In this document: positions 1 through 39,112 of the stretch, one piece after another
How positions within the stretch are numbered: position 1 is the first letter of the stretch
Layout: every line of letters begins with the position of its first letter
NCBI GenBank assembly: GCA_903913915.1
Contig: CAIWNE010000128.1
Coordinates: 1-39,112 of the forward strand
Origin: an uncultured Opitutia bacterium
Lineage (GTDB): Bacteria; Verrucomicrobiota; Verrucomicrobiia; Opitutales; UBA953
Reading direction: 5' to 3'
DNA length: 39,112 nt
Position numbers and translations under genes: made by a program
Notes under the pieces: model-generated
Told to the model about the DNA's origin: nothing
Seen by the model: only the letters and a program-made list of their open reading frames with translations
The model's database searches: none

Positions 1-919
1 CGGTCGGATGGTTGTGCGTCTCGACCTTGCAAAGGAGATGGATGTCCTCCTCGTGGCTGGCGTATTCGCCGGTCAGCGGATTGACGAAGAAGCGGCCGCC
101 CCGCGTGCCCTCGACGACCGCGGCGTTGTCCTTGTAGGCCGAAAGGATGCCGTCGCTGTGCAACTGGTAGGTGTTGCGGATCATCTGGAACAGCGACTTG
201 GCCTGCGCCTGGCCGTCGATGTCCCAGCTGGCGTTGAAGATCTTGTGGCGGCAGTGCTCGGAGTTGGCCTGCGCGAACATCATCAGCTCGATGTCGTTGG
301 GATCGCGGCCGAGGGTCGTGAACGCCGTGACGAGGTAGTCGATCTCATCCTCGGCGAGGGCGAGCCCGAGGGACGCATTGGCGGCGGTGAGCGCGGCGCG
401 ACCCTGCGCCAGCACCGGCACGCTGGTCATCGGGCGCGGAGCCTCGTGACGGAAGAGGATTTCGCAGGCGGCGAGGTCGCCGAAAACGACCTGAGTCATC
501 CGGTCGTGGAGCTTGGCGGCGAGACCCGTCTCCGGGCTCACGGCGGTGGCCTCGGTTCCCAAGGCCACCGTGTACTCGATGACGCGCTCGATCCGCTTGA
601 TCTTGGCCAGGCCGCAGATGTGGGCGATGTCGGTGGCCTTGGAGGACCACGGGGAGATGGTGCCGGGGCGGGGGGCGACGACCTGGACGAGGCCGGTGAC
701 GGGTGCGGCGGCGCGACTGGGGCCGTAGGTGAGCAGTTTCTCGAGGACGGTGCGCTCGGCGGCGGTCAGGTCGCCCGTAAGCTCGATCACATGGACGAAT
801 TCCGCGCTGAGGGCGCGGGCGGGCAGGGCGGCGGCAGTGAGATCCTGGAGGAGCTTGGCGAGGCGGAAGGGCGAGAGGGCAGGTGAGCCGCGGAGGATCA
901 GCATGGGCGAGGCGGTCAT
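1..919 (-). CDS. purL: Phosphoribosylformylglycinamidine synthase, N-terminal part
   Basis: Converts FGAR to FGAM with glutamine and ATP, the fourth step of de novo purine synthesis. Only the first 306 codons are present; the gene runs off the left edge. The N-terminus ([17 protein letters not shown]) matches the long single-chain PurL of proteobacteria rather than the small PurSQL type. ANSEHCRHK lies at residues 218-226 and ETHNHPT at 300-306, both hallmarks of the family's ATP and active-site region. The start at 919 gives MTASP before the conserved MLILRGS; a second ATG at 904 would match the E. coli N-terminus more closely, but only the first has a purine-rich stretch (GGGGA) upstream. 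It is divergent from purF across a 182-base gap, so the two may share control. Identification is firm; only the start is open. Confidence 0.95.
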
Positions 920-951
920 GTTTCGCGACATCCCCGGCGCGGTCAAGAAGG

Positions 952-979
952 CTGAAAGTGATTCGCCTGCGGGTATAAA
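952..979 (+). promoter_or_regulatory. Candidate promoter for purF
   Basis: CTGAAA at 952-957 and TATAAA at 974-979 are 16 bases apart and resemble -35 and -10 elements of a housekeeping promoter. They would start a leader of roughly 115 bases before purF. The -35 matches only four of six consensus bases, so this is a guess from sequence alone. Confidence 0.35.
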
Positions 980-998
980 ACGGGGCTCGTGGAAAAAG

Positions 999-1016
999 CC
1001 GTTGACGATTCAACGG
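999..1016. promoter_or_regulatory. Inverted repeat in purL-purF gap, candidate operator
   Basis: CCGTTGA and TCAACGG are perfect 7-base arms separated by CGAT. The repeat lies between the candidate purF promoter and the purF start, and between two divergent purine genes, where a purine repressor could act on both. It does not match the E. coli PurR or Bacillus PurR sites. It could equally be a small hairpin in the purF leader. Confidence 0.35.
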
Positions 1017-1101
1017 GCGTACATGAAATCCGGGGCTTGAGGACAAACGCCGACTCATCGCCCTCCACGAAAAAGCCGGGATTGTACCCCGGCCTGCGGA
1101 C

Positions 1102-3015
1102 ATGAGCGACAAGATCACCCACGAATGCGGCATCGCCCTCGTGCGGTTGCTCAAGCCGCTGTCCTACTACCAGGAGAAATATGGGTCGCCGCTGTGGGGC
1201 TTCACCAAGCTATTCCTGCTTATGGAGAAGCAGCACAACCGCGGCCAGGACGGCGCGGGCATCGGCTGCGTCAAGATCGGGGCCGAGAACGGCGAAGCCT
1301 TCCTCTTCCGTGACCGCGAGATCGGGGCCCAGGGCCTGACCCAGATCTTCACCCGCCAGATCAAGACCTACTCGGACAAGATGCGCGAAGGGGTCATCGT
1401 CCCCGAATTCGCGGAAACGGTTAAGCGTCATTTCGACTTCGGCGGCGAGCTGCTCCTCGGCCACCTCCGCTACGGGACTTCGGGCAACTTCGACTCGGTC
1501 TCCTGCCACCCCTACGCCCGCAAGTCCATCTGGCCGACCCGCAACCTGCTCGTCGCCGGCAACTTCAACCTGACGAACACCAACGAGCTCAACGCCTCGC
1601 TCACGCATCGCGGGGCGCACGTCATCTACTCGACCGACACGCAGTCGATCCTCGAGGAGATCGGCTTCTGGCTCGACGAGGAACACGACCGCCTCTTCAA
1701 GGCCTTCAAGGACCAAGGCCTCGAAGGCGGCGCGGTGCAGGCCGAGATCTCCAAGCACATGGACATCGGGAACGTGCTGCGCAAGGCCGCCAAGAACTGG
1801 GACGGCGGCTACGCCATCGCGGGCCTCGTCGGCAACGGCGACAGCTTCGTCATCCGCGACCCCAACGGCATCCGCCCCTGCTGGTATGCCCGCACCGAGG
1901 ACCTCATCGCGGTGGCTTCGGAGCGCGTCGCGCTGATGACCATCGTCGGCGTGAACCAGGAAGACGTGCACGAGCTCCCTCCGGGCTCGGCGCTGATCAT
2001 GAAGGCCGACGGCCGCCATTCGATCGAATCGTTCCACGCTCCCGGCGAACCGCGCCATTGCTCCTTCGAACGCATCTACTTCTCCCGCGGCAACGACCCC
2101 GAGATCTACGCCGAACGCAAGGCCCTCGGCGCCGCGCTCGCCGACGACGTGATCGCGCAGATCCGCGACGACCATGACCACGCGGTCTTCTCCTATATCC
2201 CGAACACGGCGGAGATCGCCTGGTACGGCCTGATGGAGGAACTCCGCAAGCGGCGCCGCACGCAGGTCCGCCAGAAGCTCATCGACGCCCAGCGCGCGGG
2301 CAAGCTCGACGAGGCGCTCATCGACAAGCTCGTGCTCGGCGGCTGGCCCCGCGGCGAGAAGGTGGCCCACAAGGACGTGAAGCTGCGCACGTTCATCTCC
2401 CAGGAGAAGAACCGCATGCAGATGGCTTCGCACGTCTACGACATCTCCTACGGCACTGTCCGCGACGGCGACACGCTCGTCTGCGTCGACGACTCGATCG
2501 TCCGCGGCACGACGCTCCGCCAGTCGATCCTCCGCATCCTCGCCCGCCCGAATCCGAAGCGCATCGTGATCGCGTCGACCGCCCCGCAGATCCGCTACCC
2601 GGACTGCTACGGCATCGACATGTCCGAGATGGGCAAGTTCCTGGCCTTCCAGGCGGCCGTCGCGCTCTGCAAGGACCGCGGCATGGCCGACCTCCTCCGC
2701 GAGGTCTACGAGGACTGCGTGGCCCAGTCGAAGAAGCCGACGAAGGAGATGAAGAACCACGTGAAGCGCATCTATGACGCGTTCACGGAGAAGGAGATCG
2801 CCGCGAAGGCGGCCGAACTCGTCTACCCGTCGAAGAGCGCCTGGAAAGGCGAGCTCGTGCTGGTCTTCCAGAAGATCGAGTCGCTCCATAAGGCATGCCC
2901 GACGAGCAAGGGCGATTGGTATTTCACCGGCGACTACCCGACCCCGGGCGGCCTCGGCGTGCTCAACCAGGCGTACATCAACTACTGGGAAAAGCGCGAA
3001 GGCCGCGCCTACTGA
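1102..3015 (+). CDS. purF: Amidophosphoribosyltransferase, long form
   Basis: Catalyses the first committed step of purine synthesis, PRPP plus glutamine to phosphoribosylamine. The protein has 637 residues against about 470-510 for the usual PurF, and resembles the long variant found in Bacteroidetes and relatives. The class II glutaminase domain is at the N-terminus: ECGIA places the expected nucleophile at Cys9, after an 8-residue leader that would have to be removed, and EKQHNRGQDGAG follows at about 46-57. The PRPP-binding loop is DTLVCVDDSIVRGTT at 457-471. Long inserts lie between the two domains, for example the basic stretch around 380-430. The stop codon abuts that of the convergent DUF1343 gene to form TGATCA. 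The start is set by the conserved N-terminus. Confidence 0.93.
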   Translation: MSDKITHECGIALVRLLKPLSYYQEKYGSPLWGFTKLFLLMEKQHNRGQDGAGIGCVKIGAENGEAFLFRDREIGAQGLTQIFTRQIKTYSDKMREGVIVPEFAETVKRHFDFGGELLLGHLRYGTSGNFDSVSCHPYARKSIWPTRNLLVAGNFNLTNTNELNASLTHRGAHVIYSTDTQSILEEIGFWLDEEHDRLFKAFKDQGLEGGAVQAEISKHMDIGNVLRKAAKNWDGGYAIAGLVGNGDSFVIRDPNGIRPCWYARTEDLIAVASERVALMTIVGVNQEDVHELPPGSALIMKADGRHSIESFHAPGEPRHCSFERIYFSRGNDPEIYAERKALGAALADDVIAQIRDDHDHAVFSYIPNTAEIAWYGLMEELRKRRRTQVRQKLIDAQRAGKLDEALIDKLVLGGWPRGEKVAHKDVKLRTFISQEKNRMQMASHVYDISYGTVRDGDTLVCVDDSIVRGTTLRQSILRILARPNPKRIVIASTAPQIRYPDCYGIDMSEMGKFLAFQAAVALCKDRGMADLLREVYEDCVAQSKKPTKEMKNHVKRIYDAFTEKEIAAKAAELVYPSKSAWKGELVLVFQKIESLHKACPTSKGDWYFTGDYPTPGGLGVLNQAYINYWEKREGRAY

Positions 3016-4341
3016 TCAGGCGTAGAGACGGAACGGCGCGGTGCGCGCGCGGAAGGCCGCGGCGTCGCCGTCCCATCGCGCCATCCAGCGGGCGAGGTCG
3101 ATCTTGGCCCCCTGCGTGCGGAGCTCCTCGAAGAAGGCTTCGCTGCCGAGATGCTTGATGAACAGGTCGCGCTTGGAGCCGGTGACGCCGGCGAACGGAT
3201 TCGGCGCCCAGACGCAGGCCTGACGCAGCATGTGCAGCGAGACCGCGGTGGGGCGCAGCTTGGGCCAGTCGGCGACGCCGACGTAGACGCCCTGCGTGCC
3301 GTCCGCCAGCTGACGCGGCTGCAAGGCCAGACCTGGGACGGCGGCGCCGAGCGCGGCGACGAGTTCGGCGGACTTGCGGTGCGGATAAGTAAGGAAGCGG
3401 AAATTCTGCCCTTCGCCGGAGGTATGGCTGAAGCCGGAATCCATGCACCCAAGCCCGGTCATCGCATACCCGAGCGCGGCCTTGGCGGTATCGATCTTCG
3501 GCGAAGTCGGCAACCAGTTCAATCCGGTCAGGTTCCAGGTCATCGATCGGCGCCAGCCGCGCATCGCGACGACTTCCAAGGCGCCGCGACGGCGCTGGGC
3601 CTCGTCGAGCTCCAGCACGCCCGGGGTGGCCACCGCCCAACGGGCGATCTCGCCGATGGTGAGGCCATGGACATAAGGGGTCTCATAGGCGCCTACGTAA
3701 CTGCGCCACTTGCGGTCGAGGAACGGACCGTCGACCTTTTCGCCGCCGAGCGGGTTGGGGCGGTCGAGCACGATCACGCGCACCGGCCGAGGGAGGGAGA
3801 AGCACGCCTCGATCACGTAACGCATGCAGCTGATGTACGTGTAGGAGCGGGCGCCGACGTCCTGGAAGTCGATGAGGATGACGTCGAGGCCGGCCAGCAT
3901 CTCCGCCGTCGGCCGGCGCGTCGCGCCATAGAGAGAATACACCGGCAGGACCGTGCGCGCATCCTTGGCGTTCTTCACGACGGCTTCGGCCTTGGCGTCA
4001 CCGTCGATGCCATGCTCGGGCCCGAACAGCTTCAACAGCTTCACGCCGGGGGCGCGCGCAAGCACGTCGACCGTACGCTGGCCGAGGCCGTTGACTCCGG
4101 CGCGATGCGTCACGAGTCCGCAGCGTTGGCCTTTGATCTGCGCGAAGCCGTCGGCGGCGAGGACGTCGATGCCGAGCATCACCTTGCCGGCGAGCGGCGG
4201 GACATAGGTCGGACCCGCAGGCGACGGGGCGACGTTGGCCGGCGCCGGCGAGCCGCCTCCTCCGCCGCCGGCACAACCGGACAAGGCGACGGCGCCCAAC
4301 GAACCCAGGGCGGTGAGGTGAAGAAACTCGCGGCGATCCAT
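3016..4341 (-). CDS. DUF1343 (NamZ-like) Tat lipoprotein
   Basis: Member of the DUF1343 family; the characterised member NamZ is an exo-beta-N-acetylmuramidase of peptidoglycan recycling. The chosen start gives MDRREFLHLTALGSLGAV, a twin-arginine signal (DRREFL), then a lipobox LSGC at about residues 20-23 and a low-complexity Gly/Ser/Pro linker, so export by Tat and lipid anchoring are likely. Family landmarks in order: GIDVL, CGLVTHRAGVN, LFGPEHGIDGDA, DFQDVGARSYTYIS, VLDRPNPLGG and GEGQNFRF. The length of 441 residues is normal for the family. An in-frame ATG 15 codons upstream would spoil the signal peptide. It sits alone between purF and purN, so context says nothing about its job. The muramidase role is by family only. 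Confidence 0.85.
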   Translation of the reverse strand: MDRREFLHLTALGSLGAVALSGCAGGGGGGSPAPANVAPSPAGPTYVPPLAGKVMLGIDVLAADGFAQIKGQRCGLVTHRAGVNGLGQRTVDVLARAPGVKLLKLFGPEHGIDGDAKAEAVVKNAKDARTVLPVYSLYGATRRPTAEMLAGLDVILIDFQDVGARSYTYISCMRYVIEACFSLPRPVRVIVLDRPNPLGGEKVDGPFLDRKWRSYVGAYETPYVHGLTIGEIARWAVATPGVLELDEAQRRRGALEVVAMRGWRRSMTWNLTGLNWLPTSPKIDTAKAALGYAMTGLGCMDSGFSHTSGEGQNFRFLTYPHRKSAELVAALGAAVPGLALQPRQLADGTQGVYVGVADWPKLRPTAVSLHMLRQACVWAPNPFAGVTGSKRDLFIKHLGSEAFFEELRTQGAKIDLARWMARWDGDAAAFRARTAPFRLYA

Positions 4342-4442
4342 GGGAAGCAGTGCCGGGCATCTTCGGCGGTTTGCCGAGAGGTTCAAAGTCCGAATTAGAA
4401 AATCCGTTTGCAGGCGAGGAACGACGCCGACACGTTCTCGTC

Positions 4443-5021
4443 ATGCGCGTCGCCCTCCTCGGTTCCGGTCGCGGCTCCAACGCCGACGCGGTCCTGCGCG
4501 CCCAGGCCGAAGGCCGCCTCGGCAAGGCCAAGGTGGTCGGTATCTGGTGCGACGTCCCGACCTGCAAGATGCTCGAGCTCGGCCCGAAGTACGGCGTGCC
4601 CGCGCGCTTCCTGGATACCGGCCCCTTCAAGACGAAGTTCTCCCCCGAACGCGAGCAGGCCTGGGCCGAAGACCTGAAGGCGGCCAAAGTAGACCTCGTC
4701 GTGCTCGCCGGCTTCATGCGCGTGATCAAGGCGCCTTTGCTGGATGCCTTCGCCGGCCGCATCATCAACCTTCACCCCAGCCTCCTGCCGGCTTTCCCGG
4801 GGTTGGATGGCATCGGTCAGGCGTGGAATGCCGGGGTCCCCGAGGCCGGTTGTACGGTGCATTGGGTCAACGCCGAGATCGACGGGGGCGCCCACCTCGG
4901 ACAGACGCGCGTCCCGCGCGAGGCTGACGACACCTTGGAATCCTTCGCGAACAAGATCCACGCCGCTGAGCATGCCTTGCTTCCCGCCGTCATCGCCCGC
5001 CTGAGCGAGACCCTTTCCTGA
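4443..5021 (+). CDS. purN: Phosphoribosylglycinamide formyltransferase
   Basis: Transfers a formyl group from 10-formyltetrahydrofolate to GAR, the third purine step. The 192-residue length is normal. The catalytic triad of the family is present as Asn109 and His111 in INLHPSLLPAFPG and Asp147 in EIDGG, matching Asn106, His108 and Asp144 of E. coli. The N-terminal phosphate loop is GSGRGSN. The start at MRVALLGSG is fixed by the family; a longer in-frame reading begins at 4350 but adds no homologous sequence. Its stop overlaps the prmA start by one base (TGATG), so the two are probably translationally coupled. Confidence 0.94.
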   Translation: MRVALLGSGRGSNADAVLRAQAEGRLGKAKVVGIWCDVPTCKMLELGPKYGVPARFLDTGPFKTKFSPEREQAWAEDLKAAKVDLVVLAGFMRVIKAPLLDAFAGRIINLHPSLLPAFPGLDGIGQAWNAGVPEAGCTVHWVNAEIDGGAHLGQTRVPREADDTLESFANKIHAAEHALLPAVIARLSETLS

Positions 5022-5908
5022 TGATCGAACTGAAGTGCCCCATCCATGAAGACATGGTCCAGCCCCTGGAAGACCATTTCTGCGAACTGACCCGCTCCTC
5101 CTGGATGCTCTTCCATGAAGGTCCGGGGAAGCCCCACTTCGTGATGGGCTACTTCGACACCAAGCCGGAAGCCGACGAAGCCTGGGCCGGCCTGCGCAAG
5201 GCCTTCAAGAAACTGCCCGAGGCCTACGAAGAGACCGTCATGGCGGACAAGGATTGGAAAGAAGCCTACAAGGAGCACCTCAAGCCCTGGGACCATGGCC
5301 GCCTCCACTGGGTCCCGGCCTGGATGCGCGGAAAGCATGCCGTCCCCGCGGACGCCGCCGTTATCTGGTTCGACGCCGGGCTCGCCTTCGGCACCGGCGA
5401 CCATCCGACCACCCGTCTCTGCGCCATCCGCATGATGGACTTCCTCGAGACCCATGAGGCCGCGCAAGTCTCCGTCACCGACGCCGGCTGCGGCTCGGGC
5501 ATCCTCGCCCTTTCCGCCGCGAAGCTCGGTTGCGGACGTATCGCCGGCTTCGACCGCGATCCGGAGTCGGTCCGGGTGAGCATCGCCAACCGCGAAGAGA
5601 ACGGTATCGCCGATGAAGCCGTGGCCTTCCATCACGCCGGGCTCGAAGAAGGCTTCCGCCTGACCGGCCGGGCCGATGTCGTGCTGGCCAACATCATCAG
5701 CGACGTCCTCTGCATCTACGCCGACAACCTCGTCGACTCCGTCAGCCCCGGAGGCGTGCTCGCGCTCAGCGGCATCCTCGCCAAGGAACAGGACGCCGTC
5801 CGCGCCCACTTCGAGGCCAAGTGCCGCGAAGCGTGGGGCGATGGCATGAAGTCCGACGGACGCGTGATGGGCGAATGGAGCGACGTCGCCTTGTTCCGAC
5901 CACTCTGA
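5021..5908 (+). CDS. prmA: Ribosomal protein L11 methyltransferase
   Basis: SAM-dependent methyltransferase expected to trimethylate ribosomal protein L11. It has 295 residues. A weakly conserved N-terminal substrate domain (about 1-95) precedes the Rossmann methyltransferase core. PrmA hallmarks are GLAFGTGDHPTT at 120-131, the SAM-binding VTDAGCGSGILAL at 152-164 and ADVVLANIISDVL further on, the family's equivalent of the substrate-side N-P-P-Y motif. The one-base overlap with purN suggests a two- or three-gene operon with the membrane protein downstream. Other PrmA-fold lysine methyltransferases exist, but the D-x-GLAFGTG signature is that of PrmA. Confidence 0.88.
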   Translation: MIELKCPIHEDMVQPLEDHFCELTRSSWMLFHEGPGKPHFVMGYFDTKPEADEAWAGLRKAFKKLPEAYEETVMADKDWKEAYKEHLKPWDHGRLHWVPAWMRGKHAVPADAAVIWFDAGLAFGTGDHPTTRLCAIRMMDFLETHEAAQVSVTDAGCGSGILALSAAKLGCGRIAGFDRDPESVRVSIANREENGIADEAVAFHHAGLEEGFRLTGRADVVLANIISDVLCIYADNLVDSVSPGGVLALSGILAKEQDAVRAHFEAKCREAWGDGMKSDGRVMGEWSDVALFRPL

Positions 5909-5946
5909 GCGTTTGCTTCCGACGCCCTTTCCCCTTCCCTCGCCTC

Positions 5947-6399
5947 ATGCCCGACGCCACCGCCCAACGGATCCGCTACGGACGCATCATCGCCGTGTTG
6001 TTCGGCGCGCTCTGCCTCGGCTTGGGGGTCGTTGAGCTGAGCGGGGGCATCACCGTCGGAGCGCTCCATGTCCCGTCGCGCTGGAGCCCAGCGGTGGTCA
6101 CGTTCCCCTTCGCGTTACGCGCGGAATCCTGGTTCTTCATCGGCTACGGCGGGTTGCTGTTCGTGCCGTGGCGCCGGATCCGCAGCGCCAAGGCCTGGAG
6201 CGCGCTGTTCACCCTGCTCTGCGTCGCATCGGTGATCTTCGCGTTCGCGATGATCTGCGAAGTCATGGCCAAGAACTACGTCGCCCAGAACGCGCACGTG
6301 AAGGCGAAGATCCCGGTGTTCCAGGCCGTGCTGCTCTTCCTGGGGCTCGGCCAGATCCCGCTCGAGCTCTTCAGCCGCAAGCCCGAGCTGCTCGACTGA
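5947..6399 (+). CDS. Four-helix membrane protein of unknown function
   Basis: I do not recognise this 150-residue protein. Four hydrophobic segments lie at about 14-32, 62-76, 84-104 and 124-142, joined by short basic loops (RRIRSAK at 76-82). No signal-peptide cleavage site or catalytic motif is visible. It follows prmA by 38 bases on the same strand and may be carried by that operon. The ATG at 5947 is chosen because reading further upstream enters the prmA coding sequence out of frame. Its TGA abuts the TGA of purK on the other strand (TGATCA), leaving no intergenic space. Confidence 0.7.
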   Translation: MPDATAQRIRYGRIIAVLFGALCLGLGVVELSGGITVGALHVPSRWSPAVVTFPFALRAESWFFIGYGGLLFVPWRRIRSAKAWSALFTLLCVASVIFAFAMICEVMAKNYVAQNAHVKAKIPVFQAVLLFLGLGQIPLELFSRKPELLD

Positions 6400-7533
6400 T
6401 CAGAGCGCGGCGTGCAACGCCTCGGCCCGGCGGATCGCTTCTTCGAGCGTCGGCGCCGTGACGGTGATGTGACCCATCTTGCGACCGGGGGCGGCCTTGC
6501 CCTTGTCATAGAGATGCAGTTTGGCCGAAGGATCCGCGAGAACCTTGGTCCAGTCCGGCTCCTGGCCGTTACGCCAGACGTCGCCGAGCAGGTTGACCAT
6601 CGCGGAAGGAGCGAGCGGCTTCGTGCCGCCGAGGGGCAGTCCGCAGACCGCGCGGATATGTTGTTCGAACTGGCTGGTCTCGTTGGCGTCGAACGTCTGG
6701 TGGCCGCTGTTGTGCGGACGCGGAGCGAGCTCGTTGACGACGATGCGGCCGTCCTTCACGAACATCTCGACCGCGAGCAGGCCGACGAGGCCGATCTTCT
6801 CGGCGATGCTGAGGGCCAGCGCGCGGGCTTCGGCGGCGGTGGCCTCGGAGATGCGGGCCGGTGAGATCGAAAGGTGGAGGATGTGGTTCCGATGGATGTT
6901 CTCCGCGGGATCGTAGACCGCGGTGCGGCCGTCGACGGTACGCGCGACGAGCACGGAGATCTCCATCTGGAACGGGACCCAGGCTTCGAGGACGCCGACG
7001 GCGCCGCCGATCTTGGACCACGCGGCGGCCAGGTCGGCCTCGGCGGTCGGCAGCTTGACCTGGCCTTTGCCGTCGTAACCGAAATCAGCGGTCTTCAGCA
7101 CGCACGGAAAACCGATGGTCTTCACCGCGGCCTGCAGCTCGGCCAGCGAGGCGACGACGGCGAAATTGGCGCAAGGGATGCCGGCGCCGCGGAGGAATTC
7201 CTTTTCCCGTCGGCGATTCTGGCAGATCGCCAGGACCTCGGCCGAAGGATGGCTCGGGACGGTTTTCGCGACGAACTCGACGGTCGCGGGCGGGATGTTC
7301 TCGAACTCCAGCGTGATGCGTCCGCAGCCCTGCGCGAAACGCGTCAGGGCGGCGGTGTCCTTCCAGTCGGCGGCGATGTGCTCGTCGGCGATGCCGGCGG
7401 CGCAGGCGCCTGCGGAAGGGTCGAAAGTCCGGACCTTATAACCGAGACGGCGGGCGGCGATGGCCGACATGCGGCCGAGCTGGCCTCCGCCGAGGATGCC
7501 GATGGTGCCGCCGGGCTGCAAAGGTCGCTCCAT
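6400..7533 (-). CDS. purK: 5-(carboxyamino)imidazole ribonucleotide synthase
   Basis: ATP-grasp enzyme that carboxylates AIR with bicarbonate to N5-CAIR. At 377 residues it has the expected length. GTIGILGGGQLGRM near residues 9-22 is the N-terminal Rossmann-like signature, FGYDGKGQ the ATP-grasp glycine loop, and NELAPRPHNSGH the C-terminal metal and substrate motif. It begins three bases after the purE stop, the usual purE-purK pairing, so the two steps from AIR to CAIR are encoded together. Confidence 0.95.
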   Translation of the reverse strand: MERPLQPGGTIGILGGGQLGRMSAIAARRLGYKVRTFDPSAGACAAGIADEHIAADWKDTAALTRFAQGCGRITLEFENIPPATVEFVAKTVPSHPSAEVLAICQNRRREKEFLRGAGIPCANFAVVASLAELQAAVKTIGFPCVLKTADFGYDGKGQVKLPTAEADLAAAWSKIGGAVGVLEAWVPFQMEISVLVARTVDGRTAVYDPAENIHRNHILHLSISPARISEATAAEARALALSIAEKIGLVGLLAVEMFVKDGRIVVNELAPRPHNSGHQTFDANETSQFEQHIRAVCGLPLGGTKPLAPSAMVNLLGDVWRNGQEPDWTKVLADPSAKLHLYDKGKAAPGRKMGHITVTAPTLEEAIRRAEALHAAL

Positions 7534-7536
7534 GGC

Positions 7537-8058
7537 TCAGCGCTTCTTGCCCTTGCGGCCGGGAATCGGGTTATCCAAGACGGCCTTGGTCTGCGCGGCG
7601 CGATGATCGTCGAGCTTCTTGGCGAGCTTGGCATCGGAAAGCGCGAGCACGGCGGCGGCGCCAAGGGCGGCGTTGATCGCGCCGGCTCGACCGATGGCGA
7701 AAGTGTGGACGGGGATGCCGGCCGGCATCTGGACGATCGATAGGAGCGAGTCGATGCCGTCGAGGAACTTGGACTGGACGGGCACGCCCATGACGGGCAG
7801 CGAGGTCATCGCGGCGACCATGCCGGGGAGATGGGCCGCGCCGCCGGCTCCGGCGATGATGACCTTCAGCCCGCGCTTACGGGCGGCGAGGGCGTAGTCC
7901 TTGAGCTTGAGGGGCGTGCGGTGGGCGCTGACGACCTCGGCCTCGAAGGCGACGCCGAGCTTCTTGAGCGTGTCGGCGGCGTTGACCATCGTCTCCCAGT
8001 CGGACTGGGAACCCATGATGATGCCGACCTGAGGAGCGGAAGGAAGCGCGCGAGCCAT
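7537..8058 (-). CDS. purE: N5-CAIR mutase
   Basis: Class I PurE, which moves the carboxyl group of N5-CAIR to give CAIR. The family signature is complete: [10 protein letters not shown] at about 12-21, SAHRTP at about 44-49, [12 protein letters not shown] and the substrate-binding MGVPVQSK. Adjacent purK supports the class I (mutase) rather than class II (AIR carboxylase) assignment. The C-terminal tail is lysine and arginine rich (PGRKGKKR). The gene is the third of a possible four-gene minus-strand run beginning with the FGE-like gene at 11794, with gaps of 31, 51 and 3 bases. Confidence 0.95.
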
Positions 8059-8109
8059 GGTCGAAGCGTGTCCGACCCCGGCCCGACTGTGAAGCCCGAA
8101 GCGTAAAAA

Positions 8110-10005
8110 CTACTCCGTGAACGGGACGTATTCGGGGACCAGTTCGCGGATGCCCTGCTTGCAGGCCTGACCTTCGAGCGGAAGCAATGCGCGGACCCGG
8201 GCCAGGAACGCCTCGGGCGTGTCGGGCGATGCCTGTTCGGCGACGAACCGGAAGACCCGCGGGTGCTCGGTCGGACGATACTGCTCTCCTTCGTGCTGGA
8301 GCTCCTCGACCAGCTTTTCTCCGGGACGGAGGCCGACGATCCGGATCTCGATGTCGATGTCGGGACGGAGGCCGCTGAGTTCGATGAGCTGGCGGGCGAC
8401 ATCGATGATCTTCAGAGGCTGACCCATCTCGAGGACGAGGATGTCGCCGCCGCTGCCGAGCGTCGCGCTCTGGAGGACGAGGCCGACGGCCTCGGGGATG
8501 GTCATGAAGTACCGCCTCACGTCAGGATGCGTGACCGTGACGGGCCCGCCGGCGGCGATCTGCCGGCGGAAGATCGGGATGACGGAACCGGAAGAGCCGA
8601 GCACGTTGCCGAAACGTACCGCCAGGAAGGCGGTGCGACCGCCGGAATTCGCCTGCATGGAACGCACGACGAGTTCGGCGAGCCGCTTGCTGGCGCCCAT
8701 GACGTTCGTGGGATTGACCGCCTTGTCGGAGGAGATGAGAACGAATTTCTCGGCGCCCATTTCCGCGGCGAGACGGGCCACGACGGCCGTGCCGAGCACG
8801 TTGTTCTTCAGGGCCTCGGAAGGCTGGGACTCCATCATCGGCACGTGCTTGTGCGCCGCGGCGTGCAGCACGAGGCTGGGCCGGAAACGCGCGAAGACGT
8901 CGCGCATGCGGTCGGGGTCGGCGACGTCGGCGACGATCGGCGTGATGAGCGCGCCGGCTCCGGCGGCGATGAGCTCCTGCTCGGCCTGGTAGAGAAGCAC
9001 TTCGCACTGGTCTAGGATGATCAGGCGGGCGGGCGAACGCGCGGCGACCTGGCGGCTGATCTCGGACCCGATGCTGCCGCCGGCTCCCGTCACCAACACC
9101 GTGCGGCCTTTCACCATCGCGTCGATGGCTGCGTCGTCGAGCTTGGCGGGCTCGCGGCCGAGGATGTCCTCGACGGAGATCGGACGGATGTCGCTCGCGC
9201 GGACGCGACCGCCGGCCAGTTCGGCCATGGAAGGCACCACCAAGACGCGCAAGTTGCTGGCCGAGGCGAGGGTGCTCACCTCGCGGATGCGGCGGACGGC
9301 CGCGGCGGGCAAGGCGAGGATGATCTCGGTGACGCCGTATTTCTCGGCGAGCTCGGGCATCCGCTCCGGCGCGCCGATCACCGGCACGCCGTGGATGTGC
9401 AGCCCGTGCTTGGCCGCGTCGTCATCGAGGAAGCAGACCGGCTCGATCCCGTGACCACGACGACTGAGGAGGTCGGAGGCGAGCTGGGCGCCGGCCTGCC
9501 CGGCTCCGACGATCGCGATGCGCTCGACGACCCCTTGGGTCGCCTGCGCCTTGCTCCAGAAACGCTCGCGTAGCGCGCGGATCGAGACGCGGAAGCCCAT
9601 GAAGAGCACGAGCGAAAGGTTGAAGTCGACAAGCAGGACGCCGTTGGGCGGGTCGAAGGGATCGGCGGGGTTGCCGGTGCCGACGACCGCGGCGAGCACC
9701 AAAGCCAACATGGTGGCGGTGCCGAGGGCCATCCCCATGCGGAACGCGTCAGGCAGCCGGAAATAATAGAAGACGCCGCGGAACTGGCCCCAGGCGCCGA
9801 GCAGCAGCACCTTGAGCGGGATCAGCCACAGGAGGACCAGCGGACGCTGGACATAAAGATAAGCCCCGGCGGAATGCTGCTGGGCGAGTCCTTCTTCGGC
9901 CGCGAAACGAAGCTCGTAGGCGCCCCAGAGCGAAAGGGCGGCAAGCACGCCATACGTCGCGAAGAAGAACGCGGCGCGTTGGAAGCGATTGACCGGGGCA
10001 GCCAT
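8110..10005 (-). CDS. Membrane nucleotide-sugar 4,6-dehydratase, CapD/WbpM type
   Basis: Large membrane-bound SDR enzyme, 631 residues, of the CapD/WbpM/PglF type that makes UDP-4-keto-6-deoxy sugars for capsule, O-antigen or glycoprotein. About four N-terminal membrane helices lie within residues 10-145. A first Rossmann domain begins at IAIVGAGQAG (163-172), and the catalytic dehydratase domain begins at TVLVTGAGGSIGSE (302-315). AAHKHVPMME and SSDKAVNPTNVMGASKR follow; in this family the usual SDR tyrosine is replaced by Met before the lysine, as seen here. A weak AAGG precedes the start. The sugar product cannot be told from sequence, and no glycosyltransferases lie nearby. Confidence 0.88.
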   Translation of the reverse strand: MAAPVNRFQRAAFFFATYGVLAALSLWGAYELRFAAEEGLAQQHSAGAYLYVQRPLVLLWLIPLKVLLLGAWGQFRGVFYYFRLPDAFRMGMALGTATMLALVLAAVVGTGNPADPFDPPNGVLLVDFNLSLVLFMGFRVSIRALRERFWSKAQATQGVVERIAIVGAGQAGAQLASDLLSRRGHGIEPVCFLDDDAAKHGLHIHGVPVIGAPERMPELAEKYGVTEIILALPAAAVRRIREVSTLASASNLRVLVVPSMAELAGGRVRASDIRPISVEDILGREPAKLDDAAIDAMVKGRTVLVTGAGGSIGSEISRQVAARSPARLIILDQCEVLLYQAEQELIAAGAGALITPIVADVADPDRMRDVFARFRPSLVLHAAAHKHVPMMESQPSEALKNNVLGTAVVARLAAEMGAEKFVLISSDKAVNPTNVMGASKRLAELVVRSMQANSGGRTAFLAVRFGNVLGSSGSVIPIFRRQIAAGGPVTVTHPDVRRYFMTIPEAVGLVLQSATLGSGGDILVLEMGQPLKIIDVARQLIELSGLRPDIDIEIRIVGLRPGEKLVEELQHEGEQYRPTEHPRVFRFVAEQASPDTPEAFLARVRALLPLEGQACKQGIRELVPEYVPFTE

Positions 10006-10036
10006 GGGGTCGCCTTATAATCAGGACCTCGGGCTT

Positions 10037-11794
10037 TTATTCAATGACGATACGAAAGCCCAAGGTGCGGCTCTTTTCCCGCTTATAGACCGAACGGCTC
10101 GGGAGGGCCTTGCCGAGCGGGGTGGCGACGCTGCCGCCGAGCACGGGGGCGCGGGTCTCTTCCGGCGCGGCCAACGCCCACTCTTCGACGTTGCCGATCA
10201 AGTCATGGATGCCGGCGGCGTTAGGGGCGGAACTGCCGGCCTGGCGAACCGTGGTTCCGTCGGTGTTCTCCGCGGTCCAGCACTGGCCTGGCGTCGGCGA
10301 ATCGGCCTGCGATCCGGCAGCGGCCGCGAATTCGGACGGAGTCGGCAAACGCACCTTGGCTCCGAGCAGCCAGCCGAGACGCGTGGCGAAGGCTTCGGCT
10401 TCGGCATAGGTGACGGATTCCACCGGATTCGCCTCGCGACGCGTGGAACTGGGATTGGCGCCCATCACGGAAGCATAGAGGCCTTGGGTGATCTCCGTCC
10501 GGAACATGCGTACGGATTTGGTCGGCACGGGCCGGAGGTTCTGGTCGACCGTGCCGAGAAGGCTGCGGATGACGGCGCCGTTGGCCCCCAGGTATTCCAA
10601 TTCCTTGCGGTCGTCGCTCTCGGCGGCGAATGCGCCGGTGTTGGCGGCATCGATCCGGCGGGCCTCAAGGACCAATTCGTCGGCCAGCCTGATGGCCGCA
10701 TCGGCATGACGCTCCCTCAGGGCGGCGCGCATCTGTTCGCGGCGAAGACGCAGCGACTCGATCTCGCCATGGAAACGGGCGAAGTTGAGGCGGACGGCCA
10801 TCGCCGATTCCTTGGTCCGGTCGGCGAAGGTGCTCTTGGGATAATCCGTCAGGAGCTTGGCGAAGGCGTCGACGGCGGACTGCCAGGCCTGCGCGGCGCC
10901 CGGCCAGTCGCCCTGCTTCTCGGCGGCCTCGGCCTTGGCGCGCTGGGCGAGGACCTCGTTCCAAGCGTCACCCGAGATCGCCGTCTCCCGTCGTTCGGCA
11001 AGTTTCTCGGAACGACCGAATTCGGTGTTACGGACATCTCGATAGCGGCCCAGGAAATCGGTCTCGCAGTCGATGGCCTCGTTGAACTTCGCGGCGGCGG
11101 CGGCGAACTTGCCCGCGGCGAACAGCTTCTCGGCCTCGGCCTCGAGGTCGCGCCCCTTCTGCCAAAGGGGGGCTGATTCGAGGCGGCGAAGCCGGGTGTC
11201 GAGCCGAGCTCGCCTGCCCGGGTCGGACAGTCCGGAGAATTCCCATCTGGTCTCGATCTCCTGTTCGCAGGCGACGGCACGTCGAAGATACGGGATCGCG
11301 GCGGCCTCGTCGGTCTTGGCCAGGGCGAGGGCCTTGGCCTCGGCTTCGTCGGAATCATGGCGGAGCTGTTCGCCGCGGATCAGGTGCAGACGACGGCGAA
11401 GGGACTGCTGCCGGGCGTTATCCGTGCCGACCGACTGGCGGGCGGTGATGTATTCCTCCTGCAGGCGCAAGGCCTCCTCGAGGAGGGCGATGTCCGCTTC
11501 CTTGAGCTCGAAGCGCTCCTGCCTGATCTTCTCGAAGGCGGTTTCGAGCTGCAGCGAACGTTGCCGAAGGGCCTCGGCCTGTTCCGGCGCGACGTCCAGT
11601 TCGGCCTGACGGGTCGTGCGGCGGTCCGCGGTATAGAGCAGCAGGCTGGCGATCGCGAGCGCCAGGAGGATGACGACGAGCAGCGGCGCCCTTAATCGGA
11701 GCCAAAGCGCCTCCCGCAAGACCTTGCGCGAACCCGCCCTCGGATCGGGCGTCGGGATGAAGTCGTGCTTGGGGTTCTTGGGGCCGTGGGTCAT
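10037..11794 (-). CDS. Membrane-anchored coiled-coil protein with degenerate FGE-sulfatase domain
   Basis: The 585-residue protein has a cytoplasmic N-terminus (1-35), one membrane helix at about 36-55, a long Glu/Arg/Ala-rich helical region at about 60-400 likely to form coiled coils, and a C-terminal formylglycine-generating-enzyme-like domain at 431-585. The last shows FRTEITQGLYASVMGANPS, NPVESVTYAEAEAF, VRLPTPSEFAAAAG, AAGIHDLIGNVEEWA and LGFRIVIE in the family's order. The catalytic cysteine pair of true FGE enzymes is not visible: the only Cys in the domain is in PGQCWTAEN. The domain is therefore more likely a binding module than an oxidase. It may lead an operon with the CapD-type gene 31 bases downstream. 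Its role is unknown. Confidence 0.75.
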   Translation of the reverse strand: MTHGPKNPKHDFIPTPDPRAGSRKVLREALWLRLRAPLLVVILLALAIASLLLYTADRRTTRQAELDVAPEQAEALRQRSLQLETAFEKIRQERFELKEADIALLEEALRLQEEYITARQSVGTDNARQQSLRRRLHLIRGEQLRHDSDEAEAKALALAKTDEAAAIPYLRRAVACEQEIETRWEFSGLSDPGRRARLDTRLRRLESAPLWQKGRDLEAEAEKLFAAGKFAAAAAKFNEAIDCETDFLGRYRDVRNTEFGRSEKLAERRETAISGDAWNEVLAQRAKAEAAEKQGDWPGAAQAWQSAVDAFAKLLTDYPKSTFADRTKESAMAVRLNFARFHGEIESLRLRREQMRAALRERHADAAIRLADELVLEARRIDAANTGAFAAESDDRKELEYLGANGAVIRSLLGTVDQNLRPVPTKSVRMFRTEITQGLYASVMGANPSSTRREANPVESVTYAEAEAFATRLGWLLGAKVRLPTPSEFAAAAGSQADSPTPGQCWTAENTDGTTVRQAGSSAPNAAGIHDLIGNVEEWALAAPEETRAPVLGGSVATPLGKALPSRSVYKREKSRTLGFRIVIE

Positions 11795-11883
11795 GGCAGG
11801 ACCGGCAACTTTGTCGCTGGCGGTTTGTTTGCTTTAATAGTTAGTCACTCTGGTTCATCACAATAGCACCTTCAACCTTGGAA

Positions 11884-12738
11884 ATGGCTCAATTCAAGCG
11901 CATCGCCGTCGTCGGCGCCGGCCTCATCGGCGGCTCAATCCTCCTCGCGGCGGCGCGGAGAGGCCTGGCCGGTTCGCTGGCATGCTGGTCGCGTTCCGAA
12001 AAATCACGCGCCACCCTCCGGGGCTTCGGCGTAGCCGAAGTCTTCGATGATGCCGCCGCGTGCGTGAAGGGCGCCGACCTGGTGATCGTCACGACGCCTG
12101 TCGACACCGCCGAGGAGACTTTCCTCGCGATCGCCCCCGGCCTGAGCCCTGGCGCCGTCGTGACCGACGCGGGCAGCGTGAAGGGGTCGATCCTCCTCGC
12201 GGCCCGCCGCCTGCCTTCCGCCAACCCTTTCGTCGGCGCCCATCCTATGGCCGGCGGCGAGAAAGCCGGCGCAGCCCACGCCGCGGCCAATCTTTTCGAA
12301 GGCCGCGTCTGCTTCCTGACGCCGACCGGCTTCGAGGCCCCGCAGGCCCTCGAAGCCGTGCGCCGCTTCTGGAAGGAACTCGGCTCGGTGCTGCACGAGA
12401 CCGATGCCGCCAAACATGATGAGATCGTCGCGGCCATCAGCCATGTCCCCCACGCCGCCGCGTCCGCCCTGATGCTTGCCGTGATGGAACAGCCCGGCTT
12501 CCGTCGCTTCGCCGTCGGCGCCGGCCTTCGCGACACGACGCGCATCGCCGCCGGCGAAGAAAACCTCTGGGTGGGCATCATGCTGGCCAACGCCCGCCAC
12601 ACCGCCGCCGGGTTGCGCGACGTCGAGAAGCGGGTCGCCGAACTTCGCGCCGCGATCGAGACGGGCGACGCCGTCGCCCTCGGCCGCCTGCTTGCCGAGG
12701 CCCGTGTCTCCCGCCAGAACCTGGACCGCGCCGAATGA
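11884..12738 (+). CDS. tyrA: Prephenate/arogenate dehydrogenase
   Basis: NAD(P)-dependent oxidative decarboxylation of prephenate (or arogenate) in tyrosine synthesis. The 284-residue protein has a Rossmann GAGLIGG at 11-17, DLVIVTTPVD, TDAGSVKGSI and the family's central FVGAHPMAGGEKAGA motif; ISHVPHAAASAL follows in the C-terminal helical domain. No chorismate mutase or ACT domain is fused. ATG at 11884 is chosen over the TTG six bases earlier. The stop overlaps the aroA-cmk start (ATGA), so aromatic synthesis genes are coupled. Prephenate or arogenate preference cannot be read from the sequence. Confidence 0.9.
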   Translation: MAQFKRIAVVGAGLIGGSILLAAARRGLAGSLACWSRSEKSRATLRGFGVAEVFDDAAACVKGADLVIVTTPVDTAEETFLAIAPGLSPGAVVTDAGSVKGSILLAARRLPSANPFVGAHPMAGGEKAGAAHAAANLFEGRVCFLTPTGFEAPQALEAVRRFWKELGSVLHETDAAKHDEIVAAISHVPHAAASALMLAVMEQPGFRRFAVGAGLRDTTRIAAGEENLWVGIMLANARHTAAGLRDVEKRVAELRAAIETGDAVALGRLLAEARVSRQNLDRAE

Positions 12739-14768
12739 GCCCGACCATCGTCATCCGCCCCTTCCAGACGCCGTCCCGCGGCGTCGCGCAGGTCCCCGGC
12801 TCGAAGAGCATCACGAACCGTGCGCTGATCCTCGCCGCCTTGGCCGAAGGCCCCACCCTCTTCACCGGAGCGCTCTTCAGCCGCGACACCCGCATCCTCA
12901 TCGCCGCCCTGCAGTCGCTCGGTTTCGAGGTTTCCGCGGATGAGGCCGCCTGCGCGATCCGCATCGTCGGCCTCGGCGGACGCATCCCGAACGCCCGCGC
13001 CAAGATCCATGTCGGCAACGCCGGCACCGCCGCCCGCTTCCTGACGGCCTTCCTCGCGCTCGCTCCGGACGGCTGCTACGAGATGGACGGAGACGAAGCG
13101 ATGCGCGCCCGCCCGATGCGCGGACTGCTCGACGCCCTGACCGCCGGCGGTTGCCGCGCGCTCGCGCCCGACGGATCGCCCGCGAGCGGCTTCCCCTTCA
13201 CGCTGCATACGACCGGCAGGCTCGGACGGCTCGAGGTCGACGCCTCGGCCTCTTCGCAGCTGCTCTCCGCCCTGCTGATGGTGCTGCCTCTTTCCGCCGG
13301 CGCCTCCGTCAGCATGAAGGGCTCCACGGTCTCCGAGCCGTTCGTCGAGATGACGGCGCGGATGTGCGGCCAGTTCGGCCGGCCGCTCTCCCGCGGCGCG
13401 GACGGCGGCTGGACATGCGTCGCCCCGGGCGCGTACGTCGCCCAGCCGACCTACGCGATCGAACCGGACGCCACGGCGGCCAGCTATTTCATCGCGCTTC
13501 CTGCCGTCACCGGCGCCCGCGCCTCGGTCCGCATCGAAGGCTATGCCGACGGCGGACTGCAAGGCGACACCGCCTTCGCGAAGGTCGCCGCCGCCTGCGG
13601 CGCATCGCTGAAAGCCTCCGACGGGACGATGGTGTGCGAATCCTGGTCGGCGATCCGGCGCGGAGATTTCGACTTCAACGCCTTCTCGGATACGTTCCTC
13701 ACGCTGGCGACGATCGCCACGCTGGCCGACGGTCCGGTGAAGATCCGCGGCATCGCCCACACCCGCAAGCAGGAGACCGACCGCGTCCTGGCGATGGCCA
13801 CCGAGCTCGAACGCCTCGGCATCAAGGTCGAGCCGACGGCCGCCGAACTCCGCGCCGACGAGACGCTTTCATCGCTCACGGTGTTTCCCGACAAGGCCGC
13901 GCTGCGCCGCGCCGCCGCGAACGGCCCGGTCTCCATCCACACCTACGAAGACCACCGCATGGCGATGAGCTTCGGCGTGCTCGGCAGCTTCGACCTCTTC
14001 GGCGACGGCCGCCCATGGATCGCGATCGAAGACCCGGCCTGCACCGGCAAGACGTTCCCGCATTTCTTCAAGGCCCTCGAAGCGCTCCGGACGAACTTCG
14101 TCCGCGTCTCCGTGGACGGGGGCGCCGCCTCAGGCAAATCCAGCACCAGCCGTCGGCTCGCCTCGGTCCACGGACTCCTGCACGTCGACACCGGCGCGCA
14201 CTACCGGAGCCTGACCCGCGCCCTGCTCATGGCCGGAGCGGCCGCCGACGATCCCGATTCGGTCAAGGCCGCCCTGGGGAAGCTCAAGATCGGCTCCCGC
14301 ATCATCCTGCGACAGGGAGCACGCAGCTCCGGATTGACCCTGGACGGCGCCCTGCCCGACGACGCGGACCTCCGTACCCCGGAGGTCAACGCCGCCGTCT
14401 CGAAGATCGCCGCGCTGCCTGCCGTGCGGACCTTCCTCCTGGAATACCAACGCTCGCAGGTCCGGCTCGCGAGCGACAACGGTTTCGCAGGCGTGGTGAT
14501 GGAAGGACGTGACATCGGCTCCGTGGTGCTGCCCGACGCCGAAGTCCGGATCTTCCTCGAAGCCGACGCCGAGGCCCGCGCGCAGCGTCGCGCGGCCGAA
14601 GGCCAGTCGGACCAGGTGACTCAGCGCGACCACCTCGACGCCACGCGCAAGACGGCTCCCATGATCTGTCCGACCGGCGCCTACCGTCTGGATAATACGC
14701 ACAAGTCGCTCGAAGAGGTCGTCACCGAGATCGGCGGGCTCATCAAGGTCGCCGCCCTGCCCCGATGA
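12735..14768 (+). CDS. aroA-cmk: EPSP synthase - cytidylate kinase fusion
   Basis: One 677-residue protein carries two enzymes. Residues 1 to about 450 are 3-phosphoshikimate 1-carboxyvinyltransferase of the shikimate pathway: PGSKSITNRAL at 21-31 with Lys24 for phosphoshikimate, GNAGTAARF for phosphoenolpyruvate, and TYEDHRMAMSF near the C-terminal lobe. From about 455 the chain continues as CMP kinase, with P-loop DGGAASGKSS at 461-470, HVDTGAHYRSLT, MEGRDIGSVVLPDA and YRLDNTHKSLEEV. The frame is unbroken across the join, so this is a real fusion and not two genes. Bifunctional AroA-Cmk proteins are known elsewhere. It overlaps tyrA and plsC by four bases on each side. Confidence 0.93.
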   Translation: MSPTIVIRPFQTPSRGVAQVPGSKSITNRALILAALAEGPTLFTGALFSRDTRILIAALQSLGFEVSADEAACAIRIVGLGGRIPNARAKIHVGNAGTAARFLTAFLALAPDGCYEMDGDEAMRARPMRGLLDALTAGGCRALAPDGSPASGFPFTLHTTGRLGRLEVDASASSQLLSALLMVLPLSAGASVSMKGSTVSEPFVEMTARMCGQFGRPLSRGADGGWTCVAPGAYVAQPTYAIEPDATAASYFIALPAVTGARASVRIEGYADGGLQGDTAFAKVAAACGASLKASDGTMVCESWSAIRRGDFDFNAFSDTFLTLATIATLADGPVKIRGIAHTRKQETDRVLAMATELERLGIKVEPTAAELRADETLSSLTVFPDKAALRRAAANGPVSIHTYEDHRMAMSFGVLGSFDLFGDGRPWIAIEDPACTGKTFPHFFKALEALRTNFVRVSVDGGAASGKSSTSRRLASVHGLLHVDTGAHYRSLTRALLMAGAAADDPDSVKAALGKLKIGSRIILRQGARSSGLTLDGALPDDADLRTPEVNAAVSKIAALPAVRTFLLEYQRSQVRLASDNGFAGVVMEGRDIGSVVLPDAEVRIFLEADAEARAQRRAAEGQSDQVTQRDHLDATRKTAPMICPTGAYRLDNTHKSLEEVVTEIGGLIKVAALPR

Positions 14769-15409
14769 TCCTCGTTTCCAAGAACCTGATCTACAAGACG
14801 GTCTACCACGGAGCCCGGGCGTTCATCGAGGTCTTCTCCACGCTGGAGGTCGAAGGATGGGAGAACGTGCCCACGGGCGCATGCCTGTTCGCGTCGAATC
14901 ACCAGAGCATGATCGACCCGCCCCTGATCGGCTCGTGCCTGCCGCGGGAGATCTCCTTCATCGCCCGCCGTTCGCTCTTCGACAATCCCGTGTTCGGCTT
15001 CGTGATCCGGGCCTGTCATTCGATCCCCGTCGACCGCGGCGAAGCCGATATCGGCGCGATCCGCGCGGCGCTCGGAGCGCTGGCGGCGGGCGAAGGCCTC
15101 CTGATCTTCCCCGAGGGCACGCGCAGCCACGACGGCAACATCACCGAGCCCAAGGCCGGAGCCGGCCTGCTCGCGTGCAAGTCGGGCGTCCCCGTGGTAC
15201 CGATCCATATCCGCGGCGCTCGCGACGTCCTGCCGCGTGGCGCGAATTTCCCCGTCGGCTCGGCGCGGATCCGCGTCCGGTTCGGCAAGGCGATGTCCCC
15301 GACCGAATACGATCCGGGCGCGGATCATCGCGAGCGTTCCATCGAGGCGTCACGGCGTATCTTGGAGCGCATCAAATCGCTCCCGGATTGCGCCGAGCCT
15401 GGCCTGTGA
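14765..15409 (+). CDS. plsC: 1-acyl-sn-glycerol-3-phosphate acyltransferase family protein
   Basis: Acyltransferase of phospholipid synthesis that esterifies lysophosphatidate to phosphatidate. The 214-residue length is typical for PlsC. The catalytic NH-x4-D motif is NHQSMID with His46 and Asp51, and the phosphate-binding motif is FPEGTRS at 115-121. A PVVPIHIRG segment matches the family's later block. A four-base overlap with aroA-cmk suggests translation from one mRNA; cmk and plsC are neighbours in many bacteria, which fits. It is convergent with dnaN, with 12 bases between stops. Confidence 0.9.
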   Translation: MILVSKNLIYKTVYHGARAFIEVFSTLEVEGWENVPTGACLFASNHQSMIDPPLIGSCLPREISFIARRSLFDNPVFGFVIRACHSIPVDRGEADIGAIRAALGALAAGEGLLIFPEGTRSHDGNITEPKAGAGLLACKSGVPVVPIHIRGARDVLPRGANFPVGSARIRVRFGKAMSPTEYDPGADHRERSIEASRRILERIKSLPDCAEPGL

Positions 15410-15421
15410 GCCGCTAGGCCC

Positions 15422-16549
15422 TCAGGAGATGCGCTGCGGCATCACGACGCAGAGGAAATCGTCCTTGAGGCCGCGGATGACGCCGGGAGACATCTCGTCC
15501 TTGAACTCGAAATCGATCTCGTCCTCGGTGAGGGCCTTCAGCGGGTCGATGATGTACTGAGGGTTGAAGGCGATGTTCACGTCCGGACCTTCGTACTTCA
15601 CGGCGATGGGTTCATGCGCGTCGCCGCTGTCGGACTTGGCGGAGATCTCGAGGTTCTGGGACTTCTTCGAGACGCTCATGCGGATCGTGTTGTTGCGGTC
15701 GTCGGTCATCAGCGCGGCGCGGTTGACGCTTTCGAGCAGTTTCTCGCGCTCGAGGCGGACCTTGGAGCCCGCGTCCTTCGGGATGACCTGGCGGTAGTTC
15801 GGGTAGTTGCCTTCCACGACCTTGGAGACGAGCTGGATGCGGTCCACGAGGCCTTCCTCGTTCTTCGGAATGTCGATCGTGAAGCCGACCTGGCGTTCGT
15901 TGTGCGACACGTGCGCTTCTCCGCCCGACTTCAGCAGACGCATCAGTTCGATGATGGTACGGGCAGGCAGGATGAGGGCCAGGGTCTTGTCGGTGCCGGC
16001 GATCTTGCGTTCGCACTTGGCCAGGCGACGGCCGTCCGTGGCCACGACGGTGAGCTTGCCTTCGGCGAATTCGAAGAAGACGCCGTTCAGGATGTAACGG
16101 TTCTCGTCGGAAGACTGCGCGTAGCTTACCTTGCGGAGCATGTCGCCGAGGTCGTCTTGGTTGATCGAGATCGTCGGCTGACCTGCGAAATTCGAGATGG
16201 GCGGAAACTGATCGGCGGGGAGTCCGGCGATCTGGAAGACCGAGCTTCCCGAAGTGATCTTCACGCGGTCCTTGCCGGTGAGTTCGACGATCGTATCGCT
16301 GCTCGAAAGGGCGCGGATGATGGGGACGAGCTTCTTGACGGGCAGGGTGATGCGACCCGGCGATGAGACGGAGGCCTTGATGCGGCAGCAGATGCCGAGA
16401 TCGAGGTTGGTCGTGGTCAGGGTGACGGTATCGCCTTCGGCCTCGATCAGCACGTTCTGGAGGATCGGCATCGTCGCGCGGTTACCCACGACGTTGGTCA
16501 CGCTCGAGAGGCCGTTGAAAAAGTGATTCCGGTTAACCTTGAACTTCAT
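15422..16549 (-). CDS. dnaN: DNA polymerase III beta sliding clamp
   Basis: Ring-shaped processivity clamp of the replicative polymerase. The start at MKFKVNRNHFF gives 375 residues and matches the normal N-terminus; an in-frame upstream start at 16603 adds only unrelated residues. Three repeats of the clamp fold are recognisable: MPILQNVLIEAE in the first, ENRYILNGVFFEF with ATDGRRLAKCE in the second, and the C-terminal CVVMPQRIS matching the family's V-M-P-M-R-L ending. It is not next to dnaA here; the upstream neighbour is pssA. The 249-base gap upstream holds possible origin elements as well as the promoter. Confidence 0.96.
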   Translation of the reverse strand: MKFKVNRNHFFNGLSSVTNVVGNRATMPILQNVLIEAEGDTVTLTTTNLDLGICCRIKASVSSPGRITLPVKKLVPIIRALSSSDTIVELTGKDRVKITSGSSVFQIAGLPADQFPPISNFAGQPTISINQDDLGDMLRKVSYAQSSDENRYILNGVFFEFAEGKLTVVATDGRRLAKCERKIAGTDKTLALILPARTIIELMRLLKSGGEAHVSHNERQVGFTIDIPKNEEGLVDRIQLVSKVVEGNYPNYRQVIPKDAGSKVRLEREKLLESVNRAALMTDDRNNTIRMSVSKKSQNLEISAKSDSGDAHEPIAVKYEGPDVNIAFNPQYIIDPLKALTEDEIDFEFKDEMSPGVIRGLKDDFLCVVMPQRIS

Positions 16550-16614
16550 GATGACCGAAGAATTGAGGACAGGCAGGGGGTGAGGCAACCCCTCATTGCC
16601 CACATACCGGGTCT

Positions 16615-16803
16615 CTCTATATCTGGTTACTCTTCATTTATAAATACCAGTAGCAACAGTAGGTGTCGGAATCCCGTGTACAGTTCCGCAAGCCTCTGAT
16701 GAGCGGACCCATGGGCAGCCACCGTGCCTGTGAGTCCGGGGTGAATAAGTGCGCGGTTGTTCACAAAGGACCAGACGAACCAATCCCTCACCGACTATTC
16801 ACA
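16615..16803. other. Candidate replication origin: AT-rich patch and DnaA-box-like 9-mers
   Basis: Within the gap between pssA and dnaN lie TTATTCACC (minus strand, 16740-16748), TTGTTCACA (16757-16765) and CTATTCACA (16795-16803). Each is one mismatch from TTATTCACA, which fits the DnaA-box pattern TTATNCACA. An AT-rich stretch that could unwind lies about 90 bases away, at roughly 16615-16655, around TTTATAAAT, with CTGGT/ACCAG arms flanking it. The setting next to dnaN and 9-10 kb from two parS sites supports an origin. Against it, no box is a perfect match and the region must also hold the dnaN promoter. No protein-coding gene is convincing here. Confidence 0.45.
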
Positions 16804-17692
16804 CCTTGGACACCGGCTCATCATCATCCTCGGGCGCAGGGTCCATCTCGCTCTTTTTGAGGAGGAAGACGTGGCGGAAGAGGCTGTAGGTGATGTAACC
16901 GAGAAACAGGGCCGGGAAGGTGAACTGGGGATAACGGAACAGGATGAATCCCGAGATGATGATCAGGATGAAGCCGCGCGTCCGTGCCTTGGCCGTCCAA
17001 TCCAGCTTCTTGAAACTGGGGAACCGGACGTTGCTGATCATCAGGAAGGAGATGATCAGCATCAACGGGAGCAGGCTCCAGGACCAGGCCTGGACGGCTT
17101 GTTCGAAGGGATCCTTCTGATCGGAGGATTTCATGACCTTCGAAAGGACCAGCACCAGCGAGGCGATCATGCCTGCGGCAGCCGGAGAAGGCAGGCCGAC
17201 GAAATCGCCCCCGGCGGCCCGTTTTTCATTACCCGGGACGAGCGGGTTCGTGAGGACGTTGAAACGCGCCAGCCGCACGCCGGCGCAGAGCAGATAGATG
17301 AACGCCAGCAGCCAGGTGACCAGCTGGACGTTGTCCGTCGCCTCGGGCTTGATGACGAGGAAACAGGCCATCAGGGCCGGAGCCACGCCGAAGGAGACCG
17401 TATCGGCGATCGAGTCGAACTCCGCGCCGAAGAGCGATTCGCGCTTGGTGGCACGGGCGACGCGCCCGTCAAAAAGGTCGCAGATACAGGCGAAAAGGAT
17501 GAACCAGACCGCCATATTGTAATGCTCGGCCCGCTCGGCGCCGGACAGGGTGGTGAAACGGGCCTCGATGCAGTTCTTGATGGCCAGGAACCCGCAGAGC
17601 ATGTTGCCCGCCGTGAAGAGGTTCGGCAGCAGGTAGATGCGCGCCGCTTCTTCCGGCGAGGAATACTGGGGTTTTTGAGGGGGGGTGGTCAC
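16799..17692 (-). CDS. pssA: CDP-diacylglycerol-serine O-phosphatidyltransferase
   Basis: Makes phosphatidylserine, the precursor of phosphatidylethanolamine, from CDP-diacylglycerol and serine. The 297-residue membrane protein carries the full CDP-alcohol phosphatidyltransferase motif D-x2-DG-x2-AR-x8-G-x3-D-x3-D, from Asp72 to Asp97. SIADTVSFGVAPAL and AGVRLARFN after it are typical of PssA rather than PgsA. Several membrane helices follow, and the C-terminus is acidic (PEDDDEP). The start is GTG at 17692, two bases after the upstream gene's stop, so it is probably the last gene of the run beginning with DUF5069. A longer ATG start is not available. Confidence 0.92.
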   Translation of the reverse strand: MTTPPQKPQYSSPEEAARIYLLPNLFTAGNMLCGFLAIKNCIEARFTTLSGAERAEHYNMAVWFILFACICDLFDGRVARATKRESLFGAEFDSIADTVSFGVAPALMACFLVIKPEATDNVQLVTWLLAFIYLLCAGVRLARFNVLTNPLVPGNEKRAAGGDFVGLPSPAAAGMIASLVLVLSKVMKSSDQKDPFEQAVQAWSWSLLPLMLIISFLMISNVRFPSFKKLDWTAKARTRGFILIIISGFILFRYPQFTFPALFLGYITYSLFRHVFLLKKSEMDPAPEDDDEPVSKV

Positions 17693-17694
17693 GT

Positions 17695-18063
17695 TTAGGA
17701 CTTAGGGGGTTCGTCGAGGTATTTCCAGAAGCCGCCTTCTTGTTCGATGCGGGCTTCGTCCTCGGGGAAGGGGAGATGGGAGCGGAAGGCGAAGTCGGCA
17801 TAGGTGTGCTTATGCAGCACATAGTTCGCCATCAGCGATCCTTCGGACGCTTCGAAATAGATCCTGAACTCGCCGACGCGCAGGCGATGATAGGTGTGGC
17901 CGCCACGACGGACGGTGCCGAGTTCCGAGCTTCCGCGCAAGAGGTCCTCGGGCGTGAGCGAAGTGAAGGCTTCGACGACTTCCATCTGTTCCAAGGTGGG
18001 CAGCTTCGCGAGCTCGCGCATCGCCTGGTCGCTGAAGTTCACTTGATACATCGGTGAGGTCAT
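17695..18063 (-). CDS. RelE/ParE-fold protein without a partner antitoxin
   Basis: The 122-residue protein begins like the RelE/ParE toxin fold (YQVNFSDQAMRELAKL) and contains the central strand pair YHRLRVGEFRIYFEA typical of that fold. It then has an unusual C-terminal extension of about 45 residues ending FWKYLDEPPKS. No small antitoxin gene is beside it; the neighbours are a phosphatase and pssA, with 31- and 2-base gaps. This suggests a chromosomal RelE-fold protein used for something other than a toxin-antitoxin pair. The start may instead be the Met four codons later (18051). The fold is fairly sure; the function is unknown. Confidence 0.7.
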   Translation of the reverse strand: MTSPMYQVNFSDQAMRELAKLPTLEQMEVVEAFTSLTPEDLLRGSSELGTVRRGGHTYHRLRVGEFRIYFEASEGSLMANYVLHKHTYADFAFRSHLPFPEDEARIEQEGGFWKYLDEPPKS

Positions 18064-18094
18064 CCAACGCCGGCCCTGCGGCCACGGCAATCAT

Positions 18095-18559
18095 TCAGTT
18101 CGGCCGAGACCACTGGGACAGCAGTAAAACCGCCCTTTTTTCTACAAGATCCAGCACTTTTTCAAAATCGTCGCTTTCGCCGTAATAGGGATCGGGCAAC
18201 GCGACGTCGCCCAGGAAGAGCTGCAGCCGGCCGTGCTGTTCGGCCGGACAGCGACGTCGGAGTTCGCGCAGGTTGAGTTCGTCGGCGGCGAGGATGAGGT
18301 CGAACGAATGGAAATCATCCGCATGTACCTGACGCGCCCGGAGCGTCGAAAGATCATAGCCGCGTTCTTTCGCATGGCGGATCGAGCGGTGGTCCGGCGC
18401 CTCCCCGATGTGGTAGTTTTCGGTTCCGGCGGAATCGAACTCGATGGCCAGCCCGGCCTGCTTCGCCTTGGCGCGCAACACGGCCTCCGCCGTCGGCGAC
18501 CGGCAGATGTTGCCCATGCAGACGAGCAGGACTCGTCGCGGTTGCCCCGCCTTGGCCAC
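18095..18559 (-). CDS. Low-molecular-weight protein-tyrosine phosphatase
   Basis: Cytoplasmic phosphatase of the LMW-PTP family. The signature C-x5-R-S is CMGNICRS with nucleophile Cys14 and Arg20, preceded by VLLV, and the general-acid aspartate lies in DPYYG at 123-127. At 154 residues it is standard. Members act on tyrosine kinases of polysaccharide export or on arginine phosphates; neither partner is near, so the substrate is unknown. It starts three bases after the DUF5069 stop and precedes the RelE-fold gene, so it is co-transcribed with both. Confidence 0.92.
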   Translation of the reverse strand: MAKAGQPRRVLLVCMGNICRSPTAEAVLRAKAKQAGLAIEFDSAGTENYHIGEAPDHRSIRHAKERGYDLSTLRARQVHADDFHSFDLILAADELNLRELRRRCPAEQHGRLQLFLGDVALPDPYYGESDDFEKVLDLVEKRAVLLLSQWSRPN

Positions 18560-18562
18560 GGC

Positions 18563-19018
18563 TCAGACTTTGCCGCCGAAGCTCTGGTGGTCGTCCAGAT
18601 CGAGGACGTCGAACCAGGTGGTGATGTCCTCGCGCTTGGCGCCCGCGGGGGTCGCCGACTGGTAGTCGCTCATTTTTGCACGGCTACCCAGAGAACTGGG
18701 GGCGCGCTGCTCGTGATAAGCGCTGAAAGCGGCGATTTCCTGACCCGTACGCGGCTTCTTGGCATTGGCCATGAGCCAGGCCAGGATTTCTCCATCACCT
18801 AAGCCATTGTCAATCTGAGCCTTAAGGGCATTAGCCTCTACGCCAAGGAAATCCAGGACATTGGCGTCCAAGGGGCAGCCGTAGTTATATTCACCGTTTT
18901 TGCCGGCTTTGGTGGCGCGGGCTTTGTCGATCATCCGGGGGAGGATGACGAAACCGCCAAGGCGGACACGGGGGCTGCGAGGGGGATGCTGAGTCAGGTC
19001 GTAGAGGTCGTGGGCCAT
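18563..19018 (-). CDS. DUF5069 domain protein
   Basis: A 151-residue soluble protein that I recognise as DUF5069, a family common in Verrucomicrobiota and relatives. The N-terminus carries the family block DLTQHPPRSPRVRLGG followed by LPRMIDKARA, then GKNGEYNYGCPLD. No catalytic motif or membrane segment is visible, and no function is known to me. It is the first gene of the run DUF5069, LMW-PTP, RelE-fold, pssA, and is divergent from the HemX-like gene 69 bases away. Confidence 0.8.
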   Translation of the reverse strand: MAHDLYDLTQHPPRSPRVRLGGFVILPRMIDKARATKAGKNGEYNYGCPLDANVLDFLGVEANALKAQIDNGLGDGEILAWLMANAKKPRTGQEIAAFSAYHEQRAPSSLGSRAKMSDYQSATPAGAKREDITTWFDVLDLDDHQSFGGKV

Positions 19019-19087
19019 AAGAAGGGGTAACCTACCCTTCCCTGCTCAGTCGGCAAGAAAACAGGGCGGCTTGTGGGTATTGCCAAA

Positions 19088-19945
19088 ATGTCACACCTTC
19101 CCCTTACTAACAGGATGTTCACTCTGGCCGCTGCCTCCGCCGCCCATCCCCTCACGCGGGACTGTTTGTTGGGCTGTGCCTCGGTGTTTCTGGCCTCGTC
19201 GGTGCTGGACGGATTCTCCCCCAAGGACGCCAGCGGCAAACTTAAGTCAGCCGGGCTTTGGTTGCTCCGTGGCGGCTGGGTCTTGCTGACCACGATGCTC
19301 GCCTACGAAGGGTTGAGGTCGCATTCGCTGCCGATCGCCGGGACGGCGGAAGTGCTCTTGTCCATCGCTTGGGGCGCGGCCGGACTTTCGCTCTTCCTCG
19401 ACCTCACCTTCGATCATCGCCTGCCGACCTGGGCGATCGCCGGGACCACCGCGTTTTGCCTGGTCGCCGCCGGCCTTCTCGGCGGGGTCGTCGAACATCC
19501 GCTGGATACGGCCGGCAAGCCGCTCATCGTGATGCACGTCGGCGCCGCGGTGCTCGCCTACTGCGTCCTCGGCGCCCAGGCGCTGAACTCCGCCGCTTAT
19601 CTTCTGCAGCATCGCGCCCTGGCGCGGCATCAGTTCGGCGGCATCTATGCCCTGCTCCCGGCGCTCGTGCCGCTCGACCGCATCGGCGCGCAGCTCATGG
19701 GCGCGGCCGTCTGGCTGCTCGGCCTTTCCTTGGTGATCGGCGCGACGGATTGGGCCGAGCGTGACCTCGCCCGCGTCCTCGTCCCGAAGCTCATCGCCGC
19801 GCTCATCACCTGGCTCGCCTGTTTCTGGATCGTCATCCAGCGCCGACGTCAGCGCCTTCCCGGCGTCTCCTTCGCCCGCGCGTCCCTGCTCGTGTCCATC
19901 CCGGCGTTGATCGCCCTCTACCTCTCGCTGCCTTCCGCCCGATGA
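19088..19945 (+). CDS. HemX/CcsA-like cytochrome c assembly family membrane protein
   Basis: Integral membrane protein of about eight helices with the CcsA/CcmC-like pattern of the cytochrome c assembly family. The position directly before hemA matches HemX, which in Bacillus affects the level of glutamyl-tRNA reductase. Histidines in membrane stretches (IVMHVGAAVLAYC, LLQHRALARHQFGG) fit the family's haem-handling ends, but the tryptophan-rich WWD motif of CcsA is not seen. ATG at 19088 gives 285 residues; a GTG at 19073 and an ATG at 19115 are also in frame and no ribosome site decides. Its stop overlaps the hemA start by four bases. HemX is favoured from context. Confidence 0.75.
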   Translation: MSHLPLTNRMFTLAAASAAHPLTRDCLLGCASVFLASSVLDGFSPKDASGKLKSAGLWLLRGGWVLLTTMLAYEGLRSHSLPIAGTAEVLLSIAWGAAGLSLFLDLTFDHRLPTWAIAGTTAFCLVAAGLLGGVVEHPLDTAGKPLIVMHVGAAVLAYCVLGAQALNSAAYLLQHRALARHQFGGIYALLPALVPLDRIGAQLMGAAVWLLGLSLVIGATDWAERDLARVLVPKLIAALITWLACFWIVIQRRRQRLPGVSFARASLLVSIPALIALYLSLPSAR

Positions 19946-20982
19946 GCGAACGCCCTCGTAACCTGGTGGCGCTCAGCGCCACGCATCGCACCGCCGGTCT
20001 CGACGAACGCGCGGCTTTCACGGTGCCCGCGGGCGGCGCCGAAGTCTTCTATGCTGCCGCCCGCGAGGCGGGTCTCGCCGAAGCGGTGCTCCTCGCGACC
20101 TGTAATCGTCTCGAAGCGTATGCGGTCGGCGACGAAGCCGCGGCGTTGCACGTGCGCAGCGCGTTGCTCAAGGCGACCGGCGCCCCGGCGAACGTCTTGG
20201 ACCAGCATCTGCGGCCCGTCCCCGGCCTGCAGGCCGTCGAACACCTTTTCTCCGTCGTCTCCGGCCTTGAGTCCCAGATGGTGGGCGAGGTCGAGATCGC
20301 CGGTCAGGTGAAGGACGCCTATGCCGACGCCCTTGCCCGCGGCATGACGGGGCCGGTGCTCAATCGCGTCTTCCAGCGCGCCTTCCAAGCCGGAGCCTGG
20401 GCGCGCACCAATACCGGCATCTCCCAGGGCCAGGTCAGCCTCGGCAACGTCGCCGTCGAGCTCGCGATGCGCGTCTTCGGATCGCTGGCCGACGCGCGCG
20501 TGCTCGTCCTCGGCACCGGCGACGTCGGTCGCCAGGTCGTCCAGGCGCTTGTCTCGCGCGGCGCGGCGCAGGTCTCCGTCGCGTCCCGCACGTTCGAGAA
20601 CGCCCGCGTCCTCGCCGAAGAATTCTCCGGCTCATCGCTCACCCTCGCCGACGCCCTGCGCCAGGCCCATTCCCACGACGTCATCGTCGGCTGCGCCACC
20701 GTCGAACGCGCGTTGCTCGACGCGGTCGCCTTGCGTGAGATCGCCGGCCGGCGCGCCGGCCGGCCGCTCCTGCTCGTCGATCTCGGCGTGCCGCGCAACT
20801 TCGCCGCGGTCGCCCATGACCTCGAAGGCGCCTATCTCTGCGACCTCGACGACCTCGCGCGCGTCTCCAACGCCAACCTCAAGGCCCGTCTCGCCGAAGT
20901 CGACCGCGCGCGCGTCGCCCTCTCCGAGAAGGCCGCCCGCGCCTGGGGCGCCGCCAACCATCAAGCCTCTCCTGAGGCCTAA
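19942..20982 (+). CDS. hemA: Glutamyl-tRNA reductase, short form
   Basis: NADPH-dependent reduction of glutamyl-tRNA to glutamate-1-semialdehyde, the first step of C5 tetrapyrrole synthesis. The catalytic domain is intact: ATHRTAGLDERA near residues 13-24, catalytic Cys54 in LLATCNRLEAY, GLESQMVGEVEI at 108-119, NADPH-binding VLVLGTGDVG at 187-196 and LLVDLGVPRNFA at 277-288. The protein stops at residue 346, whereas the family usually has about 410-440 residues; the C-terminal dimerisation domain after the long spinal helix is essentially missing. The ending is a clean TAA followed three bases later by the next gene, with no relic of the lost domain. It is coupled to the HemX-like gene. Confidence 0.92.
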   Translation: MSERPRNLVALSATHRTAGLDERAAFTVPAGGAEVFYAAAREAGLAEAVLLATCNRLEAYAVGDEAAALHVRSALLKATGAPANVLDQHLRPVPGLQAVEHLFSVVSGLESQMVGEVEIAGQVKDAYADALARGMTGPVLNRVFQRAFQAGAWARTNTGISQGQVSLGNVAVELAMRVFGSLADARVLVLGTGDVGRQVVQALVSRGAAQVSVASRTFENARVLAEEFSGSSLTLADALRQAHSHDVIVGCATVERALLDAVALREIAGRRAGRPLLLVDLGVPRNFAAVAHDLEGAYLCDLDDLARVSNANLKARLAEVDRARVALSEKAARAWGAANHQASPEA

Positions 20983-20985
20983 TCC

Positions 20986-22364
<1,379 letters not shown>

Positions 22365-22368
<4 letters not shown>

Positions 22369-23213
22369 GGCTGTTCGTCCTGCTGCTCGCCCCGGCCTTG
22401 GTTTCCGCCGCCGACTTCGTCGGCAGCGATCTTCTCTCCGGACCGATCTCCGCGGGCCTTCAGAAAGCCGCCCCCGATGTCGCCGCCGATTTCGGCGGCA
22501 CGCTTCCCGGACGACGAGCCTTCGTCGAAGGCCGTGCGTCCGCCGCGATCCTGATGATGCGCGACCGCGAGGTCGCGCCGGTCGCTCCCGGCAAGGGCGC
22601 TGTCGCGGAGTTCAAGATCGCCAGCGCGGTCGTGGTGGTCGCCACGCATCCCACCAATCGCGCCGAATCCATCTCGCTCGAGAACCTCGCCAACGCCTTC
22701 GCGCGCGACGCGCGTGCGCCGGCCCGCAATTGGAACGACATCGACCCCGCGGCCCGCTCGGAACTCATGACGCCGGCGGTGTCTTCGCCTCCGGGCACCA
22801 TGGTCCTCGAGATTTTCCAGGGCATCGCCCTCGAGGGACAGGGCTTCCGGGCCGACGTCCGTCAGCGCGTCGAACCTGCGCTCGCCGCCGACTTGCTCGC
22901 TTCCCGGGCGGGGAGCATCATCCTCATCCCGCGCCCCCCGTCCGGACGCGGGAAGGTCCTGCAGGTCGCCGACGGTCGCCCCGGGAAATCTTCCACCGCC
23001 TATGGGCCGGACGAGAACAACGTCCATAACGGCGACTACCCGCTCCAGCTTCCCCTGATCCTTTATGTCCGGCAGGAGCGGATTCCCCAGCTCCGGTCCG
23101 CCCTCGCCTGGCTCTTTTCCGATGAAGCAGCGGCCCTGCTTGAAAAGCAGGGCCTATACCCTGCCCCGAAGGCCGTCCGGACGAGGTTTGTCCAAAGGCT
23201 TGACACTCGCTAG
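22365..23213 (+). CDS. PstS-like periplasmic substrate-binding protein
   Basis: A 282-residue exported protein of the phosphate-binding (PstS-like) type. The GTG start at 22365, overlapping the regulator's stop as GTGA, gives a compact signal peptide MRLFVLLLAPALVSA before ADFVGSDLL. FVGSDLLSGPI, SAAILMMRD and the late block YPLQLPLILYVR match the layout of PstS family proteins, as does the final helix of the LAWLFSDEAAALLEKQGLYP type. It has no lipobox and no ABC permease or ATPase beside it. It may sense a ligand rather than feed a transporter, possibly upstream of the coupled sigma-54 activator; this last point is speculation. Ligand unproven. Confidence 0.72.
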
Positions 23214-23239
23214 GGCGTTTGGTCTGCTCCTCGTCCAAC

Positions 23240-23314
23240 GCGCGCGTAGCTCAATGGTAGAGTACCACCTTGCCAAGGTGGCTGTTGCTGGTTCAAGTCC
23301 AGTCGCGCGCTCCA
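23240..23314 (+). tRNA. tRNA-Gly (anticodon GCC)
   Basis: The cloverleaf can be folded by eye. Acceptor arms GCGCGCG (23240-23246) and CGCGCGC (23304-23310) pair fully, followed by discriminator T and an encoded CCA (23312-23314). The D arm is TAGCTCAATGGTAGAG. The anticodon arm is CCACC-TTGCCAA-GGTGG with anticodon GCC, reading glycine codons GGC and GGU. The T arm contains GGTTCAAGTCC. The length is 75 bases with CCA. A strong terminator follows 15 bases later. Confidence 0.97.
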
Positions 23315-23330
23315 CTTTAAAATGGAGCAA

Positions 23331-23357
23331 AAACCCGCCGAAACACGGCGGGTTTTT
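23331..23357. terminator. Rho-independent terminator, probably bidirectional
   Basis: AAACCCGCCG (23331-23340) and CGGCGGGTTT (23346-23355) form a perfect 10-bp stem with loop AAACA. A T-run follows on the plus strand (GGGTTTTT), and the A-run before the stem gives one on the minus strand too. It ends the tRNA and operon transcript on the plus strand and the phoB-phoR transcript on the minus strand. Confidence 0.9.
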
Positions 23358-23368
23358 CATTTCGGGAC

Positions 23369-24610
23369 CTAGGCCGACGCCGGCAAGGTCACCATGATCC
23401 GAAGGCCCTTCGGGCGTACTGGTTCCGCCGCGGCGGAACCCCCATGCAGCTCGGCGACCTGGCGGACGATGCTCAGACCTAGGCCGCTCCCCCCTGCCCT
23501 GCGGGATTTATCCGTCCGGTAGAAACGATCGAACAGCCTGGGCAGGTCGGCCGGGGTCACCCCCGCTCCGTCGTCTTCCACGCTGAGTTCCACCCCGCTG
23601 AGGGTATCGCGGGTCGAGATCAGCAGCCGGCTCATCCCGGCGGCATGAGCCAAGGCGTTGTCGATGAGGTTCTGGACCAGACGGCGGGCCTGCACCGGGT
23701 CGGCGGCGCCGCCATCGGCGGCTTCCAACCGCAGTTCGAGCTTCACGCCGGCCGCCTTGCAGCGGGCGGCGAATTCTTCGGCGACTTCGCGGGCGGCGAC
23801 ATGCAGCGCGCCGGGTTCCCGGCGGACGTCTTGGGCGGACTCCAGGCTGGCGAGCGCGAGCAACCCTTCGACCAGTCCTTGGAGCCGGCCGACGGAGCTG
23901 ACGATCTTCTGCGTGAAGCGCGCGCGGTCTTCGGGCGACATCGTCGCCTGGTCTTCGGCCAGCGTCTCCGCATAGCCCCGGAGGATCGTCACCGGCGTGC
24001 GAAGGTCGTGCGAGACGTTCGTCACGAAATCCCGTTCCATGGCTTGAAGGCGCTTCAGCGCCGTCACATCCGCCAGCACGAAGATCGCCGCGCCGTCGCC
24101 GAACGCCTCCGGATCCGTGCGCGCGCCCGCGGCCTGGATCCATACGTCGGAAAGCGGCGCGCGGTTGAGCAGGATCGTCGAACGGGCGCCGCCTTCGGCG
24201 CGGACGCGCCGGACCAGTTCGATGAAGTCGGCGCTCCGCACGAGCGGCACGATCGAACCGCCGCCGTCGCCCTCCGAAAGTCCGAAGAGCGCCGCCGCCG
24301 CCGGGTTGGCGAGGCGGAGCCGGTCCTGCGCGTCGACGACGAGCACCGCGTCGGTCAGCGGCGCGAGCAGCGCTTCGATGCGCCGCGCCGCCGCGGCGCG
24401 GATCTCGCCTTCGTTCGCGGCGCGTCGTTCGATGGCGACGAAGAGTTCTTCGAGCCGGAGCTTGCGCACCAGCCAGCCTTGCGGCCGCGGCGCCCCGCCG
24501 TCGGCGAGCAGCGCCCGTCGCGCCCAGCGCACATGGCCGGCGATCTCGGCGAAGCACCAGGCGGCGGCGACGACGAGCGCGAGCAGGAGCAACCAAGGGA
24601 GCCAGGACAT
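23369..24610 (-). CDS. phoR: PhoR-type sensor histidine kinase
   Basis: Membrane histidine kinase of 413 residues, placed after a PhoB-type regulator. One N-terminal membrane helix lies at about 5-22 with almost no periplasmic part, as in PhoR, then a PAS domain at about 75-185 (LTDAVLVVDAQDRLRLANPAA). The H box is FVTNVSHDLRTP with phosphoacceptor His201, the N box NLIDNALAHA with Asn318 and the G boxes VEDDGAG and GSGLGLSIV (345-382). It is expected to control PhoB in response to phosphate through the Pst system, which is not in the window. It starts 49 bases after phoB. PhoR rather than another kinase is supported by topology and partner. Confidence 0.85.
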   Translation of the reverse strand: MSWLPWLLLLALVVAAAWCFAEIAGHVRWARRALLADGGAPRPQGWLVRKLRLEELFVAIERRAANEGEIRAAAARRIEALLAPLTDAVLVVDAQDRLRLANPAAAALFGLSEGDGGGSIVPLVRSADFIELVRRVRAEGGARSTILLNRAPLSDVWIQAAGARTDPEAFGDGAAIFVLADVTALKRLQAMERDFVTNVSHDLRTPVTILRGYAETLAEDQATMSPEDRARFTQKIVSSVGRLQGLVEGLLALASLESAQDVRREPGALHVAAREVAEEFAARCKAAGVKLELRLEAADGGAADPVQARRLVQNLIDNALAHAAGMSRLLISTRDTLSGVELSVEDDGAGVTPADLPRLFDRFYRTDKSRRAGGSGLGLSIVRQVAELHGGSAAAEPVRPKGLRIMVTLPASA

Positions 24611-24659
24611 CTGCGGAGGATGCTGTCCGGGCGGACCGGACCTGCGAGCGCAAAGCGGT

Positions 24660-25367
24660 TCAGCCGTTCACGCGATAGCCCACGCCGCGCACGGTGTCGA
24701 TCACGTCGCCGGCCGGGCCGAGCTTCTCGCGCAGCCGGCGCACGTGCGTGTCCACCGTGCGGGTCTCGAGGTCGGGCGAATAGTTCCAGACATCGGCCAG
24801 CAGTTCTTCGCGCGACTGCACCCTGCCCTTCCGTTCGAGCAGCAGACGCAGCAGCTTGAATTCGGTGGCGGTGAGTTCGACCGTCTTGCCCGAGGCGATC
24901 ACTTCGTGCCGTTCGATGTCGAGCATGAGCGCGCCGGCGGCGAGGCGTGTCGAAGGCTTGGCCGCCGCGGACTTCGCGCGGCGGAGAAGCGCCTGCGCGC
25001 GCAGCATCAGTTCGCGCGTGTCGAAAGGCTTCGTCACGTAATCGTCGGCGCCCGACTCGAGCCCTTTCACCTTGTCGACCGTCTCCCCTTTCGCCGTGAG
25101 GAAGATCACCGGCGTATCCTGGAGGAGCGCGTCGGCGCGGACCATGCGTAGCAGCTGGACGCCCGTGAGTTCCGGCATCATCACGTCGAGGATGATCAGG
25201 TCGGGCCGGAAGTCGCGGGCCAGGCCGATGGCGCGGAGCGGATCGTTGAGAGTCCGGATGGCGTAGCCGGCCTGCTTGAATTTGTAGTCCAGCAGCTCGG
25301 TCACGTCGGACTCATCGTCGACGATCAGGATGCGCTTAAGGTGTTCGGCGTCCATGGGTGCGCCCAT
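24660..25367 (-). CDS. phoB: PhoB-type OmpR-family response regulator
   Basis: Two-domain DNA-binding regulator. Counting from the internal Met at 25355, the receiver domain (to about 122) has Asp13/Asp14 in LIVDDE, phosphoacceptor Asp57 in ILDVMMP, and Lys109 in VTKPFD. The C-terminal winged helix shows LTATEFKLLRLLLER and the recognition region TVDTHVRRLREKL, ending in VRGVGYRVNG. Starts at 25367 (MGAPM) and 25355 (MDAEH) are both possible; no ribosome site decides. The gene and phoR form an operon. A TGACA/TGTCA inverted repeat lies 37 bases upstream. Confidence 0.87.
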   Translation of the reverse strand: MGAPMDAEHLKRILIVDDESDVTELLDYKFKQAGYAIRTLNDPLRAIGLARDFRPDLIILDVMMPELTGVQLLRMVRADALLQDTPVIFLTAKGETVDKVKGLESGADDYVTKPFDTRELMLRAQALLRRAKSAAAKPSTRLAAGALMLDIERHEVIASGKTVELTATEFKLLRLLLERKGRVQSREELLADVWNYSPDLETRTVDTHVRRLREKLGPAGDVIDTVRGVGYRVNG

Positions 25368-25404
25368 ACATAAAGGCTACGCCTTCCTGACCGCCAGAGT
25401 TAGG

Positions 25405-25418
25405 TGACAATCGTGTCA
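25405..25418. promoter_or_regulatory. TGACA-N4-TGTCA inverted repeat upstream of phoB
   Basis: TGACA (25405-25409) and TGTCA (25414-25418) form a short inverted repeat 37 bases before the phoB start at 25367. TGTCA is the core of E. coli Pho boxes, but those are direct repeats 11 bases apart, so this is not a canonical Pho box. It could be an autoregulatory site. An AT-rich stretch with no gene follows to about 25500. Confidence 0.25.
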
Positions 25419-25526
25419 GGTGGGTTACGGCGGATTTTTATGAACATAAGATGCTAATAATCAACATTTTATGAAACAAAGAAACACGACCGTCACATCG
25501 CGCGGCCGTAATCTTTACATAAGGCA

Positions 25527-25542
25527 TGTTCCACGTGGAACA
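25527..25542. other. parS site (ParB-binding palindrome)
   Basis: The perfect 16-bp palindrome TGTTCCACGTGGAACA fits the universal chromosomal parS consensus TGTTNCACGTGNAACA at every defined position. It lies 30 bases beyond the mnmG stop in the noncoding gap before phoB. parS sites seed ParB loading for chromosome segregation and cluster near the replication origin. Confidence 0.9.
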
Positions 25543-25571
25543 CTCCCCCACCCTGCCCCGGGGTTTAAGCT

Positions 25572-27452
25572 CTATTTGGCCCGGAACAGGACCATCAGCA
25601 GCGAGATGTCGGCGGGATTGACCCCGCTTATGCGGCTGGCTTGGCCCAAGGTCTTAGGCTGGATCGCCTGGAGTTTTTGCCTAGCTTCGATGCGCAATCC
25701 GTAGGCTTTTAAGAAATCAAAGCCTTCAGGTACCTTGAAGGAGTCTAGGTCGTGCAGTTTGCGGGCGTTGCGAGTTTCCCGTTCAAGATACCCGCGGTAT
25801 TTGACCCGATACATGACTTCAGCCTGAATTTCGGGTGCTTCGGCCAGGAAAGTTGGCGGCAGGTCTTTAGGGGCTGAATCCCAGTTACGCCGGATCACAT
25901 CGCCGGCGATTCCGCCCGGAATGGCTAATTTTTCGAGATATTCGATCCAGTGGGCGACTTTTTCGGCCTTAGTCTGAATCCGGGCTAAGCGATCCGTCGG
26001 CACGAGCCCGAATTCGGCGATTTTATCCTTAAGTCGGAGTTCGGCGCTGCCATGGTTGAACAGAAGGCGGAATTCAGCCCGGCTCGTGAACATGCGGTAA
26101 GGCTCTTGGGTGCCTTTGGTCACCAAATCGTCGATCAAGACGCCGATATAGGCTTCATCACGACCAATGACCATGGGAGTCTGGCCTTTGACCTTACAGG
26201 CGGCATTGACCCCGGCGACCAGGCCTTGAGCTGCGGCTTCTTCATAGCCAGAGGTGCCATTGATCTGGCCGGCAAAGAACAGGTTTTCGACCTTTTTGGA
26301 CTCCAAGGTCGGATAGAGCTGGGTCGGGGGCGCAAAATCATACTCCACGGCATAGGCTGGGCGGAGCATGACGGCTTTTTCGAGTCCAGGGACCGAAGCC
26401 AACATCTGGAGCTGTACGGCGAAGGGCAGGGAGGTCGAAAGGCCGTTGATATACCATTCGTCGGTATTTCGGCCTTCAGGCTCTAGGTAGAGCTTGTGGG
26501 TATCCTTGTCCGAAAACTTCACGAACTTATCTTCGATGGAAGGGCAGTAGCGCGGGCCGACGCCGGTGATCTCTCCTCCATAAAGGGGGGAGAGGTGAAG
26601 ATTCTCCTGCACGATCTTGCCGGTAGCGCAGGTTGCTTCGGTCATCCAACAGGACACCTGGTCGCTGCCGGGAGTCCATCCAGGCAGTCGTTCGCCTGCT
26701 TGTTCCACGTGGAACAAATCGGTTTGCTGCCGGGTGTCGTGGAAGGCAAAAAGGGTAGGGGAGGTGTCGCCCGGCTGCTCCTCACATTTACTAAAGTCGA
26801 TGGATCGCCCGAGGATACGGGGAGGGGTGCCGGTCTTGAGTCTCTGGAGTTCGATTCCAGCCTCTAAGAAACTGCTAGACAAAGACTTAGCACTAAAATC
26901 ACCTAGGCGTCCACCCTCGGTTTTATTCGCCCCGATATGCATCAGGCCGCGCAGGAAAGTGCCCGTCGTGACGACCACGGTCTTGGCGTGGAAATCGAGA
27001 TCCAGATTGGTCTGAACGCCGACCACGATCCCCGACTTAAAGATCAGGCCCGTGACCTGGGCCTGGAAGATGGTCAGCCCCTCCTGTAGTTCGCAGAGGT
27101 GCTTCATCCGGAACTGGTAGGCCTTCTTGTCGCACTGAGCACGGGGGGCCTGGACGGCGGGACCCTTCGAGGAGTTGAGGAGGCGGAACTGGATGCCGGT
27201 CACGTCGGCGGTCAGGCCCATCTCGCCCCCGAGGGAGTCGATCTCCCGGACGATATGCCCCTTGGCCTGGCCCCCGATGGCGGGGTTGCAGCTCATCTGG
27301 GCGATGGTGTCCAAGTTGCCGGTCAGGAGCAGGACATCGACCCCCATGCGGGCGGCGGCCAAGGCGGCTTCAACGCCGGCATGGCCGGCCCCGCAGACGA
27401 TGACGTCATAGGGGCGGTCAGGCCCGAGGCGGATTTGTTTGTGAGGTCGCAT
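25572..27452 (-). CDS. mnmG: tRNA uridine-5-carboxymethylaminomethyl modification enzyme MnmG
   Basis: FAD enzyme (GidA) that, with MnmE, modifies U34 of tRNAs reading two-codon sets. The FAD loop is [11 protein letters not shown] at about 20-30, followed by [19 protein letters not shown] and [13 protein letters not shown]. At 626 residues it is normal. Start 27452 is preferred: GAGGGAG lies just upstream as a ribosome site, while a GTG at 27479 overlaps mnmE. Compared with E. coli GidA, there is an apparent insert of roughly 20 residues between AFHD and VSCWMTEA, and it includes LFHVEQ (246-251) encoded by a parS palindrome. Base composition falls in the C-terminal two thirds. It is read after mnmE from the same strand. 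Confidence 0.96.
26700..26717. other. parS site inside mnmG
   Basis: TTGTTCCACGTGGAACAA is an 18-bp perfect palindrome containing the 16-bp parS sequence at 26701-26716, identical to the copy at 25527-25542. It lies within the mnmG coding sequence and encodes residues 246-251 (LFHVEQ). Two identical copies 1.17 kb apart make chance very unlikely. Confidence 0.9.
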
Positions 27453-27475
27453 AGGCGCTCCCTCACCGGAGGGAA

Positions 27476-28834
27476 TCACTTACCTATGCAGAAGGAAGCA
27501 AAGAGCTTGTCCAGCATACGCTCATTATCGATGCGTCCGACGACCTCCCCCAGGGCGTCCAAGGCGACCCGGCCTTGGGCGGCCGCGAGTTCGGTCTGGA
27601 TGGGCGCCTTGAGGTGGCCGGCGGCTTCCGTCAGGGCGGTCGCCGCCCGGGCCAAAGCTTCCGCGTGACGGACGCTGACCACGAGGTCTTCCGCGCCGGG
27701 GGCGATCTCTTTCGCCACGAGGAACTCGCCCAGCTTCGCGCGGAGCGTTTCGGCGTCGCGGCCGTCGAGGAGGCAGGCCGACAGCTTTCCGAGCCGAGGC
27801 AGGAAATCTTCCTGCGCAGGGTGGGCCGGCAGGTCGGACTTGTTCGCCACGACCAGCGTGCGAGCCGGATCGAGCAGCGCGACGAGATCGGCGGGCAGGG
27901 CAGGGGGCTCCGCCGAGGCGTCGACGACGAGGATTAGGAGATGCGCGCCGCGCGCTTGTTCGAGCGAGCGCGCCATGCCGAGGTTCTCCAGCGTCGAGCC
28001 GCCGTCGCGCAATCCGGCGGTGTCGATCGCGGTGACGGCGAGCGGCAGGCCGGCGACGGGCGCCTCGAGGTAGTCGCGCGTCGTGCCCGCCTCGGGGCTG
28101 ACGATCGCGCGGTCGGCGCCGGTGAGCGCGTTGAGCAGGCTCGACTTGCCGGCGTTGGGAGCGCCGACCACGGCGACGCGCAGGCCGGCGCGCAGGGCGC
28201 CGTCATGCTTCGCCGTCCGGGCGTATGCGGAAAGTTCTGACGCGATTTCGACCAAGCGGGACGCAGGTCCGCGCGGGTCCTCCGGAGGCAGGTCTTCCTC
28301 GGGAAAGTCGATGTGGGCCTCGAGTTCGGCGAGGATCTGCAGCGTATGGTCCGTCCAGCCCGCGACATGCCGGCCGAGTTCGCCGGCGAGCATGCGCCGC
28401 GCGGAGGCGAGCGCGCGTTCGGAGCTGGCGTGGATCAGGTCGGCCACGGCTTCGGCCTGCGTGAGGTCGATCCGTCCGGCGAGGTACGAGCGGCGCGTGA
28501 ACTCCCCGGGTTCGGCGAGACGTCCGCCGCGCGCGAGGCAGTCTTCGGTGATGCGCCGCACGAGCAGCGGGTTGCCGTGGCACGTGATCTCCAGCGAGTC
28601 GTTGCCGGTGAAGGAGCGGCCGGCGTGCCAGAGCACGGCGACGACCTGGTCGATGGCTTCGCCGTCTTGGTTGCGCCAGATGCCGAGCGTCGAGGTCTTT
28701 TCGGCGAGGGGCGTCTTCCGCGCGAGCGCGGCATGCGCGATGGCCGAGGCCAGCGGTCCGTCCACGCGCACGATCGCCAGGGCCGAGCGGCCCGCGGGTG
28801 TCGCGGCGGCGACGATGGTCTCGGAGGCGGACAT
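27476..28834 (-). CDS. mnmE: tRNA modification GTPase MnmE
   Basis: GTPase (TrmE) partner of MnmG in wobble-uridine modification. The 452-residue protein has the N-terminal formyl-THF-binding domain ([34 protein letters not shown]), a helical domain, and an inserted G domain with G1 GAPNAGKSS (224-232), TTRD (251-254), DTAG (271-274) and NKSD (331-334). It ends in FCIGK, whose cysteine is conserved in the family. mnmG begins 23 bases after its stop, so both partners are made from one mRNA. The pair is origin-proximal in many bacteria. Confidence 0.96.
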
Positions 28835-28957
28835 GGAAGAGGGCGTGAGCCGAGGTCATCCCAAGGGGCGAGGGGAGGGGAGGCAAGCGGTGTCATCCGT
28901 CCGCAAAAAGGCTGGAAGGGGAGGGCGGGCCTGCCAAAGTCCGGCGGAGACACTCCC

Positions 28958-30214
28958 GTGGAAAACCATCGCTTCCTTCTTCCTGAATCGGCCCGTCAGA
29001 TCGCGGCGGCCCATGGCACCCCCTGCTATGTCTATGACCAGGCCACCCTCGAAGCCCAGGCCGACGCCATGCTGGCCTTCCCCAACGCCTATGGCGTGAC
29101 GGTTCGTTTCGCGATGAAGGCCTGCCCGAACGCCTCGGTCCTGAAGATCTTCGCCAACAAAGGCCTCCATTTCGACGCCAGCTCCGGCTGGGAAGTCCGC
29201 CGCGCCATGCTTGCCGGGGTCCCGGCCGACCGCATCTCCCTCTCTTCCCAGGAACTCCCGGAAGACTTCCCCTCGCTTCTTAATAAGGGAGTGCACGTGA
29301 ACGCCTGCTCCCTCCTCCAGTTGGAACGGATCGGCAAGGCCCTCCCCGGTCATGAGGTCGGTCTCCGTTTCAACCCCGGTCGCGGATCGGGCGGTACTGG
29401 CAAGACCAACGTGGGCGGACCCGACTCCTCCTTCGGCATCTGGCATGAATGGGCCGACCAAGCTCAGGCCATCGTGAAGCAGTACGGCCTGAAGGTCGTC
29501 CGCATCCATACCCACATCGGTTCGGGCAGCGACCCGGTCGTCTGGCAGGAAGTCTCCGCGGCGAGCCTCGCGCTCGTCAGCCGTTTCCCGTCCGTGCAGA
29601 CCCTCAACCTCGGCGGCGGCTACAAGGTCGCGCGCGTCGCGTCGGAGAAGGGCACGGACCCGCAGGTCGTCGGTGCTCCGGTCAAGGTCGCCTTCGAGAA
29701 GTTCGCCCAGGCCGACGGTCGTAAGCTCCGCCTCGAGATCGAGCCCGGCACGTTCCTCGTCGCCAACGCCGGCGCGGTGCTCTCCAAGGTCCAGGACATC
29801 GTCTCCACGGGCCTCCGCGAATTCATCAAGCTCGACTCGGGCATGACCGAGATCCTGCGACCTTCGCTCTACGGCTCCCAGCACCCGGTGCATCTCTATC
29901 CAGCCAAGGTCACCGGCGCCGAACGCGCGTACGTCATCGTCGGCCACTGCTGCGAATCCGGCGACCTGATCAGCTGCGCGCCGGGCGAACCCGAGACGCT
30001 CGCCGCCCGCACGCTGCCCGAAGCCGGCGCCGGCGACCTCTGCGTCATCGGCGGAGCCGGCGCCTATTGCGCGGGCATGAGCACGAAGAACTACAACTCC
30101 TTCCCCGAGGCGCCCGAAGTCCTCCTGCGTCGCGACGGACGGTTCTCGCTGATCCGCCGCCGTCAGTCGCTCGAGCAGATCCTGCAGAACGAGCAGCCGG
30201 CCGAAGGGCTCTGA
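28958..30214 (+). CDS. lysA: Diaminopimelate decarboxylase
   Basis: PLP enzyme of the fold-III decarboxylase family that makes lysine from meso-diaminopimelate. The PLP lysine is Lys54 in [18 protein letters not shown] at 184-193, [18 protein letters not shown], the active-site GHCCESGD with Cys331/Cys332 and the C-terminal [13 protein letters not shown] match DAPDC. The start is GTG at 28958 with GGAG eight bases upstream; the open frame extends further but without homology. The 418-residue length fits. The family's GAYGY segment reads [13 protein letters not shown] here, a small departure. Carboxynorspermidine decarboxylase is a less likely alternative. The next gene starts two bases after the stop. 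Confidence 0.86.
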
Positions 30215-30216
30215 TC

Positions 30217-31674
30217 GTGCCGCTCCTTTCGCCAGCGCTGGGCGCCACGGTGCCCGACTCGCCGCATGCGACCGTGGTCTGCCTGCCGACGCTCGCCGAT
30301 GTCGAAAGCTACGAGCGCAAGGAGGCGCGCGTGTGGAAATTGCTGCGCGCAGGCTACCCGCGTTTCGTCCGCAACGAGCTGGTGACGCGTGCCGCGCAGG
30401 AGGCCGCCCGTCGTCTCGGCCGCGCGGGCGAACTGTTCCCGCTGGTCTCCGAAGCGAGCGCGCGTCGTCTCGCCGAACATGCCGGCGCTTCGTTGACTTC
30501 GCTCGACCGCGTGGGCGACTGGTGCCTCGTCACGACGCCTCCCGGCGACGCCGCGCTCCGCTTCGCCAAGATGGTGCAGCATACGGGCACGCTCATCTCC
30601 TCGCGTCAGGCGGAAGCCTGGCTCGCGGGACGTCCGCCGGTCGCCGCCGCGGCCGCGCTCGCGTCGGTCCGCGCCGCGCTTTCGCCCTTCCTCGCCGGCG
30701 TGAAGGCGGACGACATTCTCGTCGCCGCCTCGGGCATGAACGCGGTCGATGCCGGCATCGCCGCGGTCGACGCGGTGCAGCGCGCCCGCGGTCGTTCTGC
30801 CTGGATCCAGCTCGGCTGGCTCTACGTCGACTCGACGCGCCTGTTCGAGAAGGCGCGGGATGCGAAACATCACTTCGTCGCCGACGTCCGCGACCTTGCC
30901 GCCGTCGAGAGGCTCCTCGCGACGGGAACCATCGCCGGCGTCTTCACCGAGGTGCCGAACAATCCTCAGCTCGAGACCGCTGACATTCCGGCGCTCCGCG
31001 CGCTCTGCGACAAGCATGGAGCGAAGCTGTTGCTCGACCCGAGCAGCGTCGGCCTCGCCTCCGTCGACGTCCTGCCGTTCGCCGACATCCTCGTCTCGAG
31101 CCTCACCAAGTACGCCGGTTCGGAAGGCGACATCATGGCTGGCTTGTTCGCCGTCAACCCGACCCGAGCGGATGCGATCGAGCTATTTGACCATGCGCGC
31201 CGTCGTCTGGAGCCGCTGCCGTCGCCCGATGTCGTCGTCCTTGCTTCTCAGGTCGGGCGCATGGCGGAAGTGACGGCCAGGCTCTCCGCGACCGCCGCGG
31301 AGATCGCGCGTCGTCTGGCCGCGCATCCGGCCGTCGCCCGAGTGCGCACGGCCGACCAAGGTCCGACCGCCGCCGCTTATCGTCGTCTCGCGCGCCCGGG
31401 CGCCGGCGCCGCCGCGCTCATCACGGTGGAGCTCCGCGGCGACATGCGTCGCGTCTACGATCGGCTCGCCGTCGCCAAAGGTCCCAGCTTCGGCCTGCGT
31501 TTCACGTTGGCCGCCCCTTTCCTCTGGCTCGCGCATTTCGAAGAAGTCACGAACGAGGCGGGCAGGGCGCATATCCGCGCCGCCGGTCTCGACCCAGATC
31601 TCCTGCGCATCTCGGTCGGGCTCGAGCCGCTCGAGGAAATCTGGTCGGCGTTCGAAGTCGCCCTCGCCAAGTAA
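30217..31674 (+). CDS. Cystathionine gamma-synthase-like PLP enzyme with fungal-type N-terminal region
   Basis: PLP enzyme of the Cys/Met metabolism family, 485 residues. The C-terminal two thirds hold the catalytic domain: an aspartate in LLLDPSSVG (Asp274) to contact the PLP ring and the Schiff-base Lys298 in SSLTKYAGSEGDIMAG. The first 140 residues are an extra region absent from E. coli MetB; CLPTLADVESYE and LLRAGYPRFVRNELV resemble the N-terminal part of fungal STR2/MET-7 cystathionine gamma-synthases. A role in transsulfuration from an activated homoserine to cystathionine is likely but not proven. The GTG start at 30217 is two bases after lysA, which couples two branches of aspartate-family amino acids. 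A terminator follows directly. Confidence 0.8.
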   Translation: MPLLSPALGATVPDSPHATVVCLPTLADVESYERKEARVWKLLRAGYPRFVRNELVTRAAQEAARRLGRAGELFPLVSEASARRLAEHAGASLTSLDRVGDWCLVTTPPGDAALRFAKMVQHTGTLISSRQAEAWLAGRPPVAAAAALASVRAALSPFLAGVKADDILVAASGMNAVDAGIAAVDAVQRARGRSAWIQLGWLYVDSTRLFEKARDAKHHFVADVRDLAAVERLLATGTIAGVFTEVPNNPQLETADIPALRALCDKHGAKLLLDPSSVGLASVDVLPFADILVSSLTKYAGSEGDIMAGLFAVNPTRADAIELFDHARRRLEPLPSPDVVVLASQVGRMAEVTARLSATAAEIARRLAAHPAVARVRTADQGPTAAAYRRLARPGAGAAALITVELRGDMRRVYDRLAVAKGPSFGLRFTLAAPFLWLAHFEEVTNEAGRAHIRAAGLDPDLLRISVGLEPLEEIWSAFEVALAK

Positions 31675-31676
31675 AA

Positions 31677-31696
31677 GACCCGCCTCGCGGCGGGTC
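31677..31696. terminator. Terminator hairpin between convergent genes
   Basis: GACCCGCC (31677-31684) and GGCGGGTC (31689-31696) form a perfect 8-bp stem with loop TCGC. The A-run just before it (AAAA) gives a T-run on the minus strand, so it is a good terminator for the gene at 31704 and a weaker one for the plus-strand operon. Confidence 0.75.
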
Positions 31697-31703
31697 TCGT
31701 CCT

Positions 31704-32159
31704 TCAGTTAGCGTCCTTGGCCGGAGTCGCCGGCTCGTCGTCTTCTTCGTCATCCTTGGCTCCGGATTTCTTCGGGCCGCCTTTCTTCGAGCCACGGGCC
31801 TTGAGCATGCGCTCACGGAAGGCGGCGCGCTCTTTTTCCTGGAGGGCAGGGGCGCCTTCGTCGACTTTCGCCAGGGCTGCGTCGAAGGCCTTGCGATAGG
31901 CCGTCTCCGAATCCGTCGAGCGTTTGCGCGCGGCCTTGTATTCGGCGAGGGCCTTCGCCGTGAGGGCGTGGTCCGCCTTGGCCTGCTGCTCTGCCGACAA
32001 GACGTCGGGGAGGTTGTTCGCCGCCTTGCGGGCGGCGACGAGCCGGACGTGATCCGGGTCGGCCGGATGACCTTCGTCCTTGGCGGGGGCGGCGGCGAGC
32101 TGGGCGTGGATGCCGGTCGCGAGGAGCGCGGCGGCGAGGGTGGCTTTGATGGTTATCAT
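31704..32159 (-). CDS. Small secreted helical protein of unknown function
   Basis: I do not recognise this 151-residue protein. It starts with a probable signal peptide (MITIKATLAAALLATGIHA) and continues as an Ala/Lys/Glu-rich, probably all-helical chain with repeated AKA and ARK segments, then a basic stretch (KGGPKKSGAKD) and a very acidic tail (DEEDDEPATP). Such composition is seen in many exported proteins of this phylum. An in-frame ATG 29 codons upstream gives a poor signal. It is divergent from the hydrolase-like gene and ends at a terminator. Confidence 0.65.
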   Translation of the reverse strand: MITIKATLAAALLATGIHAQLAAAPAKDEGHPADPDHVRLVAARKAANNLPDVLSAEQQAKADHALTAKALAEYKAARKRSTDSETAYRKAFDAALAKVDEGAPALQEKERAAFRERMLKARGSKKGGPKKSGAKDDEEDDEPATPAKDAN

Positions 32160-32236
32160 GGTGTTGGGTGGGAACGGGCTTGAAGGAAGGGTGTCGTAAC
32201 AGGACAATTCAAGTCCCTCGCCCTGAGGTTCACCCC

Positions 32237-33391
32237 ATGAGTCCAAACCTCCGTCTCCTCCTAGGAGCCCTTCTGCTGTTCCCGCTCGCCTTGCTCGCCC
32301 AGAAGAAGGGTCGGGCGAACGCGCCGATGGAGATGTCGCAGCTCCCGGTCGTGCCGTCGCTGCCCGACGCGTTCCCGCAGGTCGTCGGGACGCAGGCGTT
32401 CGGGCCGGTCTACAAGTTCACGAAGGAGGACGCGGTGCTCGAGGCCGCCAAGGGCATCAGCGCGATGGGTTCGCGCGTCCTGAAGATCAACGCCGTCTCC
32501 GGCCAGCAGATGACGCCTTACCTGGCGATGCCGTTCACGCACTACGTGCTGTGGTACCGCTCGAACAACGAGTGGACGAAGGGTTTCACGCCCGAACTCC
32601 GGCGTCGCGAATATAACGCGATGTACATGTTCGCGAAGGACCTGCTCACGCGTTACGACACGGCCGGCAAGACCTTCTTCCTCGGCCACTGGGAAGGCGA
32701 CTGGTATCTCCTGCCCGACAAGGACGTGAAGAAGGACGCCTCGCCGGAACTCGTCGCCGCGATGATCGAATGGCTGGCCCTCCGCCAGAAGGCCGTCGAC
32801 GACGCGCGCTCCGAGGTGCCATACGCGAAGTGCCGCCTCTATACCTACGCCGAGGTCAACCGCGTCCGCGACGCTATGAAGGACGGACGCCGGCGCATGG
32901 TGAACGCGGTGCTTCCCAAGGTTAACGTCGATTTCGTCTCCTATTCCGCGTACGACTGCCAGCTGCTGCCTGCGGAAGAGGTCCGCGCCACGCTGGATTA
33001 CGTCAACTCCCAGATCGCGGCCAAGCCCGGTTTGCCCGCCAGGCGCGTCTTCATCGGCGAGTGCGGCCTGTCCTGGAAGGCATGCGACGCCGACGGCGCC
33101 AAGCATGACCAGCGCAACCGCGAGATCCTCGCGAAGTTCCTGTCCTGGAAGCCGCTCTTGGTGCTCTTCTGGCAGTATTACAACAACGAGGTCGTCGACG
33201 GACAGCAGGTCGGCTTCTGGCTGGTCGACGACAAGAACAAGAAGACGCCCCTGCATGCGACGCTCACCGCGCTGTTCGCGGCGCAGGAAGAAGCGGCCAA
33301 GGAGCTGCGCGGACGCACCCGTCGCCTGCCGGGCTACGAAGACATGGCCGCCTTCAGCGAGAACTGGCTGAACACCAAGGCGCCGCGCTGA
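32237..33391 (+). CDS. Secreted TIM-barrel glycoside-hydrolase-like protein
   Basis: Exported protein of 384 residues with signal peptide MSPNLRLLLGALLLFPLALL-AQ. The pattern suggests a (beta/alpha)8 barrel of the clan-A hydrolase kind: FFLGHWEGDW with Glu153 could be the acid/base strand, VDFVSYSAYD the following strand, VFIGECGLSW with Glu275 the nucleophile strand, and LLVLFWQYYN the last. I cannot name a CAZy family. The glutamate assignments are inference from motif shape. It is divergent from the small secreted protein gene, with a 77-base gap, and is followed by the aquaporin gene after 46 bases. Confidence 0.65.
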   Translation: MSPNLRLLLGALLLFPLALLAQKKGRANAPMEMSQLPVVPSLPDAFPQVVGTQAFGPVYKFTKEDAVLEAAKGISAMGSRVLKINAVSGQQMTPYLAMPFTHYVLWYRSNNEWTKGFTPELRRREYNAMYMFAKDLLTRYDTAGKTFFLGHWEGDWYLLPDKDVKKDASPELVAAMIEWLALRQKAVDDARSEVPYAKCRLYTYAEVNRVRDAMKDGRRRMVNAVLPKVNVDFVSYSAYDCQLLPAEEVRATLDYVNSQIAAKPGLPARRVFIGECGLSWKACDADGAKHDQRNREILAKFLSWKPLLVLFWQYYNNEVVDGQQVGFWLVDDKNKKTPLHATLTALFAAQEEAAKELRGRTRRLPGYEDMAAFSENWLNTKAPR

Positions 33392-33437
33392 GCGAGTCCA
33401 CGCTTGAGCCCCGCCGAGTCCTGACGAGATTTCCATC

Positions 33438-34136
33438 ATGCGGAACAAGCTCCTCCTCGAGGCCGTCGGCACCTTCTTCCTTTGCCTCGCCGCGCTGGTC
33501 GCGACGAATCCGCTTTCCGTGGCGGCCTTGCTCTGCGCCCTCATCTACATGGGCGCGCCGGTCTCGCTCGCGCACTATAACCCGGCCGTCTCGCTCGCGT
33601 TCCGCCTCCGGGGCCGTTCGGGCTCCCGAGCCCTCTGGTCGTACGTCGGCGTCCAGCTGGCGGCCGCGATCCTCGCCGCCGCCGTCGGGGGCTTCCTTCT
33701 CGGCCATGATTCTGAGCACGCCAAGGGCGCCGTCGACGCGTTGAGCGAATCGGCCTTCGCCGGTTTCGGCGCCACCGCCACCGTGGAGCTGCTCGGTACC
33801 TTCGCTCTCGCCTTCGTCATCCTCATGGTCGGCACCTCCCGCCTTACCGCCGGGAACAGCTACTTCGGCCTGGCCATCGCGGCCGTCGTCCTAGGGCTCT
33901 CCGGCACCTTCGGCGAGTTCGACCTCGCCATGAATCCGGCGGTCTCGCTGGCCCACGCGCTTCTAGGCGTTTTCTCCGCCTTGTTCGACGGTCTTTTCGG
34001 GACCAAGACCTTCGTCACCGAATCCCTCTTTCTGGCCAAGATCGTCCCGCGCGTGCTGGCCGAGATCGCCGTGCAGCTGGCCGGTGGCGCCCTGGCGGCC
34101 TGGTTCTTCCGCAAGCTGTTTCCCGAAGATCGGTGA
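33438..34136 (+). CDS. Aquaporin/MIP-family channel
   Basis: Channel protein of the major intrinsic protein family, 232 residues with about six membrane helices plus two half helices. The N-terminus LLLEAVGTFFLCL is typical. The two NPA motifs are at 48-50 (HYNPAVSLA) and 166-168 (AMNPAVSLA) and are almost identical. The residue after the second NPA is normally the selectivity-filter arginine, but here it is Val169. The solute may therefore not be plain water or glycerol. No transporter or enzyme nearby hints at the substrate. Confidence 0.85.
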   Translation: MRNKLLLEAVGTFFLCLAALVATNPLSVAALLCALIYMGAPVSLAHYNPAVSLAFRLRGRSGSRALWSYVGVQLAAAILAAAVGGFLLGHDSEHAKGAVDALSESAFAGFGATATVELLGTFALAFVILMVGTSRLTAGNSYFGLAIAAVVLGLSGTFGEFDLAMNPAVSLAHALLGVFSALFDGLFGTKTFVTESLFLAKIVPRVLAEIAVQLAGGALAAWFFRKLFPEDR

Positions 34137-34186
34137 AATCTTCCGGGATGGCTTGAATCGGGCCGGGTCGGGCCCAAGGTGACGGC

Positions 34187-34582
34187 ATGCATACGCTCGC
34201 CATCGCCGGGATCCATAAGCACTACGGCACGCTGACCCTCGCGCTCGTCTTTGCCGTCGTCGTGCTCGCCCTCGTCAAAGGACCGAAGCCGGTCTTCCAG
34301 CGTATCGTCGCCGTCTTGGTCGACATCAACCTCGTCATCGGCCTCGTCGCCTTCTTCCAGACGGTCCGGCCGATCTCCTGGTTCCATCCCATCCTCGCCC
34401 TCGGTGCGGTCGGCCTCCTCCACGCCGGCGCCAAGAGCGAAGACAAGGCCAAGGTCATTCGTTGCTTCTCGATCGCCCTCGTCCTCCTCGTCGCCGCCTG
34501 GGCTGTCAACGCCTCCTGGGGCCCTGAGTGGTTCAAGACCCATTTCGTGAAGCTCCCGGCGTCGGCCGCCGTCGCCAAGTAA
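34187..34582 (+). CDS. Small four-helix membrane protein of unknown function
   Basis: I do not recognise this 131-residue protein. Hydrophobic segments are at about 15-30, 38-58, 66-80 and 92-108. Histidines lie near membrane ends (IHKHYG at 9-14, WFHP at 65-68, LLHAG at 77-81), which could bind haem or metal, but that is only a suggestion. The C-terminus is outside the last helix and Ala-rich. It follows the aquaporin gene by 50 bases and ends before a strong hairpin. Confidence 0.65.
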   Translation: MHTLAIAGIHKHYGTLTLALVFAVVVLALVKGPKPVFQRIVAVLVDINLVIGLVAFFQTVRPISWFHPILALGAVGLLHAGAKSEDKAKVIRCFSIALVLLVAAWAVNASWGPEWFKTHFVKLPASAAVAK

Positions 34583-34607
34583 GCGACGAAGTCACGTTTC
34601 GGCCACG

Positions 34608-34634
34608 ACGGCCCGGACATCGTCCGGGCCGTTT
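34608..34634 (+). terminator. Terminator-like hairpin
   Basis: ACGGCCCGGAC (34608-34618) and GTCCGGGCCGT (34622-34632) pair perfectly over 11 bp with a three-base loop, followed by only TTT. It separates the small membrane protein gene from the efflux operon. The T-run is short but the stem is very stable. Confidence 0.7.
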
Positions 34635-34686
34635 GACTTCCCATTGACCCGAGGCTTGTTGGGGAGACACTCACGGGACTCGTCCG

Positions 34687-35877
34687 ATGTATCGCCTCGC
34701 CCTCAACATGCTTTTCGGAGACCGCGCCAAGCTGGCGATGCTCCTGTGCGGCCTGGCGTTCTCGGCGTTGCTGATGGCCCAGCAGAGCTCGGTCTTCTTC
34801 GGCATCATGAGCTGGACCTACACGCCGATGGTCAACATCCGCGCGCAGGTCTGGGTCAGCGACCCGATGGTCGAGCAGGTCAACGACGCTAAGCCGCTCC
34901 GCGACACAGATCTCGGCCGCGTCCGCTCCGTCGACGGCGTCGCCTGGGCCGCCCCGCTGCACACCTCCTTCGTCCAGGCGCGCATGCAGGACGGAAATTT
35001 CAAGCTGATCACGCTCGTTGGCATCGACGCGGATACTTTCGCCGGCGCCCCGGCCGTCCTCACGCAAGGCCGGATCGAGGATCTCCGCCTGCCTGACACC
35101 GTCATCGTCGACGAGTGGGGCGCCTCGCTGATGGGCCGCATGGGGGTCGGGCCCGACGGCAAGCCGCGCTCCACGCCGCTCAAGGTCGGCGACACGTTCG
35201 AGATCAACGACATCCAGGCACGCATCGTCGGCATCTGCAAGGTGCGGCGAGCCTTCACCGGCGGTCCGTTCGTCTACACGACTTACGATCGAGCGAAGGG
35301 CTACACCCTCGGCGCGCGTCGCACGTTGAGCTTCATGCTGGTCGAGCCGCAGAAGGGCGTCGCGCCGGCCGAACTCTGCGGGCGCATCGAACGCGATACC
35401 GGGCTCAAGGCATGGACCTCCGACACGGTGATCTGGAACTGGGGCGAGCGCAGCCTCGCGCGCAACACGTTCTGGTGGTTTTGGACCAACACCGGCATCC
35501 CGTTCTCCTTCGGCACCGCCGTCCTGCTCGGCCTCTTCGTCGGCATCGCGATCTCCGGCCAGACGTTCTATTCCTTCGTGCTCGAGAACTTGAAATACTT
35601 CGCGGCCATCAAGGCGATGGGCGCGGGCATGGGCGTCATCGCCCGCATGCTCTTCGTGCAGGCCTTCACCGCCGGCCTCATCGGCTTCGGTCTCGGCGCC
35701 GGCATGGCGCAGGCCATCGGCCGCGTGATGATCGAGAAGGGCATGCCGCCTTTCGTGATGTTCCCGCAGATCCTCTGGGCGACGTTCGCCCTGGTGCTGG
35801 GCATCAGCTTCGTCTCCGCCGTCATCGGCATCATCAAGGTGTCGCGCGTCGACGCCGCCTCCGTCTTCCGCGGATGA
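34687..35877 (+). CDS. ABC transporter permease, MacB/FtsX type
   Basis: Inner-membrane permease of 396 residues with the MacB/FtsX/DevC plan: one N-terminal helix (about 16-33), a periplasmic domain of roughly 220 residues, then three C-terminal helices beginning around FSFGTAVLLGLFVGIAISG. The late segment EKGMPPFVMFP and a final helix ending [11 protein letters not shown] are typical of DevC-like permeases. It is one half of a homodimeric exporter with the ATPase gene, which overlaps it by four bases. The substrate is unknown. Confidence 0.87.
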   Translation: MYRLALNMLFGDRAKLAMLLCGLAFSALLMAQQSSVFFGIMSWTYTPMVNIRAQVWVSDPMVEQVNDAKPLRDTDLGRVRSVDGVAWAAPLHTSFVQARMQDGNFKLITLVGIDADTFAGAPAVLTQGRIEDLRLPDTVIVDEWGASLMGRMGVGPDGKPRSTPLKVGDTFEINDIQARIVGICKVRRAFTGGPFVYTTYDRAKGYTLGARRTLSFMLVEPQKGVAPAELCGRIERDTGLKAWTSDTVIWNWGERSLARNTFWWFWTNTGIPFSFGTAVLLGLFVGIAISGQTFYSFVLENLKYFAAIKAMGAGMGVIARMLFVQAFTAGLIGFGLGAGMAQAIGRVMIEKGMPPFVMFPQILWATFALVLGISFVSAVIGIIKVSRVDAASVFRG

Positions 35878-36602
35878 GCCACCTCGCCCACACCGTCGCC
35901 GTCCGCGCCACCGGCGTCGACATGTTCTTCGGCACGCCCGACAACCAGGTCGTCGCCCTCAAGCAGGCCGACTTCGAAGCCCGACGCGGCGAGCTCATCA
36001 TGCTCGTCGGTCCTTCCGGCTGCGGGAAGACGACCTTGCTCTCGGTCATCGCGGGCACGCTCACGCCTCAGGCCGGCACGGTCGAAGTGTTCGGCCAGCG
36101 CCTCGACGGCCTCGGTCAGGAGGCGCTCACCACCTTCCGTCGCAAGAACCTCGGTTTCGTCTTCCAGTCCTTCAACCTGATCCCGACCCTCACCGTCGTG
36201 GAGAACGTGATGGTGCCTCTGCTGATCCAGGGCCGTCCTTATGACGAGGCGCGCGAGCGCTCCCTGGCCCTCATCGAGAAGGTCGGCCTCAAGGGTCGCG
36301 AAGAGGGTCGGCCGAACGCGCTCTCGGGCGGCCAGCAGCAGCGCGTGGCGATCGCGCGCGCCCTCGTGCACGAGCCGCCGCTGCTGATCTGCGACGAGCC
36401 GACCTCGGCCCTCGATAAGGATACTGGCGCCCATATCATGCAGCTCGTCCGCGATCTTTCCCGCTCGCCCGAGCGATGTGTCGTCGTCGTGACGCATGAC
36501 CATCGTATCTTCCGTTTCGCCGACCGCATCGCGGAGATGGAAGACGGCCGCATCAGCCGCGTGGTCGACGACCCGAAGCTCCTCGACACCTCCCACCTCT
36601 GA
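35874..36602 (+). CDS. ABC transporter ATP-binding protein
   Basis: ATPase of the MacB/LolD/DevA type, 242 residues. It has Walker [10 protein letters not shown] at 46-54, Q-loop in [18 protein letters not shown], signature LSGGQQQR at 150-157, Walker B LLICDEP at 170-176 and the H-loop histidine in VVVTHDHR. The start ATG overlaps the permease stop (ATGA). It powers the permease encoded just before and the fusion protein just after. The open frame extends upstream into the permease gene but only the part from 35874 is homologous. Confidence 0.93.
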
Positions 36603-36610
36603 CCGCCTTT

Positions 36611-37534
36611 ATGTTCAAGAAACGCATCCTGCTCTTCGCCTTCGCCCTCGCCGGCGCCGGCGCCGCCCTGCAGCTCACCCGCGGCACGGCCAACGAGGCG
36701 CCGATCAAGCCGCCGCCCTATGAGCCTGCCACGCGCGACAAGGACGGCCTCATCGCCGCCGCCGGCCTCATCGAGGCCGCCGCTGAGAACACGCTGCTTG
36801 GCTCGCCTACCTCCGGTACCGTCGCCAAGGTTCACGTGAAGGTCTGGGACAAGGTCAAGGCCGGCGACCCAATCCTCACCCTCGACGACCGCGACCTCCG
36901 CGCGCAGCACGAAGTCCAGAAGGCCGCGGTCGCCGCCGCCGAAGCCACCGCGGAGCGTGCCGAAGACGCCGCCCGCCGCTGGACCGGCATCAAGGACAGC
37001 GGGGCGGTCTCCGCGTCCGAACTGCTCTCTTATCAGATGGCCGCCAAGGAGGCGAAGGCCCGTCTCGCCCTCGCGAAGGCGCAGCTCGGCCAGACCGCGG
37101 TGCTCCTCGACCGTCTCGTGGTCCGTTCGCCCATCTCGGCGACGGTGCTCCAGGTCGGCGTGCGCGTCGGTGAGTTCGTCGCATCCGGCGCGAAGGCGCC
37201 GGTCGTCCTCGGCGACATCTCGACCTTGCAGATCCGATGCGACGTCGACGAGCAGCTGGCCACGCGCATGCGCGACGGCCTCCCTGCCAAGGGCTTCCTC
37301 AAGGGAGAAAGCACGCTCGCCGGCGGCAAGGACCGCTCCATCCCGCTGAAGTTCGTGCGCATCGAGCCCTTCGTCATCCCGAAGACCTCCCTCACCGGCG
37401 CCAGCGTCGAACGCGTCGACACCCGCGTGCTGCAGGTGATCTACTCGTTCGAGCGCCCGGAAGGTCGCGCGCTGTTCGTCGGCCAGCAGATGGACGTCTA
37501 CATCGACGCCTCCCAAAATGCGCCGGGCAAATAA
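36611..37534 (+). CDS. Membrane fusion protein (HlyD/DevB type)
   Basis: Periplasmic adaptor of 307 residues with an N-terminal membrane anchor (RILLFAFALAGAGAAL). The lipoyl halves flank a short coiled coil: SPTSGTVAKVHVKVWDKVKAGD at the first half contains the usual G-x-V pattern, and VVRSPISATVLQVGVRVG forms the second. Alanine- and glutamate-rich helices lie between (about 100-165). It connects the ABC permease to the outer-membrane lipoprotein, whose gene starts 17 bases inside its 3' end. It is shorter than MacA-type adaptors and closer in size to DevB. Confidence 0.88.
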   Translation: MFKKRILLFAFALAGAGAALQLTRGTANEAPIKPPPYEPATRDKDGLIAAAGLIEAAAENTLLGSPTSGTVAKVHVKVWDKVKAGDPILTLDDRDLRAQHEVQKAAVAAAEATAERAEDAARRWTGIKDSGAVSASELLSYQMAAKEAKARLALAKAQLGQTAVLLDRLVVRSPISATVLQVGVRVGEFVASGAKAPVVLGDISTLQIRCDVDEQLATRMRDGLPAKGFLKGESTLAGGKDRSIPLKFVRIEPFVIPKTSLTGASVERVDTRVLQVIYSFERPEGRALFVGQQMDVYIDASQNAPGK

Positions 37535-38900
37535 GACGTTCCTGTTCGCGTCGCTCGTCCTCGCAGGCTGCGCGCACGACCCGATGGCGAAGCCGAAGGG
37601 CCCCGTCGCGCCTGCGGCGTTCTCCCAGTCCGGCGCCGTCGCCGATGCGAAGTGGGCCGACGCCTTCGGCGATCCGGCCTTGCTCGAGCTCATCGCCCAG
37701 GCCCGCAAGAACAGCCCTGACCTGGTCATCGCTCGCGCCCGTCAGCGCGAAGCGGTCGCTCTGCTGACGGTGGCCTTGGCCGGTAACAAGCCGGCGCTTT
37801 CCGCCGGTGCCGACCTCGAGTCTTCCCGCATCTCCCTCGATACCGGCCGCGTTCCCACGTTCCTGGGCATCCCTCGCCGCACCGATGTCGGGTCGGTCGG
37901 CGTGAAGGCCTCGTGGGAGCTCGACGTCTGGGGCCGCGAGGCCGCCAAGACGAAGGCCGCCGAGTCCGATTCCCGGGCGGCGAAGTTCACCGCCGAGCAG
38001 GCGGACCTCGCCCTTTCGGCCGAAGTCGCGCGCCTCTGGTTCGCCGTCCGCGGCGCCCGCGAGCAGCTGGCTTTCCTCGAGACCGAGTTCGCCACGCGTT
38101 ATCGTGAGATGGAGATCGTCGAGAAGACCGTCGGCGCCGGCCTCCAGGATTCCGATCCGCTTTCCTCCGCCCGTCTCGCCGCCGCCCAGGCCAAGGTCGA
38201 CGAAGGCCTCGGTCGCCGTCGTCTCGCCGCCGCCGAGAACGCGCTCCGCGCCCTGATCGGCGCCGCCCCGGGCGACAAGCTGCCTGAAGCGAAAGGCGTC
38301 GCCGCGATGCCGGCTTTCGGCGCCGGCGTGCCCTCCGAACTCCTGCTCCGCCGTCCTGACCTCGCCGCCGCCGCCGCGCGCCTCGATGCCGCGCTCTCGC
38401 GCGAAGGCGCGGCCATCGCGAACTTCTATCCCTCGGTGACCTTGAACGGACAGGCCGGCTGGCAAGCCGATCCCGCTTCCCGGATCGGCGCCGGCTCGTC
38501 CAGCTTCTGGTCGCTCACGCCTTCCGTCGACCTCCCGTTGTTCGACGCCGGACGTCGCGAAGCCGACCTCGAGGTTGCCCGCGCCCGCATCGATGGTTCC
38601 GCCGGCGAATGGACCAAGGCCGTGCTCGGCGCCTTCCGCGAGGTCGAGGATGCGCTCGCCGACCTGCGTGAGCTCGCCTTGCAGGAAGAACTCACGGCCC
38701 GCGTGCTCGAAGCGGTCCGCGTCCGGCTCGCCAACGCCGAAGCCCGTCGCAAGGCCGGCCTCGCGAACGAGAACGAAATCACCTTCGCCCGACGTGACGA
38801 AGCCATGGCCGCGCGCACGCTCTCGATGGTCGTCTGGGAACGTCGCCAGGTCGCGGTGCGGCTCGCCGCGGCGACCGGCGGCGGCTGGTCCGCGAAGTGA
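37518..38900 (+). CDS. Outer-membrane efflux lipoprotein, NodT/TolC family
   Basis: Outer-membrane factor of the NodT group, 460 residues. A lipoprotein signal peptide ends in the lipobox VLAGC (Cys18), then WADAFGDPALLELIAQA opens the first of two repeated helical-barrel halves, as usual for this family. SWELDVWGRE and PSVDLPLFDAGRREADLEVARA are the matching strand-turn blocks of the two halves, and RRPDLAAAAARLDAA marks the second half. It completes the tripartite pump. The 17-base overlap with the adaptor gene indicates coupled translation. Confidence 0.92.
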   Translation: MRRANKTFLFASLVLAGCAHDPMAKPKGPVAPAAFSQSGAVADAKWADAFGDPALLELIAQARKNSPDLVIARARQREAVALLTVALAGNKPALSAGADLESSRISLDTGRVPTFLGIPRRTDVGSVGVKASWELDVWGREAAKTKAAESDSRAAKFTAEQADLALSAEVARLWFAVRGAREQLAFLETEFATRYREMEIVEKTVGAGLQDSDPLSSARLAAAQAKVDEGLGRRRLAAAENALRALIGAAPGDKLPEAKGVAAMPAFGAGVPSELLLRRPDLAAAAARLDAALSREGAAIANFYPSVTLNGQAGWQADPASRIGAGSSSFWSLTPSVDLPLFDAGRREADLEVARARIDGSAGEWTKAVLGAFREVEDALADLRELALQEELTARVLEAVRVRLANAEARRKAGLANENEITFARRDEAMAARTLSMVVWERRQVAVRLAAATGGGWSAK

Positions 38901-38913
38901 TCCCGCCAAAGAA

Positions 38914-38943
38914 GAAGGGCGTCCTTGCGGACGCCCTTCCTGT
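38914..38943. terminator. Rho-independent terminator
   Basis: GAAGGGCGTCC (38914-38924) and GGACGCCCTTC (38929-38939) form a perfect 11-bp stem with loop TTGC, followed by CTGTTT. It ends the efflux operon and, read on the other strand, lies 14 bases beyond the gnd stop, followed by TTCTTT, so it may serve both. Confidence 0.85.
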
Positions 38944-38957
38944 TTCCGTCAAGGCGC

Positions 38958-39112
38958 TCAGGCCTTGATCTGCGGGCGCTTGGGATCCGGCCAGTCGATG
39001 TGGAAGAACTCGCCGCGGGGCTTGTCCTTGCGCTCGTAGGTGTGGGCGCCGAAGAAGTCGCGCTGACCCTGGAGCAGGTTCTGCGGGAGGTTTTCGGTGC
39101 GGTACGAGTCGA
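38958..39112 (-). CDS. gnd: 6-phosphogluconate dehydrogenase, C-terminal end
   Basis: Only the last 51 codons are in the window; the gene runs off the right edge. The reading [20 protein letters not shown], followed by [15 protein letters not shown], matches the conserved C-terminal tail of decarboxylating 6-phosphogluconate dehydrogenase (E. coli RLPANLIQAQRDYFGAHTY). It ends at DPKRPQIKA. The enzyme belongs to the oxidative pentose phosphate pathway. The short fragment is distinctive enough for a firm call. Confidence 0.9.

Follow-up and report, generated by a model that had tools for sequence, protein, structure and literature searches.

In chromosomal ParABS systems (Soj/Spo0J/parS), ParB nucleates on parS, spreads and recruits SMC, and ParA moves the resulting complex, as described in passages of PMC7333895 and PMC7022226; a rule stated in a passage of the latter places the par operon and parS in one and the same ori domain. 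Sites located inside genes have been reported. In B. subtilis, parS-359 lies within the parB gene (excerpt of PMC4442127), and in P. aeruginosa origin-side parS sites occur in recF, a non-par gene, with the parAB promoter positioned in the upstream gidB, which places the par genes beside gidB (excerpts of PMC3909081). Classic chromosomal ParBs tend to be encoded together with GidA, MnmE, GidB and YidC (excerpt of PMC10653881). A portion of PMC10197239, in which mnmG is not mentioned, locates parS by its motif in a set of 12 gut strains, Akkermansia muciniphila YL44 among them, and notes that the origin is not always coincident with dnaA.

We analysed a stretch of DNA of 39,112 nt (hereafter, the window), whose closest named relatives belong to Verrucomicrobiota/Opitutae and are mostly metagenome assemblies. 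Its locus resembles the chromosomal ParABS systems in the 16-bp parS palindrome, the three-domain ParB with a GERRFRA motif, the Soj-like ParA and, in relatives, the apparent position of the site near the origin, but differs in that no par operon was seen, with parA, parB and parS found at three separate places. As in the case of parS-359, a parS site is carried by a protein-coding gene, although the host is parB in that case and mnmG in this one, and the window contains no par gene. Akin to the recF sites, it is apparently origin-side and hosted by a non-par gene, whereas the par genes are here found elsewhere. With the mnmE-gidA-gidB-parA-parB neighbourhood the locus shares an apparently origin-side mnmE-mnmG pair, but parA and parB lie outside the window and the genome's own parB has other neighbours. 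Intragenic parS was thus already known; what is new is a probable centromere maintained across a phylum within a gene foreign to the par system, the par genes themselves being dispersed. Our searches of the open-licence literature yielded no description of mnmG-borne parS or of such a layout in Verrucomicrobiota. The layout departs from the rule of a shared ori domain, and offers natural material for studying why an origin-side position is required of parS and not of parA and parB.

Two probable parS palindromes at mnmG

A reading of the window from its sequence only had pointed to two perfect, identical sites about 1.17 kb apart that flank and lie within mnmG, and our search recovered both. 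The palindrome TGTTCCACGTGGAACA occurs exactly at 25527..25542 (site 1, the downstream copy) and at 26701..26716 (site 2, the intragenic copy), a spacing of 1174 bp; neither is assigned a strand. Site 1 is positioned 29 nt past the mnmG stop codon, and site 2 occupies the codons LFHVEQ of the gene. Both copies fit the 16-bp consensus for ParB binding, TGTTNCACGTGNAACA, with no mismatch, as had been claimed. Scanning the window for TGTTCCACGTGGAACA with up to two mismatches, a level at which 0.01 sites are expected by chance, revealed no further copy. The genome to which the window belongs (G000; 2,531,450 bases in 148 contigs, the window being contig C128) contains two perfect copies in its 2.53 Mb, both of them in the window, where about 0.002 would be expected from the base composition of the window. 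A genome-wide scan found no additional site with one mismatch, and the sole additional place with two mismatches was C133:17737. The sites are therefore few and clustered, two within 1.2 kb and none other at 0–1 mismatch, and the objection that copies might be scattered over the genome, which the earlier reading had itself raised, fails.

The host gene, mnmG (gidA; 25572..27479, minus strand), encodes the 635-aa tRNA uridine-5-carboxymethylaminomethyl modification enzyme, as identified by Pfam (GIDA, E 9e-156, and SAM_GIDA_C) and NCBIfam (TIGR00136, 742 bits at a cut-off of 525). Upstream of it and overlapping it by 4 bases is mnmE (27476..28834, minus strand; Pfam MnmE_helical, TrmE_N and MMR_HSR1, with TIGR00450 above its cut-off), and the two genes form a putative operon. 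A gene for an OmpR-family response regulator (24660..25367, minus strand; Response_reg and Trans_reg_C) is a neighbour of site 1 only. Between the start of this gene and mnmG lies the most AT-rich stretch of the window (25361..25560), which overlaps site 1 and has 41–47% GC in 120-bp windows as compared with 66.4% in the whole window; it is possibly a promoter or an origin element.

The position of site 1 beside an AT-rich stretch upstream of a response-regulator gene could suggest that the palindrome is an operator for another DNA-binding protein, acting on mnmEG or the two-component regulator, or else a Noc site, and the Noc model is indeed the top NCBIfam match of the genome's own ParB, below the cut-off (246 vs 315 bits). 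We consider this explanation very improbable. The palindrome matches the parS consensus without a mismatch, the intragenic site holds its place in many families, and both an origin-side place and multiplication inside a gene would be unexpected for the operator of a regulator. The Noc-binding palindrome has the consensus TATTTCCCGGGAAATA, for which the window, scanned with up to three mismatches, contained no match.

Instead, we propose that the two palindromes are, with high probability, the chromosomal centromere (parS) of an ordinary ParABS mechanism whose parB and parA are encoded elsewhere. Among the 22 closest named loci (L035–L056; MnmG 75–97% identical), site 1 forms a conserved island within a variable intergenic stretch, being perfect in 17/22 and carrying one mismatch in 5/22.

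Predicted partner proteins and chromosomal position

The earlier reading had asked whether the genome holds a ParB homologue at all. We found one ParB match, of 310 aa (C51:1549-2481, minus strand), in which the three domains of a chromosomal ParB, ParB_N (PF02195), HTH_ParB and ParB_C, all scored above the Pfam cut-off and TIGR00180 above its own. The CTP-binding motif of ParB, GERRxRA, is present as GERRFRA at residue 109, and ENLQR occurs at residue 143. Its nearest proteins in the PDB are a ParB family protein (7bnk) and Spo0J (1vz0), with Noc behind. The single ParA match, of 258 aa on contig C116, is Soj-like: its best PDB matches are ParA (8ray, E 3e-59) and the segregation protein 1wcv/2bek, with MinD (1ion) at E 9e-18, indicating that it is closer to ParA/Soj than to MinD.

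Since ParA, ParB and parS all occur in the genome, the ordinary ParABS mechanism is the best explanation of the palindromes. A ParB dimer, encoded by the parB gene at its separate locus, would contact parS with its HTH domain and be loaded there as a CTP-dependent clamp; it would presumably spread over mnmG-mnmE and recruit SMC, and the Soj-type ParA, also encoded elsewhere, would then move the ParB-parS complex, such that the origin region segregates first. The previous proposal that this region is a segregation centre thereby gains support from the small number of sites and from a single predicted ParB with its three domains.

The absence of parA, parB and dnaA from the window, noted before, was borne out by matches on other contigs: parA on C116, parB on C51 and dnaA on C64, so that parA, parB and parS (C128) occupy three different contigs. 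The gene for ParB adjoins a LysM gene and others that we take to be purH and mnmA, and parA is not among its neighbours. In G040 and G055, two genomes of the same order, parB is located between what appear by eye to be LysM-like and secG-like genes, again without parA beside it, and parA and parB were separate in all genomes where their neighbourhood was examined. A single operon of parA and parB near the origin was found neither in the window's genome nor in G040. The earlier statement that the sites lie at mnmG "instead of a par operon" was thus correct in that the window contains no par gene, but it understated the case, as parA and parB are apart from each other too and a site within mnmG is what the samples of the order and class described below generally show.

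The dnaN gene, encoding the DNA polymerase III beta clamp (15422..16603, minus strand; three DNA_pol3_beta domains), lies in the window 9–10 kb from the parS sites; the earlier reading did not mention it. Based on the place of its orthologues in G040 and G055, we use dnaN as a probable origin-side marker.

In G040, a single contig of 2.634 Mb, GC skew changes from negative to positive at 2.290–2.295 Mb, with parS at 2.274 Mb and the dnaN orthologue at the skew minimum itself (about 2.292–2.293 Mb), and changes from positive to negative around 0.955–0.965 Mb. Here parB is found at 0.985 Mb, within about 20–30 kb of the skew maximum, parA at 0.366 Mb and dnaA at 0.680 Mb. These positions place parB by the predicted terminus in one complete genome, and suggest that dnaA, far from the skew minimum, may be a poor origin marker in it. 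In G055 (3.753 Mb), the skew minimum is near 0.90 Mb, with parS at 0.883 Mb and dnaN (about 904.7–905.9 kb) adjoining the minimum. The cumulative GC maximum falls between samples at 3.04 and 3.23 Mb, and AT skew turns earlier, between 2.66 and 2.85 Mb; parB (2.527 Mb) is on the far side of the chromosome, yet about 0.5 Mb from the GC maximum, with parA at 2.391 Mb and dnaA at 1.154 Mb.

Two further relatives were sampled coarsely, in 3-kb samples. In G073 (4.320 Mb; noisy samples), the last negative sample is at 4.29 Mb and samples are positive from 0, with parS at 4.237 Mb; this minimum is not sharp, samples at 3.90, 3.96 and 4.05 Mb being positive, and the maximum lies between 2.13 and 2.34 Mb, with parB at 1.965 Mb. 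In G092 (3.055 Mb), the minimum falls between 1.05 and 1.20 Mb, with parS at 1.109 Mb and parB at 0.191 Mb, about 30% of the chromosome away. GC skew therefore suggests that parS is at or near the origin in four relatives, closely in G040 and G055 and at the resolution of coarse samples in G073 and G092.

The distance between parS and parB amounts to 49%, 44% and 47% of the chromosome in G040, G055 and G073, respectively, the three complete or nearly complete genomes of the order. It is about 30% in three genomes of family f22, about 11% in G084 and shorter still in family f27: 19–88 kb in G062, G078, G099 (measured from mnmG) and G108, and about 0.1 Mb in another four genomes, for which genome lengths were rounded. 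A distant parB is thus typical of the order, not of the whole class.

For the window's own genus, the earlier placement near the origin stands less firmly than for these four relatives. Raw GC skew around mnmG turns from positive to negative, opposite to an origin and, taken alone, terminus-like; it is dominated by gene strand, and after separation of the strands GC3 gave no clear replication signal. AT3 skew, averaged over both gene strands, turns from positive to negative around dnaN in three syntenic contigs of the genus, as at the G040 origin, and we take it as a weak sign of an origin that agrees with the relatives. On the parB contigs of the genus no clear AT3 switch was seen, and a location of parB at the terminus was accordingly dropped for this genus. 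DnaA-box clusters (TTWTNCACA) were found neither in the window, including the surroundings of mnmG and dnaN, nor in three sister mnmG contigs. In metagenomes of Verrucomicrobiota, parS in mnmG may mark origin-side contigs, and dnaA may not.

Codons of the loop bearing the probable parS

The intragenic site is translated as L-F-H-V-E-Q, residues 255–260 of MnmG, and belongs to a protein insert of 27 residues (residues 247–273; 26661..26741, minus strand). The span between the motifs KTGTP and GPRYCP measures 91 residues here as compared with 73 in E. coli and C. tepidum and 79 in Aquifex, and the parS-bearing loop is absent from all three solved MnmGs that we compared (E. coli, Chlorobium and Aquifex). 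In an AlphaFold2 model built on a shallow alignment, residues 240–272 are mostly coil with pLDDT below 50, which would fit, weakly, a flexible loop; many regions besides the loop also scored low (mean pLDDT 69).

Were the peptide LFHVEQ needed by the enzyme, the palindrome might be a by-product of its codons. The residues F, H, V and E are indeed invariant in a 31-sequence alignment, and 167 of the 169 sites with at most one mismatch, found in 159 mnmG reading frames, are read in the FHVE frame. However, no other conserved codon has its synonymous positions fixed to this degree. We examined 80 named Opitutia mnmG loci, which are the best 80 of 589 relatives of the window's MnmG and are biased towards its loop; this set overlaps with the unnamed loci (e.g., G015:C2 and BGOI01000002.1, of equal length), so that counts from the two are not additive. 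All 80 carried an in-gene site (best site perfect in 65, with one mismatch in 13 and with two in 2). The codons of the site are near-invariant: TTC occurs in 80/80, CAC in 75/80, GTG in 74/80 and GAA in 79/79 of those with E, giving top-codon shares of 1.00, 0.94, 0.93 and 1.00 at the four full parS codons, whereas columns conserved for F, H, V or E elsewhere in the gene have mean shares of 0.56, 0.65, 0.47 and 0.60 and best shares of 0.65, 0.74, 0.58 and 0.76, respectively. Outside the site, 312 conserved columns were compared, with M and W excluded, and not one reached a share of 0.95. The codons on either side change their amino acid (L, M, V or P in front; Q, H, R or L behind), and the parS letters in these variable codons are kept (TG in 79/80, CA in 74/80).

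Kinship does not explain this contrast, because all codon columns lie on one tree; with the parS codons frozen and none of 312 others at 95%, selection acts on the DNA. These codons indicate that selection on the DNA letters holds the site within mnmG in many relatives across the phylum. In addition, the palindrome is also found beyond the gene (site 1), within the loop in alternative frames, elsewhere in the genome (G038 and G057) and as tandem copies; the peptide is altered or lost where the site has moved or ParB was not found, and LFHVEQ is missing from the three solved MnmGs. We strongly disfavour the explanation by the peptide, and give it hardly any probability.

On the preferred reading, that of a centromere, one parS would sit in frame within an mnmG loop tolerating insertion and one just past the gene, and a DNA centromere and a protein sequence would share the same letters across the phylum. 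The length of the loop follows the number of sites: the KTGTP-GPRYCP span is 88–108 residues (median 91) with one site, 107–113 with two and 125 with three, each extra in-frame copy adding about 17 residues (14/159 sequences were dropped from this comparison, as the second motif was not found). Extra loop copies in Opitutia keep the frame, at spacings of 48, 51 or 63 nt, and at four loci of other classes in-frame copies are 33–48 nt apart. Cerasicoccus frondis and C. maritimus, at loci L057 and L088, carry two in-frame sites in mnmG. In G128, G132 and G156, adjacent copies are separated by 49, 128 and 70 nt, which are not multiples of three, and would thus be read in different frames. The two sites outside the FHVE frame are one before the likely start of mnmG in G103 and one in the loop of G130, where a 1-mismatch site is translated VPRGT; the loop of G126 contains a 2-mismatch copy translated STWN. 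The near-constant FHVE frame, even at new sites (f22 and G038), may represent the mildest reading of the palindrome.

Breadth and turnover of the site

In the genus of the window, the in-gene site was present in all 30 mnmG loci on which the genus figures rest (L144–L173), 28 perfect and 2 with one mismatch. In the order sample, a site with 0–1 mismatch was detected in 52/57 genomes. Three of the five without one, G002, G019 and G021, have no mnmG match in their assemblies, G004 has short weak matches only, and G042 has mnmG and neither a ParB match nor such a site; among the 52, G051 and G053 have no mnmG match, and their 1-mismatch sites were not assignable to the gene. Outside the genus, the site was inside mnmG in 16 of the 17 order genomes in which a perfect site and mnmG share a contig, accounting for 18 of their 21 perfect sites.

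Genomes for the class and phylum samples were picked evenly. The class sample comprised 57 genomes, including the window's own and 10 others of the order; 37 of these have a perfect site, inside mnmG in 35 of the 37. Their 46 perfect sites divide into 37 inside mnmG, 7 within 250 bp of it, 1 elsewhere (G057) and 1 in G058, in which mnmG was not found. The remaining 20/57 class genomes contain no perfect site, and 11 mnmG genes checked among them included seven with a 1-mismatch site in the loop and four (G068, G074, G080 and G097) without. Among 46 genomes of the phylum outside the class, 15 have a perfect site, which lies inside mnmG in 14; the exception, G126, has perfect sites 125 and 672 bp upstream of the gene. 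In total, 21 of 29 perfect sites outside the class are inside mnmG, some of these 21 falling in the gap between two matched mnmG segments, and 8 lie within 700 bp. No perfect site was found in 31/46 of these genomes, including all sampled members of f45, f50 and f55. Of four examined, G134 and G130 have 1-mismatch sites and G153 and G121 (family f45) have none, and the two f45 loops are short (79 residues) and without a site. The arrangement embedded in mnmG is thus widespread in the phylum, not universal, or is possibly substituted by a variant elsewhere.

Taken over much of the phylum, we think it probable that this is a gene-embedded centromere: parS lies in the frame of mnmG, forced a loop on the enzyme, sometimes two or three parS long, and was stranded when the par genes scattered, in at least one genome to the terminus. 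Historically, parS may have been in mnmG at a time when the par genes adjoined that gene in the origin region, an order seen in many bacteria. Later on they would have scattered and parS would have remained, because a centromere must stay near the origin and parA and parB are free to leave. Lineages that escaped the arrangement would show its turnover, a new parS arising in the 3’ part of mnmG, in a gene 20 kb away or before argS, and the old one persisting as a recognisable scar. Such natural events of gain, duplication, relocation and decay could order the turnover of a centromere.

These escapees also bear on whether the sites might be relics, old copies of parS that no longer work in chromosome segregation. 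The lack of linkage between parA, parB and parS would be in keeping with this, and the function of the sites is itself predicted from sequence. But relics decay, as they did in f22/g29, G038, G042 and f31, whereas the sites studied here have preserved every letter next to intergenic sequence that has changed, and they are the genome's only candidates at 0–1 mismatch. We therefore judge a relic very unlikely.

In three genomes, decay or loss of the site accompanied the absence of a ParB match. G068 and G074 (0.9 Mb, one genus) lack such a match and their site has decayed, to 2 mismatches in G068 and further in G074, and G042 (0.9 Mb) has neither a ParB match nor any trace of the site; the assemblies of these three genomes are 93–99% complete. 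The ParB profile gave no match in 8/57 order genomes. Four of these eight, G005, G007, G011 and G045, have the mnmG site without a ParB match, in fragmented assemblies that are 74–95% complete. In the cases examined, the mnmG copy had decayed where the site had moved or ParB was not found, a pattern that fits a DNA site retained only for as long as it serves ParB.

Relocation was seen in f22/g29, where in 6/8 genomes a perfect site lies close to codon 548 and the original place reads FRMEQ or FRMKQ, its DNA degraded; the other two, G057 and G097, have no site in mnmG, and the G057 site lies before a gene that is, by eye, presumably argS. In genes with a decayed or moved site, the KTGTP-GPRYCP span still measures 90–91 residues. 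The sole 0–1 mismatch site of G038 is located about 20 kb from mnmG, where it encodes MFHVEQ within an open frame, at least 745 codons long, that we take, by eye, to be AddB/RecB-like, and the mnmG loop of this genome reads PLYVER and contains no site.

Surroundings of the candidate centromere

AT content in the window peaks at positions 25361-25560, where 120-bp windows have a GC content of 41-47%, compared with 66.4% overall. This segment lies against the first parS site (25527-25542) and is flanked by mnmG (25572-27479, minus strand) and by the genes of a two-component system, and it may represent either the promoter of the response regulator or an origin element. The two-component genes, encoding a response regulator and a PAS histidine kinase (22047-25367), are located close to a gene resembling those for phosphate-binding proteins (PBP_like_2); a PhoBR/PstS-like set possibly adjoins the candidate centromere.

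Position of dnaA and neighbours of parB

In two relatives from the same order, G040 and G055, the dnaA gene (G040:C1:680279 and G055:C1:1154284) was found ~1.0 Mb and about 0.25 Mb away from the skew minimum, respectively; because it is distant from the minimum in both, dnaA is a poor marker of the origin in these genomes. At loci L116, L121 and L316 a LysM gene adjoins parB, in the genome of the window and, as judged by eye, also in G040 and G055, where a secG-like gene was seen on the other flank. Eight genomes of family f27 (G062, G066, G078, G090, G094, G099, G103 and G108) carry a second open frame of 529-650 codons with a ParB_N domain; this frame is longer than the short parB and lies apart from it.

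Additional mnmG copies and record titles

At locus L100, full-length mnmG is directly followed by a partial second copy (8323-8849; residues 243-418) with a perfect parS of its own at 8360, reflecting either a partial duplication or an assembly artefact. The assembly of another sampled genome, G020, contains two mnmG copies (G020:C12 and G020:C22), each with a perfect parS inside it and a one-mismatch site 1173 nt beyond, indicating either mixed strains or a duplication. An Opitutia-like mnmG with an in-frame parS is present on two public contigs, L039 and L093, whose titles, Polynucleobacter meluiroseus and Proteobacteria bacterium, appear to be wrong.
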